Shown: in pieces, positions 1 to 64,000 of the stretch | Layout: every line of letters starts with the position of its first letter | Numbering within the stretch: the stretch's first letter is position 1 | DNA from: Urbifossiella limnaea | GTDB lineage: Bacteria > Planctomycetota > Planctomycetia > Gemmatales > Gemmataceae | DNA length: 64,000 nucleotides | Direction: 5' to 3' | NCBI RefSeq assembly: GCF_007747215.1 | Contig: NZ_CP036273.1 | Location: 6,494,322-6,558,321 of the forward strand | Position numbers and translations under genes: made by a program | The notes under the pieces: model-generated | The model's database searches: none | Told to the model about the DNA's origin: nothing | Seen by the model: only the letters and a program-made list of their open reading frames with translations

Positions 1-1
1 C

Positions 2-400
2 GACATCCCCGGCCGCTACCTCCCGGGCCAGAAGGTGAGCGGGAAGGTGACCAAGTTGACCAACTTCGGCGTGTTCGTGGAGTTGGAGCCGGGCCTGGAA
101 GGGCTGCTCCACATCTCCGAGCTGACGGACGCGAAGATCGAGAGCCCGGAGGAGGTCGTCAAGGTCGGCGACGACGTGGACGTCAAGGTGCTGCGGGTGG
201 ACACGAAGGACCGCAAGGTCGGCCTGTCGATGCGGAACGTGGACGACGGCAAGGTGCCGGACATCATCCCCGACATGCCGATCGACGAGCCGGAGGAAGA
301 AATCCCGCAGGAGCCGATGCCGACGAGCGGCAAGAAGGAGAAGCTCCGCGGCGGCACCGGCCCGCAAGGCCCGCTGTTCAAGCTCCCGGGCAGCGAGTAA
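2..400 (+). CDS. rpsA: Ribosomal protein S1 / S1-domain RNA-binding protein, C-terminal part (partial)
   Basis: The frame is open from the first bases of the window, so the 5' end lies outside it. What remains is one S1 (OB-fold) RNA-binding domain (motifs GKVTKLTNFGVFVELEPG, LLHISEL, VDVKVLRVD, KVGLSMR) followed by an acidic Pro/Glu-rich stretch and a short basic Gly/Pro tail. The last S1 repeat of ribosomal protein S1, which helps the 30S subunit bind mRNA, looks like this. Another multi-S1 protein (for example a Tex or PNPase-type C-terminus) cannot be excluded from one domain, although the acidic tail suits S1 better. A strong hairpin terminator follows 20 bases after the stop. Confidence 0.7.
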   Translation, partial: DIPGRYLPGQKVSGKVTKLTNFGVFVELEPGLEGLLHISELTDAKIESPEEVVKVGDDVDVKVLRVDTKDRKVGLSMRNVDDGKVPDIIPDMPIDEPEEEIPQEPMPTSGKKEKLRGGTGPQGPLFKLPGSE

Positions 401-419
401 GTGTAAGTTCCCGTTCGCG

Positions 420-451
420 ATCGGGCCGGCAAATCCCGCCGGCCCGATTTT
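420..451 (+). terminator. Intrinsic terminator after the S1 gene
   Basis: An 11-bp perfect GC-rich stem (ATCGGGCCGGC at 420-430 pairs with 438-448) with a 7-base loop is followed directly by a short T run (448-451). It sits 20 bases behind the S1 stop codon, where transcription of that gene should end. Confidence 0.75.
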
Positions 452-897
452 CCCCCGAAAGTCAACCCGCTTTCCCCGCCCCGGCCGCGGCTCTCAAGTG
501 GAGCGCGGCGCGGGTGTTACGACCGCGCCGGCCGGAGCGGCCGGATTTTTCCGCCGCCTACCAGTTTGCGGTGATGCCCGGCCCGAATTAGATTCGGTTG
601 GGTTCTCCGACCGGGTCCACTCGGGTTTCGTGCCGCCGGCGCCGTCTCGGCCGGTGGTGCGGGTCGTGCCGGCGGGAGTCGTCGCCCCGGTGGCGCCCGC
701 CGTGCGGCCGGCGCCCGCCGGATTCCGCGGCCGGTCGGCCCCAACCGACCGCATCCGTCCAGGGGATCGTTTCAGCGGTCGATACGTCCTTGCGGGTTCG
801 TCCGCGGGTGAACCACGCCCGCGACACCCGCCCAGGACGCCGGGGTCTCCGACTCGCTCGCCGTCGCCCGCCGGACCCACACCGACAGGATGCCGTA
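452..897 (+). other. Long non-coding leader before the sigma factor gene
   Basis: About 445 bases with no ORF that looks real. The overlapping long frames here have arginine/proline-rich translations typical of GC shadow. A possible sigma-70-type promoter is TTGCGG (566-571), a 17-base spacer and TAGATT (589-594), which would give a leader of about 300 bases. No riboswitch fold was recognised. Confidence 0.35.
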
Positions 898-1737
898 ATG
901 TCCCGCCTCCGCAAATACCGTCCGGACGTGGTCCAGTCGCCGCTCGAAACGTACCTCCGCGAGATCAACACCACGGCCCTGTTGACCGCGGACCAGGAGA
1001 AGTCGCTGGCCCGCGCCATCGCCGTCGGCGACACCGAGGCCCGCGACCAGATGGTCCGCGCCAACCTCCGCCTGGTGGTGAACATCGCCCGCGGCTACAC
1101 CGGCAAGGGCCTGGCGCTGCAAGACCTGATCGAGGAAGGGAACCTCGGCCTCTTGCGCGCCGTCGAGGGCTTCGACCCGGTGATGGGGACGCGGTTCAGC
1201 ACGTACGCGAGCTACTGGATCAAGCAGAGCATCAAGCGGGCGCTTGTCAACACGGCGAAGACGATTCGCATCCCGGCGTACATGGTCGAGCTGCTGGCGA
1301 AGTGGCGGCGGGCGACGAACAAGCTGTCGGACGAGCTGGGCCGGCCGCCGACGCACGAGGAGGTGGCCAAGTTCCTGGGGCTGCCGAAGAAGAAGCTGAA
1401 CATCATCAAGAAGGCGATCCGGGTGTACAACTCGGCCCCGCAGACGGACCAGGGCGGCGAGCAGGGGTGGAGCATCGAGGAGATGCTGATGGACAACCGC
1501 TCGAAGACGCCGGACACGGAGATGGTGGAGACGGACGACCTGAAGCACGTGATGGTGCTGCTGGAGAAGATGGACAAGCGGGAGGCGTCGGTTCTGCGGA
1601 TGCGGTTCGGCCTGGACGACGAGGAGCCGAAGACGCTGAAGGAGATCGGCGAGTGCCTCGGCCTGACTCGGGAGCGGGTGCGGCAGATCGAGAGCGAGGC
1701 GCTGGCGAAGCTCGGCGAGAACCTGAACGGGGACTGA
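898..1737 (+). CDS. RNA polymerase sigma-70 family factor (RpoD/RpoS-like, short form)
   Basis: Directs RNA polymerase to promoters. The 279-aa product has a short region 1.2 (LETYLREI near residue 20) and a full region 2 (DLIEEGNLGLLRAVEGFD, then the -10-binding TYASYWIKQSIKRAL near 100-115). Region 3 follows, and region 4 carries the -35-binding helix-turn-helix LTRERVRQIESEAL near the end. The long N-terminal region 1.1 and non-conserved region of a housekeeping RpoD are absent, so it is either a compact group 1 factor or a group 2/3 alternative sigma. The ATG at 898 was chosen because homology begins there; upstream in-frame translation is low-complexity. It is transcribed alone behind a long leader. 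Confidence 0.88.
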   Translation: MSRLRKYRPDVVQSPLETYLREINTTALLTADQEKSLARAIAVGDTEARDQMVRANLRLVVNIARGYTGKGLALQDLIEEGNLGLLRAVEGFDPVMGTRFSTYASYWIKQSIKRALVNTAKTIRIPAYMVELLAKWRRATNKLSDELGRPPTHEEVAKFLGLPKKKLNIIKKAIRVYNSAPQTDQGGEQGWSIEEMLMDNRSKTPDTEMVETDDLKHVMVLLEKMDKREASVLRMRFGLDDEEPKTLKEIGECLGLTRERVRQIESEALAKLGENLNGD

Positions 1738-1786
1738 CGCGGGCGAGCGGGGTCGCGTCAGCGCCCCGCGCGAATCGGCTTATGGT

Positions 1787-2053
1787 TTGCACTTCAGCTC
1801 CTCCGGCCGCCGCGATTCTCGCGCAGCGCTTTCCGGAGGAGTCGGCACGGGCTCGATCAGCGCCAACCAACCCGAGCACACCCGTACCGACCTCCGCGGC
1901 CGTGAGGCCGTCGCCAAGATCAAGGAGCTGGTCGGCACTGCGAAGAACTGTTTCTTCGCCACCGCCGGCTCCAGGCGCGACACCAAGATGCTGATCGGTG
2001 CTGCGGTCGGCAAAACGCTCGACGACTCGGTCGAGGGCACCTTCAAGGTTTGA
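1787..2053 (+). pseudogene. Remnant of a pyridoxamine-5'-phosphate-oxidase-like general stress protein (internal deletion)
   Basis: An 88-codon frame (TTG start) ends in what resembles two separated ends of the PNPOx-like / general stress protein 26 family. The N-terminal helix (REAVAKIKELVGTAKNCFFAT) is joined almost directly to a C-terminal tail (DTKMLIGAAVGKTLDDSVEG) that in full-length proteins lies about 100 residues later, after the flavin-binding barrel. The barrel is missing, so no flavin or pyridoxal chemistry is expected. The family assignment rests on recall of typical N- and C-terminal motifs and is moderate. If it is wrong, this is an unrecognised small ORF. Upstream 1738-1786 shows nothing notable. 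Confidence 0.45.
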
Positions 2054-2098
2054 CCTCCCACCCTTGCACCAGGCCGCCTCATCGGTTCTGATTTCCGC

Positions 2099-2815
2099 AT
2101 GGACTGCTCCCAGGACGAACTCTTCGACGCCTGCGACCGGCTCGTCCACGGCCTCCTGGAGCGAGCTGGCGTCACCCAGCCGCCGGTCGACGCGCTCCGC
2201 CTCGCCGACGACCACCTCGGCATCCCCGTCGAGATGGTCGAGCCCGACGAGGACGACGCCGACGGCCCGCCGCGGCGCCGCCGCCCGTCAGCCGGCATCG
2301 TGCTGAACCCGCACATGACCGCCGAGCAGCGCCAGGCCGTCGCGGCGCAGGGGATCGCCCGGCACCTGCTGCCGGACCTGCTCCGCAAGATCGACATCGT
2401 GCCCGGCAGCGAGTCGAAGCAGGCCGCGACGCACCTCCGCGGGCTGCTCGCGGCTCGAATACTCGTCCCCACCCGGCTCCTGCGGTCGGCCCTGCGCGAG
2501 CACAAGTACGACGTACCGGCGCTACACCAGGCCTTCCGCACGGCGAAGATGGAAGCCGTCGCCCTGCGGCTGCTCGACCTCGACTCGCCGTGCGTCATCG
2601 CGGTCGTGGACGACGGCGTCGTCGCGGTGCGGCGCGGCAACGGGCAGCCGGCCGACCGCAAGCTCACCGACGCCGAGCAGCAGTGCCACGACCGGGTGGC
2701 CCAGCTGGAGCTGCCCGAACGGGTCCGCACCGGCGGGTGGACGGCCGACGGGTGGCCGGTGCCGAACCGGCCTTTTCGGCGGGTGCTGCTCCGCGCCGTG
2801 CCCGACGAGCTATAA
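2099..2815 (+). CDS. ImmA/IrrE-like domain protein lacking the HExxH zinc motif
   Basis: A 238-aa soluble protein. The central part resembles the C-terminal half of ImmA/IrrE (COG2856) proteins: a helix with LAARILVPTRLLRSALR, corresponding to the usual 'A..LLMP...l' segment, then DVPALHQAFRTAKMEAVALRLLDL, corresponding to the 'la..f.vS..a...Rl' segment. Where active members have HExxH, the residues read QGIARHLL (about residues 84-91), so metal binding and peptidase activity are probably lost. The C-terminal 60 residues are unassigned. It stands between a pseudogene and greA, with a terminator behind it. Function is unknown; a regulatory or partner-binding role would be inference. Confidence 0.5.
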   Translation: MDCSQDELFDACDRLVHGLLERAGVTQPPVDALRLADDHLGIPVEMVEPDEDDADGPPRRRRPSAGIVLNPHMTAEQRQAVAAQGIARHLLPDLLRKIDIVPGSESKQAATHLRGLLAARILVPTRLLRSALREHKYDVPALHQAFRTAKMEAVALRLLDLDSPCVIAVVDDGVVAVRRGNGQPADRKLTDAEQQCHDRVAQLELPERVRTGGWTADGWPVPNRPFRRVLLRAVPDEL

Positions 2816-2832
2816 TGGCCGAACGACCCGGC

Positions 2833-2865
2833 CCCGGCGGCTGCCCCGCAGCCGCCGGGCTTTTT
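2833..2865 (+). terminator. Strong intrinsic terminator between the ImmA-like gene and greA
   Basis: A perfect 12-bp stem (CCCGGCGGCTGC at 2833-2844 pairs with 2848-2859) with a CCC loop is followed by C and a run of five T (2861-2865). It ends transcription of the upstream gene. A TATAAT sequence at 2811-2816, overlapping that gene's stop, would place the hairpin inside a greA leader, but no convincing -35 box precedes it. Confidence 0.85.
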
Positions 2866-2927
2866 CGTCCGCGACCGGGTTGCCCCGACGACGTGCGTCC
2901 GCGACGGACCGCTCAGGAGTGCCGATC

Positions 2928-3416
2928 ATGGCCGACGACCGCATCCCGATGACCCGGGAAGGGTACGACAAGCTCAAGGCCGAGCTCGACCGGATGCGGA
3001 ACGTCGAGATGATCGCGGTGACCGTGCGGGTGGCCGAGGCCCGTGCCATGGGCGACCTGAGCGAGAACGCCGAGTACCACGCCGCCCGCGAGGACCAGGG
3101 CATCCTCCAGGCGAAGATCAACGAGGTGGCCGACCGTCTGGCGCGCGCCGCCATCGTGGACATGGCGACGCTGCCGAAGGACACGGTGGCGTTCGGCAGC
3201 AAGGTCAAGGTGATGGACCTGGACCTGGACGAGGAGGAGACGTACGAGCTGGTCGGCCCCGGTCAGGAGAACCCGGACAAGGGCCGCATCCTGACCGGAA
3301 GCCCGATCGGTCAGGGTCTCCTCGGCCGCAAGAAGGGCGACACGGTGGAGATCCCGGTGCCGCGCGGCACAATCCGGTTCAAGATTCTGGACATCTCGAT
3401 GGCCAGCGGGATTTGA
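2928..3416 (+). CDS. greA: Transcription elongation factor GreA
   Basis: Rescues backtracked RNA polymerase by stimulating cleavage of the nascent RNA. The 162-aa protein has the GreA/GreB layout. An N-terminal antiparallel coiled coil (about residues 5-75) carries the conserved GDLSENAEYHAAREDQ loop, whose acidic residues support the Mg ion at the polymerase active site. A C-terminal FKBP-like domain follows (about 80-160; GSKVKVMDLD, LLGRKKGDTVEIPVP). The ATG at 2928 is preceded by AGGAG and fits the family start; a longer frame to 2880 would add an unrelated basic peptide. It is monocistronic and convergent with mcsB, with 24 bases between the stops. Confidence 0.95.
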   Translation: MADDRIPMTREGYDKLKAELDRMRNVEMIAVTVRVAEARAMGDLSENAEYHAAREDQGILQAKINEVADRLARAAIVDMATLPKDTVAFGSKVKVMDLDLDEEETYELVGPGQENPDKGRILTGSPIGQGLLGRKKGDTVEIPVPRGTIRFKILDISMASGI

Positions 3417-3440
3417 GCGGGCGGCGGGGGCGTCCCACGC

Positions 3441-4508
3441 CTACCGCGCCGAGCCGAGTTCGCGCAGCTTGGTCTTGAGGTACTTCGCCCGCGCGGCGTT
3501 CCGCTCCTCGCCGTCCAGCGGCTGCCCCATCAGCTTCTGCAGGTGCGCCGCCTGCGTGTGGATGAACAGCTGGTTCACCGTCGTCGCCGGCAAGTCTTCG
3601 ATCAGCCGCTGGTGGATGCCGAGCCGCACCGCGCTCAGCAGCTCCATCGTCTCCTCCGACGTGATCATCGTCGCGCTGCCGAGGGTGCCGATGGCGCGGG
3701 CCACGCGGTCCTGCTCGGCCTGACGGCGCTCCTTCAGCAGGGCGTTGCGGGCCTGCCGCTCGTACTGCAGGATCGTCTGGATGACCTCGCCGATCTCGGC
3801 GAGGATTTTCGGCTCGCTCTTGCCGAGCGTCACCTGGTTCGAAATCTGGTACAGGTCGCCGAACGCCCGGCTCCCCTCGCCGTGCAGGCCGCGGACGGCC
3901 AGGTTGATCTTCTGCAGCGCCCGGAACACCTTCTCGATCTGCTTCGTGAGGCCGAGCGCCGGCAGGTGGAGCATCACGCTCGCCCGCATCCCGGTGCCGA
4001 CGTTCGTCGGGCACGCGGTCAGGAAGCCGAACTGGTCGTGGAAGGCGTACCCCAGCCGCGCCTCCAACGCGTCGTCGAGCTTGTCGATGTCCTCCCACGC
4101 CTCGGTGAGTGCGAGGCCGGAGCGGAGCACCTGGAGCCGCAGGTGGTCCTCCTCGTTCACCATCACGCTGACGGATTCCTTCTGGTCCAGGGCGACGCCG
4201 CGCGGGCCTTCCAGCACGGTGGCCAACTCGCGGCTGATGAGTTGCCGCTCGACGAGGAACTGGCGGTCGAGCGGCGACAGGCCGGGCACGTCGATGTAGT
4301 CGAGGGTGTACGGCAACTCGGCCTTGGCGAGGGCGTCGCGGGCCTTGGCGGCCGTCTCGGCCTTCTGGGCCGCGGAGGCACGGTTGGCGAACGGGAAGCC
4401 GGCCAGGTTGCGGGCCAGGCGGATACGGGTGGAGACGACGACGTCCGACTCGGGGCCGGTGCCGCGGAGCCACTCCCCGAGGTTGGGCAGTAGGGTGTCG
4501 AGGTTCAT
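3441..4508 (-). CDS. mcsB: Protein-arginine kinase McsB
   Basis: Phosphorylates arginine side chains on proteins, which in Gram-positives marks them for ClpCP. The 355-aa product has the phosphagen-kinase catalytic fold: nucleotide-binding VVVSTRIRLARNLAGFPF near the N-terminus, and the conserved cysteine loop FGFLTACPTNVGTGMRASV in the middle. The C-terminal segment is typical of McsB rather than creatine/arginine kinases. Its ATG overlaps the stop of the upstream mcsA-like gene (ATGA at 4505-4508), so the two are translationally coupled. CtsR and ClpC, the usual neighbours in Firmicutes, are not in this window. Confidence 0.93.
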   Translation of the reverse strand: MNLDTLLPNLGEWLRGTGPESDVVVSTRIRLARNLAGFPFANRASAAQKAETAAKARDALAKAELPYTLDYIDVPGLSPLDRQFLVERQLISRELATVLEGPRGVALDQKESVSVMVNEEDHLRLQVLRSGLALTEAWEDIDKLDDALEARLGYAFHDQFGFLTACPTNVGTGMRASVMLHLPALGLTKQIEKVFRALQKINLAVRGLHGEGSRAFGDLYQISNQVTLGKSEPKILAEIGEVIQTILQYERQARNALLKERRQAEQDRVARAIGTLGSATMITSEETMELLSAVRLGIHQRLIEDLPATTVNQLFIHTQAAHLQKLMGQPLDGEERNAARAKYLKTKLRELGSAR

Positions 4509-5011
4509 TGGCCGGCCTCCTCCTGCCGGGCCGCGTCGCGGAGCCGGGCCGCCTCCTCGTAGTCCTCGTCGCGGGCGGCGGCGGCCATCCGGCGTCGGAG
4601 TTCCTGCAGTCGGTCGTCGCGGCGGGCAGCGCGGACGGCCCGGGGCGTCTTGCCGGCGTGGGCGTCGGCCCGGTGGATGCGGGTCAGGAGCGGTTCGAGG
4701 GCCGGGCGGAAGGCGTCGTACTCGGCCGGGCAGCCGAGCCGCCCGGTGGCGCGGAACTCCCCATACTGTAGGCCGCAGTCGGGGCAGGTCAACGCGGCGG
4801 TCTCGGCGGGCGTGGCGGGGGCGGGGCCGGCGGCCCCGAGCAGCCCGAGCAGTGCCGGCACGTGGACGGTCCCGGCGGCGCCCCCGGGCGCGTCGGCGAA
4901 CAGCTTGTTCTTCTTGGCGCAGGGGTCGCACAGGCGGAGCACCCGCTTCTGCTTGTTGACGATCTCCGTCAGGGTGACGGTCGCCGGCGCGTCGCAGAAC
5001 TGACAGGTCAT
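4505..5011 (-). CDS. mcsA: McsA-like zinc-finger activator with UVR motif (copy next to mcsB)
   Basis: Probable activator of McsB. The 168-aa protein has an N-terminal Cys pair module (CQFC near residue 3, CDPC near 28) and a second one (CPDC near 76, then a GRLGCP loop). The C-terminal UvrB/UvrC (UVR) helical motif reads LRRRMAAAARDEDYEEAARLRDAAR. This order is that of McsA. It overlaps mcsB by four bases and lies 70 bases downstream of a second, related gene, so all three probably form one transcript. An Ala/Pro-rich linker separates the two zinc modules. Confidence 0.85.
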   Translation of the reverse strand: MTCQFCDAPATVTLTEIVNKQKRVLRLCDPCAKKNKLFADAPGGAAGTVHVPALLGLLGAAGPAPATPAETAALTCPDCGLQYGEFRATGRLGCPAEYDAFRPALEPLLTRIHRADAHAGKTPRAVRAARRDDRLQELRRRMAAAARDEDYEEAARLRDAARQEEAGQ

Positions 5012-5081
5012 GGCACTCCCCTACCACACCGCCGGCCGCGCCGGCCAGCCGAACCGCCCTCGCCCGTCGGTCGGGTCCGGG

Positions 5082-5573
5082 TCACGCGTCGCCCTCCTCC
5101 AGCCGGCGGATCTGGTCGCGGACGCGGGCGGCGTCCTCGTACTTCTCGTCGGCCACCAGCTTGCCGAGGCGCCGCCGCAGGCCGTCCAGCTCGGTCGCCG
5201 CGGCCTTCCGCTTCGGGCCGCGGCGCGGCGCCTTGCCGGCGTGCGTCGCGTCGCCGTGGACGCCCTCCAGCAGCGGCAGCAGCTCCGCCCGGAAGGCGTC
5301 GTAGTCGTGCGGGCAGCCGAGCCGGCCGTGGTTACGGAATTCCACGAAGGGCATCCCGCACGCCGGGCAGGTGCCGTCGGCGGGGGCGTCGGCCGGGTCG
5401 ATCGCGGGGCTGTCGGCGGCCTTCGCGGCCGGCTTCTTGCCGCCGGCGGTGCCCGGCTCGCTCATGTACTTGCGGGCGCAGTCCTCGCAGAGGTGGACTT
5501 CCTCGAACCGCTCCTCGGGCAGGACTTCGGTAATGTGCAGGGTCGCCTGCTTCGGACAGCGCTGACACTTCAT
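5082..5573 (-). CDS. McsA-like zinc-finger protein with UVR motif (second copy)
   Basis: The 163-aa paralogue of the next gene has the same two Cys modules (CQRCPKQ at the N-terminus with CEDC near 31; CPACGMPFVEFRNHGRLGCP in the middle) and the same C-terminal UVR motif (LRRRLGKLVADEKYEDAARVRDQI). It keeps the N-terminal 'HITEV' segment seen in classical McsA. The ATG at 5573 starts exactly at the first Cys module; the longer in-frame extension to 5717 is basic shadow sequence and was rejected. It is the first gene of the mcs cluster. Which of the two copies partners McsB cannot be told from sequence. Confidence 0.85.
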   Translation of the reverse strand: MKCQRCPKQATLHITEVLPEERFEEVHLCEDCARKYMSEPGTAGGKKPAAKAADSPAIDPADAPADGTCPACGMPFVEFRNHGRLGCPHDYDAFRAELLPLLEGVHGDATHAGKAPRRGPKRKAAATELDGLRRRLGKLVADEKYEDAARVRDQIRRLEEGDA

Positions 5574-5650
5574 CGGCCGGCCCCCTCGCCCCGCCGGGCG
5601 GCGGTGAGGGAATTGTACCGCGCGGCGCCGCGGGGCAGAACGGGAAGCGG

Positions 5651-6241
5651 TCAGGCCGCCTCCCACCGGTCGTACAGCTCGAACAGCACCTCGCGCAGGC
5701 TGCCCCGGTGGGCGCACAGCCGCGCGGCTGCGTCATAGCCTTCGAGCACGCCGCGGCCGTCCGCCGGCAGCAGTCGCGCCAGCACCCACTCCAGCGCCTC
5801 GGGCGTCACGTCGGTGCGGTGCAGCGGCGGGAGTCCGGCCGGGCGGTGCGTCGTCACCAGCAGCCCGGCCCCGGCCCGGCGGCACTCACGCGTCACGCGC
5901 CGCTGGCCGAGCCAACCCAGCTGCTCGAACCCGTCGATGACCAGCAGCGGCCGCGGCCCCGGCAGCGGCCACAGTTCCGGCGGCAGCGATCGTTCCGCGG
6001 TGCCGAGCCGCACGCGGCGGACGGTCCACGCGGTCAGCCGCGGCAGCAGGCTCGCCAGCAGCGTCGATTTGCCGCTGCCGTGCGGGCCAACGACCTCGCT
6101 CCAACTTCCCGCAGCCTCGAAGCGCGTCACCAGCGCGTCGAGTTCGGCCCCGCCGGGGAGGCGGTAGGGGATCGCGCCCGGCTCGACGAAGCGAGTCGAG
6201 AACGGGTTCACCCGCGGCGGTGTTCCGACGCGGCCGGTCAC
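5651..6241 (-). CDS. P-loop ATPase (AAA-like), small
   Basis: A 196-aa NTPase with a clear Walker A (GPHGSGKST, residues 52-60) and a Walker B-like strand ending in an acidic residue (RPLLVIDGFEQL). A sensor-like 'LLVTTHRPAGLPPL' segment follows, and then a helical lid-like C-terminus. It resembles small stand-alone ATPases that accompany membrane proteins, but no specific family was recognised. The GTG at 6241 overlaps the stop of the upstream arrestin-like gene (GTGA), giving translational coupling; the longer frame to 6490 is shadow. It is the last gene of a three-gene cluster (membrane protein, arrestin-like, ATPase) and probably works with those two. Confidence 0.7.
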   Translation of the reverse strand: MTGRVGTPPRVNPFSTRFVEPGAIPYRLPGGAELDALVTRFEAAGSWSEVVGPHGSGKSTLLASLLPRLTAWTVRRVRLGTAERSLPPELWPLPGPRPLLVIDGFEQLGWLGQRRVTRECRRAGAGLLVTTHRPAGLPPLHRTDVTPEALEWVLARLLPADGRGVLEGYDAAARLCAHRGSLREVLFELYDRWEAA

Positions 6242-6621
6242 GTCGGCTCCCGCGGCGCGAGCACGAACGGCGCCTCGGCCACGACCTCGCCGGACGCGCC
6301 GAAGCGGAGCCGCACCCGCGCGACCCAGTGGACTTTCACCAGCGTGCCGTCGTAGCTCCACGGCGTGTTCGGCAGGCGCACCGCGAACGTCCCCGGGTTG
6401 GGCAGTTCCGGCAGCGTGCCGGCGGCCGCGGTCCAGTCCTCGAAGTGGATCACGCCCAGGTCTTCGGTTCCCTTCCCGGACGTGTGCCACAGCACCGACA
6501 CCTCAACGCTGTCGGCGTCGGCCGGCGGCCCGCCCGGAAGCACGAACGCACCGCGGACCTCGTCGCCGGGGTGAAACCGGTCGCCGGTAACTTCGACGCG
6601 CACCTCGGGCTCACCCCGCAT
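6238..6621 (-). CDS. Small arrestin-like / beta-sandwich protein
   Basis: A 127-aa protein that looks all-beta. Its start (VRVEVTGDRFHPGDEVRGAFVL) has the pattern of the first strands of arrestin/Spo0M-type sandwiches ('y.pGe.v.G.v.l'). It continues with alternating hydrophobic strands (VEVSVLWHTSGKG, FAVRLPNTPWSYDGTLVKVHWVARVRL). No signal peptide or membrane segment is visible. It overlaps the membrane protein upstream by 11 bases and the ATPase downstream by four, so the three are co-translated. The membrane protein ends in a similar beta domain. An adaptor role at the membrane is inference. Confidence 0.6.
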   Translation of the reverse strand: MRGEPEVRVEVTGDRFHPGDEVRGAFVLPGGPPADADSVEVSVLWHTSGKGTEDLGVIHFEDWTAAAGTLPELPNPGTFAVRLPNTPWSYDGTLVKVHWVARVRLRFGASGEVVAEAPFVLAPREPT

Positions 6622-7803
6622 AGCCGCCCCCCGGCCGCACCACGACCTCGAACCCGCGCCCGTACGGCAGCACGCCCAGCACGCGGCCCCACACCGTCAC
6701 CTTCCACGTCACCGAATTCTTCTTCGCCTCGAACGAGTGCATCGCCCCGGCCGGCACCCGCAGCGTGAAGTCCGTGGGCGCCGCGGGCAGCGGTTCCGGC
6801 AACTCGGCGAGCTCCTTCGCCGCCTCGCAGCGCTCGGTGCTCTGGGTCGTGCCCGCCTGGTACGTCGCCGCCTCGGTACACACCAGCGCCACGCCCACCT
6901 TTCGCAGCCGGCACGGGCCCAGCTGCGCCACCCGCCCGTGGTACGTGCCGCCGGGCTCGAACGGGTGGGCGTCCACTTCTACCGTCACCTGGCCGGTCAG
7001 CATGGCGACCACCCACGCGCCGGCGGCGACGACGCCGACGACGACCAGCACCAGGCCGATCAGCACGAACGGGATGAGAAACACCATCAGGAACCACTCG
7101 GGCTGCCCGCGCTGGACGGCGAGCACGGCCTGCCAAACGAACACGCTGACGATGCCGTTCCAGAACACCGCCACGCCGAGGACGCCACGCAGGCGCAGCC
7201 GGCGCTGAGGTCGGCGGGCGGCAGGCGGCGTGCGAACTCGCGGCCGGGGAGCGACGGGTCGGCCGGCACCGTCGGGAAAGCGTCGGGGACGGCGGGGGTT
7301 GCGGTGAGTTCCGAACGCCGCGGCGGCTTCGGGGTCAGCACCGCGGCCTTCTCCGGCGACGGGGCGGCGCGCTTCAGGCGTTCCGGCAGCGCCTTCAGGT
7401 ACGGCCACGCGAGGAAGCTGAACAGCACGCCGGGGGCGAAGAACACGACCGGCGCCACCCACCCGGGGGCGCCGAGAACCTGTGCGGCGATCACTCCGCC
7501 GATCGACAGCACCGCGACGAGCAGGAACGCCCCGACGACCGGCGCGAGCAGCGGCCACGCCGCCCGCTGTTCGGGGGTCATCTCGACGCCGGAGGCGCGG
7601 GCGCGGCGGACGGCCAGCACCACGAGCCCGACGACGTACAGGATCGGGACGCCGAACATGATGCCGGCGACGACCGGCAGCGGCGCGTCGAACCCGACGC
7701 CGGCGCCGACCGCGCCGGCGAATCCGAGGAGGCCGGCGAACACGAGGCCGGCGAACAGCAAGCACCCGTGTAGCGGCTTCGGCGGGGCGTCGGGGTCGGC
7801 CAT
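6611..7803 (-). pseudogene. Polytopic membrane protein with C-terminal beta domain; frameshift near 7195-7205
   Basis: The coding signal is split over two frames. From the ATG at 7803, about 200 codons encode four hydrophobic helices and a Pro-rich segment ending PPADLSAG. The continuing membrane and beta-domain sequence (RGVLGVAVFWNGIVSVFVWQ, two more helices, then a beta-rich tail with GTYHGRV) is in the -1 frame down to the stop at 6611. One missing base in the run near 7195-7205 (GCCGGCTG, where GCCGGCCTG would restore the frame) explains this. Intact, it would be about 397 aa with six or so membrane spans. It could be a real mutation, a sequencing error or a -1 recoding event; no classic slippery heptamer is visible. 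Downstream genes overlap it and look intact. Confidence 0.6.
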
Positions 7804-7845
7804 GCGCCGAGTAGACCACGCCCGCCCCGCCGACGCAACTGCCGG

Positions 7846-9105
7846 TCACTGCGCCGGGCGCACCTCCCACCGGCGAGCCTGCGGCGCGGCCAGCTTGTAC
7901 ACCTCCGCCTGCGCCGCGTCGGCCTCGGCGCGGCGCGTCGCAAGCTCGGCCGCGCGCCGCTTCTGGCCCGCCGGCGTGCTCCAGTACGGGTCGCCGTTCA
8001 GCAGGATGCCGCGGAACCGGCCGTGAACGATCCTGTTCTTATCGTTGATCGCCTTCAGCACCGCGTTCCCCTGCTCCCACACCGGGCCGGTCGTGACGGT
8101 GCCCAGGTTCACCCCGTCGGCCAGTTGCTTCGCCGTGTACTTCGCCACCTCCTTGCCGTCGATCTTCACGGCGTAGTTGCCCTCGGCCAACCCCTTCACC
8201 GTCAGCCCGTAGCGGTTCAGGTCGCGCAGCTCGTTCGTGTACGGCAGCATCGGCAGCCAGTCCTTCTGCACGGGCAGCGGCAGCGCGTCGTCGAGCCGGG
8301 TGAACGTCACCCCGTCCTTGCCGGCCTTCAGCTCCGTCACCATCGCCCCCTTCGCCGCGATGCCGCCGGCCGCGGTCAATTCCACCTCGCTCGCCGCCGC
8401 CGGCGCCTTCAGACCGGTGAGGATGGCGTGGGCCATCAGCAGTCCGCCCGGGGGCGACGTGTGAAACCCGTCGTAGTACGGCACCGCCGACTTCGCCTTC
8501 GGATCCACTTCCTCCATGCGGTCGGTCGCGGCCTTGGTGATCGCGTACTGGTCCACGAACGCGAACCCGTACTTCCCGGCGAGGCCGGCGAGCGGGGCGT
8601 AGAACTGCTTCTGCGTCACCACGTACTCGGCGCCGTTGCTCTTGTTCCGCTTGTCCACGGCGTTCGGCGACAGCAGCGCCACGCGGACGCCGGCGTCCTT
8701 CGCCATCTTCAGCATCGCCTCGGTCCGCTCCGCGAACTGCTTGGCGCGGTTGGCGTCGAACTTGCCGTAGCCGCCGTCGTTCATCCCGAAGTTGATGGTG
8801 ACGGCCGTCGGCTTCTCGTCGAGGACGTGGCTCTGGAACCGGCCGGCGCCGCCGCCGGCGGTGTCGCCGCCGATGCCGGCGTTGAGGAAGCTCATCTTCC
8901 CGTTCGGGAACCGCGTGGTGAGGTACAGCTCGACGTAGGTGCTGTACTGGTACTGCTCGGTGATGCTGTCGCCGAGGAAGACGACGCGGTCGCCGGGGCG
9001 GAAGAAGAACTCGCCGGGCGAGGCGGGAGCTTTGTCGTCGGCGCCGGCCGGCGCGGGCAGCGCCGCGGCGGCGACGAGCAGCGCGGCGGGGAGGAGGCGG
9101 ACCAC
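7846..9105 (-). CDS. Secreted SGNH/GDSL-family hydrolase
   Basis: A lipase/esterase-type hydrolase acting outside the cytoplasm. The GTG at 9105 gives a good signal peptide (hydrophobic run to about residue 22, ending APAGA). All SGNH blocks are present: FLGDSITE with the nucleophile Ser47, GIGGDTAGGG, GMNDGG, and the C-terminal D-x-x-H in DGFHTS. The 419-aa length includes a long C-terminal extension of beta and helical sequence ending in an Arg/Ala-rich helix. Planctomycete relatives often act on acetylated polysaccharides, but the substrate is not visible here. It is divergent from thyA across 44 bases. Confidence 0.88.
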   Translation of the reverse strand: MVRLLPAALLVAAAALPAPAGADDKAPASPGEFFFRPGDRVVFLGDSITEQYQYSTYVELYLTTRFPNGKMSFLNAGIGGDTAGGGAGRFQSHVLDEKPTAVTINFGMNDGGYGKFDANRAKQFAERTEAMLKMAKDAGVRVALLSPNAVDKRNKSNGAEYVVTQKQFYAPLAGLAGKYGFAFVDQYAITKAATDRMEEVDPKAKSAVPYYDGFHTSPPGGLLMAHAILTGLKAPAAASEVELTAAGGIAAKGAMVTELKAGKDGVTFTRLDDALPLPVQKDWLPMLPYTNELRDLNRYGLTVKGLAEGNYAVKIDGKEVAKYTAKQLADGVNLGTVTTGPVWEQGNAVLKAINDKNRIVHGRFRGILLNGDPYWSTPAGQKRRAAELATRRAEADAAQAEVYKLAAPQARRWEVRPAQ

Positions 9106-9133
9106 GGGCGGACCTCGTGTGGGGAGTGGGGCA

Positions 9134-9148
9134 CCGCTAGAATAGCGG
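9134..9148 (+). promoter_or_regulatory. Small palindrome with -10-like TAGAAT directly before thyA
   Basis: CCGCTA-GAA-TAGCGG (9134-9148) is a perfect 6-bp inverted repeat ending one base before the thyA ATG. It contains TAGAAT (9138-9143), a good -10 element. If used, transcription would start at or next to the ATG (a leaderless mRNA). No convincing -35 is seen. It could also be an operator; low confidence. Confidence 0.3.
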
Positions 9149-9149
9149 G

Positions 9150-9986
9150 ATGGAGCCGTACCTGAATCTGCTGCGCGACGTGTACACACGCGGCATCGAC
9201 AAGCCGCAGCGGGCCAAGGTCGGCGGCCGCAGCCTCCTCTGCCGCAGCCTGTTCGCCCCCAACCCGATCCGCCTCGACCTGGCCGCCGGCTTCCCGCTCC
9301 TTACCACAAAGCGGATGGCGATTCGGCCCGTCGCCGTCGAGCTGCTGTGGTTCCTCAGCGGTTCCACGAACAATAACGACCTGCTCGCGCAGAACGTCCG
9401 CATCTGGGACGCCTGGGCCGACCCCGTCACCGGCGAACTCGGCCCCGTGTACGGCAAGCAGTGGCGCCGCTGGGAGGCCGCCGACGGCCGGCGCGTCGAT
9501 CAGATCACCGAACTGGTGCAGAACGTCCGGGCCGTCGCCGCCGACCCGTGGCACCCGGCGGCCCGGCGGCTGCTCCTCACCGCGTGGAACCCCGGCGACA
9601 TGCCGCCGCCGACCACACCGACCGGCTGCCACACCCTCGCCCAGTTCAACGTCACCGCCGGCCGGCTGTCGTGCCACCTGTACCAGCGCTCCGCAGACAT
9701 GCTCCTCGGCGTGCCGTACAACATCGCGTCCTACGCCCTGCTCACGCACCTGCTCGCCAGGGTCACCGGCCTCGGCGTCGGCGAGTACGTCCACTCGTTC
9801 GGCGACGCCCACGTCTACGAGAACCACTTCGAGCAGGTCGCCGAGCAGCTCACGCGCACGCCGCGGCCGCTGCCCACGCTCGTCCTCGCCGACGACATCA
9901 CCAGCCTGGACGACGTGCGCGTCGATCAGATCAGCGTGGCCGGCTACGACCCGCACCCGCCGATCCGCGGCGAGGTCGCCGTCTGA
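9150..9986 (+). CDS. thyA: Thymidylate synthase ThyA
   Basis: Converts dUMP to dTMP using methylene-tetrahydrofolate. The 278-aa protein shows the folate/dUMP site motifs: the phosphate-binding Arg region, PVYGKQWRRW near 99-108, the catalytic Cys160 in TGCHTLAQFN, and RSADMLLGVPYNIASYALLTHLLA. The C-terminus is that of ThyA, and length is close to the usual 264. The Cys context (TPTGCHT instead of the common PPCH) is slightly unusual but keeps Cys-His. There is no dihydrofolate reductase gene nearby. It is convergent with the DUF1559 gene; the 109 bases between show no clear terminator. Confidence 0.95.
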   Translation: MEPYLNLLRDVYTRGIDKPQRAKVGGRSLLCRSLFAPNPIRLDLAAGFPLLTTKRMAIRPVAVELLWFLSGSTNNNDLLAQNVRIWDAWADPVTGELGPVYGKQWRRWEAADGRRVDQITELVQNVRAVAADPWHPAARRLLLTAWNPGDMPPPTTPTGCHTLAQFNVTAGRLSCHLYQRSADMLLGVPYNIASYALLTHLLARVTGLGVGEYVHSFGDAHVYENHFEQVAEQLTRTPRPLPTLVLADDITSLDDVRVDQISVAGYDPHPPIRGEVAV

Positions 9987-10095
9987 GATTCTTCCGCGCC
10001 CACCGGGTGCGGGTTGCGGAAACATGTCACGCGATTAGACTGACCTCGGGCCAAATTCCGATCGGTCGCAATCAATTTCTGCGTAACGGGTTGCG

Positions 10096-10938
10096 TCACT
10101 CGCCTGGTAGGCCGTCCGTCTCGCGGCCGGCGATCGTCGCCAGGGCGAACAGAATCCGCGGGTCCCCACGGTCGGTGAAGAACCGCACCGAGCCGTCGGC
10201 GAAGCCCCAGTTGGCGCCGCCGGCGTGGGTGCCGCCGAACTGGCCGCCGCGGGCCATCAGTGGCCCCGCGCCCGCGGCGTCGTTCAGCCCGCGCACCGTG
10301 GCCGACCCGCCTCGCAGCCACGGCCCGAGGTCGCCGGACCGTTCCCCGAGCAGCAGCGACTGACTGAGGCCGTCGGTTATGTAACTAAACGGCGTCGGTC
10401 GGTCGTAGCGGAAGCAGCCGGCGCGCGGCGGGGCGGCACCCGGCGGGTCGGGCAGCACGAGTTCCGCGGCGTCGGCGCCGAGGCCGGCGATCCCCACGTA
10501 GCTGGTCGGGGCGGGGGCCGAGTGGTCGGCGGCAGGCGGGTCGGCGGGGCACAGCGCGGCGCGCAGGCGGGTGCGGGCGACGGTCTGGTTCGCAGCCGCG
10601 GGGAACGGTTCGAGCGTCTTCAGCCCCGCGAGAAGCGGCCCGGCGTCCTGCCGCTTCTGGTCGAGGCCGGGGAGGACGCGCGGGAACCAACTCAGGCGGT
10701 CGTCCGGGGCGACACCGGCGAGGGCGACCGTGCCGGCGGGGATCTCGCTCGGCAGGCGGTCCGGGTCGCCGACCTTCGGGTCGACGTGGTGGGCGGCGAA
10801 CAGGCCGATCTCGCGGAGGTTGGCGGCGCAGGTCACGTCGCCGGCGGCGCGGCGGTAGCGGAGGATGTACGTGGCGACGAACCCGACCGCGACCAGTAGC
10901 ACGAACCCCGCCGCCGCCGCCGCCGCCCACCGCCGCAT
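10096..10938 (-). CDS. DUF1559 (H-X9-DG type) protein with N-terminal membrane anchor
   Basis: DUF1559 proteins are an expanded planctomycete family, usually with a type IV pilin-like N-terminus. This 280-aa member has the C-terminal signature (GGTHAGGANWGFADGSVRF) and an early Cys-Asn pair (CAANLREIG). The usual prepilin motif GFTLIELLVVIAI is replaced by an ordinary membrane segment (FVLLVAVGFVATYIL, residues 13-27). It would therefore be a plain membrane-anchored exported protein, not a processed pseudopilin. The ATG at 10938 starts right before the anchor. It is divergent from the ECF-propeller fusion (136 bases between starts), which may control it. Confidence 0.8.
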   Translation of the reverse strand: MRRWAAAAAAGFVLLVAVGFVATYILRYRRAAGDVTCAANLREIGLFAAHHVDPKVGDPDRLPSEIPAGTVALAGVAPDDRLSWFPRVLPGLDQKRQDAGPLLAGLKTLEPFPAAANQTVARTRLRAALCPADPPAADHSAPAPTSYVGIAGLGADAAELVLPDPPGAAPPRAGCFRYDRPTPFSYITDGLSQSLLLGERSGDLGPWLRGGSATVRGLNDAAGAGPLMARGGQFGGTHAGGANWGFADGSVRFFTDRGDPRILFALATIAGRETDGLPGE

Positions 10939-11074
10939 GACGCGCCCCCCGGAGTGACTGGGGGATGGTGTAGGGGAAAGCGATCGCCCCAGCCGGGCCG
11001 ACGGCCCCGGGGCACGACGGATTCCGCGCGACGCGCCGGCCGCCCCGCCGACGATACACGGAGGAGGTTCACGG

Positions 11075-12829
11075 GTGACACCGACCGCCACCGGCCTGAC
11101 CCGCCTCGTCGGACCGACCGACGCCGACCTGCTGACGCGTTTCGTTGCCGCCCGCGACGACGCGGCGTTCGCCGAGTTGGTCCGCCGCCACGGCCCCGCC
11201 GTGCTGGCCGTCTGCCGCCGCCTCACCGGTCATCTTCAGGACGCCGAAGACGCCTTCCAGGCCGCGTTCCTCGTGCTGGCGCGGAAGGCCGACCGCGTCC
11301 ACCCCGGCGAGCCGGTGGCCGGGTGGCTGGTCGGCGTCGCGGTGCGGGCGGCGCGGAACGCCGCCGCCCGGGCGTGGCGCCGGCGCGGCCGCGAGGCGCT
11401 CGTCGAAGTCGTGCCCGACGTGTCCGCGCGCGGCGCCGAGCCGTTCGACCCGGACGCCGCGGCCGCGGTGCTGGACGAGGTCGGCCGGCTGCCCGCGTTC
11501 CTGCGGTCAGCGGTGATCCTGTGCGAGCTCGAAGGCCGCTCGCGGTTCGCCGCGGCGCGGGAACTCGGGGTCGCCGAAGGGACCTTGAGCAGCCGCCTGG
11601 CCGCGGCGCGGAAGCGCCTCGCCGCGCGGCTCGCGGCCCGCGGCTTCGCCCCTGCGGTGCTCGCCGTCCTGGCCCCCGCCGTCGTGCCGCGGCGGCTCCA
11701 GGCAGCCACCGCGGACCTCACCACCACCCCCGTTCCCGGTTCCGTATCCACCCTCGCCCGCGGAGTGCTGCCGATCATGGACGTTCGCCGCCTCTCGCTC
11801 GTACCCCTCCTCGCCGGCCTGGCCGCGGTCGCCGCGCTCGCCATCCCCGGCGCGTCCGCCCCGCCGCCGCCGACGGCTCCCGCGCCGCGGGCCGCGGCCG
11901 CCCCCGCGGCCGCGGCCGGGCCGAACAAGCTATTCTTCTGCCACGGAGACGACTTCTACCTGTGCGACCCGGACGGCCGCAATGGCCGCGTCGTGTCGCA
12001 CCCCGAGTGCCCCGACCCGCACCCGGACGCCTTCTCGCTCTCGCCGGACGGGAAGACGGTGGTCTACGCGATGAACAAGGGGAACCCCGGCGCCCGCGTC
12101 CAACGGCTCCTCCTGTTCGCCGCCGACGGCACCGGCCCGGCGACCGACATCGGCGACGGCCGGGCCACGATGGGCTACCGCTGGTCCGGCGACGGCACCC
12201 GAATCGCCGTGATGAGCGGCGACGACGAGGCGAAGGACGCGGCGACGGCCAACATCCGGCACGAGGTCGTGGACGTGGCGACCGGCCGCCGCACCCGCCT
12301 GCCGGTACCGAGGGACCACTACGTCACCGACTGGTCGCGGGACGGGGAGCGCTTCGTGACGTGCCAGATCGGTGTGCTCACGGACGGCCGCGAGACGTGC
12401 CGCACCTGGCTCCTCGACCGCCACGGGAAGACCGTCCGTGAGATCGGCGCGCCGGAAAAGCTGATGGCGGCCGGGGGGCGGCTCTCGCCCGACGGGCGGC
12501 GCGTCCTGTGCAGCGCCCTCCGCCCGGACGACGACCGCGACACCGGACTCCTGTACGTCTTCGACCTGGCGACAGGGAGCACGACGCCGGTGGTGGGCGT
12601 ACCGCCCGGCGGGCACCTGGGCGGCTGCTGCTGGTCGCCCGACGGCCGGCGGATCGCGTACACCTGGCAGTCGAACCGCGTCGAGCCGAAGCCGGGCCAC
12701 CTGGACCCGAACCAGAAGATCGAGCTGCGGGCGATCGTGTGCGACCCCGACGGGCGGAACGCGACGGTGGTGGCCTCCGACCGCTCGACGGCGGGCAACT
12801 GGTCGTTCGGGTCGATCGACTGGCGGTAG
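11075..12829 (+). CDS. ECF sigma factor fused to a membrane segment and TolB/WD40-like propeller
   Basis: A one-protein sensor-regulator. Residues 13-90 form sigma region 2 (AFAELVRRHGPAVLAVCRRL, DAEDAFQAAFLVLARKA), and 125-190 form region 4 with its helix-turn-helix (ARELGVAEGTLSSRLAAARKRL). After a linker, one membrane helix lies at about 240-260, then an Ala/Pro hinge. From 285 to the end there is a beta-propeller with repeated 'SPDGK/SPDGR' blades (LSPDGKTVVYA, RLSPDGRRVLC, CWSPDGRRIAY). Such ECF fusions are known from Gemmata relatives. The propeller is outside the cytoplasm and presumably senses envelope state; no separate anti-sigma gene is adjacent. Start GTG at 11075 follows a GGAGG. 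Confidence 0.88.
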   Translation: MTPTATGLTRLVGPTDADLLTRFVAARDDAAFAELVRRHGPAVLAVCRRLTGHLQDAEDAFQAAFLVLARKADRVHPGEPVAGWLVGVAVRAARNAAARAWRRRGREALVEVVPDVSARGAEPFDPDAAAAVLDEVGRLPAFLRSAVILCELEGRSRFAAARELGVAEGTLSSRLAAARKRLAARLAARGFAPAVLAVLAPAVVPRRLQAATADLTTTPVPGSVSTLARGVLPIMDVRRLSLVPLLAGLAAVAALAIPGASAPPPPTAPAPRAAAAPAAAAGPNKLFFCHGDDFYLCDPDGRNGRVVSHPECPDPHPDAFSLSPDGKTVVYAMNKGNPGARVQRLLLFAADGTGPATDIGDGRATMGYRWSGDGTRIAVMSGDDEAKDAATANIRHEVVDVATGRRTRLPVPRDHYVTDWSRDGERFVTCQIGVLTDGRETCRTWLLDRHGKTVREIGAPEKLMAAGGRLSPDGRRVLCSALRPDDDRDTGLLYVFDLATGSTTPVVGVPPGGHLGGCCWSPDGRRIAYTWQSNRVEPKPGHLDPNQKIELRAIVCDPDGRNATVVASDRSTAGNWSFGSIDWR

Positions 12830-12842
12830 CCGCGGTAGGAGT

Positions 12843-12870
12843 GCGGCGTAGCACCGCGGTGCTACGCCGC
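12843..12870. repeat. 28-bp perfect palindrome between convergent genes
   Basis: GCGGCGTAGCACCG followed at once by its exact reverse complement. It lies between two stops (12829 plus strand, 12883 minus strand). It can form a cruciform or a hairpin in either transcript and so could serve as a two-way terminator, though no T run follows. Confidence 0.7.
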
Positions 12871-12882
12871 AAGCGGCGGAAC

Positions 12883-14652
12883 CTATCTCCCCAGTTGCAC
12901 CAGTTGCGTCACCCCGCGGGTGGGCAGCTCGCCCTTCTCCAGCACCGTGTCCACCAGGTAGTACAGCAGCTCCCGGAACGCCTCCGGCTCCACCGCGTCG
13001 GCCAGCGCCTCGGCCTTCGCCCGGAACTTGTCCACCAGCGCGTCCGCCTTCCCGAAGACGTCCGCGGCGAAATAAATGTCGCGCACCCGCGGCAGCACGT
13101 CCTCGCCCTTCGCCCGCAGCAGGTGGAGCAGCTCCTCGCGGCGGGCCGGGGTGCTCCCCTCCAGCGCCAGCGCCAGCAGCAGCGTCGGCCGGGCCGCCAG
13201 CACGTCGCCGCCGGCCGTCAGCTTGTTGTCGTCGTCGCCGGTCCAGTCCTTGATGTCGTTGAGGATCTGGAACGCCACGCCGACGTTGCGGCTGAAGTCG
13301 GCGATCATCTTCTCGTAACTCTCGACCGGGCCGGCGAGGCGGGCGCCGGTGTACAGCGCCGCCTCGAACGCGGGGCTCGTCTTCAGCGCGTAAATCTTCA
13401 GCGCGTCAAGTGTGGTCAGCGCCTGGTCGGTGGCGTCGCGCCACAGCAGCTCGGCGCCCTGCCCTTCGCTCAGTTTGAGGTGCGCGTCGGCGAGCTTGTC
13501 GAGGACGTCCGCGGCGACTTCGGCGCCGAGCGCCTTGCGGTCGCGGCTCACGAGGCGGTAGCCGAGGCCGATCAGGTAGTCGCCGACGTTGATGGCGACG
13601 CCGGTGCCGTGGGTGCGGTGCAGCGTCTCGACGCCGTACCGGTAGGCGTCGTCGTCCTCGATGTCGTCGTGGACGAGGCTCGCCTTGTGGAACGTCTCGA
13701 TGGCCAGCGCCGCGTGCTTCACGGGGTCGGCAATCGTCCAGCCGTCGGCGGCGCGGGTGGCGGCGGCGCCGGTGAGGGCGTCGTGGGCGGCGAGGACGAT
13801 GAACGGGCGGCTCCGCTTCCCGCCGCGGGCGAGGAAGTCGTAGGCCAGCGCCTCGTGCCGGGCGAGCGGGTCCGCGGCCGCGGCGCCCTGGCGGGCCTTC
13901 GGCACCAGCCGCGTCAGCTCGGGCTCGTCGAACATGACGTTCGCGGCCCGCATCAGGTGCATGTACGTCTTGGTGGTCGTCTCGGGCGGCGGGGTGTGGA
14001 GGCCGATCGACTCGAACACCCAGTCGTTGTCCACCGACGTGTTCTTGCAGTTGCTCGACAGCAGCGGCGTGGCGATACACGGGATGCCGGCCAGCAACAC
14101 CTTGTCGAACGCCTTCTCCAGCACGTTCAGGCACGCCACCCCGACGATGGCGTCCACGTGGCCGCTGACGATGATCTTCAGCACGATCGGCGTGCCCTCG
14201 CTCACCAGCACCTTGTAGCCGAGTTGCTCGGCCTTTGTGCGGAAGTCGCCGACCTCGCAGGCGCCGCACTTCTTGCAGTCGAGGCCGAGGTCGTCGTACT
14301 CGGCGGGGCAGCCCTCGGCGTTCTTCAGGCAGTGCGGCAGGAGCATGAGCCGGCGGTGGAACGGGATGGCCGCCACCTGGTCGCGCCAGAACTCGTTCGA
14401 CAGCATCACCATCGTGAACCCGAGGTACTCGCCGCCGAGCCCGAGCCGGGCTAGTACCGATTCGCTCATCTCCTTCGCGCCGTCCCGCGACAGCGGCTTC
14501 GACTTGTCGAGCGTGGCCACGAACGCCTGCACGGCGGCGCGCACGCGGTCGCGCAGCTCGCGCGTCTCGGGCACGGCCTTGAAGGCGGCGGTGTTCAGCT
14601 TCGGCGGCTGGGTCGGCGGCCGCTCGGGCGGGATGTCGAGGGCGTGGTCCAC
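12883..14652 (-). CDS. DUF116 domain fused to polyprenyl diphosphate synthase
   Basis: A two-part 589-aa protein. Residues 85-240 match DUF116 with its Cys set (LLPHCLKN Cys108, Cys115, CKKCGAC 126-132, VGVACLNV Cys174, SSNCKNTSVD Cys202), suggesting an Fe-S or zinc site. Residues 265-575 are an isoprenyl diphosphate synthase: GGKRSRP (278-284), first aspartate motif DDIED (329-333), and second motif NDIKD (465-469), in which Asn replaces the first Asp. This part should condense IPP with an allylic diphosphate to make a C15-C50 chain for quinone or carotenoid/hopanoid synthesis. What DUF116 adds is unknown. No other isoprenoid gene is adjacent. Confidence 0.88.
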   Translation of the reverse strand: MDHALDIPPERPPTQPPKLNTAAFKAVPETRELRDRVRAAVQAFVATLDKSKPLSRDGAKEMSESVLARLGLGGEYLGFTMVMLSNEFWRDQVAAIPFHRRLMLLPHCLKNAEGCPAEYDDLGLDCKKCGACEVGDFRTKAEQLGYKVLVSEGTPIVLKIIVSGHVDAIVGVACLNVLEKAFDKVLLAGIPCIATPLLSSNCKNTSVDNDWVFESIGLHTPPPETTTKTYMHLMRAANVMFDEPELTRLVPKARQGAAAADPLARHEALAYDFLARGGKRSRPFIVLAAHDALTGAAATRAADGWTIADPVKHAALAIETFHKASLVHDDIEDDDAYRYGVETLHRTHGTGVAINVGDYLIGLGYRLVSRDRKALGAEVAADVLDKLADAHLKLSEGQGAELLWRDATDQALTTLDALKIYALKTSPAFEAALYTGARLAGPVESYEKMIADFSRNVGVAFQILNDIKDWTGDDDNKLTAGGDVLAARPTLLLALALEGSTPARREELLHLLRAKGEDVLPRVRDIYFAADVFGKADALVDKFRAKAEALADAVEPEAFRELLYYLVDTVLEKGELPTRGVTQLVQLGR

Positions 14653-14786
14653 AGAGGCATCCTTCGGGCGGACGACGGGCGTTGGGCGGTCGAGTCAGGA
14701 TACGGAGCGGGGGCGGGCCGGCAGTGGGGGACACCCCAGTCTGCCAGACCCGCCCCCGGATGCAACCGTAATCCGCGCCGGACGTT

Positions 14787-14870
14787 GGCGAGCGGCGGGG
14801 CGTAAGTCCGCCGGTAGGGCTCACGAGGCATACCGCGCCCCCCCCGCGGGCTTACGCCCCGCCGCTCGCC
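14787..14870. repeat. Inverted repeat with 20-bp arms (GGCGAGCGG type)
   Basis: The arm GGCGAGCGGCGGGGCGTAAG (14787-14806) is repeated in perfect inverted form at 14851-14870, with a 44-base centre. It lies five bases behind the phosphoesterase stop. The head GGCGAGCGG recurs in the 60734-60814 repeat, and the GGGGCGnAAG core recalls the 26711/33668/34901 family. Confidence 0.75.
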
Positions 14871-14875
14871 TCACT

Positions 14876-16174
14876 TCAGTTCTGACTCCGCAGTTCCAAT
14901 CGGAATTCGTTGGCCCCTTCCTTCACCTCGACGCGGAGCGGGCTCGCCCCGGGCGTCGCGTAACGGGTCGGGATGGTGTTCTTGGGCGGCTCCTCGCCGT
15001 CGTAGTAGCCGCGGCCGGTCTTCGCCACCGTCACCGTGTACTGACCGACCGGCACCCCGTCCGACTTCGTGTACGTCGAGAACGGCACCACCCCGGCCGC
15101 GTCCGTCAGCCCGTCGGCGACGTAGCTGTACACGTCTTTGCCCGTCTTGTCCTTGCCGAACTTGTGCAGCGCAACCGTGGCGCGGGCCAGCGGCTGGCCG
15201 TCGAGCAGAACGGTCGCCTTGGCGAGGTGCGTCGGCAGCATCTTCCGCACCACGCCGGTCTCGTCGCTCTCCGGCTCCCGCAGGTTTTCCGGCAGGATGC
15301 CGTCGAGCATCACGTTGGCGATCAGCGGCGCGTCGGCCTTCATGGTGATCCAGGCGACGTGGTCGAACTCGCCGTACTCGACACCGCGGAGCTTGCTGCC
15401 GCCGCCGGTGGTGGCGAGCTGGTAGTAGTTGTTGCCGTTGCGGACGAACTTCTGGTAGCGGTGGACGTGACCGCAGAACACCGTGTACTTGCGGCCGCCG
15501 AGCGCCTCCTCGACGGCGCCCCAGCCGTTCTTCGTCAGGTCCTTCGCGGTCCAGATCGGCTTGTGGAGGAACACGAACGTCCAGCGGGCGTCGCGGTTGG
15601 CGGCGAGGGTCGTCTTCACCCACTCCCGCTGCTCGGGGTCGATGGTGCCCATCTCGTCCGGCGGCGTTTCCGAGTTCAGGCACAGGAACAGGCACTTCTC
15701 GTAGGTGAAGCTGTAGTACCGCTTGCCGTACCGCTGGCCCCACATCTTGGACTGCATCTCGTTGGTCAGGTCGTGGTTGCCCGGCACGTAGAAGAACGGC
15801 GCCTGGAACTTCTTCACGTACCCGTCGAACTGGTCCCACTCGGCGGCCACCACGTCTTCCTTCGTGCTGTACCCCTCGATGAGGTCGCCGACGGACATGA
15901 CGAACTCGGGCTGGAGCAGGTTAACCTGCTGGACGGCCTTGCTGAACACCTTCTCGCGGTGGCCGCCGGTACGGTCGGAGACGACGGCGAACTGGAACTG
16001 GCCGTTGCCGGCGTTGGGGCGGGTGCCGGTCCAGGGGTTCTTGTCGCCGGGTTCGAGGCCGCCGAACCCGCCGCCGGGGCCGGCCGCCGTGACGGCGGTG
16101 GGGCGGTTCTGCGACGCGACGACGACGACGGCGAGCACAGCGAGCACGGCGGCGGCGAGGAGGAGCTTCTTCAC
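14876..16174 (-). CDS. Secreted calcineurin-type metallophosphoesterase
   Basis: A 432-aa exported phosphoesterase. It has an N-terminal signal/anchor (LLLAAAVLAVLAVVVVAS), then the metallophosphoesterase motif set: SDRTGG in place of the usual D-x-H, GDLIEGY, GNHD (YVPGNHDLTN), FLHKP and GHVHRYQ. The first motif has lost the His (SDR instead of D-x-H), so the first metal site is altered. The C-terminal 120 residues form a beta-rich domain that looks carboxypeptidase-regulatory-like (VLLDGQPLARATVALHK). Substrate unknown. Start ATG at 16174. Divergent from the hydrolase at 16373. Confidence 0.82.
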   Translation of the reverse strand: MKKLLLAAAVLAVLAVVVVASQNRPTAVTAAGPGGGFGGLEPGDKNPWTGTRPNAGNGQFQFAVVSDRTGGHREKVFSKAVQQVNLLQPEFVMSVGDLIEGYSTKEDVVAAEWDQFDGYVKKFQAPFFYVPGNHDLTNEMQSKMWGQRYGKRYYSFTYEKCLFLCLNSETPPDEMGTIDPEQREWVKTTLAANRDARWTFVFLHKPIWTAKDLTKNGWGAVEEALGGRKYTVFCGHVHRYQKFVRNGNNYYQLATTGGGSKLRGVEYGEFDHVAWITMKADAPLIANVMLDGILPENLREPESDETGVVRKMLPTHLAKATVLLDGQPLARATVALHKFGKDKTGKDVYSYVADGLTDAAGVVPFSTYTKSDGVPVGQYTVTVAKTGRGYYDGEEPPKNTIPTRYATPGASPLRVEVKEGANEFRLELRSQN

Positions 16175-16312
16175 GGCGGGGGCTCCGGCGGGGCGGGGTG
16201 GGGCTCAAGCCCCAGTGGCGAGTTCGGTCAGAATACCCCGCCACCCCCCGGTGCGGAAGCGCCGGTCCGCCGAAGTTCGCGGAACTTTCACCCACGCCGT
16301 CGGGGTATACTT

Positions 16313-16342
16313 TTGACCCGCGCCCCATCCGGACGCTAGGAT
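16313..16342 (+). promoter_or_regulatory. Candidate sigma-70 promoter for the 16373 hydrolase
   Basis: TTGACC (16313-16318), an 18-base spacer and TAGGAT (16337-16342). The start would fall near 16349, giving a short leader before the ATG at 16373. The same TTGACC -35 occurs before two other genes in this window (30230 and 62719). Confidence 0.5.
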
Positions 16343-16372
16343 GGACGCTCCGCACTACACTGGAGACTTGGC

Positions 16373-17365
16373 ATGACCCGCCGGACCGCGCCCGGGGTGT
16401 CGGCCCTTCTACTGATGCTCGCGACCTCCGCCCCCACGGCCGCCGCCGAGCCGGCGCGCGGGTCGTTCCGCTACGACCCCGTAGACGACGCCACCCACCT
16501 CGTCCCCGAGCGCTACCGGATGCCGGCGCGTGACTTCGACTACGCGCTCGCCCCGCGGTACGAGCTGCCGCACGCCAACGTCGCCGTCTTCGACCTGACG
16601 TTCCCGTCGGCGGTAAAATCGGCCGTTCCCGCCAACGACACCGTGCACGCGGAGTTCTTCCTCCCGAAGGGCGCGTCGGCCGGGGCGAAGGTGCCCGGCG
16701 TCGTGATGCTGGACATCCTCGACGGCCGCGGCCACGTCGCGCGGGCCGAATCGGTATGGCTGGCGCAGCACGGGGTGGCGTCGCTGTTCGTGTACATGGC
16801 GCACTACGGCCCGCGCCGCCCGGCCGGCAGCCCGATCCGGCTGCTATCGCCGAACGTCGAGCAGACGATGGCCGGCATCCGCCAGACGGTACTGGACTGC
16901 CGCGCCGCGACGGCGTGGCTGGCGGCCCGGCCGGAGGTGAACGCCGACAAGCTCGGGTTCGTCGGCACCAGCCTCGGCAGCATCGTCGGGGCTAACGTGG
17001 CCGCCGCCGAGCCGCGGCTGAAGAACGTGTGCCTGCTCCTGCCCGCCGGCGGCCTCGTGGACGCGCTCTACGACCACCCGCAGGCGAAGCCGTACACCGG
17101 CCTGCTGGACCTCGTCGGCGGCAAGGAGGGGCTGAAGCGGATCGTCGCCCCGATCGACCCGCTGACGTACGCCCCGCAGCTGCGGCAGCGGAACCTGCTG
17201 ATGGTCGCCGCCACCCGCGACGACGTGCTCCCGCCGAGCGCGGCGCGGGCGTTGTGGGAGGCGTGCGGCCGGCAGACGATCGTCTGGGTGGACGGCACCC
17301 ACGTCGGGGCGGCGGCGAACATCGTGCCCGCGATGCGGGCGGTCACCGATCACGTGTCGCGGTAG
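16373..17365 (+). CDS. Secreted alpha/beta hydrolase (acyl esterase/peptidase-like)
   Basis: A 330-aa exported hydrolase. The signal peptide covers about residues 1-25 (ALLLMLATSAPTAAA). The nucleophile elbow is GTSLGS with Ser200; the acid is likely in ATRDDVLPPS, and the catalytic His in DGTHVGAA near the end. The oxyanion region precedes (VVMLDILDGRG). The layout fits the dienelactone-hydrolase/acetyl-xylan-esterase branch, but the substrate cannot be read. Eleven bases downstream begins the STN-domain gene, probably in the same transcript. Confidence 0.82.
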   Translation: MTRRTAPGVSALLLMLATSAPTAAAEPARGSFRYDPVDDATHLVPERYRMPARDFDYALAPRYELPHANVAVFDLTFPSAVKSAVPANDTVHAEFFLPKGASAGAKVPGVVMLDILDGRGHVARAESVWLAQHGVASLFVYMAHYGPRRPAGSPIRLLSPNVEQTMAGIRQTVLDCRAATAWLAARPEVNADKLGFVGTSLGSIVGANVAAAEPRLKNVCLLLPAGGLVDALYDHPQAKPYTGLLDLVGGKEGLKRIVAPIDPLTYAPQLRQRNLLMVAATRDDVLPPSAARALWEACGRQTIVWVDGTHVGAAANIVPAMRAVTDHVSR

Positions 17366-17376
17366 GGGGGTGGGTC

Positions 17377-18333
17377 ATGGTGCGGGCGCTGGGAATCGTC
17401 GGGCTCTTGGTGTTCGCCGCGACCGTCCACCGGGCCGTGGCGGACGAGCCGAAGGCCGGCGAGGCGGCGCCGGCCGACCCGACGGCGCAGCTGCTGGCGA
17501 AGCTCCGCCAGCCGCTCGCGCTGGCGCCAGCCGACGAGCTGCAACTCCCCGAGTTCGCCGCCCAGGTCGAGAAGGTGACCGGCATCCCGGTGTCGATCAA
17601 CCGCGACGCCTTCCGCGGCGACAACAGCCGCCCGGAGGAGATTACCGTCCGCGTGGCGGGGGCGAGGAAGCTAGCCGGCACGGTGGTGCTGCGGGCCGCA
17701 CTCGGCGGCGAGGGGCTGACGTACCTCGTCCGCCGCGACCACGTCGAGATCGTGCCGACGGCGTTCGCCCTGCGGGAGTCGCGGCAGCCGGTGAAGACCG
17801 ACGCGAACGGCGACCCGGTGGCGGCGTACCCGCTGGTGTCGGCGGTGGTGAAGAACGTGCCGCTGAACGCGGCCCTCGACGACCTCGCGGCCGACCACGA
17901 CCTGACGGTGATTCTTTCGCCCCAGGCCGGCGACCAGAAGGCGGCGTTCGTGAGCGCCCGGCTGCTGAACGTGCCGGCCGACAAGGCGGTCGAGCTGCTG
18001 GCGCTGCAAGCCGACCTGCGGGTGGTGAAGCGCGGCCCGGCGTTCCTGGTGACCACGAAGGACCACGCCGAGGGCCTGTTCAACGAGCGGATGGACCGGT
18101 TGCGGCAGCAGGCCGAGCTGGAGAACCAGCGGCGCCCGGTCGGCGGCTGCTTCATCGGCCAGCCGGGGCTGGGCGTCTGCGGGTTCGGCGGGTGCAACGG
18201 GAACCTCGGCATCGCCGGCGGGCAGCCGGGCCAGCCACCCGCCCCGCCCGGCGGCGGCCTGACCGGGTTCGGCGGGCTCGGCATGATCGGCGTCGGCGGC
18301 AAGATCGGCTTCGGTGGGGAGTACGGCATCTGA
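17377..18333 (+). CDS. Secreted protein with two STN/secretin-N-like domains and Gly-rich tail
   Basis: A 318-aa exported protein (signal peptide to about residue 22, LLVFAATVHRAVA). Two tandem beta-alpha units resemble the short secretin/TonB N-terminal (STN) fold. The first covers about 45-125 (LQLPEFAAQVEKVTGIPVSI). The second covers about 150-225 (VVKNVPLNAALDDLAADHDLTVIL, then LLNVPADKAVELLAL). The last 60 residues are Gly/Pro-rich with three Cys (GGCFIGQPGLGVCGFGGC). In secretins these domains dock other envelope parts, but there is no secretin pore here. Start ATG at 17377; it probably shares a transcript with the hydrolase before it. Confidence 0.7.
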   Translation: MVRALGIVGLLVFAATVHRAVADEPKAGEAAPADPTAQLLAKLRQPLALAPADELQLPEFAAQVEKVTGIPVSINRDAFRGDNSRPEEITVRVAGARKLAGTVVLRAALGGEGLTYLVRRDHVEIVPTAFALRESRQPVKTDANGDPVAAYPLVSAVVKNVPLNAALDDLAADHDLTVILSPQAGDQKAAFVSARLLNVPADKAVELLALQADLRVVKRGPAFLVTTKDHAEGLFNERMDRLRQQAELENQRRPVGGCFIGQPGLGVCGFGGCNGNLGIAGGQPGQPPAPPGGGLTGFGGLGMIGVGGKIGFGGEYGI

Positions 18334-18478
18334 CCGGCGGCGGCTCACACCCGCAGGCGCCCGCCGAGCCGCGTGCCGGTCCCCACGTGCGGCCCCGGGT
18401 GGTACACTACCTGTGCCGCGACCGCGGACCGGGGGCGTCGGACGACGCCCCCCGCGGGCGGCACTACGGGGACGTGCG

Positions 18479-18943
18479 ATGGCTGTGCCGACGGGTGAGG
18501 TGGTGGCCCGGCCGATGGTGGCGCGGGCGTGCGGGTGCATGCGCGAGTTCCAGCACTACAAGGTGGACAAGTACCGGGCCCAGCGGCTGGCCAAGTTTCA
18601 GGGCACCCGGTGCGAGGACTGCGTCGCCAAGCTGAACGAGCAGCAGAAGCAGGCCGCCGCGCAGCTGCCGAAGAAGGGCGAGGCGTTCCAGGCACTACCG
18701 ACCGGCACGCAGCTCGCACTGTCGAGGCTGCCCGACGGCACCTGGGGTGGCTCGCTGACGGCCGAAGGGCGGTCCGTGACCGGCACCGGCGAAAGCCCTC
18801 ACGGGCTGACGATCGCGCTGGCCCGCCAGTGGGTGCTGGAGGCCCGCGGCCCCGGTGAGGCGCCGAAGCCCACCGCCGCCGCACCTTCACCGAAGCCGCC
18901 GGCCGCGCCGAAGCCGCTGCCGGCCGGCGTGCGAAAACCGTAA
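18479..18943 (+). CDS. Small protein with Cys-rich N-terminal module (unrecognised)
   Basis: A 154-aa protein of unknown function. The N-terminal part has ACGCMREFQ and, 24 residues on, CEDCV, giving a possible four-Cys zinc site with a basic helix between (KVDKYRAQRLAKFQG). The middle (TQLALSRLPDGTWGGSLTAEGRSVTGTGESPHGLTI) looks like a small beta sheet. The tail is Pro/Ala/Lys-rich. No membrane segment. It sits 145 bases behind the STN gene and ends at a long inverted repeat. A nucleic-acid-binding role is possible but only inference. Confidence 0.6.
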   Translation: MAVPTGEVVARPMVARACGCMREFQHYKVDKYRAQRLAKFQGTRCEDCVAKLNEQQKQAAAQLPKKGEAFQALPTGTQLALSRLPDGTWGGSLTAEGRSVTGTGESPHGLTIALARQWVLEARGPGEAPKPTAAAPSPKPPAAPKPLPAGVRKP

Positions 18944-18950
18944 CTCTCGG

Positions 18951-19039
18951 AATGACCACTTCCCAGTGACCCACCAATGACCAAGTAAGACAGCGGGTGC
19001 TGTCCTTGGTCATTGGTGGGTCACTGGGAAGTGGTCATT
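18951..19039. repeat. 35-bp perfect inverted repeat between convergent genes
   Basis: Arms 18951-18985 and 19005-19039 are exact reverse complements (AATGACCACTTCCCAGTGAC... on the left). The 19-base centre itself forms a 5-bp stem (GACAG/CTGTC). It fills the gap between the stops at 18943 (plus) and 19042 (minus). The right arm is followed by TTTTC, so it would terminate plus-strand transcription well. Its base composition (about 50% GC) is far below the surroundings. Confidence 0.9.
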
Positions 19040-19041
19040 TT

Positions 19042-20658
19042 CTATCCGAGCCATCCCGGCGCCTCGCCGGCCGGCGGCAGCGCCACCACGAACAGGCTGC
19101 TGATGTGCGGGTGCGCCTTCACCTCCGCCAGCGCCGCCTCGCTCGGCGGGCTGTCCAGGTTCAGGATGCCCACCGCCTCTCCGCCCGGCGCCGCCCGGCC
19201 GACCGTCATCTGGGCGATGTTCACCCCGTGCTTGCCGAAGATGGTGCCGACGAACCCGATCAGGCCGGGCACGTCGCGGTGGACGAACACCAGCAGGACG
19301 CCGTCCAGGTAGCCTTCCATCCGAAAGCTGTTGAGCTGGACGAGCCGCACGTACTGGTCGCCGAACAGCGTCCCGGCCGCGACGCTCGTGCCGCCCTCGC
19401 TCTCCACCTCGGTGTGCATCAGCGCCGCGAAGTCGCCCTTCCTCGGGTTGCTCGACTCGGCCAGCTCGATGCCGCGCTCCCGGGCGAACACCTCGGCGTT
19501 CACCAGGTTCACGCCGCTCAGCCGGTACTCCAGCAGCCCCGCGGTGAAGGCGGCCGTCAGAAGTCGCGTCTTCTTCCCGGCCAGGTCGCCCTTATACGTC
19601 AGCGTCGCCTTGCGGACGGCACCGTGCGTCAGCTGCGCGTGCAGGAGGCCGAGCCGCCGCGCCAGGTCGACGTACGGCCGCACCTCGGCCAGCTCGCGCG
19701 GGTCCACGCTCGGCGCGTTCACGGCGTTGGCCACCTGCCCCTTGAGCAGGAAGTCGGCGATCAGCTGCGCCGCCTCGACGGCGACGTTCTCCTGCGCCTC
19801 GACCGTGCTCGCCCCGAGGTGCGGCGTGAGCACGACGTTCGGCGCCGTCAGCAGCGGCTGGTCGGCGGTGGTCGGCTCGGCGGTGAACACGTCCACGCCG
19901 GCGCCGCCGATGGTGCCGGCCTTGAGCGCCGCGGCGAGCGCCGACTCGTCGATGATGCCGCCCCGGGCGACGTTCAGCACGACGGCGGTCTTCTTCATCA
20001 GGCCCAGTTCGCGGGCGCCGACCAGTCCCTTCGTCTCGGCGGTGGCGGGAACGTGGATCGTGAGGAAGTCGGCGAGCGGCAGCAGCTCGTCGAGCGAGTT
20101 GACGGTCCGCAGCCCGAGCTCCGCGGCCTTCGCGGCGGTGACGAACGGGTCGAGCGCCACGACGGTCATGTCGAGGCCGACGGCGCGGCGGGCGACCTCG
20201 CGGCCGATGCGGCCGAGGCCGACGACAGCGAGCGTCTTGCCGGCGAGCTGGCTGCCGACGAACTTGTTGCGGTCCCACCCGCCGGCCTTCATGACGGCGT
20301 CGGCGGCGGCCACCTTGCGGGCCACGGCGAACATCAGCGCCACCGTGTGCTCGGCGGCCGACACGGTGTTGCCGCCGGGGGTGTTCATCACGACGATGCC
20401 GCGGCGGGTGGCGGCGGCCACGTCGATGTTGTCCACGCCGACGCCGGCGCGGGCGATGGCCCGGAGCTTGCCCGGGTTCTCCAGCGCCTCGGCGGTCACC
20501 TTGGGTTGCGAGCGGACGATGGCGGCGTCGAACTCGCGGAGGGCGGCGGCGAGGTCGGCGCCTTTCAGGCCCAGGCGGGTCTCGGCGTCGATGCCGGCGG
20601 CCCTGAGGAGTTCGAGTCCGGCGGGTTCGAGCTTGTCGGCGATCAGGACGCGCGGCAT
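19042..20658 (-). CDS. serA: D-3-phosphoglycerate dehydrogenase SerA (long form with ACT domain)
   Basis: First step of serine synthesis: oxidation of 3-phosphoglycerate with NAD. The 538-aa protein has the substrate domain (VRSQPKVTAEAL, AGVGVDNIDVAAATRRGI), the Rossmann motif VGLGRIGREVARR, and the dehydrogenase residues in NVARGGIIDE, GAGVDVFTAEP and catalytic His in TPHLGAST. An allosteric substrate-binding domain follows, and then a C-terminal ACT domain (VPGLIGFVGTIFGKHGVNIAQMTVGR) for serine feedback. This is the long type, as in many non-enteric bacteria. It is 68 bases behind the aminotransferase gene on the same strand. Confidence 0.95.
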   Translation of the reverse strand: MPRVLIADKLEPAGLELLRAAGIDAETRLGLKGADLAAALREFDAAIVRSQPKVTAEALENPGKLRAIARAGVGVDNIDVAAATRRGIVVMNTPGGNTVSAAEHTVALMFAVARKVAAADAVMKAGGWDRNKFVGSQLAGKTLAVVGLGRIGREVARRAVGLDMTVVALDPFVTAAKAAELGLRTVNSLDELLPLADFLTIHVPATAETKGLVGARELGLMKKTAVVLNVARGGIIDESALAAALKAGTIGGAGVDVFTAEPTTADQPLLTAPNVVLTPHLGASTVEAQENVAVEAAQLIADFLLKGQVANAVNAPSVDPRELAEVRPYVDLARRLGLLHAQLTHGAVRKATLTYKGDLAGKKTRLLTAAFTAGLLEYRLSGVNLVNAEVFARERGIELAESSNPRKGDFAALMHTEVESEGGTSVAAGTLFGDQYVRLVQLNSFRMEGYLDGVLLVFVHRDVPGLIGFVGTIFGKHGVNIAQMTVGRAAPGGEAVGILNLDSPPSEAALAEVKAHPHISSLFVVALPPAGEAPGWLG

Positions 20659-20726
20659 GGCGGTCGGGTTCCTCGCGGGAAGGAGAGCGGCTGTTGTTGT
20701 ACGGCGCGGGCCGCGGCGACGCCGCT

Positions 20727-21626
20727 TCACCCGCCGCCCGCCGCCACTTCCTCCGCCCACGCCGCCCGCAACCGCGTTAGCACCGGCCCCGCTACCGGGA
20801 ACGCGCGCGACTGGCCCGGCCCCCGCGCGAAGCCCCGCACGCCGACCGGGCCGCACCCGCTGCCGCACAGGATCAGCTCCGTGGCCGCCCCGCCGGCGAG
20901 CCGCGCGATCGAGACGCCGGGCTCCTTCCGGACCGGGACGCCGAGCCTGCCGAGCAACTCGGCCGCGACCCGCAACGAGATGCTGTCCAGCGCCGCCCCG
21001 TCGGGCGGGAAGTACACCGCCCCCAAGGCCACGCTGAAGACGCCACCGATCGGCGTGTCGAGCACCCCGTCCTGCGTCTCGACCGCCGGCACCGCGTCGG
21101 CGTCGGCCCACCCGCGGACGGTCCGCTCGGCGACGTGCCACAGCATCCGGCTGCGGTGCTTCACCCGCGGCGGCAGCAGGTCTTCCGCCTGCGTCGTCTG
21201 CGTCCCGGCCACGGCCAGCACCACGCCCTCCTCTGCGAAGCGGGCGTAGCGCGCGGGCACCGGGTAGGTCACCATCCCGAGCGTCGGCGGGCCGTTCGTG
21301 GGTTCGCCGACGTAGAACCCGAGCGGCCCCGGCGTGGCGAACGTCACCACCTGCAACTCGCCGTCGGCCGGGAGGAGCACTCCGTTCCGCGCCACCAACT
21401 CCGTGGCGATCGCGGTCAGCTCGTCGTCCGTGGCGGCGAGGGGGACGTAGCAGGCGGCGCAGTCGCGGCGGAAGCGCGCGAGGTGGTCGGCCCAGCGGAA
21501 CAGGCGGCGGCCGTAGGTGCGGGCGTTGTCCACGACGGTGGCGCCGGACACGAACCCGGCATCGTGCAGCGGCAAACTCGCTTCCGCGAACGGGATGAAG
21601 CGGCCGTTCAGGTAGGCGACGGTCAC
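20727..21626 (-). CDS. Class IV PLP aminotransferase / aminodeoxychorismate lyase-like
   Basis: A 299-aa PLP enzyme of the fold-type IV group (branched-chain aminotransferase, D-amino acid aminotransferase, PabC). The N-terminus has the usual start (YLNGRFIPFAEASLPLHDAGF). The PLP lysine is probably Lys156 in PPRVKHRSRM, and the phosphate-binding turn is near ATELILCGSGCGPVGV. The segment after the lysine is less conserved than in BCAT (no clear 'E.s.sN.F', instead DTPIGGVFSV), so the substrate is uncertain. Start GTG at 21626 overlaps the phosphatase stop (GTGA), making it the last gene of a coupled run. Confidence 0.8.
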   Translation of the reverse strand: MTVAYLNGRFIPFAEASLPLHDAGFVSGATVVDNARTYGRRLFRWADHLARFRRDCAACYVPLAATDDELTAIATELVARNGVLLPADGELQVVTFATPGPLGFYVGEPTNGPPTLGMVTYPVPARYARFAEEGVVLAVAGTQTTQAEDLLPPRVKHRSRMLWHVAERTVRGWADADAVPAVETQDGVLDTPIGGVFSVALGAVYFPPDGAALDSISLRVAAELLGRLGVPVRKEPGVSIARLAGGAATELILCGSGCGPVGVRGFARGPGQSRAFPVAGPVLTRLRAAWAEEVAAGGG

Positions 21627-22120
21627 GTCGGCACCGGAACGAGGGCGAGCACCTCCGGGCGCGGGTGCGGCAGGAAGTGCGTTCGGCCGTGCCGCTGAAC
21701 TTCGAGAATCAGGTCGGGGCCGACCATGCTCGGGGGGCCGGGGCTGGCGTCGGGCGCGCGCGCCACGACCTCCTCGCGGACGGCGTCGGGGTCGGCGCCG
21801 CAGGCGACGAGGTAGAGCCAGAGCGCGGTGGGGCCGCGGTAGCAGCCGCCGCCGCAGTGGACGTAGACGTGCGCCCCGGGCTGCGTCGCCATGCGGTGCA
21901 GCTCGTCGAGGACGTGCAGCGCGGTGCTGGTGGGGATGCGGCGGCTGTCGTCGAGGGGGAACCAGGCGACCTCGCGGAACGCGCCGTCGCCGGCCGCGAC
22001 CTCGCTCGGCCGGCCGGACACGTTGACGACGTGCGTGACGCCGCGGGCCAGGAGAGGCGCCGTCCAGTCGGCGGGCGGGAAACGGCCGACCGACAGCGCC
22101 TCGGTGATGCGGTAGATCAC
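21623..22120 (-). CDS. Dual-specificity (HCX5R) phosphatase-like protein
   Basis: A 165-aa cysteine phosphatase. The signature is VHCGGGCYRGP: His88, Cys89 (nucleophile), Arg95, matching HCX5R exactly. The upstream strand-helix pattern (ALSVGRFPPADWTAPLLARGVTHVVNV, WFPLDDSRRIPTST) is that of small dual-specificity phosphatases, including the general-acid Asp (D57 or D58). The GTG start at 22120 overlaps the eutC stop (GTGA), and its own stop overlaps the next GTG. Target unknown; it could act on phosphoprotein, phosphoinositide-like or sugar phosphate. Confidence 0.82.
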   Translation of the reverse strand: MIYRITEALSVGRFPPADWTAPLLARGVTHVVNVSGRPSEVAAGDGAFREVAWFPLDDSRRIPTSTALHVLDELHRMATQPGAHVYVHCGGGCYRGPTALWLYLVACGADPDAVREEVVARAPDASPGPPSMVGPDLILEVQRHGRTHFLPHPRPEVLALVPVPT

Positions 22121-22902
22121 GGCAGTTCCCCCGGGTGCGGCGGAGGAATTGTAGCGGCCAACCCCGGCAGCTCCTCCTTCACGCCAACGCCGCTGGCGCC
22201 GGCGCGGGTCACGGCGGCGGCCAGCGCCGCCACGCGCCGCGCCGCGTCGGCCGGCGACACGCCGCGGGCGTGGACGTTCGACACAAGATTGCGGTCGGCG
22301 TCGGTGTGGCCCGGCCGCGGACGGTACGCCAGGTAGGCGCTCAAGCTCTCGGCCGTCGCCAGGCCCGGCCGCTCGCCGATCAGCAGCACCACGACCGCCG
22401 GATCGAGCAACTCGCCCACGTCGTTCAGGACGCCGACCCGGCAGTTCCAGACCGCGAACGGCCGGCCGAACGTCCAGCCGCGCGCCGCCGCCGCCGCCGC
22501 CAGCAGCGGCAGCAGCGCCGGCACCTGTGCGGCCACCGCCGTCGCCGACAGGCCGTCGCCGATCACGACCTGGAGGTCGGCCCCGCGCGGGCACTCGGCC
22601 GTGACGCGCTCCCTCGCCGCGCCGTCGAGCCGGCGGCCGAGGTCGGGGCGCGTCAGGAACTCGGTGCGCGAGCCGGCGTGGGTGTTCACGGCGAACAGTC
22701 GGTACTCGTCCACCAGCGGCCCGAGGCGGTCCAGGTCCAGCTCGGCGTGAACCGCGTCGCGGGCGGCGGCGTGGTCCTCGCGGAGTTGCAGCCACGTCGC
22801 GGTGCGGTAGCCCGGCCCGGCGCGGCCGGCGAGCACCCGCGCCGGCGTTCGCGCCAGCAGTTCCGCCACCGGATCGAGCGGTGACAGCGGGGCGTCACTC
22901 AT
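22117..22902 (-). CDS. eutC: Ethanolamine ammonia-lyase small subunit EutC
   Basis: Small subunit of the B12-dependent enzyme that splits ethanolamine into acetaldehyde and ammonia. Family motifs are clear: NTHAGSRTEFLTRPDLGRRL, ADLQVVIGDGLSATAV, VVVLLIGERPGLATAESLSAYLAY and ADRNLVSNVHARGVSP. The 261-aa length is close to normal. The large catalytic subunit EutB, normally just upstream, is not in the window. Instead the upstream gene is an APC permease that overlaps it by eight bases. Either eutB is elsewhere, or this EutC serves a different arrangement. Confidence 0.9.
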   Translation of the reverse strand: MSDAPLSPLDPVAELLARTPARVLAGRAGPGYRTATWLQLREDHAAARDAVHAELDLDRLGPLVDEYRLFAVNTHAGSRTEFLTRPDLGRRLDGAARERVTAECPRGADLQVVIGDGLSATAVAAQVPALLPLLAAAAAARGWTFGRPFAVWNCRVGVLNDVGELLDPAVVVLLIGERPGLATAESLSAYLAYRPRPGHTDADRNLVSNVHARGVSPADAARRVAALAAAVTRAGASGVGVKEELPGLAATIPPPHPGELP

Positions 22903-24364
22903 CGCGGCCCCCGGTCAGGACGCCGCGCGGCGGGCCGGGGAAGGTGCGGCGGGCGTGGCCGAACCAGCCGACCGTCAGCAGCGCCACCATGCCAAGCACC
23001 ACGTACGCGGCCTGGTCGTTCGGCGGCTGCACGCCGACGACGATGAGCCCGACGCACGCGACGACGCTCACCACCGCCAGCGGCCGGTACCAGATGCCGA
23101 GCGTCCACGGGCCGAACGCCGTCCACCACCGGCCGTGCGCCAGCAGCCCGATCGCCGTCGGCACCACGTACGAGACGTACAGGAAGATCACGCACACCGC
23201 CGTGATGGTGGTGTACACCGGGGTGTACGCGGTGAACGCGACCGCCGCCACGGCCACGCCCCACACCGCGACCGGCGGCGTCTGGAACCGCGGCGACACC
23301 CACCGCACGGCCGCGTGGAACGGCATCCCGCCGTCCCGTGCGAACGCGAACGCCATCCGCGACGCCGACGTGACCGTCGCCAGCCCGCACAGGTACTGCG
23401 CCACCACCGCCGCGCCGAACAGCGCCGTCGCCAGCCAGCCCGGCACCGCCGCCGTCAGCGTGTGCGCGAACGCCTTCTCGCCGAGCACCGCGGCCGCGTC
23501 CGGGTCCGGCATCGCCAACACCACGGCGCAGAGCATCACCCACCCCGCGACGCCCGACACCAGCACCGACCGCACGATGCCGCGCGGCACCGCGTCCGCC
23601 GCGTGAACCGTCTCCTCCGCGGCGTGGGCCGAGGCGTCGAACCCGGTGATGGTGTACGCCGGCAGCAGCAGCCCGAGCGTGAACAGCAGCGCGAGCGAGC
23701 CCGTCTCCGGCCACACGTTCCCGCCCGCCTCGCCGCTGTAGTTCGTCACCGTCAGGAGGCGCACGAAGTCGAGCGACGGCGCGTAGGCGAGCAGCGCCAG
23801 CGTCAGCGCCGCGGACGCGGCGAGAATCCACCAGCCGCTGAAGTCGGTGAGGACGCGGGTGACGCGGATGCCGAGGTGGTTCACCGCCGCCTGCGACGCC
23901 GTCATGAGCGCGACGACGAGGAATTGCAGCCGCAACCCGGCCGGGTCGGCGGCGTCGAACGCCGGGTCGAACGCGGCCGCGGCGAAGCGGAAGGTGCCGA
24001 CGTTGATCGCGGCGAGGACGGTGACGAGGCCGGCGAGGTTGAACCAGGCGGTGGCCCACCCCCAGCCGCGGCCGCCGAGGACGGACGCCCAGTGGTACAG
24101 GCCGCCGGCCGTCGGGAAGGCGCTGGCGACCTGCCCCATCGTGGCCGCGACCGCCAGCGACAGCAGGCACATCAGCGGCCAGCCGACGCCGACGGCGACG
24201 CCGCCGACGGAGCAGAACCCGACGTGGAACGAGGTGAGGCCGCCGGCGAGGACGCAGATGATCGAAAGCGAGATGGCGAAGTTCGAGAACCCGCCGAGGC
24301 AGCGGGCCAGCTCCTGCGCGTAGCCCATGCGGCGGAGCGTGCGGGCGTCGTCGTCGGGCGTCAT
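22895..24364 (-). CDS. APC-superfamily permease (amino acid/amine; possibly ethanolamine)
   Basis: A 489-aa transporter with about 12 membrane helices. The first has the APC amino acid/polyamine permease pattern (GYAQELARCLGGFSNFAISLSII), and the family's internal signature follows (GGLYHWASVLGGRGWGWATAWFNLAG). Position directly before eutC, with an eight-base overlap, suggests ethanolamine or a related amine as substrate; the family also carries GABA, choline and amino acids. The ATG at 24364 was chosen because the first helix begins soon after it. Confidence 0.85.
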   Translation of the reverse strand: MTPDDDARTLRRMGYAQELARCLGGFSNFAISLSIICVLAGGLTSFHVGFCSVGGVAVGVGWPLMCLLSLAVAATMGQVASAFPTAGGLYHWASVLGGRGWGWATAWFNLAGLVTVLAAINVGTFRFAAAAFDPAFDAADPAGLRLQFLVVALMTASQAAVNHLGIRVTRVLTDFSGWWILAASAALTLALLAYAPSLDFVRLLTVTNYSGEAGGNVWPETGSLALLFTLGLLLPAYTITGFDASAHAAEETVHAADAVPRGIVRSVLVSGVAGWVMLCAVVLAMPDPDAAAVLGEKAFAHTLTAAVPGWLATALFGAAVVAQYLCGLATVTSASRMAFAFARDGGMPFHAAVRWVSPRFQTPPVAVWGVAVAAVAFTAYTPVYTTITAVCVIFLYVSYVVPTAIGLLAHGRWWTAFGPWTLGIWYRPLAVVSVVACVGLIVVGVQPPNDQAAYVVLGMVALLTVGWFGHARRTFPGPPRGVLTGGRDE

Positions 24365-24384
24365 GCGGGTCCGGGGTTACGGGG

Positions 24385-24834
24385 TCAGTCGATTACCGCC
24401 GCGCCGAACGTGGCGGCCGCCTTCGCCGGGTCGAGGTTGAACACCACCCGCCCGTCGGTGTGCCAGCCGCCGCGCGCGAAGCTGAACACGGCCGTCGCCG
24501 GCCGCGGCTCGCGCGCCATCGGGTTCTCCGCCATGTCCGAGTCGGCCTCGGGCTCGAACCGCACCTCGACCGGCACGAGCGCCACGATGCCGCCGGCGGT
24601 TCGCGCCAGCACCGCGTCGCCGGTGATGAGGCACGCCACCCACGTCAGCCCGCGCGGCTTGCCGGTCGCGGCGGCGGCTTTCAGCAGGTGCTCCTCGAAC
24701 CGCTCGTGCTGGAGGCGGAACAGCTCGCGCGCCCGCTCCACCTGCACGGCCCGGCCGAGGTGCCACAGCCACCGCGCCGCCAGCGCCAGCGGCACGAGCC
24801 CGGCCGCGAGCCACCACGGGTTCACGTCGGGCAT
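24385..24834 (-). CDS. Small membrane-anchored protein (unrecognised)
   Basis: A 149-aa protein: one N-terminal membrane helix (PWWLAAGLVPLALAARWLWHL) followed by a basic amphipathic helix (VERARELFRLQHERFEEHLLKAAAATGKPRGL). A cytoplasmic or periplasmic beta-rich part (WVACLITGDAVLARTAGGIVALVPVEVRFEP) comes last. No family was recognised. Its ATG shares one base with the stop of the PQQ-propeller gene (TGATG), and the permease begins 20 bases after its stop, so it belongs to the same transcript. Confidence 0.6.
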   Translation of the reverse strand: MPDVNPWWLAAGLVPLALAARWLWHLGRAVQVERARELFRLQHERFEEHLLKAAAATGKPRGLTWVACLITGDAVLARTAGGIVALVPVEVRFEPEADSDMAENPMAREPRPATAVFSFARGGWHTDGRVVFNLDPAKAAATFGAAVID

Positions 24835-26141
24835 CAGTCGCGCCCCGCGACGCAGTACAGGTACTTCTCCCCGCGCAGGAACAGTTCGCGCCCCACCGCC
24901 GCCGGGCTGGCGTCGATCGGGTCGTTCAGCACGTTCGTCGCCAGCACCTCCATCGCGGCGCCGTCCTTCAGCACGACCGTCGTGCCGGTGCGGTCGGTGA
25001 GGTACACCCGCCCCGCGGCGCCGACCGGCGAGGCGTAGAACGTCCGCGCCCCCGGCACCCGCTCGCGGTCGAGCAGCACCTTCCCCGTGGCCGCGTCCAG
25101 CACGCTCAGCAGCGAGTCGTTCGCCTGCGTGAAGGTGAGCCGGCCGCTCATCAGCAGCGGCGACGGCACGTACGGCGCCCCGGCGGCGCGGCGCCAGTTC
25201 CCCTTCGGCTCCGCCCCCAGCTCGCCGCGCGACGCGAGCGGCAGCGACAGGATCACCGACTTGCCGTACCCGGCCATCGCCACCGCCGCGTCGCCGACCC
25301 GCACCGGCGACGGGATCGGGTTCGTCGTCATCGTGCCGCCCGACCACAGCTCGGCGCCGCTCGCCAGGTCGTAGGCGCGGACGCGGGTCGTGCCGTTCGC
25401 CACCACCACCGTGCGGCCGCCGTGCTCCGTCACCAGCGGCGTGCTCCACGTCGTCTTCTCCTCGCGCGGCGCGGCCCACCGCGTGGCGCCGGTCTTCGCG
25501 TCGAGGCAGAACAGCTTGCCGTTCGCCTCCTGGTCGTGGTTCACGACCAGCGCGTCGCCGTGGATCACGGGCGTGACGGCTTCGCCCCAGCCGAGGCGGG
25601 TGTTGAGGCGGCCGAGGTCGCGGGACCACAGCAGCTTGCCGTCGAGGTCGTAGCAGAAGGTGCCGGCCGAGCCGAACGAGGCGTACAGGCGCTGGCCGTC
25701 GGTGGTGGGCGAGCCGGCGGCGTAGGAGTGCGTGACGTGGTGCCCCTCGTGCGGCACCTTCTCGGCGGCGACGTGTTCCCACCGCACGCGGCCCGTGGCG
25801 CGGTCGAAGCAGGTGACGCGGAACCGGTAGAAGTGCGTCGGCGCTTCCGTCTTTCGCTCGAACCCGGGATCGGGCACCGGCAGCTCGGCGGGCGTCGCCT
25901 TGCGGTCGGTCTTCTCCGCGGCGAGGAGGAAGATGCGGTCGTCCCACACGATCGGCGTGGCGCTGCCGCGGCCGGTCAGCGGCGTCTTCCAGCGGATGTT
26001 GGTGTCCGGCCCCCAGGTGGTCGGCGGGTCGGCGTGGGGGGCGAAGCCGGTGGCGTCGGGGCCGCGCCAGTGCGGCCAGTTGTGCGCCCGGTCGGCGGCG
26101 ACGCACGCGAGGGCGGCGAGGAAGCACAGCAGGCGCGGCAC
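24834..26141 (-). CDS. Secreted PQQ-like beta-propeller protein
   Basis: A 435-aa exported protein. The GTG at 26141 gives a signal peptide (RLLCFLAALACVAADR). The mature start (HNWPHWRGPDATGFA) is the typical beginning of planctomycete 'outer membrane assembly/PQQ-binding-like' propellers. Blades repeat the pattern 'v.a.d..tG...W' (FDRATGRVRWEH, LDAKTGATRWAA, YDLASGAELWSG, LDAATGKVLLDRE). It has no PQQ-dehydrogenase catalytic residues, so it is probably a binding or scaffold protein. First gene of the run that leads to eutC. Confidence 0.82.
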   Translation of the reverse strand: MPRLLCFLAALACVAADRAHNWPHWRGPDATGFAPHADPPTTWGPDTNIRWKTPLTGRGSATPIVWDDRIFLLAAEKTDRKATPAELPVPDPGFERKTEAPTHFYRFRVTCFDRATGRVRWEHVAAEKVPHEGHHVTHSYAAGSPTTDGQRLYASFGSAGTFCYDLDGKLLWSRDLGRLNTRLGWGEAVTPVIHGDALVVNHDQEANGKLFCLDAKTGATRWAAPREEKTTWSTPLVTEHGGRTVVVANGTTRVRAYDLASGAELWSGGTMTTNPIPSPVRVGDAAVAMAGYGKSVILSLPLASRGELGAEPKGNWRRAAGAPYVPSPLLMSGRLTFTQANDSLLSVLDAATGKVLLDRERVPGARTFYASPVGAAGRVYLTDRTGTTVVLKDGAAMEVLATNVLNDPIDASPAAVGRELFLRGEKYLYCVAGRD

Positions 26142-26333
26142 GGGCGGCCCTCCGGGTGTCTGGGCAGTGTAGCCGACCGGCGTCGCTCGGGCGGGTTTCA
26201 TTGTGTGAACGGCTTCCCCCCGGGGGGTCGAGGCACGCATTGAGTCAATGCCACAAATTACTGTTGGAACGAAGCCGCGACCCTCGACCGGGCGAAAGTC
26301 GTGGCCCGGCCGGCGCTTGCGGCCGGCGCCGGG

Positions 26334-26651
26334 TCAGTGGTCAATTTGGAACCAGTCGGGCGAGGACGCTTCGTACTTCGAGTACAGGTCGTCGCGGTCG
26401 GGCGGCTCGTGATCGATGCCGGCGGCGCCGAGCTCGGCGAGGATGGCGTCGAGGGCGTCGGGCGACACGAAGTACTGCCGGCTCGGGGCGTCGGCGGCGC
26501 GGCCGAAGCGGGTGGCCTCGGCGTAGACGCCCTCGTAGTCGTCGGGCCGGGTGCGGAGGACGTGCGTCCAGAAGGCAGTAAGGCGGGCCTTGAGCGCCGC
26601 GTCGGCCTCGCCCGGCCGGCCGGTGACGGTCAGAATCACGTAGTCGTCCAC
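26334..26651 (-). CDS. Small hypothetical protein, 105 aa
   Basis: Not recognised. The 105-aa acidic protein looks alpha/beta (VILTVTGRPGEADAALKARLTAFWTHVLRTRP) with no signal, membrane or metal motif. Start GTG at 26651. It lies alone between the PQQ-propeller run and a 29-bp inverted repeat. The 192 bases separating it from the PQQ gene contain a GCCGGC-rich imperfect hairpin (about 26310-26332) just behind its stop. Confidence 0.5.
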   Translation of the reverse strand: MDDYVILTVTGRPGEADAALKARLTAFWTHVLRTRPDDYEGVYAEATRFGRAADAPSRQYFVSPDALDAILAELGAAGIDHEPPDRDDLYSKYEASSPDWFQIDH

Positions 26652-26710
26652 GTCTCGCCCCTTCCCCCGCGTGCGGGTGCGGCGTTATCTTAGGGCGGGC
26701 CGAACGTCGT

Positions 26711-26777
26711 TGTTAGGCCGGGGCGCAAGCCCCGTCGGGCGTCCGCACCCCGACGGGGCTTGCGCCCCGGCCTAACA
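26711..26777. repeat. Inverted repeat family A, copy 1 (29-bp arms)
   Basis: Perfect arms 26711-26739 and 26749-26777 with a nine-base loop; core GGCCGGGGCGCAAGCCCCG. The same core is found at 33668-33739 and 34901-34965. This copy lies between divergent genes, 26 bases before the GTG of the 26804 gene, where it could hinder or pause transcription into that gene. Confidence 0.92.
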
Positions 26778-26803
26778 GGTTCCCACTCCCGCGGAGGCGC
26801 CCT

Positions 26804-28084
26804 GTGACCGCCGCCCGCCTGCTCGCCATCGCCGTCGTCGCGCTGCCGCTCCCGGCCGCGGCGCAGGAGGCGGTGTCGCTCGAAGCCCCGCGGCCGGTGC
26901 GGGCGCAGCTGAACCGGCTGACCCACGCCGACCCGGGCGTGCGCGCGGAAGCCGCGGCGGAGCTGGGGAAGGACGACAAGAACGCCCCGTTCCTACGGCT
27001 CGAACGGCTGGCGGTGGTGACGGAGCCGCACCGGGCGGCGGTCCGCGCGGCGCTGGACCCGATCGAGGCCCGCATCCGGGCGCGGACACGCGAGCGGCTG
27101 AAAGATTGGGCGAAGGAGCGGCGGCTCGACCTGCTCGGCCACGCCCTCGCCGACGGCCCGGAGGCGGACGTTCCGGTCGTGGTGGACCGGGTCCTCGCGA
27201 TCCAGCACGAAATTCACGCCGCCGCCTGGCCGGACACGCCACTCTTCGCGAAGGGTGTCGGGTTCATACCGGCGCGGTCACTGGCCGACCTCGCCCCGCG
27301 GCCGGGCTCGCCCCCGTTCCCGGCGGTCCACCCCACGCCGGGCGACGACCCGGCGCCGGACGGGCTGGAGTTCGCCGGCCGGCGCGTGTTCGTGGCCCCC
27401 GCCCCGCGGTTCGAGGCGATCGGCCTCGTGGCCGGGGCACACGGCTGCGTGCGCCGCGCCCGACCGCCGATCGATCCGGGGCTGTTCCGGGCCGTCCTGC
27501 TGGCGAACGGGCCGGTCTCTCTGGAAGGCACCCGGCGGGCGCTGGTCGTGGCCGACGGCGACGTGACGATCTCCGGCCCGGCCGACCTGTGGCGGACGGT
27601 GATCGTCGCGAACGGGTCGGTCACCGCGACCGGCGAACGCCGGCAGGCGATGGACTACGTGCGGGTGTACGCCGCGGGGTCGATCGACCTGCCGGACGCC
27701 TTGCCCGGGAGCGACTGCGCGTTCCGGGCCGGCGGCCGGGTGAAGTTGGAGTCGGCGACGAAGCCGGACTTCGCCGAGGGGGTGAAGGGGATGCCGTTCG
27801 GCATCCGGTTCGTGACGCCCGAGGAGTTCGGCTTCCGCGTCGCGCCGGCCGCCGGCGGGCTGACGGTGGCGGCGGTCGAGGCGTGGTCGCCGCTGGCGCG
27901 GTACGACGTGCGGCCGGGCGACGTGATCGCCCGCGTCGGGTTCGACGGCATGCCCACCGCCGACGCCCTCCGGCGGGCGCTGCGGCGCGGGCTGTTCGAC
28001 GAGTCGGCGGTGTTCCACGTCGTCCGCGGCGGCGAGCGGCTGACGCGCGTGGTGTACCTCGACGGACTGCCGCGGCGGCCGTGA
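26804..28084 (+). CDS. Secreted protein with bactofilin-like beta repeats and C-terminal PDZ domain
   Basis: A 426-aa exported protein (signal peptide to about residue 20, VVALPLPAAAQ). The N-terminal third is helical (HEAT-like, VRAQLNRLTHADPGVRAEAAAEL). The middle (about 230-310) has short repeated strands of the 'vv.anG.v.i.g' type (AVLLANGPVSLEGT, ALVVADGDVTISGP, VIVANGSVTATG), like bactofilin or polymer-forming beta-helix rungs. The last 80 residues are a PDZ domain (VEAWSPLARYDVRPGDVIARVGFDGMPTADALRRAL), which normally binds C-terminal peptides. No protease residues were seen. Start GTG at 26804. Confidence 0.65.
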   Translation: MTAARLLAIAVVALPLPAAAQEAVSLEAPRPVRAQLNRLTHADPGVRAEAAAELGKDDKNAPFLRLERLAVVTEPHRAAVRAALDPIEARIRARTRERLKDWAKERRLDLLGHALADGPEADVPVVVDRVLAIQHEIHAAAWPDTPLFAKGVGFIPARSLADLAPRPGSPPFPAVHPTPGDDPAPDGLEFAGRRVFVAPAPRFEAIGLVAGAHGCVRRARPPIDPGLFRAVLLANGPVSLEGTRRALVVADGDVTISGPADLWRTVIVANGSVTATGERRQAMDYVRVYAAGSIDLPDALPGSDCAFRAGGRVKLESATKPDFAEGVKGMPFGIRFVTPEEFGFRVAPAAGGLTVAAVEAWSPLARYDVRPGDVIARVGFDGMPTADALRRALRRGLFDESAVFHVVRGGERLTRVVYLDGLPRRP

Positions 28085-28112
28085 TTCTTTGCCGCTTGCG
28101 GCGGAACCGGCG

Positions 28113-30086
28113 TCACTTCTTCGGGAACTGCCAGTTCTCGTCGAACAGCCCCGCGGCCACGACCTCGTACGCGGCCGGGTCGCGCGGCGTCGGGGCCGGG
28201 CGGATCACCGCCCAGTCGCCGAGCCGCGGGTACAGCAGCGCGTTCGTCCCCTTCAGGTCCGCCTCGCCGAACGTGTGGCCGCTGTTGAGCACCACGTACC
28301 GCTCGCCCGACGGGTGCGGGTAGATGAGCACCGGCAGGTGCGTCGCGGCGTCGTACTCGGCGCCGTTCACCACCAGCTTCTCCTTCGTCCACGTGATCGG
28401 CAGTTTGGGCAGCACCGCGGCGATCTTCGGGTTGCTCGCCGGGTCGCCGAACAGCACCTCGTTGGGTTCGCCCTTGTGCGTCCCCGGCCGCGGCAGGGGG
28501 CCGCGGAAGTAGCGGTCCCACAGCCTGGCGAACCCGGCGTCGGCGGCCTTCGCGTGGCGGTCGGTCGCCGCGTGCCAGCCGGCCGCAGACGGCGCCGTGA
28601 CCTCGAACGAGTACAGGAAGGCGTCGTCGATCGGCCCCTGCGAGAAGGCCCGCTTCTGAGGTCGGTCCGGCGTCTTCCGTGCCGGCTCCCAGCGGCCGTC
28701 CACCTTCACCAACTCCAGCGCCCTCCCCGGTGGGAGCGTCAGATTCGCGCCGTCGATCCGCACCCAGTACGCGCGCGTCGCGTCGGCCGCGATCAGTTCC
28801 AGCCGGCGAACGTTGGTGGTGGTGCCGGTGAAGGTGTTTCCCTCGCGGCGGAGGTCGATCACCGCCCGCTCGTAGGTGCGCTCCAGGCTGTCGATCCTGG
28901 CCCAGTCGCACCGCCCGTACCGCGGCGTGTACGTCACGAACCGCACCCGGTCCGGCACCGTCCGCCCTGTGTCCGCGTACTTACGGTACTCGGCCTCGCA
29001 CTTCGCCTGCCACTCCGGCGGCTGCGCGTGCTCCAGGCCCGGGGCCACGATGTGCGTGAAGCGGAGCTTCTCGGGGAAGTCCTTCAGCGCGTTCTCGATG
29101 TTGTCGGCGGCCTTCTTCTGGCCGTCCTTCTCGCCGCTGTACGCGACCACCGGCACGTTGAAGGCGTTCTCCGCGTACCGGGCCGCGTCGTAGATGCGGA
29201 GGCACTTCTCCTGGTACTCCGGTAGCGGGTTCGGCAGGCCACCGATGTAGCCGTGGGTGGTGGTGAACCCGGCGCCGGGGCCGATGACGCAGAACTGATA
29301 GGGGCGGTGAAGGCCGATGTGCCAGGTGCCGGCCCCGCCCATTGAGAACCCGCGGAGCACACGCCGACTCGCATCCACAGGCTCCCGCTTTTGCCTAGGG
29401 GAGTCGGGATTAAAGTCGAATTCGGCCTCCCACACGTCTTGCTCGCCGGCCCACCGGTAGGCGTTGTTGCCGCGGCCGTACACCTCCAGCTGCACGAACC
29501 CCAGGTCTTTCGGCGCCAGCTTCGCCTTGTCATGCAGCGCCAGGAACTTCGCTTCGGTCAGCGCCCCGTCGCGGCCGTGCAGAACGATGTCGAGCCGCCA
29601 CTTCTTCTTTGCGTCGGAGCCGTAGTCGGCCGGCAGCAGAACCGCGTAGGGCTGAATCGATTTGTCGATCATCGACCGGTACGCCCGCGCGACCCAGCGG
29701 CCGGTCTCGTCGCGCCACGGCGCCTTGCCACCTTCGGCTTGCGTCGCGCGCTCCAGGCCGCGGTCGAGCGTGGTCAGCGCCCACTTACCGCTGTCCTTGT
29801 GGAACCACTCCTCGAACCGCACGATGTTCTCCGCCGCCCGCAGGTACACCTCCACCTCGATCAACACGTCGTCGGGCGTCTTCTTCGCCTTCAGCCCGGC
29901 CACGGCTTCGCGCAGCTGCGCCGTCTTGTCGGTGATGGTCTTCAGGGTGGCGTCGTCGGGGCGGGTGGCGGCGGGCGGCGCGAACTTGTTCTTGTCGGCC
30001 TTCTTGCCGGGCTGCTGGCCGGGGCCGGCGGCGGCGAACACGGCGACGGCCGCGGCCGCGGCGGCGGCGAGGAGCGGGGTGCGCAC
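28113..30086 (-). CDS. Secreted alpha/beta hydrolase (prolyl-oligopeptidase/feruloyl-esterase-like), large
   Basis: A 657-aa exported hydrolase. GTG at 30086 gives a long Ala-rich signal peptide. A helical N-terminal domain is followed by the hydrolase core: WRLDIVLHGRDG, then nucleophile elbow GFSMGG with Ser248. The likely acid is in YSGEKDG and the His in PGLEHAQPP. After about residue 430 come beta-rich segments with 'NVRRLELIAAD', the pattern often found behind planctomycete peptidase-like esterases, and a last part that repeats hydrolase-like strands (VLIYPHPSGERYVVLNSGHTF). Substrate not known. Convergent with the PDZ gene (28 bases). Confidence 0.78.
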   Translation of the reverse strand: MRTPLLAAAAAAAVAVFAAAGPGQQPGKKADKNKFAPPAATRPDDATLKTITDKTAQLREAVAGLKAKKTPDDVLIEVEVYLRAAENIVRFEEWFHKDSGKWALTTLDRGLERATQAEGGKAPWRDETGRWVARAYRSMIDKSIQPYAVLLPADYGSDAKKKWRLDIVLHGRDGALTEAKFLALHDKAKLAPKDLGFVQLEVYGRGNNAYRWAGEQDVWEAEFDFNPDSPRQKREPVDASRRVLRGFSMGGAGTWHIGLHRPYQFCVIGPGAGFTTTHGYIGGLPNPLPEYQEKCLRIYDAARYAENAFNVPVVAYSGEKDGQKKAADNIENALKDFPEKLRFTHIVAPGLEHAQPPEWQAKCEAEYRKYADTGRTVPDRVRFVTYTPRYGRCDWARIDSLERTYERAVIDLRREGNTFTGTTTNVRRLELIAADATRAYWVRIDGANLTLPPGRALELVKVDGRWEPARKTPDRPQKRAFSQGPIDDAFLYSFEVTAPSAAGWHAATDRHAKAADAGFARLWDRYFRGPLPRPGTHKGEPNEVLFGDPASNPKIAAVLPKLPITWTKEKLVVNGAEYDAATHLPVLIYPHPSGERYVVLNSGHTFGEADLKGTNALLYPRLGDWAVIRPAPTPRDPAAYEVVAAGLFDENWQFPKK

Positions 30087-30160
30087 GGGTCGCCTCCGGG
30101 GGAAGGGATCGACCGACACGCTACACGCGGCGCAGGCGCGGGGCAAGGGCCGCCCCAACC

Positions 30161-30189
30161 TTGACCGCCGCCGCCCGCTCTGCTGGAAT
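30161..30189 (+). promoter_or_regulatory. Candidate sigma-70 promoter for the 30230 lipoprotein
   Basis: TTGACC (30161-30166), 17-base spacer, TGGAAT (30184-30189). Initiation near 30196 would leave about 34 bases of leader before the ATG at 30230. It overlaps the divergent hydrolase's upstream region. Confidence 0.45.
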
Positions 30190-30229
30190 AATCTCTCGGT
30201 CGTCCCCGCCCTCCCCCGAGCCGACTCGC

Positions 30230-32017
30230 ATGACCTCCCGCCTCCTCCTCGCGGCCGCGCTGTTCGTCACCGCCGTCGGCTGCGGCAAGAAGCCCGCCCC
30301 CGAACCGGCCGCCGCCGACCCCGAGGAGCAGCCGCGCCCGCGCAACGTCAACCCGCCGCCGTCCGGCGAGCGCGACAGCTCGCCCTTCGCGTGGGTGTCG
30401 GGCGAGCGCGACAACACGCCGTTCCCGAAGCCGGCCCAGAAGACGGACAACACCCCCTTCCCGCAGCCCGGCCAGAAGACGGACAACACGCCGTTCCCGC
30501 AGCCGGGCCAGAAGCCGAAGACGGCGCCGAGCTGGACCGAGGACGAACCGGGCGTTCCGAAGGACGCCCGCGCCGCCCGGCGGAGCATCGAGGTGAAGGG
30601 GAGCGAGGTCGTGGCGTTCGGCCCGCCCGGCTGCCCGGTCATGCTCGTCGGCCAGCAGGTGTACGACCTCAAGACGTTCGAGCCGGTCGGCCAGCTGGCG
30701 GAGAAGCCGGACCAGAACTCGCGCCCCGTGCTGACCCACGACGGCAAGATGCTCGCCGTCACCGAGAAGGGGCAGAACCAGTCCGACTCCCCGGTGTTCG
30801 TCTACGCCACCGACACGGGCAAGACGCTCCTCACCGTGCCGGCCGTGAAGGGCGCGACGCCCGACGTGATCGCCTTCTACGGCACCACGCACCTGGTCGT
30901 CGGCGGCCGGGAGTCCCCGGTCATGAACGTGTGGGAGATCGCCACCGGCAAGCGCGTCGGCGGGCTGACGACCCCGAACCGGCAGGTGCGGCACGGCGAG
31001 ATCGTCTTCACCCCGGACGGGAGCCACTTCGCCGCCATCATGAACGACAAGCTCGCCGTCGTGAACGGGAAGACCGGCAAGCACGCGGTGATGGCGACGC
31101 CCTCCGGCGGCGGCCCGCTCGGCGCCCGCGGCGTGTTCGCCTGGGTCAAGGGGATGGTGTTCTCGCCCGACGGGTCCGAGCTGGCCCTGTTCAGCATCAA
31201 CCCGAGCCCGCGGCTCCTGGTGTGGAACCCGAAGGGGCAGATCGTCCTCGACGCGGCCGTGCCGCTCCCCAAGTGGATCGGCACCGACGCGGCGCTGCAG
31301 TGGCTCCCCGACTCGTCCGGGTGGCTCGTGAACGGCGCGGTGTTCGACCGCAACACGAAGCGCGTCGTGGCGAGCGCCCGGGTGGCGTTCGGCGCGGCGG
31401 CCCCGCCGTACCTCGTGGACCAGAGCCGGGTGGTCGGGGCGTTCGGGAACGAGTCGCGCAAGCTGCGGGCGGCGGAAATCCCGTGGCCGCAGATCCGCGA
31501 GTCGCTGAAGGCGATGGCCGCGAAGGCCGACGCCGACCTGGCCCCCGGCCGGCCGGTCGCCCTCGACCTGCGGCTGACCGGCGTGGGCGGGAACGAGGCC
31601 GAGACGCGGGCCGCCCTGGGGCAGGCGCTGACGGCCCGGCTGTGGCGCGACGGCATCCCGGTCGCGGCGCAGGCGCCGACGGTGCTGCGGCTGAAGCTCG
31701 CCGAGATGCCGGGCGACACGCTGCCGATCTACGCGCGGCAGTCGCCGTTCGACTTCCGCGGGGCGGACACCGGCCGCAAGGCGACGGAGGTGAAGGGCGC
31801 CGCGGTGCTGGAGTTGTGGGCGGCGGGCGCGGCCGCGCCGGTGTGGCGCGAGGCGCTGAACGCCGGCTCGTCGCGCAGCTTCCGCGAGGACATCAACGAC
31901 GTGACGATCCGCAAGAGCATGCTGGAGGATCTCGGCCGCCAGCTCGACGACCTGACCATGCCGTACTTCCTGCCGAAGAACAAGGCCACGCTGGCGCTGC
32001 CGGCGGTGATCGACTGA
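30230..32017 (+). CDS. Lipoprotein with WD40-like propeller and tandem 12-aa repeats
   Basis: A 595-aa exported lipoprotein: signal MTSRLLLAAALFVTAVGC with the acylation Cys18. A Pro-rich stalk follows, with about three near-identical copies of a 12-residue unit (QKTDNTPFPQPG; DNA about 30415-30515). A beta-propeller-like middle follows (SRPVLTHDGKMLAVT, IVFTPDGSHFAAI, MVFSPDGSELALFS), and a C-terminal alpha/beta domain. The in-frame ATG at 30161 would add 23 residues before the signal and was rejected. Function unknown; likely envelope binding. Confidence 0.72.
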   Translation: MTSRLLLAAALFVTAVGCGKKPAPEPAAADPEEQPRPRNVNPPPSGERDSSPFAWVSGERDNTPFPKPAQKTDNTPFPQPGQKTDNTPFPQPGQKPKTAPSWTEDEPGVPKDARAARRSIEVKGSEVVAFGPPGCPVMLVGQQVYDLKTFEPVGQLAEKPDQNSRPVLTHDGKMLAVTEKGQNQSDSPVFVYATDTGKTLLTVPAVKGATPDVIAFYGTTHLVVGGRESPVMNVWEIATGKRVGGLTTPNRQVRHGEIVFTPDGSHFAAIMNDKLAVVNGKTGKHAVMATPSGGGPLGARGVFAWVKGMVFSPDGSELALFSINPSPRLLVWNPKGQIVLDAAVPLPKWIGTDAALQWLPDSSGWLVNGAVFDRNTKRVVASARVAFGAAAPPYLVDQSRVVGAFGNESRKLRAAEIPWPQIRESLKAMAAKADADLAPGRPVALDLRLTGVGGNEAETRAALGQALTARLWRDGIPVAAQAPTVLRLKLAEMPGDTLPIYARQSPFDFRGADTGRKATEVKGAAVLELWAAGAAAPVWREALNAGSSRSFREDINDVTIRKSMLEDLGRQLDDLTMPYFLPKNKATLALPAVID

Positions 32018-32096
32018 GGGCAGCGCTCGCCGAGTTCAGCACCCGCCTGAATCCTGTTCTAAGCTTCTCCGTCGGCCCCCCGGCGGAGGTGAACTG

Positions 32097-33632
32097 GTGA
32101 GGCGGCTGCTGCGGCCGGAAGCGGCGTTCTTTCTCGCGGTGATGCTCCTGCTCCTGCTCGCGTTCCGCGAGCGCGGGTTCTACGACCCCGGCGCGCTGTG
32201 GCACGTCAAGGTCGGCGAGCTGATCGTCGACCACGGCTTCCCCACCACCGACCCGTTCACGTACACGTTCGAGGGCCGCACCTGGATCCCCCAGCAGTGG
32301 GGCGCCGAGGTGCTGATGGCCGTGGCCCACCGCGCCGGCGGCCTCGACGCCATGCTCCTCGGCTTCGCCGTTCTCGTCGCCACGCTGTACACGCTGATCT
32401 TCCGCCGCGCCTTACAGGCCGGCATGGGGCCGATGCTCGCCGGGCTGCTGGTCGGCGCGGCGCTCGTCGTCGGCGCCTTCCACTACTTCGTGCGGCCGCA
32501 CATGGCCACGATCGCGCTGCTCGGCTGGACGATGATGTGCGTCGTGGACTTCGAGCGCGGCCGCTGTTCGACGTGGCGGCTCGCCGGGCTGATCCCGCTG
32601 TTCGTGCTGTGGACGAACCTCCACGGCGGCGTGCTGGGCGGCACCATGACGCTCGGCCTTGCCGTCGCCGGGTGGGGCGTGCTGTTCCTGGCGCGGCGCG
32701 AGTCGCCGATCACCAACTGGCGCACCGCCTGGCTCCTCGTCGCCGTCGTCGCCGCGTGCGGGCTGACGCCGTTCGTGAACCCGTTCGGCATGGAGATGCT
32801 GAACACCTGGCGCCGCATCGTCGGGTCGAAGGTGCTGCCCGAGGTCGTGAACGAGCACATGCCGCTGGACCCGGCGTCGCCGCTGGGCCTCACCGTCATC
32901 GGCTTCGGCGTGCTGTACCTGGCGCTGCTCGCCGGCACGCTGCCGAAACTGCCGCGGGTGTCGTGGCTCATTCCGATCGCGTGGCTCGTCCTGAGCTTCA
33001 AGGGAATCCGGCAGGGGCCGCTGTTCGCCATCACCGCGGCGGTCGCGCTCGCCGACCTGTGGCCGCACACCGTCTGGCACCGGCTGCTGGTGAAGTACGG
33101 CGACGGCTCCCTGGCGCACGCCCCGGAGCGCCGGCCCGGGTGGGCGTGGGCGGCGATCCCCGCCGCGGTCGTGATGCTGATTGCGACGCTGCAACTGACG
33201 GGCGTCGAGGCGCCGGTGGTGGGCCGCGGGTGGGCGCGGCTCGACCCCGACTTCATCCCGGTGGAACTGGCCGACGAGATGCGGGCCTACGCCGCCGCGG
33301 TGCCGCCGGGCACGCCGGTGTTCAACGACGCCAACCTCGGTGGCTTCCTGATCTACCACACGCCGACGCTCAAGATTTTCATGGACGACCGCTGCGAGCT
33401 GTACGGCGACGACTGGATTCGCGCCTACTCCGACACCCTGGGCCTGCCGCCGGCGGAGCTGGGGCCGGTGTTCGAGGGCTGGGCCGGCCGCTACGGCTTC
33501 CGCCGCGCCATCGTGATGACTGACCCGACCGGCACGGAGAAGCCGCCGATCGAGCGCTACCTGCTGGGCGCCGGCGGCTGGCGCGAGGTGGCCCGCGCCA
33601 AGCGGGCGGTGGTGTTCGACCGGGTGAACTGA
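32097..33632 (+). CDS. Polytopic membrane protein, GT-C-like
   Basis: A 511-aa protein with about nine or ten membrane helices. After the first helix comes an extracytoplasmic loop with acidic residues (FYDPGALWHVKVGELIVDHGFPTTDPFTYTFEG), as in GT-C lipid-sugar glycosyltransferases and related planctomycete membrane proteins. A C-terminal soluble domain follows (VFNDANLGGFLIYHTPTLKIFMDDRCELY). Sugar transfer is plausible but not proven. Start GTG at 32097 has GGAGG eight bases before it. It is 79 bases behind the lipoprotein. Confidence 0.65.
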   Translation: MRRLLRPEAAFFLAVMLLLLLAFRERGFYDPGALWHVKVGELIVDHGFPTTDPFTYTFEGRTWIPQQWGAEVLMAVAHRAGGLDAMLLGFAVLVATLYTLIFRRALQAGMGPMLAGLLVGAALVVGAFHYFVRPHMATIALLGWTMMCVVDFERGRCSTWRLAGLIPLFVLWTNLHGGVLGGTMTLGLAVAGWGVLFLARRESPITNWRTAWLLVAVVAACGLTPFVNPFGMEMLNTWRRIVGSKVLPEVVNEHMPLDPASPLGLTVIGFGVLYLALLAGTLPKLPRVSWLIPIAWLVLSFKGIRQGPLFAITAAVALADLWPHTVWHRLLVKYGDGSLAHAPERRPGWAWAAIPAAVVMLIATLQLTGVEAPVVGRGWARLDPDFIPVELADEMRAYAAAVPPGTPVFNDANLGGFLIYHTPTLKIFMDDRCELYGDDWIRAYSDTLGLPPAELGPVFEGWAGRYGFRRAIVMTDPTGTEKPPIERYLLGAGGWREVARAKRAVVFDRVN

Positions 33633-33667
33633 GCGCGACCCCGGTCCGCCTGCGGGGGTCGGCAGAA

Positions 33668-33739
33668 GCGCGTTAGGCCGGGGCGCAAGCCCCGTGGGGT
33701 GTCGAACCCCCACGGGGCTTGCGCCCCGGCCTAACGCGC
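33668..33739. repeat. Inverted repeat family A, copy 2 (32-bp arms)
   Basis: Perfect arms 33668-33699 and 33708-33739, eight-base loop, with core GGCCGGGGCGCAAGCCCCG shared with copies at 26711 and 34901. The flanks outside the core differ (GCGCG here), and the inner ends differ in a compensated way (GTGGGG/CCCCAC here, GTCGGG/CCCGAC elsewhere), which keeps pairing. Located between two plus-strand genes. Confidence 0.92.
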
Positions 33740-33811
33740 CTCCGGCTCGGCTTGCGTGGAGCGCCGCGACCGGGTAATCCGTCGGGTCGGTCCGACGACC
33801 CGGGGGTGGCG

Positions 33812-34867
33812 ATGCCTGTCGTGACGAGCCTGAAGGCGATGACCCGGCCGTGGCGGGCGCGGCTGGCCCGCCTCCTCTACGCCGGCGACGACGGCGCCGC
33901 CCGCGCCGCGACGGCCGTCGCCGACCGCCGCGCCGCCGACCTGGCCGCGGCCCACGACCAACTCGCCCGCTCCGAGGACGCCCGCGCCGCCGCCGAATCC
34001 GCCCGCGCCGCTGCCGAGCGCGAGGCGGCCGAGCTCCGGCAGATGACGTGGGAGAAGGCCGTCGCCCTGATGACGGCCGGCCGCAACGAGAAGGACTGGG
34101 AGGCGGCCGCCCGGCTCGTCAACCGCGCCGTCGACGAGCTCGTCCGCCCGTGGCACAAGTCCGTGACGTGGGGCGACCGGCTCCTGACGCTCGACAAGTC
34201 CGCCAGCGTCATCCGCGAGCCGGTGTTTCAGGAGGCGCTGAACACGTTCCGCGGCCTCCACCCCTACGACCAGTACGACGGCCCCGACACCATCGCGTGG
34301 CGGCTGAACACGCTCGTGTGGGCCGCCCGCCGGGCCGTCGGGCTCGACGGCGACTTCGTCGAGTGCGGCGTCTTCAAGGGCGACATGGCGTACACCGTGG
34401 CCCGCTGCGTCAGCTTCGAGAAGCTGCCGAAGACGTTCCACCTGTACGACTCGTTCGAGGGCTACTCGCCCAAGTACACCTCGGCCGACGACTTCCGCTT
34501 CAACCCGAACTTTCTCGACATGGCGAACGCGGCTTACCGCATCCCCCGGCTGTACGAGACGGTCCGCGACCGCTTCGCCGGCTACCCGAACGTCACGGTG
34601 GTGCGCGGCTTCGTGCCCGACGCGCTGGACATGACGGCGCACCAGAAGATCGCGTTCCTGCACATCGACCTGAACTCGCCGCGGGCCGAGGTGGCGTGCC
34701 TGGAGACGCTGTTCGACCGCGTGGTGCCCGGCGGCGTCGTGCTGCTCGACGACTACGGCTGGATCGACTTCGTGGCCCAGAAGGAGGCCGAGGACGAGTT
34801 CTTCGGCCGCCGCGGGTATCAGGTGCTGGAACTGCCGACGGGCCAGGGGATGGTGGTGAAGCGGTGA
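33812..34867 (+). CDS. TylF/MycF-type class I methyltransferase with N-terminal coiled coil
   Basis: A 351-aa protein. Residues 30-90 form an Ala/Glu/Arg coiled coil. The rest is a macrocin-O-methyltransferase (TylF) domain with SAM-binding GDFVECGVFKGDMAYTVARC (near 190), HLYDSFEGYSP, the acidic HIDLNSP and metal/active-site LLDDYGWIDF. TylF relatives methylate sugar hydroxyls in antibiotics or surface glycans. A role in methylating surface polysaccharide fits the neighbouring GT-C-like protein, but that is inference. The ATG at 33812 was preferred over the longer frame, since 33719-33811 overlaps the repeat. Confidence 0.82.
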   Translation: MPVVTSLKAMTRPWRARLARLLYAGDDGAARAATAVADRRAADLAAAHDQLARSEDARAAAESARAAAEREAAELRQMTWEKAVALMTAGRNEKDWEAAARLVNRAVDELVRPWHKSVTWGDRLLTLDKSASVIREPVFQEALNTFRGLHPYDQYDGPDTIAWRLNTLVWAARRAVGLDGDFVECGVFKGDMAYTVARCVSFEKLPKTFHLYDSFEGYSPKYTSADDFRFNPNFLDMANAAYRIPRLYETVRDRFAGYPNVTVVRGFVPDALDMTAHQKIAFLHIDLNSPRAEVACLETLFDRVVPGGVVLLDDYGWIDFVAQKEAEDEFFGRRGYQVLELPTGQGMVVKR

Positions 34868-34900
34868 CGGAGTGTGCCCTCGAATGCGGTCCGGTGCGCT

Positions 34901-34965
34901 GTTAGGCCGGGGCGCAAGCCCCGTCGGGGTTCGGACGCCCGACGGGGCTTGCGCCCCGGCCTAAC
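34901..34965. repeat. Inverted repeat family A, copy 3 (28-bp arms)
   Basis: Perfect arms 34901-34928 and 34938-34965 with a nine-base loop. Core GGCCGGGGCGCAAGCCCCG plus GTCGGG inner ends, as at 26711. It lies between the methyltransferase stop and purE. Confidence 0.92.
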
Positions 34966-34998
34966 GGCTGGTTGGCGCCACCCGCCGGCGCCGCAGCC

Positions 34999-35027
34999 TT
35001 TCACGTCCGCCACCACACTTCTATAAC
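34999..35027 (+). promoter_or_regulatory. Candidate promoter for purE
   Basis: TTTCAC (34999-35004), 17-base spacer and TATAAC (35022-35027), just after inverted repeat copy 3. It would give a leader of about 30 bases before the purE ATG at 35063. Confidence 0.38.
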
Positions 35028-35062
35028 GACGCCCGGCCCCCTCCCCCGCCGGGTCCGCGTTC

Positions 35063-35554
35063 ATGGCCGAGCCGCTCGTCGGAATCATCATGGGCTCCCG
35101 GTCCGACTGGGAGACGATGCGGCACGCCGCCGAGTTGCTCGGCGAACTCGGCGTCGCCTACGAGGCGCGGGTGGTGTCGGCCCACCGCACCCCCGACCTG
35201 CTGTTCGACTACGCCGAGCAGGCCGTCGGCCGCGGGCTGGAAGTGATCATCGCCGGCGCCGGCGGCGCGGCCCACCTGCCGGGCATGTGCGCGGCGAAGA
35301 CGTGCCTGCCGGTGGTCGGCGTGCCGGTGGAGTCGGCGGTGCTGCGGGGCGTGGACTCGCTGCTGTCGATCGTGCAGATGCCGGGCGGGGTGCCGGTGGC
35401 GACGATGGCGATCGGCAAGGCGGGGGCGCGGAACGCGGCGCTGTTCGCGGCGGCGGTCCTGGCGAACAAGTACCCGCCGGTGCGGCAGGCGGTGCAGGCG
35501 TTCCGCGCCAAGCAGACGCAGGACGTGCTCGACCACCCCGACCCGCGGGGGTAG
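35063..35554 (+). CDS. purE: N5-carboxyaminoimidazole ribonucleotide mutase PurE (class I)
   Basis: Moves the carboxyl group of N5-CAIR to give CAIR in purine synthesis. The 163-aa protein has the class I motifs GSRSDWETM (11-19) and SAHRTP (39-44), and [11 protein letters not shown] and PVVGVPV further on. It works with PurK, whose gene follows after 153 bases that contain a 42-bp AT-rich inverted repeat. Confidence 0.95.
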
Positions 35555-35556
35555 CG

Positions 35557-35691
35557 GACGAAGGCAGATTGGCCGCAAAAAGGCACGAAAAGACACAACA
35601 TGTAAGACCGAGCCAAGACCGACGTTGAAATCATTCTTGTTCTTCCTTTTTGTGTCTTTTCGTGCCTTTTTGCGGCCAATCTGCCTTCGTC
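35557..35691. repeat. AT-rich 42-bp perfect inverted repeat between purE and purK
   Basis: Arms 35557-35598 and 35650-35691 are exact reverse complements (left arm includes GGCCGCAAAAAGGCACGAAA), separated by 51 bases. The arms are only about half G+C in a 70% GC genome. It starts three bases behind the purE stop and ends 16 bases before the purK ATG, so a purE-purK mRNA would carry a very stable hairpin ahead of purK. Confidence 0.95.
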
Positions 35692-35707
35692 TTGCTGGGC
35701 TCACGAC

Positions 35708-36814
35708 ATGCGTTTAGGCATCCTCGGCGGCGGGCAGCTCGGGCGGATGCTCGCCCTCGCGGCGCACCCGCTCGGCGTCCGCCCCACCGTCCTCGACCCC
35801 GCCGCCGAAGCCTGCGCCGGTCACGTCTGCCCGCACGTCCGCGGCGAGTTCGACGACTTCCGCGCCCTCTACGAGCTGGCGCAGGCGTCCGACGTGGTCA
35901 CCTACGAGTTCGAGAACGTGCCCGTGGAGTCGGCCCGGTGGCTGGCCGAGCGCGTCCCCGTGTTCCCGCCGCCGCGGGCGCTCGAGGTGTCGCAGGACCG
36001 CGTCGTCGAGAAGACGTTCCTCAACTCGCTGGGCGTCCCCACGCCACCCTTTGCCGCCGTCGAGACGCGCGCCGAGTTCGACGCCGCGGTGACGGCAATC
36101 GGCCTGCCGGCGGTGCTGAAGACGCGCCGCTTCGGGTACGACGGCAAGGGGCAGGCGGTGATCCGCACCCCGGCCGACGCCGACCACGCCTGGGAAACGC
36201 TCGGCGGCCGGCCCCTCATCCTCGAAGGCTTCGTACCGTTCGACCGCGAGCTCTCCATCCTCGCCGTCCGCGGCCGCGACGGCAGCATCGGCACGTACCC
36301 GCTGGTCGAGAACGAGCACCGCGACGGCATCCTGCACCGCTCCGTGGCGCCGGCCGGCGACCTGGGCGAGGAGCTCGGCGAGCGCGCCGCCGAGTACGCG
36401 GCGCGCATCCTGACGGAGCTGGATTACGTCGGCGTGCTGGCGGTCGAGTGGTTCCAGGACGGCCCGCGGCTCCTGGCGAACGAGATGGCGCCGCGGGTCC
36501 ACAACTCGGGGCACTGGTCGATCGAGGGGGCGCACTGTTCGCAGTTCGAGAACCACGTCCGCGCCGTGTGCGGGCTGCCGCTGGGCCGGTGCGACGCGGC
36601 GGGGTGGTCGGCGATGTTCAACTTCATCGGCACGGTGCCGGCGGCGGCCGCGGTGCTGGCGGACCCGGCGGCGCACCTGCACCACTACGGCAAGGCCGAC
36701 CGTCCCGGCCGCAAGGTCGGGCACGTCACCCTTCGCGCCGGCGGCGCGGACGAGCTTGCGGAGAAGCTGCCCGGCTGGTCGGCGGCGTTCGACCGGCCGC
36801 GGGCGGGGGGCTGA
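35708..36814 (+). CDS. purK: N5-carboxyaminoimidazole ribonucleotide synthase PurK
   Basis: ATP-grasp enzyme that carboxylates AIR to N5-CAIR, the substrate of PurE. The 368-aa protein has the start GILGGGQLGRMLA and the ATP-grasp segments: PAVLKTRRFGYDGKGQAVI, LILEGFVPFDRELSILAVR and LANEMAPRVHNSGHWSIEGA. Length is normal. The ATG sits 16 bases after the long inverted repeat. Confidence 0.95.
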   Translation: MRLGILGGGQLGRMLALAAHPLGVRPTVLDPAAEACAGHVCPHVRGEFDDFRALYELAQASDVVTYEFENVPVESARWLAERVPVFPPPRALEVSQDRVVEKTFLNSLGVPTPPFAAVETRAEFDAAVTAIGLPAVLKTRRFGYDGKGQAVIRTPADADHAWETLGGRPLILEGFVPFDRELSILAVRGRDGSIGTYPLVENEHRDGILHRSVAPAGDLGEELGERAAEYAARILTELDYVGVLAVEWFQDGPRLLANEMAPRVHNSGHWSIEGAHCSQFENHVRAVCGLPLGRCDAAGWSAMFNFIGTVPAAAAVLADPAAHLHHYGKADRPGRKVGHVTLRAGGADELAEKLPGWSAAFDRPRAGG

Positions 36815-36846
36815 CGGGGTCGCGCAGCTCGTCCTGACGCCGCCCC

Positions 36847-36875
36847 TTGTGACCGCCCCGCCGCGGTGGTACGTT
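36847..36875 (+). promoter_or_regulatory. Candidate promoter for the RNase-barstar pair
   Basis: TTGTGA (36847-36852), 17-base spacer and TACGTT (36870-36875), in the 97-base gap before the RNase ATG (36912). A similar -10 (TACGCT) precedes the pilM-type gene. Weak match, so tentative. Confidence 0.35.
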
Positions 36876-36911
36876 TCACCCCACCGCCCGACTCTCCCGC
36901 GGAGCCCGCGC

Positions 36912-38009
36912 ATGACCCGGTTCGCCGCCGCCCTCGCGCTCGTCGTCGCCGGCGCCGCCCCGGGGTTCGCGCAGCTCGTCACCCGCCCCGTCGCGTACCA
37001 GCACGGCCCGGTCGCCCTCGAAGGCGTGACCGTCTTCGAGACGATCGGCCCGCCGAAGCGGCCGGGCGTGCTCCTCGCGCACGAGCAGGGGCCGAACGGC
37101 GTCGCCGCGAAGGGGAAGGCCGCGCAGTTGGTGAAGCTCGGGTACGTCGTCCTCGCCGCCGACCTGTACGGCAAGGGCGTGGCCCCGAAGGACGCGGCCG
37201 ACGCCGCGGCCCGGCTCGGGCTCGGCGGCAAGGACCGGGTGCTCGTCCGCGGGCGGGTCGCCGCCGGGCTGGCGGCGCTGGAGAAGCTGCCGAACGTGGA
37301 CCCGAAGCGGCTCGCGGCCGTCGGCTACGGCGCGGGCGGCACGGCGGTGCTGGAACTCGCCCGCGCCAAGGCCGAGGTCGAGGGCGTCGTCTGCGTCCAC
37401 GGCGACCCGACGCCGACCGGGAACGACGGCAAGAGCGTCGGCGCCTCGGTGCTGGTCGTGGTCGGGGCCGACGACCCGGCCGTGCCCGCCGCCAGGCTCG
37501 CCGCGTTCGAGGCCGAGATGCGGGCCGGCGGCGTGGACTGGCAGGTACTCCGAATGGGCGGGGTGGCCGGCGACTTCACCAACCCGCTCGCCGGCCGCGA
37601 CCTGAAGACCGGGCGCGCCTTCGACCCGGACGCCGACGCCCGCACGGCCGACGCGGTGAAGCTGTTTCTCGCCGAGATGTTCCCGCCGCCGAAGGCCGCC
37701 GCCGTCGCCCCGAAGGCGGTGCCGAAGGTCGCCCCCAAGGGCGTTCCCGACAAGGCGCTGAAGGTGCTGGAGCACGTGGACCGCACCGGCGACGCGATGG
37801 ACGGCTACGAGGGCGGCCGCACGTTCGGCAACTTCGAGCGGCGCCTCCCGCAGACGGACGCCCGCGGCGGCCGCGTCCGCTACCGGGAGTGGGACGTGAA
37901 CCCACTCCGCCCCGGCGTGAACCGCGGCGCCGAGCGGCTCGTCACCGGCTCCGACGGCTCCGCGTTCTACACCGCCGACCACTACGACTCGTTCACCCGC
38001 ATCCGCTGA
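36912..38009 (+). CDS. Secreted barnase-type ribonuclease fused to an inactive dienelactone-hydrolase domain
   Basis: A 365-aa exported protein. Signal peptide 1-20 (FAAALALVVAGAAPGFA). Residues 25-235 follow the dienelactone-hydrolase fold (PGVLLAHEQGPNG, GYVVLAADLYGKG, GADDPAVP). The usual GYCxGG nucleophile is GYGAGG (Gly140), and the catalytic His before FTNP is Gly220, so that enzyme is dead. After a Pro/Lys/Ala linker, residues 285-365 match the microbial RNase (barnase/N1-T1) family: FGNFERRLP, YREWDV (Glu326), RGAER (Arg338, Arg342), TADHYDSFTRIR (His357). These align with barnase Glu73, Arg83, Arg87 and His102 at near-identical spacing. It should cut single-stranded RNA, probably after G. 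A barstar gene follows after 11 bases. Confidence 0.88.
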   Translation: MTRFAAALALVVAGAAPGFAQLVTRPVAYQHGPVALEGVTVFETIGPPKRPGVLLAHEQGPNGVAAKGKAAQLVKLGYVVLAADLYGKGVAPKDAADAAARLGLGGKDRVLVRGRVAAGLAALEKLPNVDPKRLAAVGYGAGGTAVLELARAKAEVEGVVCVHGDPTPTGNDGKSVGASVLVVVGADDPAVPAARLAAFEAEMRAGGVDWQVLRMGGVAGDFTNPLAGRDLKTGRAFDPDADARTADAVKLFLAEMFPPPKAAAVAPKAVPKVAPKGVPDKALKVLEHVDRTGDAMDGYEGGRTFGNFERRLPQTDARGGRVRYREWDVNPLRPGVNRGAERLVTGSDGSAFYTADHYDSFTRIR

Positions 38010-38020
38010 CGGGAGCCGCC

Positions 38021-38341
38021 ATGCTGGTCCGCCTCGACGCCCGGCAGTTGCCCGACGCGGCTGCACTTCACGCCGCCGTCGCCGCCGCGCTCGGCTTCCC
38101 GCCGGGGCACGGGAAGAACCTCGACGCGCTGGTGGATTCGCTCACCCACCTCGACGACCCGCGGACGCCGACGGCCCGGGTGCAGGCGCTGCCCGGCGAG
38201 CTGACGGTGTTCCGCGTCGAGCACGCCGACGCCGCCCCGGCCGTGGTCCGGGCGCTGGCCGACGTGGTGGCGTTCGCCAACGAGCGGCGGTTGGAGAAGG
38301 GGCAAGGCCCGGTCGCCGCCGTGGCCTACGACCGGGGCTAG
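38021..38341 (+). CDS. Barstar family RNase inhibitor (immunity protein)
   Basis: A 106-aa cytoplasmic inhibitor of the RNase encoded just upstream. The barstar core reads LHAAVAAALGFPPGHGKNLDALVDSL and even keeps barstar numbering: Asp35 and Asp39, which in barstar plug the barnase active site, are present, as is Asn33-Leu34. Barstar Tyr29, Glu32 and Trp38 are changed (Gly, Lys, Val). ATG at 38021 has GGGAG before it. The 11-base gap points to one transcript, which makes the pair self-protecting. Confidence 0.9.
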   Translation: MLVRLDARQLPDAAALHAAVAAALGFPPGHGKNLDALVDSLTHLDDPRTPTARVQALPGELTVFRVEHADAAPAVVRALADVVAFANERRLEKGQGPVAAVAYDRG

Positions 38342-38366
38342 AGCGGGGCGCGGCGACCAGCGGCAC

Positions 38367-38984
38367 TCACTCCCGCACCACCCGGCAGTTGGTGAAGGTG
38401 AGCGTCGGGCCGCGCATCGGGCCGTCCGCCGGGCCGGGCGACAGGCCGGCGCACATCCCCTCGATCACGACCGTGGTGCCGGCCGCGACCCCGTCGTCGT
38501 CCAGCCGGAAGATCACGTTCGACGCCATCGGGCGCGGCGGGCCGGACCCGAGGTCTGCGGACGTTCCGACCCACCCCTCGCCGGTCGCCTTCACCTCGAC
38601 CCGCACCCGCACCCGCTGGTTGGTGTAGCGCACCTCCGCGGTACCGGGGTCGTTCTTGTAGGCGTTGGTGACCCGCAGCAGCGACAGGACCGGTAGCCTG
38701 TCCGGGGCCATGCCGACCGCGCCGTGGCCCCCCACGGCATTCCCCTCGGCCCGCATCATCTGCGCCTCGTCGCGCGCCAACTCGGCCCGCGCGACCTCGT
38801 GCTGAACCATCGCCTCGCGGCGGGCGGTGAACGCGAAGAACATCAGCCCCACGACCACCACCACGGCGAGCGCGCCACCCCCGCCGACAACCCACACCCA
38901 GCCCGGGATGCCGCCGCCCCCGGACGCACTGCCGCGGCGGTCGTCGTAGTCGTCGTCGGTCTGGTAGCTCTCGCGGCGGGGCAT
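38367..38984 (-). CDS. Membrane-anchored OB-fold (tRNA_anti-like) protein
   Basis: A 205-aa protein: a polar start, one membrane helix ([19 protein letters not shown], about 35-53), a charged helix, and then an OB-fold domain. The OB-fold has the 'v..y.g..v.v.G.v' pattern ([23 protein letters not shown]) and a closing LTFTNCRVV. This is the tRNA_anti-like / DUF4131-type exported OB domain often seen in planctomycetes. It would face the periplasm. Ligand unknown. Convergent with barstar (25 bases). Confidence 0.6.
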
Positions 38985-39125
38985 GGCGGCGTTCCGGGAG
39001 GTCGGCGTACCCCGATGGTAGCAGCCGGCGGCGGGCCGGGCGAGAGGCTAAAGCCGGCGCTGGACGATCGGCCGGCCGGTCCGCATCCTGACTCCGACCC
39101 GCCACCCCCCACCACGAGCCACCCC

Positions 39126-39569
39126 ATGCAGCAGACCCTCATCCTCCTGAAGCCGGACGCGGTGCAGCGCCGGCTCGTCGGCGAGATCACCGGCCGGTTC
39201 GAGCGGAAGGGCCTCCGCCTCGCCGGCCTGAAGCTGGTGCAGGCGCCGCGGGCGCTGGCCGAGCAGCACTACGCCGTCCACAAGGGGAAGCCGTTCTACG
39301 ACAGCCTGCTCGCGTTCCTGACCAGCGGCCCGACGGTGGCGATGGTGTGGGAGGGGCGCGAGGCCGTGGCCGTGTGCCGCACCCTGATGGGCCTCACCGA
39401 CGGGGCCAAGGCCCCGCCCGGCACCATCCGCGGCGACCTGGCGCTGAGCGTGCAGAACAACCTCGTCCACGGCAGCGACAGCCCCGAGAACGCCGCCCTC
39501 GAGGTGGCGCTGTGGTTCCCCGAGGGGCTGGTGAGCGTCGCGGGTGTTGACGCGCAGTGGGTGGGGTGA
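39126..39569 (+). CDS. ndk: Nucleoside diphosphate kinase
   Basis: Transfers phosphate from ATP to other nucleoside diphosphates by way of a phospho-histidine. The 147-aa protein shows the start [18 protein letters not shown], the kinase motif, [25 protein letters not shown] with catalytic His115, and the C-terminal WFPEGL. The ATG at 39126 was preferred to the long in-frame extension. A 20-base palindrome (CGTCCGGCCC and its complement, 39585-39604) lies 15 bases behind the stop and may help termination. Confidence 0.96.
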
Positions 39570-39705
39570 ATCTTCGTTTGCATCCGTCCGGCCCGGGCCG
39601 GACGATCCGGGTGGCCGTCGGGCATCTCGGCCCGGCGGCCCGCGCGTCGCCCGGGGGGTGCATCAACGAGCCGTCGCTCGAGGGTTTCTGCCGCCGCCCT
39701 GGTCG

Positions 39706-39822
39706 TGTTGGCTCGGCCCGCGGCGGGGCGGTGGCGTCGGTCGGCGCGACGCGCCCGGCAGCGCGGCGCACCGCCGCGAGCGCCGGGCTGTCGCCGACTA
39801 GAGGCCGTGGGTCGGTGGTCAT
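39706..39822 (-). pseudogene. Fragment of a sigma-54-dependent activator AAA+ domain
   Basis: From an ATG that overlaps the DUF1653 stop (ATGA, 39819-39822), about 30 codons read TTDPRPLVGDSPALAAVRR then AAGRVAPTDAT. This matches the beginning of sigma-54 interaction (NtrC-type) domains ('lvG.Sp.l..v...i.rvAptdatVLi.GEsGtGKe'). Immediately after 'APTDAT' the frame becomes arginine/proline-rich noise, and the Walker A never appears. It is therefore a broken or truncated gene, formerly coupled to the DUF1653 gene upstream. The frame stays open to 39394 but overlaps ndk, with no further homology. Confidence 0.55.
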
Positions 39823-40034
39823 CCGGCGTGTTCCAACGGTGCGAACCGCGGCACCGTGCGGCCGTCGTGCTCGACCGATTCGAGGAACATGGCGACGGGC
39901 CGCACCCACAGTCCGCCGTCGCCGTACAGGGGGCGGTAGACGACGAGGCGCTCGTCCGTCTCGGAGTGGCGGGCGAGGCCGAGCACCTCGTACTCGCCGC
40001 CTTTGAAGTGGCGGTAGCGGCCGACGGGGACCAT
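39819..40034 (-). CDS. DUF1653 family protein, 71 aa
   Basis: A short conserved domain seen in many bacteria: GRYRHFKGGEYEVLGLARHS, ERLVVYRPLYGDGGLWVRPV and AMFLESVEHDGRTVPRF match DUF1653 end to end. The function of the family is not known. Start ATG at 40034. Its stop overlaps the ATG of the broken activator fragment. Confidence 0.85.
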   Translation of the reverse strand: MVPVGRYRHFKGGEYEVLGLARHSETDERLVVYRPLYGDGGLWVRPVAMFLESVEHDGRTVPRFAPLEHAG

Positions 40035-40069
40035 GCTGCGCTCCGGTTCCGCCGCTCGCGGCGTTGCAC

Positions 40070-41254
<1,185 letters not shown>

Positions 41255-41339
41255 GGGGCGGCTCCGGGGGGGACCGGCATGTTCTCGCGGCCGGCGCTTC
41301 GGGTCAAGGTGTACCGGTCGTGCGGCCGATACCGGAATT

Positions 41340-42089
41340 GTGGGAACGCGCCGCGGCAGAGACTGGGTCCGGGCGGGGGCGTGCGCCGCGGGCGTGCTCG
41401 CGGCCGGGTGCGCCGACGCCCGCTTCCTCCGCCGCAACGCCCCGCCCCCGCCCGACCCCGTCGCCGCCGCGACCCCCGCCGCCGACTACCGCATCGGCTG
41501 CCCCGACGTGCTCGAGGTCGGCGTCGCCGACCGGCCCGCGTGGGACGCGGTCGCCGCCGTCGATCTCGACGGCCGGTTGCCCGTCGCGGCGCGGCCGCGC
41601 GTCGAGGGGCTGACGCTCGACGAGGCCCGCACCGCGGTGGCGCTGGCGGCGGGTGTGCCCGCGGACGACGTGAGTCTGTCGCTGGCGGCGCCGCGCGGCG
41701 GGCGGGTGTACGTCCACGGCCCGGTCCGCGGCCACACCCGCGTCGTGCCGTTCCAGGGGCCGGAGCCGGTCGTCGCCTTCCTGACGCGGACCGGCAGCCT
41801 GCCGCCGGGGTCGGAGCTGAGCAAGGTTTACGTGGTGCGGCCGAACGTCGCCGGGGGCGGCCGGCCGGAGGTGTTCAAGGTGAACCCCGCGGCCGTCCTC
41901 CTCGACGGCGACCACGCCACGAACGTGACGCTGCGGCCGTCGGACCAGGTGTACGTGGGCGAGACGAGGGGGTCGGCCGTGTCGCGGGCGCTGCCGAGCT
42001 GGCTGGGGCCGGCGTACCGGCGGCTGCTGGGGCTGCTGCCCGACGAGTGGAACTGGTGGCCGTTCGGCGGGGCCGACCGCCTCCCGTAG
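41340..42089 (+). CDS. Polysaccharide export (Wza-type SLBB) lipoprotein
   Basis: A 249-aa outer-envelope lipoprotein. GTG at 41340 gives a signal with a perfect lipobox (GVLAAGC). The mature part begins with a polysaccharide-export domain: YRIGCPDVLEVGVADRP ('Y.iG.gDvl.i.v'), VDLDGRLPVAARPRVEGLTLDEARTAVAL. A soluble beta-grasp (SLBB)-like segment follows (GRVYVHGPVRGHTRVVPFQGPEPVVAFLTRTG). Wza-type proteins form the outer-membrane channel for exported glycans. Other capsule-export genes (Wzc, Wzx, Wzy) are absent nearby. Confidence 0.78.
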   Translation: MGTRRGRDWVRAGACAAGVLAAGCADARFLRRNAPPPPDPVAAATPAADYRIGCPDVLEVGVADRPAWDAVAAVDLDGRLPVAARPRVEGLTLDEARTAVALAAGVPADDVSLSLAAPRGGRVYVHGPVRGHTRVVPFQGPEPVVAFLTRTGSLPPGSELSKVYVVRPNVAGGGRPEVFKVNPAAVLLDGDHATNVTLRPSDQVYVGETRGSAVSRALPSWLGPAYRRLLGLLPDEWNWWPFGGADRLP

Positions 42090-42134
42090 GTCGAGGCTTC
42101 GTGACCCGACGCGGGGCACCAGGTGCCAACGACA

Positions 42135-42176
42135 GGGCCGGGAACACACCCCCACCAGGGTTCGCGTTCCCGGCCC
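42135..42176. terminator. Candidate bidirectional terminator hairpin
   Basis: An 11-bp perfect stem (GGGCCGGGAAC 42135-42145 with 42166-42176) with a 20-base loop, in the gap between the convergent export lipoprotein and the pilus-like operon. No T run, so efficiency is uncertain. Confidence 0.4.
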
Positions 42177-42205
42177 GAGTCGTCGTCGTTCGCCACCGGC
42201 GCCGG

Positions 42206-44548
42206 CTAATCCCTCGGCCGGGCGAACGGGTTGTTGTCGCCGGCCGCGCCCACCGGCGCCGCCGTCTCCACGTTCTTCTGCCACGCCGTCCACTCGGCCA
42301 CGTCGCGGACGCGCTCCGGGTTCGCCATGTCGTCCTTGCTGTTGCGCACCATCAGCCGGCCGTCCGGCCGCACGATCAGCAGCTCGGTGTTCACGTCCTC
42401 GATCACCGGCGACTTGCCGGCGAACCGGGTCGTCACCTTGCCGCCCTCGAAGTCCACGAGCACGTCGCGGCCGACGAACTCCTCCACGAGCCACCCCTTC
42501 GGGGTGCTCGCGTCCTTCCCCTTGCCGACCTTCTCGGTCTGCAACTCGCGGAGCTGGTAGCGGTCCTCCTCGCTGCTCCACAGCGGCAGCTTGACGTAGG
42601 TCTTGCGGCCGATGAACCCGCTGCGGGCCACCGGCATCTCGGCCGCCACCCACGCCCCGACCGGCTCGCGCTGGTTGGTGCCGCTGTCCACCCGTACCTG
42701 CTCCAGCCACGTCATCTTCTGCACCACCGTGTGCGTGTTGCCCGCCGGCAGCTTGAACCGCGCCTCCAGCGACTGCTGCTTCCCGTACGCCGCCTTCACG
42801 TCCTCCTCGTACTTCACCGGGTCGTACGCGAACAGGTGCGACTCGCGCGGCACCGTCAGCGGCTCGCCGAGCCGCGTCCACGGGCCGGGCAGGGTCTTGA
42901 AGCTCTCCCCGGCCAGCACCGGGTTGGCCATCGACTTCGGGTTGCCGTAGTTCGGGTTGATCAGCTTCACCCGCAGCATGTACTCGTAGGAGTACCCGGG
43001 CCGCACGTCGGGGTCGATGAACCGCACCAGGATGTCGTCGATCTCCACGCCCGCGGCCGTCAGCGGGTTACCCAGGCCCGACTCCAGCTTCCCCTCGCCG
43101 CCGCCCGGCGGCGGCATCATCATCCCCGCGCCCGCCCCGCCGTACACGGCGGTGCCGGCGCCGGTGGTCGGGGCGAAGATGCCGGTCCGCGCCGACTGCG
43201 GCCCCTCCTTCCCCTTGCCCGTGAGCCGCTCCAGCACCGCCGACTTCTGCACCTGCGGGGCGGCGGCGTCCTTCATCTTCCGGACCGTGTCGAGGATCGG
43301 CGGCAGCTTCACCTCGGGGTACTTGCCGAGCTCGTCGACCAGTTCGGGGAGGAACATGACCAGGTTGTCCTCGTACCGGTAGAAGTACGGCAGGTAGGCG
43401 CTGATGCCGGTCTTGTCCTTCTTGTCGGCCCCCTCCAGGTGGGTGCTCAGCATCCGCGACGCGACCAACTCCTGGTACTTGTCGATGTACCGGTAGTCGT
43501 ACCAGCCGACGGTGTCGTTGTCCTTCTGGCTGGACACCACCTCCGCGTACTTCTTCCCGGTGCCGACGATCGTGCCGTCCGGGGCGATCACCCGGCGGCG
43601 CACGTCGAACCCGTCGAACCGCACGAAGGGGGCGGCCTCGGCGGCCGTCTTCATCCGCAGCGCCCGCTTCATCTCCTCGGCCTGCTTCTTGAACGGGAAG
43701 GTGGCGTTCACCACCACCATCCGCAGCGGCACCACGGTCATCGCCGGCAGCTTCCCCTCGGCGGCGGCCCGGTCCAGGTCCTCGACGGGGATGTAGTTGA
43801 TGGTCGTCTCGGAGCGCATGCCGCCCTGGTTGAACCCGCCACTGCCGCCCTCACCCGGCGGCATGATCCCCGGGCCGGACGAACTCGACCCGGGACCGGG
43901 GCCGGACGAACTCGACCCAGGGCCGGGGCCGGCCGTCGGCGGGCCGGACGGGCCGAACGCCGGCCCGGTCGGCGGTTGCGCGCCGGCCTTCTGGGCGTTG
44001 CGGGCCTTCCCGGCATTCCCCTTGATCGCGGCGAGGGCGTCCTTGATCTTCTGCTTGTCGGCCTCGGCCACCTTCTTGACCACCTTCACGGCGATCTTCG
44101 CCCCGCCCTCGGGGTCCAGCACGATGTCGTGGGCCTTCATCGGCGCCCGCACCAGGTCCACCTGGAACGAGCCGATCCGGTCCACCCGCGGGTTCTCGCG
44201 CTTCGTGTCCGGCCGGGCCGTCGGGTCGAACATCACCCCGGACAGCGGGAAGTCGCTCGCCGCGATCTGGATGTACCCGCCGGGCTTCGTCGGGTCGTAC
44301 ATGCCCGTCAGCGGCGGGACGGCGCTGGGGTCGGCCGGGTCGCCGACGGACCGCTGGATCTGCTGCGCCTTCGAGGTGAGGCCGTCGGCGATCTTCTTGG
44401 GGTCCTTCGCCTCGGTGTAGGTGGTGCCGCCCAGGAAGAGGAGCAACAGCAGGCCGGCCCCGGCGACGCCGAGGACGACGTACTCCCCCTTCTTGAGCAT
44501 GAACTCCTTGATGTCGAACTTCGGCTTCGACGACTTCGACTTGGCCAT
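42206..44548 (-). CDS. Pilus/type II secretion-like operon protein 3 (bitopic, planctomycete-type)
   Basis: A 780-aa protein: short basic cytoplasmic start, one membrane helix (GEYVVLGVAGAGLLLLLFLGG, about 21-41), then a large periplasmic part. Two linkers are rich in Gly/Pro/Ser, including GPGPGSSSSGPGPGSSSS near 215. It lies third after the PilM-PilN fusion and another bitopic protein, the position of PilO/PilP or GspM-like partners, but no direct similarity to those was visible. It is probably part of an inner-membrane platform. 84 bases separate it from gene 2. Confidence 0.6.
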   Translation of the reverse strand: MAKSKSSKPKFDIKEFMLKKGEYVVLGVAGAGLLLLLFLGGTTYTEAKDPKKIADGLTSKAQQIQRSVGDPADPSAVPPLTGMYDPTKPGGYIQIAASDFPLSGVMFDPTARPDTKRENPRVDRIGSFQVDLVRAPMKAHDIVLDPEGGAKIAVKVVKKVAEADKQKIKDALAAIKGNAGKARNAQKAGAQPPTGPAFGPSGPPTAGPGPGSSSSGPGPGSSSSGPGIMPPGEGGSGGFNQGGMRSETTINYIPVEDLDRAAAEGKLPAMTVVPLRMVVVNATFPFKKQAEEMKRALRMKTAAEAAPFVRFDGFDVRRRVIAPDGTIVGTGKKYAEVVSSQKDNDTVGWYDYRYIDKYQELVASRMLSTHLEGADKKDKTGISAYLPYFYRYEDNLVMFLPELVDELGKYPEVKLPPILDTVRKMKDAAAPQVQKSAVLERLTGKGKEGPQSARTGIFAPTTGAGTAVYGGAGAGMMMPPPGGGEGKLESGLGNPLTAAGVEIDDILVRFIDPDVRPGYSYEYMLRVKLINPNYGNPKSMANPVLAGESFKTLPGPWTRLGEPLTVPRESHLFAYDPVKYEEDVKAAYGKQQSLEARFKLPAGNTHTVVQKMTWLEQVRVDSGTNQREPVGAWVAAEMPVARSGFIGRKTYVKLPLWSSEEDRYQLRELQTEKVGKGKDASTPKGWLVEEFVGRDVLVDFEGGKVTTRFAGKSPVIEDVNTELLIVRPDGRLMVRNSKDDMANPERVRDVAEWTAWQKNVETAAPVGAAGDNNPFARPRD

Positions 44549-44632
44549 GGCGCACCCTGGGTCGGGTCGGGGTGTTCGGGGTCTGGTGTAGGGGTCGGGC
44601 GGGCCGGGGGCGTTGGCCCCCGGCCCCTCGGT

Positions 44633-46645
44633 TCAGGGCTTCGGCGCGGGCGTCGGCTCCGTCTTCGGCGCGGGTGTCGGCTCGGGCGTCGGGGTGGTCG
44701 CCGCCGTCGGCGTCGCCGGGGCGTTGGGGTCGGTTGGCACCTGGTACTTCTCGTACAGCGACACGATGCCGTAGATCGTCAGCTCGACCAGCCCCGCGGT
44801 GAGCTGGCTCTCGGAGATCGAGGTCAGGGTACCACCGGGGCTGCCGGGGCCGGGCATGACCCCGGGGCCGGGCATGGGCATCACCCCGGGGCCGGGCATC
44901 CCCGGCGGGCCGGACGCGCTCCCGGGGCCGCCGCGGCCGAAGCCGGGACGCCCCATGCTGGCCCCAGGGCCGCCGTCCTCGCCGGGGGGGCCGCCGAAGC
45001 CGATGCCGGAGGTGCCGGGGCCGGTCGTGGCCACGCCGCCCTCGCCGCCGTACCCGCCGCCCCCCTCCGCGCCGCCCCCAGACAGGGTGCCGGTGAACCG
45101 CTTCCAGTGGACCTGCGTGGTCTGGAAGCGCAGCGGCGAGTTGGCGTAGGCGATCAGCACGTCCTGCACGTAGGCCTGGTCCACCACCACGGTGATGGCC
45201 ACCGGCATCCGCCGCACCTGGGCCGTCACCTCGACGTAGCGCTTGCGGTTGCCGTCCACCACCGCCTCGACCGGGCCGCCGGCGCCGCCGCCGGTGCCGC
45301 CGGGTATCATGCCCGCGCCCGGCTGCAGAGGGGTGGTCCCCGACGACGACGACGACGGCCCCCGCATCCCGTCCGGCGGCCCGCTCGCGCCGGCGGAGCC
45401 GGCGTCGGCCTTCTCGGCCTCCTTCTTGTACGACTCGAACTCGGGCATCTTCAGCGGCATCAGGGCGTGCCGGCTGTCCTTGTACCCCAGGGCCACGGCG
45501 TCGATCCGGCGGACCGGCACGGTGCGGGTGTCGAACACCTGCTCGACCCGGGTGATGACGGCCTGGTCGAGCCCGCCGGGGATGAGGCCGTCGGGGATGT
45601 TGTGCTCCTCGGTGCGGACGATCTCGCGCTCCTCGCCGCCGCGGAGGAACTCGCCGCCGACGTGGAACGGGAACGGGCGGGCCTGCTTGTCGCCGGTCAG
45701 CCACACGTTCAGCGTCAGCTTGGCGCCGAGGCCGAGCGGCTGGAGGCGGTCGGTGACGTTCTTGATGCGGCCCACCAGCACCGGCCGGCGGTCCTTCTCG
45801 TCCGGGATCACCTTCAGCTCGACGCGCCAGTTGCGGCTCTGGAACGCCCGGTGGGTGGGGCTGTCGGTCGCCTTGTTGTTCGCGTCCAGCAGCGGCACCC
45901 GGGTGAACGTGCCGACGGCGTCGTTGACGGCCTTCACCTGGCCGAGGACCGCGCGCTGGACCCACACGTCCTCCATCGCCAGCCAGATCTGCTCGGACGT
46001 CGGCACGCGGACGCCCCAGCCGTTGTCGCCGCCGGCGCCGACGGGCGGGAAGTAGATGTGGCGGAGGACGCTCTGCCAGCCGCCGAGGAACTCGGTCGGG
46101 GCCACCTTGTCGGCCATGCCGGTGCCGGGGAACCCGGGGCGGGCGTTGGAGAACTCGGCGAGGTACACCTCGCGCACCTTGAACACGTTCAGCTCGTCGC
46201 CGGTGGCGGAGGCGAACTTGTCGCCGAACTTGAGCTGGTTCTTGTCGGTGGCGTAGTCGGGGGTGTAGGCGTACTTCTCGAGCAGCTGCGCCTTCGGCCA
46301 GCGGAGGAGGTTGCGGTCCTGGTCCTGCGTCAGGACCTCCTTACCGGCGGCGTCCTTGGTGCGGACGACGCCGATCTGCCGCTCCCAGTTCTCCTTCCAC
46401 AAGTCGACCTTCTTCTCCTCCAGCTTGCCGCGCTGGTCGTCGAGCAGCTTGATGAGCGGGTCGGACTTCACGCCGGTCTTGCCGGCGATCTCCTTCTCGG
46501 CGTCGGCGACGGCCTTGGTCTTGGCCTCGATGGCGGCGCCGACGGTGGCCGAGACGACGAAGGCGGCGATGAGGACCACCACGGGGACGACCCCGAGGAG
46601 GATCCAGAAGTGGTGCTTCTTCAGTTGGTCCTTGTCGATGCTCAT
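44633..46645 (-). CDS. Pilus/type II secretion-like operon protein 2 (bitopic, planctomycete-type)
   Basis: A 670-aa protein: cytoplasmic MSIDKDQLKKHH, one membrane helix (FWILLGVVPVVVLIAAFVVS), a coiled-coil segment (KTKAVADAEKEIAGK, DDQRGKLEEKKVDLWKE), and a large periplasmic region. The layout (short tail, one helix, coiled coil, periplasmic fold) is that of PilN/PilO-type proteins, only much longer. It has Ser/Gly/Pro linkers (GPSSSSSG; many PGPGVMP-like units) and a Pro/Thr/Lys C-terminus. It sits 63 bases behind the PilM-PilN gene. Confidence 0.6.
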   Translation of the reverse strand: MSIDKDQLKKHHFWILLGVVPVVVLIAAFVVSATVGAAIEAKTKAVADAEKEIAGKTGVKSDPLIKLLDDQRGKLEEKKVDLWKENWERQIGVVRTKDAAGKEVLTQDQDRNLLRWPKAQLLEKYAYTPDYATDKNQLKFGDKFASATGDELNVFKVREVYLAEFSNARPGFPGTGMADKVAPTEFLGGWQSVLRHIYFPPVGAGGDNGWGVRVPTSEQIWLAMEDVWVQRAVLGQVKAVNDAVGTFTRVPLLDANNKATDSPTHRAFQSRNWRVELKVIPDEKDRRPVLVGRIKNVTDRLQPLGLGAKLTLNVWLTGDKQARPFPFHVGGEFLRGGEEREIVRTEEHNIPDGLIPGGLDQAVITRVEQVFDTRTVPVRRIDAVALGYKDSRHALMPLKMPEFESYKKEAEKADAGSAGASGPPDGMRGPSSSSSGTTPLQPGAGMIPGGTGGGAGGPVEAVVDGNRKRYVEVTAQVRRMPVAITVVVDQAYVQDVLIAYANSPLRFQTTQVHWKRFTGTLSGGGAEGGGGYGGEGGVATTGPGTSGIGFGGPPGEDGGPGASMGRPGFGRGGPGSASGPPGMPGPGVMPMPGPGVMPGPGSPGGTLTSISESQLTAGLVELTIYGIVSLYEKYQVPTDPNAPATPTAATTPTPEPTPAPKTEPTPAPKP

Positions 46646-46708
46646 GGTCGGTCGCCGGGTGTGCGGGTGGGGGTGGCCCCGGCCGGGTGGCGGCCGGGGC
46701 GGTCGGGG

Positions 46709-49270
46709 TCAGCGGCCGTCGGCGGCGGGGGCGGCCGGGGCGGTGAGGGCGTCGGCCGGGGTCATCACCGGGACCGGCTCGCGCCACACGAACATGACCA
46801 CGAACTCGAACCGCTTGCGGGTGGTGCCCTCGATGAGGGCCGGGAGCGGCGGCAGGGTGACACCGCTGGACACGCTGCTGGACGACGACCCGACGGACGC
46901 GGTCGGCGGGGCGAGGCTGGTGCCGGACTCCGGCGCGCCGCCGCGGGGGCCGCCGCTGGAGCTGCCGGGGCCGGCGCCCTGGGCGCTGGCCTGCCCGCCG
47001 GGGCCGACCGGCGACCACGGGGGGCCGGCCGGCGGGGCCGCCGCCGCCTCGGCGCTGACGCCGCTGCTGCTGCTACCCGGCCCGCTCGGCCCGACCATAC
47101 CCGGGGGGGGGCCGCTGCTGGACGACGGGTTGCCCGGGGCGCCCGCGGCGGCCCCCGACGACAGCCCGCCGGCGTGGGCGTCCAGGTACGACCGGTTCAC
47201 GAACACCATCACGTTCGGGCTCGGGTTCTCCACCGGCCACACGTGGTAGATGAAGGCGTGCGACACCTTCCCCTTCACCGGGTCGGCCTCCAGCCCGGGG
47301 ATGTACTTGCCGGCCTTCTTGTCCCCGCCGTTCCGCTCCGCGTAGGTGGTGGACATCTTCTGCAGGTTGGCGATCAGCCCGTCGCGGATGAACGGCTCGG
47401 CGCCGGGGGTGCCGGGGCCGTAGTCGGTCCACCCGCGGATCTCGACCACCCACCCGCCGCCCTCCTTGACGTCCGGCTTCACCCGCTTGGTGGTCTCGTC
47501 CACCTTCTTTTCCTCGGGCAGCATGACCCGGGCGATGTCCTCGCCGAACCCGCGGGCCGGCTTCACCGTCTGGTCGCCGTACACCTCGTCGTCGATCTTG
47601 GTGAAGAACGCCGGCAGGTTGTCCACCCACCGCGGGTACACCGCCTCGATGTTGACGATGGCCAGGTGCCGCGGGTGCTCCGAGGTCTCGTACTGGAGCG
47701 CCTCCTCGATCGGCACGCCGTTGCTCATCCGGCGGCGGAACTGGTCGTACGCCGCCGCGCCCTTCCCCTCGGTGCTCTGCCACAGCTGCGGCGGGAGGTT
47801 CCCGTCGGCCCCCGGCCGCGGCAGCGCCGCCGACAGCACCTCCTGCAGCCGCGGCCAGTTCAGCCGCTCGTCCTGCCCGGACACCACGGCCTTCACCAGC
47901 ACCTTGCTGTCGGTCACGCCGGAGTTCGCCGTGTTGTACTTGCTCTCCTGGGTGGCCACCGTGGCGACGGCGTTCTTGGCCGTGCCCAGCGCCTGATCGA
48001 TTTTCGGGTCGGAAATCGACTTGTACGTCGCCCCGTACCCCAGCGCCAGCCCGGCCGTGCCGAGCAGCAGCGCCGCCGCGGCCGCGACGCCGTACGGCTT
48101 CTTGGCGCGGATCAGGCGTTCCGTGCGGATTTCCGTCGGCAGCAGGTTCGTGGTCAGCCGGGCCTCGCCGGCCCCTTGCAGGGCCAGGCCGTAGGCCACC
48201 GGGAAGGACAGGATGTTCTCGACGAACAGCGGGTCCTTCACGACCGTGTCGCCCTCCAGGCGGGCGAAGTCGCTCGGCTTCTTGACTTCGAGCGACAGCT
48301 TTTCCGCGAGGTACTTCTGGAGGCCGGGGAGGCGGAAGGCGCTGCCGAGGCCGACCATGTAGCCGACGTGGGCGTTGCGGTGCGTGTTCGTGAAGTAGCC
48401 CAGCGACCGCTGCACCTCGCCGACGAAGTCTTGCAGGACCGGCTTGAGCGCCTTGAGGATGGCCGGCAGCTCGGGGCTCTTGGCGGCGTTCCGCTTCAGG
48501 TGCTCGGCCTTGGCGAAGGTGAGCTTGAGCTCCTTCGTGAGGGCGCGGGTGAAGTTGTTGCCGCCGAGCGGGATCGGCCGCTGCCAGATGATCTTGCCGC
48601 CGTCGGTGATGATGAGGTTGCTCGCCTCGGTGCCGATGTCCAGCACCACGACGCAGCGGATCTTGCCGCGCGGCGTGTCCTCTTCCGGCGCCTCGTCCAG
48701 CGGCGGGGCCGGCACCTTGCCGCCCTTCCGCAGCAGGTCGTAGGTGGTGTAGTTCACCAGCGCCAGCGGCGACATCTGGATCGTGTGCACCTCGATCTTC
48801 GAGCCGCTGAAGTAGCCCATGTAGCGGCTGATCACGTCGCGCTTCAGCGCGAACAGGCCGACCTCCGTCTCCATCGCGAAGCCGTCCACGACCTCGCCGC
48901 CGGCGATCTTCTGGAAGTCCCAGACGACCTCGTCCAGCGGGAAGGGAATCTGCTGCTTGGCCTCGAACTTGACGATCTCGGCGATCTTCTTCTCTTCGAC
49001 GGGCGGCAGCTTGACGAACCGCGCCAGGCCGGACTGCCCCGGGATGCCGACGGCGACCTCGTCGCGGCCGATCTCGTTCCGCGAGAGGAACTTCTCGAGC
49101 GCCTCGCGGATGAGCATGTCCGGGTCGGCGTCGGGCTGGGAGAGGATTTTCGGGTGCTCGACGTAGTCGAACGCCGTGGCCGTGGGCTTGCCGTCGACCA
49201 GTTCGACGCGGACGGCCTTGAGGGCGCACTGCCCGATGTCGATGCCCCAGAAGCCGGTGGCGGGTGGCAT
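46709..49270 (-). CDS. pilM: PilM-PilN fusion, pilus/type II secretion assembly platform
   Basis: An 853-aa protein. Residues 1-370 are PilM, an actin-like ATPase: WGIDIGQCALKAVRVE (phosphate 1), VGIPGQSGLARFVKLPPVEEKKI, VVVLDIGTEASNLIITDG (phosphate 2), and a VGLGSAFRLPGL adenosine motif. At 373-380 comes TNLLPTEI, like the PilN 'iNLLP.e' start, followed by one membrane helix (393-414) and a periplasmic part. PilM normally binds the PilN tail; here they are one chain. The C-terminus has SSSS/GPG linkers and a final beta segment (KRFEFVVMFVWREPV). ATG at 49270 was chosen because GGAGAAG precedes it. Confidence 0.88.
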   Translation of the reverse strand: MPPATGFWGIDIGQCALKAVRVELVDGKPTATAFDYVEHPKILSQPDADPDMLIREALEKFLSRNEIGRDEVAVGIPGQSGLARFVKLPPVEEKKIAEIVKFEAKQQIPFPLDEVVWDFQKIAGGEVVDGFAMETEVGLFALKRDVISRYMGYFSGSKIEVHTIQMSPLALVNYTTYDLLRKGGKVPAPPLDEAPEEDTPRGKIRCVVVLDIGTEASNLIITDGGKIIWQRPIPLGGNNFTRALTKELKLTFAKAEHLKRNAAKSPELPAILKALKPVLQDFVGEVQRSLGYFTNTHRNAHVGYMVGLGSAFRLPGLQKYLAEKLSLEVKKPSDFARLEGDTVVKDPLFVENILSFPVAYGLALQGAGEARLTTNLLPTEIRTERLIRAKKPYGVAAAAALLLGTAGLALGYGATYKSISDPKIDQALGTAKNAVATVATQESKYNTANSGVTDSKVLVKAVVSGQDERLNWPRLQEVLSAALPRPGADGNLPPQLWQSTEGKGAAAYDQFRRRMSNGVPIEEALQYETSEHPRHLAIVNIEAVYPRWVDNLPAFFTKIDDEVYGDQTVKPARGFGEDIARVMLPEEKKVDETTKRVKPDVKEGGGWVVEIRGWTDYGPGTPGAEPFIRDGLIANLQKMSTTYAERNGGDKKAGKYIPGLEADPVKGKVSHAFIYHVWPVENPSPNVMVFVNRSYLDAHAGGLSSGAAAGAPGNPSSSSGPPPGMVGPSGPGSSSSGVSAEAAAAPPAGPPWSPVGPGGQASAQGAGPGSSSGGPRGGAPESGTSLAPPTASVGSSSSSVSSGVTLPPLPALIEGTTRKRFEFVVMFVWREPVPVMTPADALTAPAAPAADGR

Positions 49271-49609
49271 GGGTGTCTTCTCCGGGCCAGCGGGGGAACG
49301 CTGCGGCACAGGGTACGATACTTCAACGGGGGTGGGAAGACCCTCGTTGGCGGACGGTTTGGGCGGCTGTGGGCGTCAGGAGGGCGGCCGGGTTCGTTGA
49401 TATGGGGTCACCCGGGCGCACGCCGGTTGTTCGATCCGGTTCGTGCTCCAACAGATTCAGCGTAACCTCCCATTTTCGGGTTGTCAACTGACACAACGTG
49501 GTGAAGCCCGGGACGTTGGCGCGGTCGCGCCGGCGCCGCCGGCCCGGGGTTGCGGCCGCACGGTTCGCCCGGTATGCCGCGGCCGCGTAACCTGCGCGGA
49601 GGGCGGCGG
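49271..49609. other. 339-base divergent intergenic region
   Basis: Non-coding gap between the pilM-type gene (minus) and a membrane-protein gene (plus). It holds a candidate minus-strand promoter (49460-49488) in an unusually AT-rich tract (about 49440-49500). No repeat or RNA gene was seen; GGAGG lies just before the plus-strand ATG. Confidence 0.5.
49460..49488 (-). promoter_or_regulatory. Candidate sigma-70 promoter of the pilM-type operon
   Basis: Read on the minus strand: consensus -35 TTGACA (49488-49483), a 17-base spacer, and TACGCT (49465-49460). The start near 49453 would give a leader of about 180 bases before the pilM ATG. It is the best -35 match found in the window. Confidence 0.5.
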
Positions 49610-50953
49610 ATGCGGCGACTCGCGGACCACCCGGCGGCCCTCGCCGTGCTCGCGCTCGTCGTCGCCGCGGTCGGCGCCCGCCCCTACCCCGGTGGCTGGA
49701 ACGACGCCAGCCGCCTGGCGACAGTCGAATCGCTGGTGGACCGCGGCACCCTCGCCATCGACGACTCCGTGTTCCTGGCCCGCACGCAGGACAAGCTCCT
49801 CGTCCGCGGGCACTTCTACTCGGACAAGCCGGCCGTCGTGAGCCTGCTGCTCGCGGGTGCGGTGAAACCGCTGACGTGGCTCGGCCTCCCCGCACCGGGT
49901 GAGCGGCCCGACGTGTTCGCGTGGGTCGTGACGGTTCTCCTGAGCGGCGTCGGCTACGCGGCGGCGGTCGGCTGCCTGGCGGCGCTCGGCCGGCGCATCG
50001 GGCTGACGCCGGGGGTGCGGCTGCTGTGGCTGGCGGCGTTCGCGCTGGCGACGTTCGCGCCGACGTACACGCGCCACGCCAATGCCCACGCGGCGCAGCT
50101 CGGCGTGGCGGCGGCCATGTGCCTGCTGATGCTGCGGACGGCGACGGCCGGCGACACGCCCTGGGGCACGCTCGTCGGCCTGGGCACACTGGCGGGCGTC
50201 GGCTTCAACCTCGACTTCGGCACCGGCCCGCCGCTGGTGGCGCTGACGCTCGCGGCGGTGGCGTGGCGGTTCCGCCGCGTCGGGCCGGTGGCGGCGTTCG
50301 CGCTGGCGGTGCTGCCGTGGGTGGCGGCCGGCGTGGGGGTGAACTACGCGGTGTCGGGGAAGCCGCTGCCGATGAACATGTACCGCGAGTTCTTCGACTT
50401 TCCCGGCTCGCCGTTCACCGAGGCGAACCTGACGGGCTACAGCCGTCACGGCCCGCTGTCGCAGGCGCTGTACGCCGGGGGAATGCTGGTCGGCAAGCAC
50501 GGCTACTGGAACCACAACCTGCCGCTACTGCTGGCCGCGGTCGGGACGTGGGGTGTGCTGCGGCGCGCCTTCCCGGGCCGGGCGGAGCTGGTGGCGTTGC
50601 TGGGCTGGTGCGTCGGGGCGTGGGCGGCTTACGCGGTGCTGTCGAACAACATGGGCGGGCAGTGCTGTTCGGTGCGCTGGTTCGTGCCGTTCCTGGCCCC
50701 CGGCTTCTGGCTGCTCGCCGAGATTCTGAAGCAGCGCCCGCAGCTGGTGCCCGACTTCGCGGCGCTGTCCGGTTGGGGTGCGGTGCTGGCGGCGGTGATG
50801 TGGGCGAACGGCCCGTGGATCGACCGGATGGTGCCGGGGATGTGGTTCATTGCGGGCGCCGCGCTGCTGACGTGGGGCGCGGTGGCGGCGCGGCGCTGGC
50901 GCCGTCTGGCGGCGGTGACGGAGGCGACGGAAGTGCGGCGGCGGGCGGCGTGA
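49610..50953 (+). CDS. Polytopic membrane protein, GT-C-like
   Basis: A 447-aa protein with about ten membrane helices. The first long extracytoplasmic loop (WNDASRLATVESLVDRGTLAIDDS) and the following DKLLVRGHFYSDKPAVVS are typical of a widespread planctomycete membrane family that resembles ArnT/GT39-type glycosyltransferases. A second soluble loop lies at MNMYREFFDFPGSPF. No activity is provable from sequence. ATG at 49610 has GGAGG seven bases upstream; a longer frame to 49550 is less likely. Confidence 0.65.
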   Translation: MRRLADHPAALAVLALVVAAVGARPYPGGWNDASRLATVESLVDRGTLAIDDSVFLARTQDKLLVRGHFYSDKPAVVSLLLAGAVKPLTWLGLPAPGERPDVFAWVVTVLLSGVGYAAAVGCLAALGRRIGLTPGVRLLWLAAFALATFAPTYTRHANAHAAQLGVAAAMCLLMLRTATAGDTPWGTLVGLGTLAGVGFNLDFGTGPPLVALTLAAVAWRFRRVGPVAAFALAVLPWVAAGVGVNYAVSGKPLPMNMYREFFDFPGSPFTEANLTGYSRHGPLSQALYAGGMLVGKHGYWNHNLPLLLAAVGTWGVLRRAFPGRAELVALLGWCVGAWAAYAVLSNNMGGQCCSVRWFVPFLAPGFWLLAEILKQRPQLVPDFAALSGWGAVLAAVMWANGPWIDRMVPGMWFIAGAALLTWGAVAARRWRRLAAVTEATEVRRRAA

Positions 50954-50980
50954 TACGATACCGGTGAGGACGGCGCCACG

Positions 50981-51217
50981 ATGTCGCAGACGATCGACGT
51001 GACCGGCCTCACCGACGAGCAAGTACGGCGGTTGCAGACCCTCGTGAATGCCTTCCGTCGATTCCCCGGCGGACCGCCATCCACGTTCTGGGCTGGTTCT
51101 GTTCTCGCGGAAGGTACCCTCGAGTACTCGGACGGCTTGAAGGCTTGGGCGGAAGGTTTGCTGAAGGCTGGCCTGGTGACCGACACCGCAGAACAGTTAC
51201 CGACCCAAGATGCGTAA
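50981..51217 (+). CDS. Small protein, 78 aa, antitoxin-like
   Basis: A 78-aa acidic protein beginning SQTIDVTGLTDEQVRRLQTL, a pattern found in small planctomycete and cyanobacterial proteins that often accompany toxins. The rest (DGLKAWAEGLLKAG) is helical. No toxin gene follows: the next 360 bases are a long inverted repeat. Whether it is an orphan antitoxin is a guess. It lies 27 bases behind the membrane protein. Confidence 0.5.
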   Translation: MSQTIDVTGLTDEQVRRLQTLVNAFRRFPGGPPSTFWAGSVLAEGTLEYSDGLKAWAEGLLKAGLVTDTAEQLPTQDA

Positions 51218-51578
51218 CAGACTGTGACCCAGCCGCAGGTTGCCAGGTTGGCGAATGTGGTGCAGGTTCCCATCGGGCGTGGTTAATCCCCTCACCCCGC
51301 GTGCTTCGCCGCGACCCTCTCCCCCGAGGGGAGAGGGTGGGCGTGGTCCGCGCCACGCACGAGCAGGAAACCACGCGCCGACGCCCGAGCACGGCCCCTG
51401 CGTTCGCGTGTCGCTGCCCACCCGTGACGGGGGCCGGTGAGTTCCACCCTCTCCCCTCGGGGGAGAGGGTCGCGGCGAAGCACGCGGGGTGAGGGGGTGA
51501 ACCACGTCGGATGAAACCCGGTGGTCACGTCCGCGCCCCGACGGCCGACAGACGAAGCCCGAGTTGGCCCCGATCCCG
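51218..51578. other. 361-base intergenic region between convergent genes
   Basis: Contains no real ORF; the long frames are shadows of the repeat. Almost all of it is occupied by the inverted repeat at 51288-51496 and its 103-base centre. Confidence 0.7.
51288..51496. repeat. 53-bp perfect inverted repeat with CTCTCCCC...GGGGAGAG cores
   Basis: Arms 51288-51340 and 51444-51496 are exact reverse complements (about 60 with two mismatches), 103-base centre. Each arm has its own internal hairpin (CCCTCTCCCC CGAG GGGAGAGGG type), so the element can fold as two small hairpins or one long one. Located between two convergent stops. Confidence 0.92.
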
Positions 51579-54383
51579 TCACGCCCACTCGGCCTTCACG
51601 CGGAATTTCTCGCCGGCCGAAAAGTCCACCGGGATCGCGTCGCCGACCAGGCCCAGCGTGTGCTCGTGGGCCCCGTTGCCGTCCACCCGCGCCGCGGCCG
51701 ATGGGTCGCGTGCGAATCGGATCTCCGCGGCGCCGCCGAAGCCGGCGCACTCCACGAACTGACCCACCACCGCCCGGTTCATCCCCTCGCCGGGGTCCGC
51801 CGGCCGCAGGCTCGTCAGCACCAGGCTCGGCATGTCCACGTGCGCCAGCCAGCCGCTCGCGCCCACCGCCGGCGGACCCTTCTCCGTCACCACCACCGGC
51901 GCCGGCGACACCCAGCCCACCGCCGTCTGCATCGGCTGCTCGCGGTCAAGCGCCAGCAGCAGCTCGAACGCCGACCCCGTCTCGCCCTCCGGCGACAGCA
52001 CCACGTCGATCATCCGGCTGCCGTGCCGCTGCAGGAACGGCAGGCCGCCGGTGAACAGGAACGAGCGCTCCGAGCCGAGCCGCACTTCGAGGTAGTCCGG
52101 GCTCACCGGGCGGGTGTAGCCGGTCAGCGTGTTCTGGCCGTTCACCCCGCGGAACAGCACCGCCCGGTCGTCGCGCCAGCCGAACCGCGCCCCGTAGTAC
52201 GAGTGCCACGGGTAGCCGCTCGGCCGGTGCTTCACGTCCAGCTCGACACGCACCTCCAGCACCGGTCGCCCCATCCAGGCGCGGAACCGCTGGCGGAACG
52301 TGGCGATCACCTCGTTCTGCGGGTCGAGGATGTCCCCCTCGCTGACGATCTCGCCGAGCGCGGCGCCGGCGTTCGTCACCGTCACGGAGCGGGCCTTCAT
52401 GCTGCTGCCGGGGTTGAAGACCAGCTGCTGGCCGAAGCGCGTCGTGCGGGTGCGCAGGTCGCGGAAGCTGCGGAGGCCGCCGGTCGCGGCGTCCACGTCG
52501 GCCTCGAAGAACTCGTTACGCACGGTCAGCCCGTCGGCCGTTTTCAGCTTCGGCTTCGGCGGCGCGGCGTTCCCCGTGCGCGGCAGCCACGCGAACCCGA
52601 GCGGCGGCAACTCGACGACGAGCCGGGCGCGGCCGCCGGCGAACTCGGCGAACTTGATCGGGTCGGCGACGGGCACCGGGTTCGGGAACCCGTCGAGCTC
52701 CAGCGCCGCGCGGCGGGTGAAGCCGCACGGGTTGAACACCAGCACGCCCGGCTGCCCGTCGGTGCTGCGGGCCTGGATGCGCTCGGCGAGCTTCGTCGCC
52801 CACGCCGCTTCGACCCGCGCCAGCGACGATGACAACGCGTCGTCACTGTCGGGGCCGGGGTTCACGCCGCGGGCCTCGATGTCGTTCTCGACCGCGGTCA
52901 GTTCGGCGAGGTCGGCGGCGCCGGGCGTCAGGCTGTGGTGCAGCGCGGCGAGCGTGAACGCCGAGTCGAGCCGCCGCCGCAGCCGCAGCTGGCGCGGGAA
53001 GCCGGTCACCGGCGTCGGGTTCTTGTCGTGCGTCACCCGGTCGTCGAGGTAGTCGGCGAAGAACTCGTCGGCCGGCTGCGTGCCGATGTAGTCGCCGCTC
53101 ACCGCATCGGTGAAGTAGCGGGCCAGGCCGGTCCAGTTGCCGAGCACCGGGGCCAGCTCCGCGAGGGCCAGCAGGTCGGCGTAGCCGGCCGCGGCGGGTT
53201 GGCCCTTGTGGATCAGCGCCACCGTCGGCGCCGCGTCGGACGACGTGGCCTGGTGCAGGTGGTACGCGAGGTTGAAAAACGTCTGCGGGTCGTGGGCCGG
53301 CAGCGGCTCGCGGGTGAAGGCGTCCACGCCCTTGCCGTCGGGGCCGGGCCAGTTCACCGCGGTCGAGCGCAAGGTGGGAATGAGCGCCTGGTCGAAGCTG
53401 ATGAGTACGGCGTGGCGGTAGCCGAAGTGTTGCAGCCACGACGGCAGCTGCGGGTGGTACGCGCTCTTGCGGCGGGCGTACCCCGCCGGATCGACTCCGA
53501 ACAACGCCTTCGTCACTTCGCGGGCGCGGCGGAGGTTCCACCACTGCGACTCGAACGGCAGCAGCGCGTCCTCGCGCTCGCGGTACGCGCCGCAGCACAC
53601 GTCCACGGCCGGCGGCAGGCCGGGAATGATCTTCGCCTTCAGCTCCGCGAACCGCTCCGGCGCCTGCACCTGCAGTTGCTCCAGCGTCTCGGCGGACGCC
53701 AGCAGCGTGAGCGGAATGCCGGCCGCGAGCGACGCCGGCCACGGGGCGTCGAGTTCCTTCGGGTCGGGCATCACCCAGTCGAGCAGGAACATCGCCCCGG
53801 GGTACAGCGACTCGCGCGCCACCCGCAGCTTCTCGGCCGCGGCGCTCAGGGGCGGGCGCACGTCGCCGCCCTCAGTCGCAGCCTTCACCGCGTCGCTCAC
53901 ATCGCTCCAGAAACCCTCCGCGTCCAGCAGGCGGTCGTGGTCCTGCGCCTCGTACAGCGAATCGACCAGCAGGTAGCCGTACCCCAACCCCGTGAACAGC
54001 CGCACCACGTCGTCGGGCACGTCGAACAGCGGCCCGGCCTCGCCGCGCTCGGCCAGGGCGTCCTTGAGGTTGGCGAAGCTCTCGCGCCGGGCCGCGGTGC
54101 CGGCGAAGGCGACGGCCCCGGCGGCGCGGACGCGGTCGCGCCAGTCGTCGGGCTGGTACAGGTGCGGCCCCTGCGGCACGCAGTACACGGCGCCCGGCAG
54201 CGGCGTGTCGTGGTCGTAGGTGTTGGAGGTGGCGGGCGCGGCGGCGCTGCCGGCGAGCGCCGCGGGGTGCCACAGGGCGGCGTACCCGTTGAGCCACGCG
54301 GCCACCTCGTCGGCGCCCATCTGGAGCGGGTACGAGGTCGGCAGCCGGTAGGGGGAGAGGAGGTGGAGCGGTCTCGTCGTCAT
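51579..54383 (-). CDS. GH38-like (alpha-mannosidase family) protein
   Basis: A 934-aa cytoplasmic-looking protein (no signal peptide). The C-terminal half has glycoside hydrolase 38C-type features: GVLVFNPCGFTRRAALELDG, then LTVRNEFFEADVDAATGGLRSFRD, and beta-sandwich strands. The N-terminal half is alpha/beta with RREVTK-like helices and HDRLLDAEGFWSDV, but the classic GH38 zinc motif (H-x-D) near the start was not found; only TYDHDTP resembles it. It may act on mannosides or be a divergent relative. Start ATG at 54383, facing an inverted repeat. Confidence 0.6.
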   Translation of the reverse strand: MTTRPLHLLSPYRLPTSYPLQMGADEVAAWLNGYAALWHPAALAGSAAAPATSNTYDHDTPLPGAVYCVPQGPHLYQPDDWRDRVRAAGAVAFAGTAARRESFANLKDALAERGEAGPLFDVPDDVVRLFTGLGYGYLLVDSLYEAQDHDRLLDAEGFWSDVSDAVKAATEGGDVRPPLSAAAEKLRVARESLYPGAMFLLDWVMPDPKELDAPWPASLAAGIPLTLLASAETLEQLQVQAPERFAELKAKIIPGLPPAVDVCCGAYREREDALLPFESQWWNLRRAREVTKALFGVDPAGYARRKSAYHPQLPSWLQHFGYRHAVLISFDQALIPTLRSTAVNWPGPDGKGVDAFTREPLPAHDPQTFFNLAYHLHQATSSDAAPTVALIHKGQPAAAGYADLLALAELAPVLGNWTGLARYFTDAVSGDYIGTQPADEFFADYLDDRVTHDKNPTPVTGFPRQLRLRRRLDSAFTLAALHHSLTPGAADLAELTAVENDIEARGVNPGPDSDDALSSSLARVEAAWATKLAERIQARSTDGQPGVLVFNPCGFTRRAALELDGFPNPVPVADPIKFAEFAGGRARLVVELPPLGFAWLPRTGNAAPPKPKLKTADGLTVRNEFFEADVDAATGGLRSFRDLRTRTTRFGQQLVFNPGSSMKARSVTVTNAGAALGEIVSEGDILDPQNEVIATFRQRFRAWMGRPVLEVRVELDVKHRPSGYPWHSYYGARFGWRDDRAVLFRGVNGQNTLTGYTRPVSPDYLEVRLGSERSFLFTGGLPFLQRHGSRMIDVVLSPEGETGSAFELLLALDREQPMQTAVGWVSPAPVVVTEKGPPAVGASGWLAHVDMPSLVLTSLRPADPGEGMNRAVVGQFVECAGFGGAAEIRFARDPSAAARVDGNGAHEHTLGLVGDAIPVDFSAGEKFRVKAEWA

Positions 54384-54400
54384 GGCTCGCTTTTCGTCTC

Positions 54401-54493
54401 GCGTGAAGGGGTGAAGGGGTGAAGGGGTGAAGGGGTGACGAGCGGGTGGATTTCGTCACCCCTTCACCCCTTCACCCCTTCACCCCTTCACGC
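54401..54493. repeat. 41-bp perfect inverted repeat made of tandem 8-mers
   Basis: Each arm (54401-54441 and 54453-54493) contains four tandem copies of GTGAAGGG (right arm in reverse complement); the loop is 11 bases. It fills most of the gap between the divergent GH38-like and TPR genes, i.e. their shared promoter region. Copy number of the 8-mer probably varies by slippage. Confidence 0.95.
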
Positions 54494-54505
54494 GGCGACA
54501 GCCAC

Positions 54506-54535
54506 TTCACCCCACATCCCGGACAGCGATATAGT
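54506..54535 (+). promoter_or_regulatory. Candidate promoter for the TPR-chaperone cluster
   Basis: TTCACC (54506-54511), an 18-base spacer and TATAGT (54530-54535), just after the tandem inverted repeat and before the GTG at 54567. -10 is good, -35 moderate. Confidence 0.4.
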
Positions 54536-54566
54536 ACGAACAAGCCCCCCGACCCGAGGCCGCCCC

Positions 54567-56804
54567 GTGGCGAAGAGGAAGCCCGCCGCCCCGCCGCCGC
54601 CCACGCCCGACCGCGTGGCCAAGCACGCCCGCGCCGGCGACTACACCATCGCGCTCGAAGTCGCCCGCGCCCTCGTTCAGCTCGCCCCCACGCCCGACCA
54701 CCAGGCGCTGCTCCGCCGCACCCTCGCCGACGCCGCCGCCCACTTCGCCGACCGCGACCGCACCGCCGACTTCGACCGCGTCCTCTCCGAGGCCGCCGAC
54801 CTCGACCCGGCCGTCCGCGCCGTGCTCCTCGCCCGCGCCGGCCGCACCCCCGACGCGCTGGCGCTCGCCGACGACGCCAGCCGCCCGAAGGTGCTGGCCG
54901 CCGCCGCCGACCGCGCCGTGCGTCAGCATTCGAACGCCTTCCTGCCGCCCGAGCTGCACGTCGGCTTCGACGCGGTGCTGCTCGCGTTCCGCAAGCACGA
55001 GGCCGGCGACGACGCCGGGGCGCGGGAGGCACTGGAGCCGATCGGCCTGCGGTCGCCGTTCCTCGAATGGAAGGTGCTGCTGCGCGGTCTCATGGCCCAC
55101 GCCGCCTCCGACGACGCCCGCGCCGCCGAGAACTTCGCCCGCCTCGACCCGGCGCGCCTCCCGGCCCGCCTCGCGGCGCCGCTGCGGTTCGCCGTCGATC
55201 CGGCGTTCAAGCAGGCGCAGCCCGCCGACGCCGCCACCGTCCTGAGCGCCCGCCTGCGGAAGCTGCTGCCGAGCCCGGCCGTGGAACACCTCCGCGCCAT
55301 CGCCCGCGAGCTCGGCCGCGACAAGCCGCTCGCCCCCGCCTTCCGCTCCGCCGAGCTCGTGGTGCCGATGCTGCGGTCGTTCGCCCCGGACCTCGTGCCG
55401 CGGCTCGCCAACTGCCTCTACCACGCGATCGTGAACCAGGGTCAGCCGGAGGACCTGCCGAAGTACCGCAAGCTGTTCGGCAACCCGCCGGACGACCCGA
55501 ACTTCCACAAGCTGCAGGCGCAGATCGGCGAGCAGATCGGCGACCCGGCCGGCACCCACGCCCACTGGCTGAAGTACGAGGCGTGGCTCGCCGCCCACCC
55601 CCCCGGCTGGCCCGTCGCCGTCGCCGACCGCGCCCGCGCCGAGGTGTGGACGCACCTCGGCGTGAACGGCACGAAGGCGGCCGACGTGGACGACGAGCCG
55701 GAGCTGGGCTTCTTCGCGCCGCCGCGGCGGAAGAAGCCGCCCAAGCCGCTCGACCCGCCGCCCGCGGCGTGCTTCGCGAAGGCAGCCGAACTCGCCCCCG
55801 ACTCGCCCGACGCGGCCCGCCGGCTGTTCGAGGCGCTGCTCGACGCCAACCGCCCCGCGGACGCCGAGGCCGCCGCGCGGGCGTACCTGGGGCGCAAGCC
55901 GGACGACGCCTTCGCGCTGGTGGCGCTGGCGAACCTGATCCGCACGCAGGGCCGCGCCGCCGAGGCCGCCGAGGCGATGCGGCGGGCGCTGCCGCTGAAC
56001 CCGCTCGACAAGGCGACCCGCGTCCAGACCGCGTCCGTCATTGTCGCCGAGGCCCGCGCCGCGCTCGCCGGCGGGAAGCTCGCCGACGCCAAAGCCGCGC
56101 TCGCGGTCCTGGACACGCACGAAACCCTGCTCGCGGCCGAGGCGCCCGCCGGCCGGCTCGCGCTGCGGTCGGTGGCGCTGACGAAACTCGGCCGCGCCGA
56201 CGAGGCCGCCGCGGCCCGGACCGGGGCGCTGGCGGTGCCCGGCGCCCGGCTCAGCGTCACGTACCGGATGATGATCGATTCGCAGCTCGCCAAGCTGAAG
56301 CCGGCCGACAAGAAGGCCGCCGACGCGCTCTGGGCCGCGGAGTTGGCCGCCGAGCCGCTGCCGCAGGAGGTGCAGCAGCTGTTGGCCGCCTACGACCTGT
56401 ACCGCCTCGACGCCGTCACCTACCGCGGCCAGAAGACGCACGAGAAAAAGATCACCGACCAGGTGGCCCGGTGCGCCGGCGCCGCCGGCCCGGAGGAGGA
56501 GTTCGAGAAGCTGCTCGACGTGCTGGTCGGCCCGAAGCAGGAGTTCAAGGCCGCGAAGAAGCTCGCCGACGCGCTGCTGGTGCGCTTCCCCGCGAACCCG
56601 GCATTCCACCTGGCGCGGGCCGAGGCCGGGATGGGCCTCGGCGAGCGCGAGTATCATGTGGAGGGCCGGGTGCGCCGGGCCAGGGCGCTGGCCGACGCGG
56701 CGACCGAACCGCGGCACAAGGCGCTGCTGCCGCACATCGACGAGCTGCTGAAGCAGTTCGCGGCGCCGTTCGACTTCCTGGACGCGTTCTTCGGACGGCG
56801 CTAA
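54567..56804 (+). CDS. Large TPR-type helical repeat protein
   Basis: A 745-aa soluble protein made mostly of helix-turn-helix repeats of the tetratricopeptide type (FAKAAELAPDSPDAARRLFEALL, DAEAAARAYLGRKPDDAFALVALANLIR, AAEAAEAMRRALPLNPLDKATR). Such scaffolds bind peptides or other proteins. It opens a run with a J-like protein (16 bases on), GrpE and Hsp70, so it may supply clients or specificity to that chaperone set. Start GTG at 54567; extension to 54435 would run through the repeat and is rejected. Confidence 0.78.
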   Translation: MAKRKPAAPPPPTPDRVAKHARAGDYTIALEVARALVQLAPTPDHQALLRRTLADAAAHFADRDRTADFDRVLSEAADLDPAVRAVLLARAGRTPDALALADDASRPKVLAAAADRAVRQHSNAFLPPELHVGFDAVLLAFRKHEAGDDAGAREALEPIGLRSPFLEWKVLLRGLMAHAASDDARAAENFARLDPARLPARLAAPLRFAVDPAFKQAQPADAATVLSARLRKLLPSPAVEHLRAIARELGRDKPLAPAFRSAELVVPMLRSFAPDLVPRLANCLYHAIVNQGQPEDLPKYRKLFGNPPDDPNFHKLQAQIGEQIGDPAGTHAHWLKYEAWLAAHPPGWPVAVADRARAEVWTHLGVNGTKAADVDDEPELGFFAPPRRKKPPKPLDPPPAACFAKAAELAPDSPDAARRLFEALLDANRPADAEAAARAYLGRKPDDAFALVALANLIRTQGRAAEAAEAMRRALPLNPLDKATRVQTASVIVAEARAALAGGKLADAKAALAVLDTHETLLAAEAPAGRLALRSVALTKLGRADEAAAARTGALAVPGARLSVTYRMMIDSQLAKLKPADKKAADALWAAELAAEPLPQEVQQLLAAYDLYRLDAVTYRGQKTHEKKITDQVARCAGAAGPEEEFEKLLDVLVGPKQEFKAAKKLADALLVRFPANPAFHLARAEAGMGLGEREYHVEGRVRRARALADAATEPRHKALLPHIDELLKQFAAPFDFLDAFFGRR

Positions 56805-56820
56805 GGACGCCCCACCACCC

Positions 56821-57111
56821 ATGGCCGACCCGTATACCGTCCTCGGGGTGCCGCCGGACGCGGACGACGACGCGATCCGCCGCCGCTACCTGGAGCTCGC
56901 CCGGACGTTCACCCCGGAGCAGCACCCGGAGAAGTTCGCGGCCGTGCGCGCCGCCTACGACCAGGTGAAAACGCTCGACGCGCGGGCGGCGTACCGGCTG
57001 TTCGAGGCCGGCAAGGAAGACACCATCGACGCCCTGATCGAGGAGGCGGCATGTCGGACCCCGCGGCCCCGGGTGACCCTGCAAGCCCTGACCGCGGCCC
57101 AGTCGGGGTAG
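56821..57111 (+). CDS. J-like domain protein lacking the HPD motif
   Basis: A 96-aa protein whose first 65 residues have the J-domain pattern (DPYTVLGVPPDADDDAIRRRYLELAR, then FAAVRAAYDQVKTLDARAAYRLF). The His-Pro-Asp that triggers Hsp70 ATPase is replaced by TPE (FTPEQHPEKF). It can probably bind near Hsp70 but not stimulate it in the usual way. The 3' end overlaps the GrpE gene by 61 bases in another frame, so the C-terminal tail is constrained. Located between the TPR and GrpE genes. Confidence 0.8.
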   Translation: MADPYTVLGVPPDADDDAIRRRYLELARTFTPEQHPEKFAAVRAAYDQVKTLDARAAYRLFEAGKEDTIDALIEEAACRTPRPRVTLQALTAAQSG

Positions 57112-57815
57112 AGCAGGTCGAGCGCGTGCTGGCCGACTTCCGACAGTGGTTGCTCGCGGCACCACCGAATGACGACGGACGAACGGAGACGGACGACGGC
57201 CGGCCGCCCGTCGATCTGTTCGCGCTGATCGGCCAGTTCACCGCGCTGCGGCACGAGGTGAACCTCCAGACGAAGGCCGCCCGCGCCGCCGTCGAGCAGA
57301 ACGCCGAGGTGCTCCGCCAGCTCGCCGACCGCGACGAGGAGCCCGAGCCCGAGCCGGCCGACGACGACGAGGTGCTGCGGCCGGCGGTGAAGGCGGTCAT
57401 CGACGTCGCCGACGCGCTGGCCCTGTCGCACCGGCAGGCCGAGAAGCTGCGCGACGGCGCCGCCGCGATCCTGAAGGCCGACGCCGCTCACGCAGCGCGC
57501 CCGGGGTTCTTCGCGCGGCTGTTCGGCGCCGCCCCCGCCGCCCCGCCGCCGGACCTGGACGCGCTGCGGAAGCTCGCCGCCGGCGTGGCCGACGGATACG
57601 CCCTGAGCATCCGCCGCGTCGAGCGGCTGCTACCGACCTGGGAGGTCGAGGCGGTGCGGTGTACGAATGAAGAGTTCGACCCCGAGATGATGGAAGTCGT
57701 CGAGGTGGTCGCCGACAGCGGGCTGCCGGCGGGCACGGTGGTGGAGGAGGTCCGCCCCGGCTACCGCTGGCGCGGCCGGCTGGTCCGCTTCGCTCAGGTC
57801 AAGGTCGCGCGCTAG
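57051..57815 (+). CDS. grpE: GrpE-like nucleotide exchange factor
   Basis: Exchanges ADP for ATP on the Hsp70 encoded 23 bases downstream. The 254-aa protein is longer than usual GrpE (about 200). It has a long helical part (about 55-100) with VNLQTKAARAAVEQNAEVLRQL, and a C-terminal GrpE beta-wing (MMEVVEVVADSGLPAGTVVEEVRPGYRWRGRLVRFAQVKVAR), the clearest match. The middle third is acidic/Ala-rich and atypical. Start ATG at 57051 lies inside the J-like gene. Confidence 0.82.
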   Translation: MSDPAAPGDPASPDRGPVGVEQVERVLADFRQWLLAAPPNDDGRTETDDGRPPVDLFALIGQFTALRHEVNLQTKAARAAVEQNAEVLRQLADRDEEPEPEPADDDEVLRPAVKAVIDVADALALSHRQAEKLRDGAAAILKADAAHAARPGFFARLFGAAPAAPPPDLDALRKLAAGVADGYALSIRRVERLLPTWEVEAVRCTNEEFDPEMMEVVEVVADSGLPAGTVVEEVRPGYRWRGRLVRFAQVKVAR

Positions 57816-57838
57816 TCGCAGTCGTCCGAAGGTGCCTC

Positions 57839-59671
57839 ATGCCAGACGTGATCGTCGGGATCGACCTCGGGACGACCAACAGCGAGGTCGCCGTCGTCGA
57901 GAACGGCCAGCCGCGCGTCCTCAGCGAGGACGGCGATCCCATCCTGCCGTCGGTCGTCGGCCTCGCCGACGACGGCCGCCTCCTCGTCGGCCGCGCCGCG
58001 CGGAACCAGTGGGTGTTGGCCCCCGACCGCACCGTGAAGTCGGTCAAGCGGAAGATGGGGCAGGACGTGAAGGTGTCGCTCGGCGACCAGCAGTTCGCGC
58101 CGCAGGAAATCTCGGCGATGATCCTGCGCACGCTCAAGGCCCGCGCCGAGCGCGAGCTCGGCGTTCCCGTCTCGAAGGCGGTCATCACCGTCCCCGCGTA
58201 CTTCAACGACAGCCAGCGCCAGGCCACCCGCGAGGCCGGCGAGCTGGCCGGTCTGGAAGTGGTGCGCATCCTCAACGAGCCGACCGCGGCGGCGCTGACG
58301 TACAACCCCGACCAGTCGCGGGCCGAGCGCATCCTCGTCTACGACCTCGGCGGCGGCACGTTCGACGTGTCCGTCGTCCACACCGAGAACGGCGTGGTGG
58401 AAGTCCTCGCCAGCCACGGCGACACGGCCCTCGGCGGCGACGACTTCGACGAACTGCTGCTGAACCACGTCGCCGACGAGTTCCAGGAGATGTACGAGGT
58501 CGACCTGCGCGCCAGCCGCACGAGCCGCGCGCGCCTCCTGAGCGCCGTCGAGGACGCCAAGAAGCGCCTCAGCGACCACCCGTTCGCCCGCATCGAGGAG
58601 GAGTTCGTCGCCGAGAAGGACGGCGTGCCCCTCCACCTCAACGCCGAAGTCGAGCGCAGCGACTACGAGGAGCTGATCCGCCCGCTGCTCGACCGCACGA
58701 TGGAGTGCTTGCAGCGGGCGCTCGACGACGCGCACCTGACGGCGGCTCAGATCGACCGCGTGGTACTGGTCGGCGGCGCCACCCGCACGCCGCTGGTGGG
58801 GCAACTGCTCGAGGACCGCCTCGGCCAGCCGGCGCACCGCGAGGTGAACCCCGACCTGTGCGTCGCCCTCGGCGCGGCCGTGCAGGGGGCGATCGTCGCC
58901 GGCCAGAACGTCGGCTCGGTGCTGGTGGACATCACGCCGCACTCGATCGGCATCAAGTGTCTCGAATACACCGGCGCGGGCGGCTTCCGGGCGAACGAGC
59001 ACAAGTTCGCGCCGATCATCAAGCGGAACGCGCCCCTGCCGGCGAGCCGGAGCGAGGTCTTCTGCACGGTGTCGGACAGCCAGCCGACCGTGGAGATCGA
59101 CGTGTACCAGGGCGAGCAGCAGGACGTGCGGCGGAACCACCGCGTCGGCCGGTTCATGATCGAGGGGCTGGCGAAGGTGGCGGCCGGCAACCAGCTGGTG
59201 GTGCAGCTCGACCTGACGCTCGACGGCGTGCTGAAGGTGTCGGCGCGGGAGAAGAGCACGGGGCTGACGAAGCAGATCACGGTGGAGAACGCGCTGGCCC
59301 GGTACGCGGTGACGGAGCGCGCCGCGGCGCAGGCCCGGCTCGACCGCATGTGGTCGGACCTGGAGGCGCTGGCCGAGGCGCCGCCGGAGCCGACGGCGGA
59401 CGACGCCCCGCCGATCGGGGCGGCGTCGTTCGGGCTGGCGGCGCCGCAGCTGGACGCCGGCCCGCGGGAGGGGCAGCGCGAGACGGTGCAGGCGCGGGCG
59501 CTCTTGGAGAAGGCCGACCGCATCCGCGCGAAGGCCGCCGCCGAGGACCAGGAGGAGCTGGACCGGCTGACCGGCAAGGTCCGCGACGCGCTGTCCGACC
59601 GCCGCTGGAACGAGCTCGAAGCCGCGTGCAACGACCTCAGCGACGTGCTGTTCTACCTCGAAGACGCCTGA
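57839..59671 (+). CDS. Hsp70-family chaperone (DnaK/HscC-like)
   Basis: An ATP-driven chaperone of 610 aa. The N-terminus is the actin-like ATPase (VIVGIDLGTTNSEVAVVENG; VPAYFNDSQRQATREAGELAGL; NEPTAAALTY; VYDLGGGTFDVSV; GGATRTPLVGQLLE). Substrate-binding strands follow (HSIGIKCLEYTGAGGF, VYQGEQ) and a shortened helical lid. Residues 460-475 are Pro/Ala-rich. Being the fourth gene of a TPR/J-like/GrpE run, it is probably a specialised Hsp70, not the main DnaK. A hairpin (59672-59691) comes right after the stop. Confidence 0.92.
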   Translation: MPDVIVGIDLGTTNSEVAVVENGQPRVLSEDGDPILPSVVGLADDGRLLVGRAARNQWVLAPDRTVKSVKRKMGQDVKVSLGDQQFAPQEISAMILRTLKARAERELGVPVSKAVITVPAYFNDSQRQATREAGELAGLEVVRILNEPTAAALTYNPDQSRAERILVYDLGGGTFDVSVVHTENGVVEVLASHGDTALGGDDFDELLLNHVADEFQEMYEVDLRASRTSRARLLSAVEDAKKRLSDHPFARIEEEFVAEKDGVPLHLNAEVERSDYEELIRPLLDRTMECLQRALDDAHLTAAQIDRVVLVGGATRTPLVGQLLEDRLGQPAHREVNPDLCVALGAAVQGAIVAGQNVGSVLVDITPHSIGIKCLEYTGAGGFRANEHKFAPIIKRNAPLPASRSEVFCTVSDSQPTVEIDVYQGEQQDVRRNHRVGRFMIEGLAKVAAGNQLVVQLDLTLDGVLKVSAREKSTGLTKQITVENALARYAVTERAAAQARLDRMWSDLEALAEAPPEPTADDAPPIGAASFGLAAPQLDAGPREGQRETVQARALLEKADRIRAKAAAEDQEELDRLTGKVRDALSDRRWNELEAACNDLSDVLFYLEDA

Positions 59672-59691
59672 CGCGGGCGGGTCGGCCCGCG
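59672..59691 (+). terminator. Hairpin after the Hsp70 gene
   Basis: CGCGGGC (59672-59678), six-base loop, GCCCGCG (59685-59691), starting one base past the stop. No T run, so a weak terminator or mRNA-end stabiliser before rex. Confidence 0.4.
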
Positions 59692-59738
59692 GTCCGTAGG
59701 TTACTCCGATCCGATTTTCTCGTTGGTGCGGAGGACTC

Positions 59739-60404
59739 TTGCGGGACCGGCGACCCGAGGGCGAGCGGCTGTCGCGCGCGACGGCCCACCGGCTCAGCCT
59801 GTACCTCCGCGCCCTGGCGGTGTGGCCGGCCGACGGCGGCCGGATGTCCAGCACCCGCATCGCCCTGGCGTGCGGCGTCACCGACGCCCAGGTCCGCCGC
59901 GACCTGGCCTCGCTCGGCCACCTCGGCCGCCGCGGCCTCGGGTACGACGCCCCCGAGCTGTCCGCCGCCATCCGCGCCGTCCTCGGCATCGACCGCGTCT
60001 GGCGGGCGGTGCTGGTCGGCGTCGGCAACCTGGCCCGCGCCCTGCTCCGCTACCGCGGCTTCCGCACCCAGGGGTTCGAGGTGCTCGCCCTGTTCGACGC
60101 CGACCCCACGAAGGTCGGCGAGCGCGTCGAGGGGCTGGCGATCGAGCCGACGGAGCGGCTGACCGATCGGGTGCGCGACCTCGGGGCCGAGCTGGCCATC
60201 CTGACGGTGCCGGCCGACGCGGCGCAACCCGTGGCCGACCAGCTGACCGCCGCCGGCATCCGCGGCGTGCTGAACTTCGCCCCGGTGCTGCTGCGGCTGC
60301 CTCCGCGGGTGAAGCTGGTGTCGGTGGACCTGGCCATCCAGCTGGAGCAGCTCGCGTTTCTGATCCAGCACGGCGAGCCGGCCGCGGACCCGGCGGCGCG
60401 GTAG
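59739..60404 (+). CDS. rex: Redox-sensing transcriptional repressor Rex
   Basis: A DNA-binding repressor that senses NADH/NAD. The 221-aa protein has a winged helix N-terminus (SRATAHRLSLYLRALAVW, then CGVTDAQVRRDLASLGHLGRRGLGY with the Rex recognition helix). A Rossmann domain follows with GVGNLA (94-99), and a C-terminal helix (AIQLEQLAFLIQHG) for dimer formation. Start TTG at 59739. The regulated genes are not identifiable here; Rex usually controls respiration and fermentation genes. Confidence 0.9.
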   Translation: MRDRRPEGERLSRATAHRLSLYLRALAVWPADGGRMSSTRIALACGVTDAQVRRDLASLGHLGRRGLGYDAPELSAAIRAVLGIDRVWRAVLVGVGNLARALLRYRGFRTQGFEVLALFDADPTKVGERVEGLAIEPTERLTDRVRDLGAELAILTVPADAAQPVADQLTAAGIRGVLNFAPVLLRLPPRVKLVSVDLAIQLEQLAFLIQHGEPAADPAAR

Positions 60405-60479
60405 CGCCCTTGCCGCGGCCGCCGCGGGCCGTACCCTATTCAGCCTGATACCCGACCACGGCGATTGCGGAGTGCGGTC

Positions 60480-60722
60480 ATGGCGAAGCGGATGTCCACG
60501 CGGCTGCGGATGGAGCGGCAGCGGAATAACGCGGCGGTCAGCCGGACCAAGAACGGCCACCTGAAGCGGAAGAAGGCCGCCACCCGCGACGCCCGGATGC
60601 TGGCGCTCGTGAAGGCCGGCACGTTCCCGTACACGCCCGCCGTGCAGAGCTGGCTCAGCGTCCAGCTCGGCGACCGGTTCAACCGCATCACCGAGGCGCA
60701 GGTCAAGGAACTGGTGAAGTAG
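60480..60722 (+). CDS. Small very basic protein, 80 aa
   Basis: Not recognised at family level. An 80-aa protein with a strongly basic first half (AKRMSTRLRMERQRNN, HLKRKKAATRDARML) and a helical second half (TPAVQSWLSVQLGDRF, ITEAQVKELVK). This suggests a nucleic-acid- or ribosome-binding protein. GGAGTG before the ATG is a clear ribosome site, and codon use matches its neighbours. Alternative in-frame start at 60465 is possible. Confidence 0.65.
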   Translation: MAKRMSTRLRMERQRNNAAVSRTKNGHLKRKKAATRDARMLALVKAGTFPYTPAVQSWLSVQLGDRFNRITEAQVKELVK

Positions 60723-60733
60723 ACAAGCGACGT

Positions 60734-60814
60734 GGCGAGCGGCCCGCGTGAGCGGGCGGTTCCGGGGCGCAGTAGATGCGCCCCGGAACCGCCCGCTCAC
60801 GCGGGCCGCTCGCC
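60734..60814. repeat. 38-bp perfect inverted repeat (GGCGAGCGG type)
   Basis: Arms 60734-60771 and 60777-60814 are exact reverse complements with a five-base loop (GTAGA). It begins 12 bases after the small basic gene's stop and extends into the 3' end of the convergent gene at 60797, so the repeat supplies that protein's last codons (GERPA). Confidence 0.95.
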
Positions 60815-61159
60815 TGCGCCCGATGAGTGTTCCTCGCACCGGGCGAACACCCGCGGGAACACCGGCAGCCGACCCCACATCCTGTGCCAGCCCCAGCCAC
60901 GCGACACCGCCGGCCGGGCGCAGAAGTGGCACCGCAGCGCCGTCCCGTCTGGTAACAGGATCGCCCCGCACTCCCGCCGCGCGATGTGGTGGTCGGCGAT
61001 GTCCGAGCGCGTCACCCCGCGGCGGTCCAGTTCCGCCTCCATCAGGTCGAGCGCGGCCGGCTCCATCCCGGCCCGGTACACCGTCACCCGGTCCAATAGC
61101 TCCTCGGTGTCGGCGGCCCGCACGAACGCCGCCACCCGCTTCAGGTCGAGGGCGAGCAT
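60797..61159 (-). CDS. Small protein with Cys/His zinc-like site (unrecognised)
   Basis: A 120-aa protein: helical start (LALDLKRVAAFVRAADTEELLDRV), a middle (EAELDRRGVTRSDIADHHIARRE), and a C-terminal region with CHFCARPAVSRGW and RCEEH, a possible Cys/Cys-Cys/His zinc site. The protein ends inside an intergenic-type repeat, so its last five residues are repeat-encoded. ATG at 61159 lies two bases after the peptidase stop at 61162, so it follows the peptidase in one transcript. Confidence 0.6.
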   Translation of the reverse strand: MLALDLKRVAAFVRAADTEELLDRVTVYRAGMEPAALDLMEAELDRRGVTRSDIADHHIARRECGAILLPDGTALRCHFCARPAVSRGWGWHRMWGRLPVFPRVFARCEEHSSGAGERPA

Positions 61160-61161
61160 CG

Positions 61162-62562
61162 CTACTTCACCCGCTCCGGGGTCAGCTTGCCGAGGCCGTC
61201 GAACAGCCGCACCAGGCTCGCCATCAGCTTCTTGAAGTCGCCCTCGTGCAGGCTCTCGTTCGGGGCGTGGGCGTTGCTCGCCGGGTCCTCGATCCCCATG
61301 AGCAGCGCCGGGGCGCCGCCGAACAGCTCCGACAGCGGGCCGACGAAGCCGATGCTGCCGCCGCACCCGATGGCCACCGGGTCGCGGCCGAACCCGGCCC
61401 GCATCGCCCCCAGCGCCGCCTCGAACGCCGGGCCGTTCGGGTCGGTCATCCACCACGTCACCGGCGGCCCGTGCGGCGTCACCTTCACCTCGACGCCCCA
61501 CGGCGCGTCGGCCGTCAGGAACGCCGCCAGCTGCTCGAACGCCTGCTGCGGGTCCTGGTCCGGCACGAGCCGGCAGCTGACGAGCGCCGTCGCCTTCGGC
61601 AGCACCTGGTTGGACGCCCCCTTGATCGAGCTCGCCTCCTGGGCGATGACCGTGACCGCCGGCCGCCGCCACGTCTGCTCGTACTCGTTCAGCCCGGCCT
61701 CCATCGCCATCTTGGCCGTGGGCACGATGCCGATGTCGCGCCGCAGCGCCGCCTCGTCGAACGGCAGCTTCCGCGTCGCGGCCGTCTCCTTGTCCGTCAT
61801 CGGGCGGACGCTGTCGTAGTAGCCGGGGATGGGGAGCTTGCCGTCGGCCCAGTACAGCTTGCCGAGCACGGCGTTGAGCGCGAGCGCCGCGTCGGGCAGG
61901 GCGCCGCCGCCCATGCCGCTGTGGACGGGAATCTTGGCGCTGGTCACGTCCACCTGGGCCGTCATCACCCCGCGCAGCGAGTAGGTGATGCACGGCAGCC
62001 CGACCTCGATGTTCTCGGTGTCGCAGACGACGATCACGTCCGACTTGATGCGGTCGCGGTGGGTGTCGAAGAACTTCATGAGGTTCTTCGAGCCGACCTC
62101 CTCCTCGCCTTCCACGACCATCTTGATGTTGACGGGCAGGCTGCCGACGGTCTGCCGGTAGGCGGCGATGGCGCCGAGGAAGGCGGAGATGGCCCCCTTG
62201 TCGTCGGCGGCGCCGCGGGCGTAGAGGCGGCCGTCGCGGCGGGTGAGCTTCCACGGGTCGCTCTTCCACTGCTCGACGAAGTTGATCGGCTGCACGTCGT
62301 GGTGGGCGTAGAGGAAGACGGTCGGCTTGCCGGGGGCGTCGAGCCACTCGCCGTAGGCGTAGGGGAGCGAGCCGCCGACGCGCAGCACCTCGGCGTTGTT
62401 GAGGCCGGCGGCGCGCATCTGATCGACGGTGAGGGCGGCGGTGCGGTCGATCTCGGTGCGGTGTTCGCCGTCGGTGCTGATGCTCGGGATGGCGACCAGG
62501 TCCGCGAGGCCGCGGACGATGTCTTCGTGGTGCCGCCCCAGCCAGTCGAGCGCCTTCTCCAT
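61162..62562 (-). CDS. M20-family metallopeptidase (dipeptidase/CNDP-like)
   Basis: A 466-aa zinc dipeptidase of the M20 family. Metal and catalytic residues are present in order: YAHHDVQP (His and catalytic Asp), ARGAADDKGA (bridging Asp), GEEEVGS (Glu-Glu pair), CDTENI, and SNAHAPNESL (His). Between lies the dimerisation domain (SLRGVMTAQVDVTSAKIPVHSG). No signal peptide, so cytoplasmic; it would cut dipeptides or related amides. ATG at 62562. Confidence 0.92.
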   Translation of the reverse strand: MEKALDWLGRHHEDIVRGLADLVAIPSISTDGEHRTEIDRTAALTVDQMRAAGLNNAEVLRVGGSLPYAYGEWLDAPGKPTVFLYAHHDVQPINFVEQWKSDPWKLTRRDGRLYARGAADDKGAISAFLGAIAAYRQTVGSLPVNIKMVVEGEEEVGSKNLMKFFDTHRDRIKSDVIVVCDTENIEVGLPCITYSLRGVMTAQVDVTSAKIPVHSGMGGGALPDAALALNAVLGKLYWADGKLPIPGYYDSVRPMTDKETAATRKLPFDEAALRRDIGIVPTAKMAMEAGLNEYEQTWRRPAVTVIAQEASSIKGASNQVLPKATALVSCRLVPDQDPQQAFEQLAAFLTADAPWGVEVKVTPHGPPVTWWMTDPNGPAFEAALGAMRAGFGRDPVAIGCGGSIGFVGPLSELFGGAPALLMGIEDPASNAHAPNESLHEGDFKKLMASLVRLFDGLGKLTPERVK

Positions 62563-62626
62563 CGGCCGAGTCCCCCGTGACGTGTGGTGCTTCCAGTGTA
62601 GCCGGCGCCCCCCCGCGGGGGAAACC

Positions 62627-62651
62627 CGGCCCGGGGCTTGAGCCCGGGCCG
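62627..62651. repeat. Short hairpin CGGCCCGGG...CCCGGGCCG
   Basis: Nine-base perfect arms (62627-62635 and 62643-62651) around GCTTGAG. The GGGGCTTGAGCCC centre resembles the GGGGCTCAAGCCCC found near 16204-16217 and the core of repeat family A. Lies between divergent genes. Confidence 0.5.
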
Positions 62652-62667
62652 CCCGCGGACAGCGCGG

Positions 62668-62696
62668 TTGACCCGCCCCGCCGCCGGTGGTATGCC
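62668..62696 (+). promoter_or_regulatory. Candidate sigma-70 promoter for the 62719 gene
   Basis: TTGACC (62668-62673), 17-base spacer, TATGCC (62691-62696); start near 62703, 16 bases before the ATG at 62719. Third TTGACC -35 in this window. Confidence 0.45.
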
Positions 62697-62718
62697 GCCG
62701 GCCCACGGAGGGACCGGT

Positions 62719-63411
62719 ATGCGCCGACGGTCGAAGCTGTTGGCCCTGCTCCTGCTCGTCGGCGGGCTGTCGGCCGCGGCCGGGGCGGCGGTGCTGACCG
62801 CCCGCGCCGAGCCCGAGTTCTACGCCCGCGCCGGCGCCCCCGCCGACTGGGAGACGCGCGAGCGCGCCGCCCGCCTGCCGACGCGGCTGCTCGACTTCAA
62901 GAACGAGATTCGCTCGAAAGAGGTGTGGGGCGACACGTTCACCGCCGCCGAGCTGAACGCCTTCTTCGCCGAGCACATGTGCGACCGCGACGGGTACGGA
63001 TCGGTGCTGCCGGAGAAGCTGCACTCGCCGCGGGTGGCCGTGGACGGCGACCGGGTGAAGGTCGGCTTCCGCTACGGGCACGGGTTCTGGAGCTCGGTGG
63101 TGTGGGTGGAGTTCCGGGTGTGGCTGGTGGCGGGCGAGAGCAACCTGGCGGCGGTGGAGGTGTGCGAGCTGCGCGCCGGCCGGCTGCCGCTGGGGACGCA
63201 GAGCATCCTGGACAAGGTGTCGGAGGCGGCGCGGGAGTGGAACATCGACGTGACGTGGTACCGGCACGAGGGGAACCCGGTCGGCCTGTTCAAGTTCTTC
63301 GCCGACCAGCCGCTGACGCCGCCGACGCAGGTGCTGACGTTCGAGGCGGCCGACGGCAAGATGACCGTCGCTGGTCGGTCAACGCTCCCGGGCGCCCCGC
63401 GGGCGGAGTAA
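62719..63411 (+). CDS. Membrane-anchored exported protein (unrecognised)
   Basis: A 230-aa protein with one N-terminal hydrophobic signal/anchor (KLLALLLLVGGLSAAAGAAVL). The rest is soluble and beta-rich (VAVDGDRVKVGFRYGHGFWSSVVWVEFRVWLV). This layout is common among planctomycete exported proteins of unknown role. The ATG at 62719 directly precedes the anchor, with GGAGG nine bases upstream. Convergent with the Ala-rich gene at the window edge. Confidence 0.6.
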   Translation: MRRRSKLLALLLLVGGLSAAAGAAVLTARAEPEFYARAGAPADWETRERAARLPTRLLDFKNEIRSKEVWGDTFTAAELNAFFAEHMCDRDGYGSVLPEKLHSPRVAVDGDRVKVGFRYGHGFWSSVVWVEFRVWLVAGESNLAAVEVCELRAGRLPLGTQSILDKVSEAAREWNIDVTWYRHEGNPVGLFKFFADQPLTPPTQVLTFEAADGKMTVAGRSTLPGAPRAE

Positions 63412-63424
63412 GCGGCGGGCGGCG

Positions 63425-64000
63425 TCAGGGCGCCGCGGCCCGCGCCGCCTCCGCGAGCGCCGCCGCCGCACGCCTCAAATCGCCGCCGCGCACCGCGGTC
63501 GCCGCCGCTCGCACCGCCCGGCCCGGTCCCGCGTCCGGCCCCACCGGCTCCGTTCCGCGCAACTCGCGCGGCACCCGCTCCAGCGCCCGCACAGCCTCGC
63601 CCCGCGCCCGGTCCGAACCGACGACGTCCGCCGCGTCCGTTCGCTCGGCCGCAGTCGTGAGCGATCGCGCGGCCTGGCGGGCGAACTCGGCCGCGGAGCG
63701 GACGGCGGCCGGCTGGTCGGTCGCGGCCACCGCCGCCGCCAGGGCGTCGGCGTCGCGGGCCAGCTCCCGCGCCCGCGCCCCTTGCCGCGCCGCCGCGGCG
63801 TTCGTCGTCAGCGCCCGCACCTCCGCCTTCAGCGCGGAATCGGCCGGCAGCACGAGCAGCGCCGTGCGGGCGTCGCCGACGTGCAGCCGGTCCGCCGCCG
63901 GCCCGGCACCGGACTCTCGGAGTCGGCGCTCCAGTTCGTCGAACGCCGTCGCGTCGGCCGGCCGCAGCCGCTCCTTGACGACATCCCCCACACCCTTCGC
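63425..64000 (-). CDS. Ala/Arg-rich helical protein (partial, runs off the window)
   Basis: An open frame reaching the window end (the GTG at 63991 could be a start, but the frame continues upstream). The visible 191 codons are Ala/Arg/Asp-rich amphipathic helices (ELARDADALAAAVAATDQPAAVRSAAEFARQAARSL) without recognisable domain. Low complexity makes any family guess unsafe. It could be the C-terminal coiled region of a larger protein. Confidence 0.5.
   Translation of the reverse strand, partial: AKGVGDVVKERLRPADATAFDELERRLRESGAGPAADRLHVGDARTALLVLPADSALKAEVRALTTNAAAARQGARARELARDADALAAAVAATDQPAAVRSAAEFARQAARSLTTAAERTDAADVVGSDRARGEAVRALERVPRELRGTEPVGPDAGPGRAVRAAATAVRGGDLRRAAAALAEAARAAAP

What the first reader, a model, noticed from the sequence alone, without database searches (positions are those of the whole stretch)
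36912..38341. Secreted barnase-like RNase on a dead dienelactone-hydrolase scaffold, with its barstar
Seen: the C-terminal domain has Glu326, Arg338, Arg342 and His357 spaced almost like barnase Glu73/Arg83/Arg87/His102, and ends DHYDSFTRIR. The fused DLH domain has lost nucleophile (Gly140) and His (Gly220). The next gene keeps barstar Asp35 and Asp39 at the same numbers. Known: barnase is an extracellular RNase held off by cytoplasmic barstar. Inference: the dead hydrolase has become a binding or delivery module, giving a planctomycete toxin-immunity pair for competition. I do not recall this fusion being described.
Basis: partly seen in the sequence, partly recalled or inferred. Interest (0 to 1): 0.85.

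Follow-up and report, generated by a model that had tools for sequence, protein, structure and literature searches.

The report
Secreted RNase fused to dead hydrolase
A planctomycete gene makes an exported RNA-cutting enzyme of the barnase family joined to a hydrolase domain that has lost its own active site, and the next gene makes the matching inhibitor; the same two-gene unit, with the hydrolase always inactivated in the same way, recurs in ten other planctomycete genomes.

Summary
Window 36912-38009 encodes 365 aa: a signal-peptide-like N-terminus, a DLH domain (PF01738, E=1.6e-26), a Pro/Ala/Lys-rich linker and a complete microbial ribonuclease domain (PF00545, E=4e-13). A barstar gene (PF01337, E=9e-13) starts 11 nt after the stop codon. 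The fusion is in 10 of 95 sampled genomes of the window's family and in a Humisphaera MAG. In all 11 fusions the hydrolase nucleophile is Gly and the RNase residues E73/R83/R87/H102 (barnase numbering) are kept. The hydrolase His is lost in 8 and kept in 3. All 50 unfused relatives examined keep Cys, Asp and His. The fused DLH domains form one clade (support 100/98). A barstar follows in 10 of 10 loci with complete downstream sequence, in two subtypes. The DLH domain evolves under purifying selection although its nucleophile is gone.

Best reading: an exported barnase/RNase Sa-type RNase carried on a pseudo-hydrolase, with cytoplasmic barstar protecting the producer. Whether it serves competition or RNA scavenging, and what the pseudo-hydrolase binds, cannot be settled here. 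Barnase-barstar pairs are already known in planctomycetes, so this is a new architecture of a known pair.

The parts
36912..38009 (+). exported DLH-ribonuclease fusion protein, 365 aa plus stop
   Evidence: conserved in 10 genomes of the family (the window's included) and in Humisphaera locus L100
36912..36974 (+). N-terminal signal-peptide-like segment MTRFAAALALVVAGAAPGFAQ (residues 1-21); a comparable segment in all 11 fusions
   Evidence: sequence reading and alignments; no dedicated signal predictor was available
36975..37679 (+). dienelactone-hydrolase fold domain (about residues 22-256), catalytically dead: nucleophile position Gly140, Asp188 kept, His position Gly220
   Evidence: Pfam PF01738 E=1.6e-26; model matches DLH structures at VIA Z up to 33.6 over 235 residues; Gly at nucleophile in 11/11 fusions against Cys in 50/50 unfused
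37680..37730 (+). Pro/Ala/Lys-rich linker (about residues 257-273)
   Evidence: low model confidence at 261-274; variable length in the alignment
37731..38006 (+). microbial ribonuclease domain of barnase/RNase Sa type (about residues 274-365); E326, R338, R342, H357 catalytic set; E309 at barnase Glu60; F308 at barnase Arg59
   Evidence: PF00545 E=4.2e-13; PDB hits to binase, barnase and RNase Sa3; residues invariant in 11/11
38021..38341 (+). barstar gene, 106 aa, 11 nt behind the fusion's stop; Asp35 and Asp39 kept
   Evidence: PF01337 E=8.7e-13; barstar fold, Foldseek probability 1.00; conserved neighbour

Best explanation
The two genes are an exported RNase and its cytoplasmic inhibitor. 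The first product leaves the cytoplasm by a Sec-type signal peptide. Its C-terminal domain is an active barnase/RNase Sa-type endoribonuclease (general base Glu326, general acid His357, phosphate-binding Arg338 and Arg342). The barstar binds any unexported RNase through Asp35 and Asp39 and keeps it off the cell's own RNA. The N-terminal DLH domain was an enzyme before the fusion, lost its nucleophile once at or near the origin of the fusion clade, later lost the His in most lineages, and is kept by selection as a folded non-catalytic carrier or ligand-binding module outside the cytoplasm. Shown by sequence: domain make-up, conserved RNase active site, loss of the hydrolase nucleophile, single clade, co-encoded barstar, purifying selection. 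Inferred: export, RNase activity, inhibition, no hydrolase activity. Open: what the DLH part binds, and whether the RNA attacked belongs to competitors or is food.
For: Domains and inhibitor above curated cut-offs. RNase residues aligned on binase and barnase and invariant in 11/11 fusions. Nucleophile Gly in 11/11 fusions against Cys in 50/50 unfused; His position G or S in 8, H in 3 (for L100 the alignment shows His, the alignment a gap). Fused DLH domains form one side of a branch, support 100/98. Barstar above the Pfam cut-off directly downstream of the fusion in window, L049, L050, L052, L053, L055, L057, by the session's barstar profile and alignment in L051 and L054, and by alignment and similarity in L100; in L099/L056 the first five barstar codons precede a contig break. 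Nei-Gojobori dN/dS for the DLH domain in the least saturated pairs: 0.14/0.93, 0.23/0.96, 0.22/0.74. DLH fold match Z 33.6; barstar fold match. Outside three close relatives only these two genes are shared between loci.
Against: No experiment. RNase activity is inferred; the barnase Arg59 position is Phe/Ile/Leu/Tyr in all fusions, which could alter activity or the inhibitor contact. The complex was not modelled. Two related RNases lack the DLH domain (L058, L059), so it is dispensable in those lineages. The signal peptide was judged by eye.
Confidence: 0.72

Rival explanations
1. Competition effector: the RNase is released to kill neighbours, the pseudo-DLH being the receptor-binding or entry module, and barstar is the immunity protein. 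(A refinement of the best explanation, not exclusive of it.)
For: Patchy distribution, 10 fusion genomes of 95 in the family; two barstar subtypes with the same RNase clade; RNase domains of the same Pfam family sit at the tips of Rhs proteins in the same family of bacteria, one with a barstar (L061) and one with another neighbour (L060); barstar listed as immunity for barnase toxins (PMC3482391).
Against: No shared neighbour gene for secretion or entry; the DLH part is conserved, not polymorphic; exported RNase-barstar pairs without such a domain are common in planctomycetes.
Confidence: 0.33
2. Nutrient scavenging: a periplasmic or extracellular RNase that breaks environmental or imported RNA for phosphate and nucleosides; barstar is only a safety lock; the DLH part tethers or stabilises the enzyme. 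(Also a refinement of the best explanation.)
For: Simple RNase-barstar pairs with N-terminal export or anchor segments are spread through the phylum; one relative carries a likely lipoprotein signal (L059); the pair has no shared toxin-island neighbours.
Against: Patchy presence among close relatives; no evidence on phosphate regulation was sought.
Confidence: 0.45
3. The DLH domain is an intramolecular lid or chaperone that keeps the RNase silent until the linker is cut.
For: Flexible Pro/Ala/Lys-rich linker; DLH retained by selection without its nucleophile.
Against: No inter-domain contact could be read from the model output; standalone RNases of the same kind exist (L058, L059).
Confidence: 0.12
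4. The DLH part is a decaying relic and only the RNase matters.
For: Loss of nucleophile and His; eroded DLH in L057; L058 keeps EVVTRP behind its signal peptide, as in the fusions, but no DLH.
Against: Purifying selection on the DLH domain, and 40-70% identity to the window over about 205-235 residues across the fusions.
Confidence: 0.1

Closest known systems
Barnase-barstar of Bacillus amyloliquefaciens; binase; RNase Sa family (PF00545 / PF01337)
   Same: Exported guanyl-type RNase with the Glu/Arg/Arg/His set; co-encoded cytoplasmic inhibitor with Asp35/Asp39
   Different: Fused behind a 235-residue pseudo-hydrolase; barnase Arg59 position hydrophobic or aromatic; short RNase Sa-like N-terminus
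Tox-Barnase / Imm-Barstar polymorphic toxin modules (PMC3482391)
   Same: C-terminal barnase-type domain behind another domain, toxin gene before inhibitor gene; planctomycetes listed
   Different: No Rhs, PVC, WXG or HINT parts; N-terminal part conserved and of DLH fold; no cassette variation seen
DLH-family enzymes (P91 phosphotriesterase 4ZI5, m3DLH 7JKA, ScDLH 7JIZ; 34-37% identity)
   Same: Fold and length of the N-terminal domain; Asp of the triad kept
   Different: Nucleophile Cys replaced by Gly in all fusions, His lost in most; fused RNase

Membership tests
Microbial ribonuclease family (PF00545, barnase/RNase Sa) | sequence profile above curated cut-off | tested here: met
   50.1 bits against cut-off 24
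Microbial ribonuclease family (PF00545, barnase/RNase Sa) | Glu73, Arg83, Arg87, His102 of barnase | tested here: met
   E326, R338, R342, H357, invariant in 11/11
Microbial ribonuclease family (PF00545, barnase/RNase Sa) | Arg59 of barnase (FxNRE motif); common in the family, not taken here as defining | tested here: not met
   F308 here; F/I/L/Y in the other fusions. Recalled as a substrate and barstar contact, not as general acid or base, so membership stands but the motif departs
Microbial ribonuclease family (PF00545, barnase/RNase Sa) | guanyl-preferring endoribonuclease activity | not testable with these tools
   needs an assay
Barstar (PF01337) | profile above cut-off, fold, Asp35 and Asp39 | tested here: met
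   48.5 bits against 23.4; barstar structures are the top fold matches; D35, D39 present
Barstar (PF01337) | tight binding to the neighbouring RNase | not testable with these tools
   no complex modelling offered
Dienelactone hydrolase family (PF01738) | alpha/beta-hydrolase fold of DLH type | tested here: met
   93.7 bits; Z 33.6, rmsd 2.0, 235 residues aligned to 7JKA
Dienelactone hydrolase family (PF01738) | Cys-Asp-His catalytic triad | tested here: not met
   Gly140-Asp188-Gly220; Gly nucleophile in 11/11 fusions, Cys in 50/50 unfused. A pseudoenzyme of the fold, not a working hydrolase of the family
Polymorphic toxin system | trafficking domain plus interchangeable C-terminal toxin cassettes | tested here: not met
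   same RNase behind the same DLH in 11 genomes; no Rhs or other known trafficking domain

The most novel reading that the evidence does not exclude
The pseudo-hydrolase is a purpose-kept receptor- or ligand-binding carrier that brings a barnase-type RNase to, or into, other cells: a non-polymorphic RNase-immunity pair of planctomycetes with a delivery domain made from a dead enzyme.
Probability: 0.22. Interest if true: 0.72.

Novelty: new variant of a known kind. Interest (0 to 1): 0.5.

Why it matters
It is a clean natural case of an enzyme domain that lost its nucleophile at or near the origin of a fusion and was then kept by selection as something else, attached to one of the best-studied enzyme-inhibitor pairs. 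That makes the question 'what does a dead hydrolase do for an RNase?' directly testable with small proteins. It also gives two barstar subtypes facing an RNase that lacks the Arg59 contact, useful for studying how this interface evolves.

Tried and rejected
PADLOC and NCBIfam: no model matches either protein, so not a listed defence system and not a named NCBI family. Plasmids: no record covers 80% of the fusion; the hits listed are unfused DLH enzymes. Phylum sample of 392 genomes searched with the fusion: no match covers both domains outside the window's own genome; the other PF00545 proteins found there read as non-DLH proteins. RNase-domain tree: too short to decide whether the standalone RNases L058/L059 lie inside or outside the fusions (14 open forks; AU p 0.448 for the fusions as one clade). 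Conserved neighbours: none beyond the two genes, except among three close relatives. PDB structure search of the whole model lists only the DLH part among the rows shown, which says nothing about the RNase part; that part rests on sequence. Papers: no text found on a dienelactone hydrolase-barnase fusion, on Gemmata with barnase, or on DLH pseudoenzymes; subscription papers are not covered.

Full report
WHAT IS THERE. The ORF 36912-38009 on the + strand reads as 365 codons plus stop, and 11 nt after its stop a 106-codon ORF follows at 38021-38341. Pfam puts DLH on residues 47-254 (93.7 bits, E=1.6e-26), Ribonuclease on 272-364 (50.1 bits, E=4.2e-13) and Barstar on 2-90 of the next protein (48.5 bits, E=8.7e-13), each well above its curated cut-off. 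The sequence begins with a typical signal-peptide-like stretch (read by eye). This is far beyond chance.

ACTIVE SITES. Against binase and barnase the RNase domain aligns so that E326, R338, R342 and H357 fall on Glu73, Arg83, Arg87 and His102, and E309 on Glu60, while F308 falls on Arg59 (numbering of barnase from general knowledge). RNase Sa3 aligns over nearly the whole domain (query 2-88 of 89), so the domain is complete in the RNase Sa sense. In the DLH domain, an alignment with 50 unfused relatives puts G140 on the Cys nucleophile, D188 on the Asp and G220 on the His.

RELATIVES. In 95 genomes of the family, 14 carry PF00545. A search with the whole protein shows 10 of them, the window's included, to be the DLH-RNase fusion (loci L049-L057). 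A pattern-based scan of 84,980 species genomes returned 8 loci. They include Zavarzinella formosa and, outside the family, a Humisphaera MAG (L100, 44% identity; MAG binning not checked). A sample of 392 genomes of the phylum gave no match covering both domains outside the window's genome. There, 17 other genomes carry a PF00545 protein without DLH, mostly with an N-terminal export or anchor-like segment and many with a barstar-like ORF next door.

THE DEAD HYDROLASE IS FIXED IN THE FUSION. All 11 fusions have Gly at the nucleophile and keep the Asp; the His position is Gly in 7, Ser in 1 (L057) and His in 3 (L053, L055, L100; for L100 by the alignment, while the alignment gaps there). All 50 unfused relatives have Cys, Asp and His. 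The fused DLH domains are one side of a branch with support 100/98, so this is best counted as one event with later His loss, and not as 11 independent ones. The nucleophile column was not removed from that tree, but it is one of 242 columns. Nei-Gojobori estimates on the least saturated pairs give dN well below dS for the DLH domain (0.14/0.93, 0.23/0.96, 0.22/0.74; rough, as dS is high). The domain is therefore maintained, not simply rotting, although L057 has lost pieces of it.

THE BARSTAR. A barstar follows directly in all 10 fusion loci with complete downstream sequence: window, L049-L055, L057 and L100. In L056/L099 the first five codons stand before the sequence breaks off near the contig end. 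Two subtypes occur: a short one of about 110 aa in window, L049-L052 and L054, and a long one of about 155 aa in L053, L055, L057 and L100, as also behind the standalone RNases L058 and L059. Similarity at E below 1e-10 is found only within subtypes. The predicted structure of the window barstar matches barstar structures. Asp35 and Asp39 are kept in all eight rows of one alignment.

STANDALONE RELATIVES. G044 (L058) has signal peptide plus RNase only, with EVVTRP after the signal as in the fusions, which suggests a deleted DLH. G092 (L059), of the window's genus, has a likely lipoprotein signal and RNase only. The RNase-domain tree cannot place them. Rhs proteins with the same RNase family occur in the family too, L061 with a barstar and L060 with a different neighbour.

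HOW IT PROBABLY WORKS. Exported RNase, cytoplasmic lock, non-catalytic carrier. Use in competition or in feeding on RNA is undecided. I lean slightly to a simple exported RNase because the pair is not polymorphic, shares no delivery genes beside it and resembles the plain exported RNase-barstar pairs of other planctomycetes. The patchy distribution and the change of barstar subtype speak for conflict.

KNOWN OR NEW. Barnase-type toxins with barstar immunity, planctomycetes included, and simple barnase-barstar pairs are described (PMC3482391). I found no description of the DLH fusion in the open library. New variant of a known kind.

Noticed in passing
L058:6800-7276 (+) and L059:6998-7411 (-): Standalone exported RNases of the same kind in G044 and G092 (the latter of the window's genus, likely lipoprotein), each followed by the long barstar subtype; L058 keeps EVVTRP after the signal as in the fusions.
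   Followed up: partly
L061:6600-7930 (-): Rhs-type protein with a C-terminal PF00545 RNase followed by a barstar.
   Followed up: partly
L060:8328-14199 (-): Rhs protein with an intein/Hint-like part and a C-terminal RNase, followed by what reads like a SMI1/KNR4-type immunity protein rather than barstar.
   Followed up: no
L002, L004, L005 (window's own genome, G000:C1 near 185 kb, 6.29 Mb and 2.21 Mb): Three further barstar-family genes in the genome, although only one PF00545 RNase is found there: possibly orphan immunity genes.
   Followed up: partly
L101: Record titled Candidatus Kuenenia stuttgartiensis carries the fusion, but its contig length equals that of G058:C10, a genome grouped with the window's family: the title looks wrong.
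   Followed up: no
window 37833-37835 (residue F308) and the other fusions: The Arg59 position of barnase is hydrophobic or aromatic in all 11 fusions, although most other planctomycete RNases seen keep FxNRE.
   Followed up: partly
L100:28-1443 (-): Transposase-like ORF next to the Humisphaera fusion, which may point to transfer.
   Followed up: no
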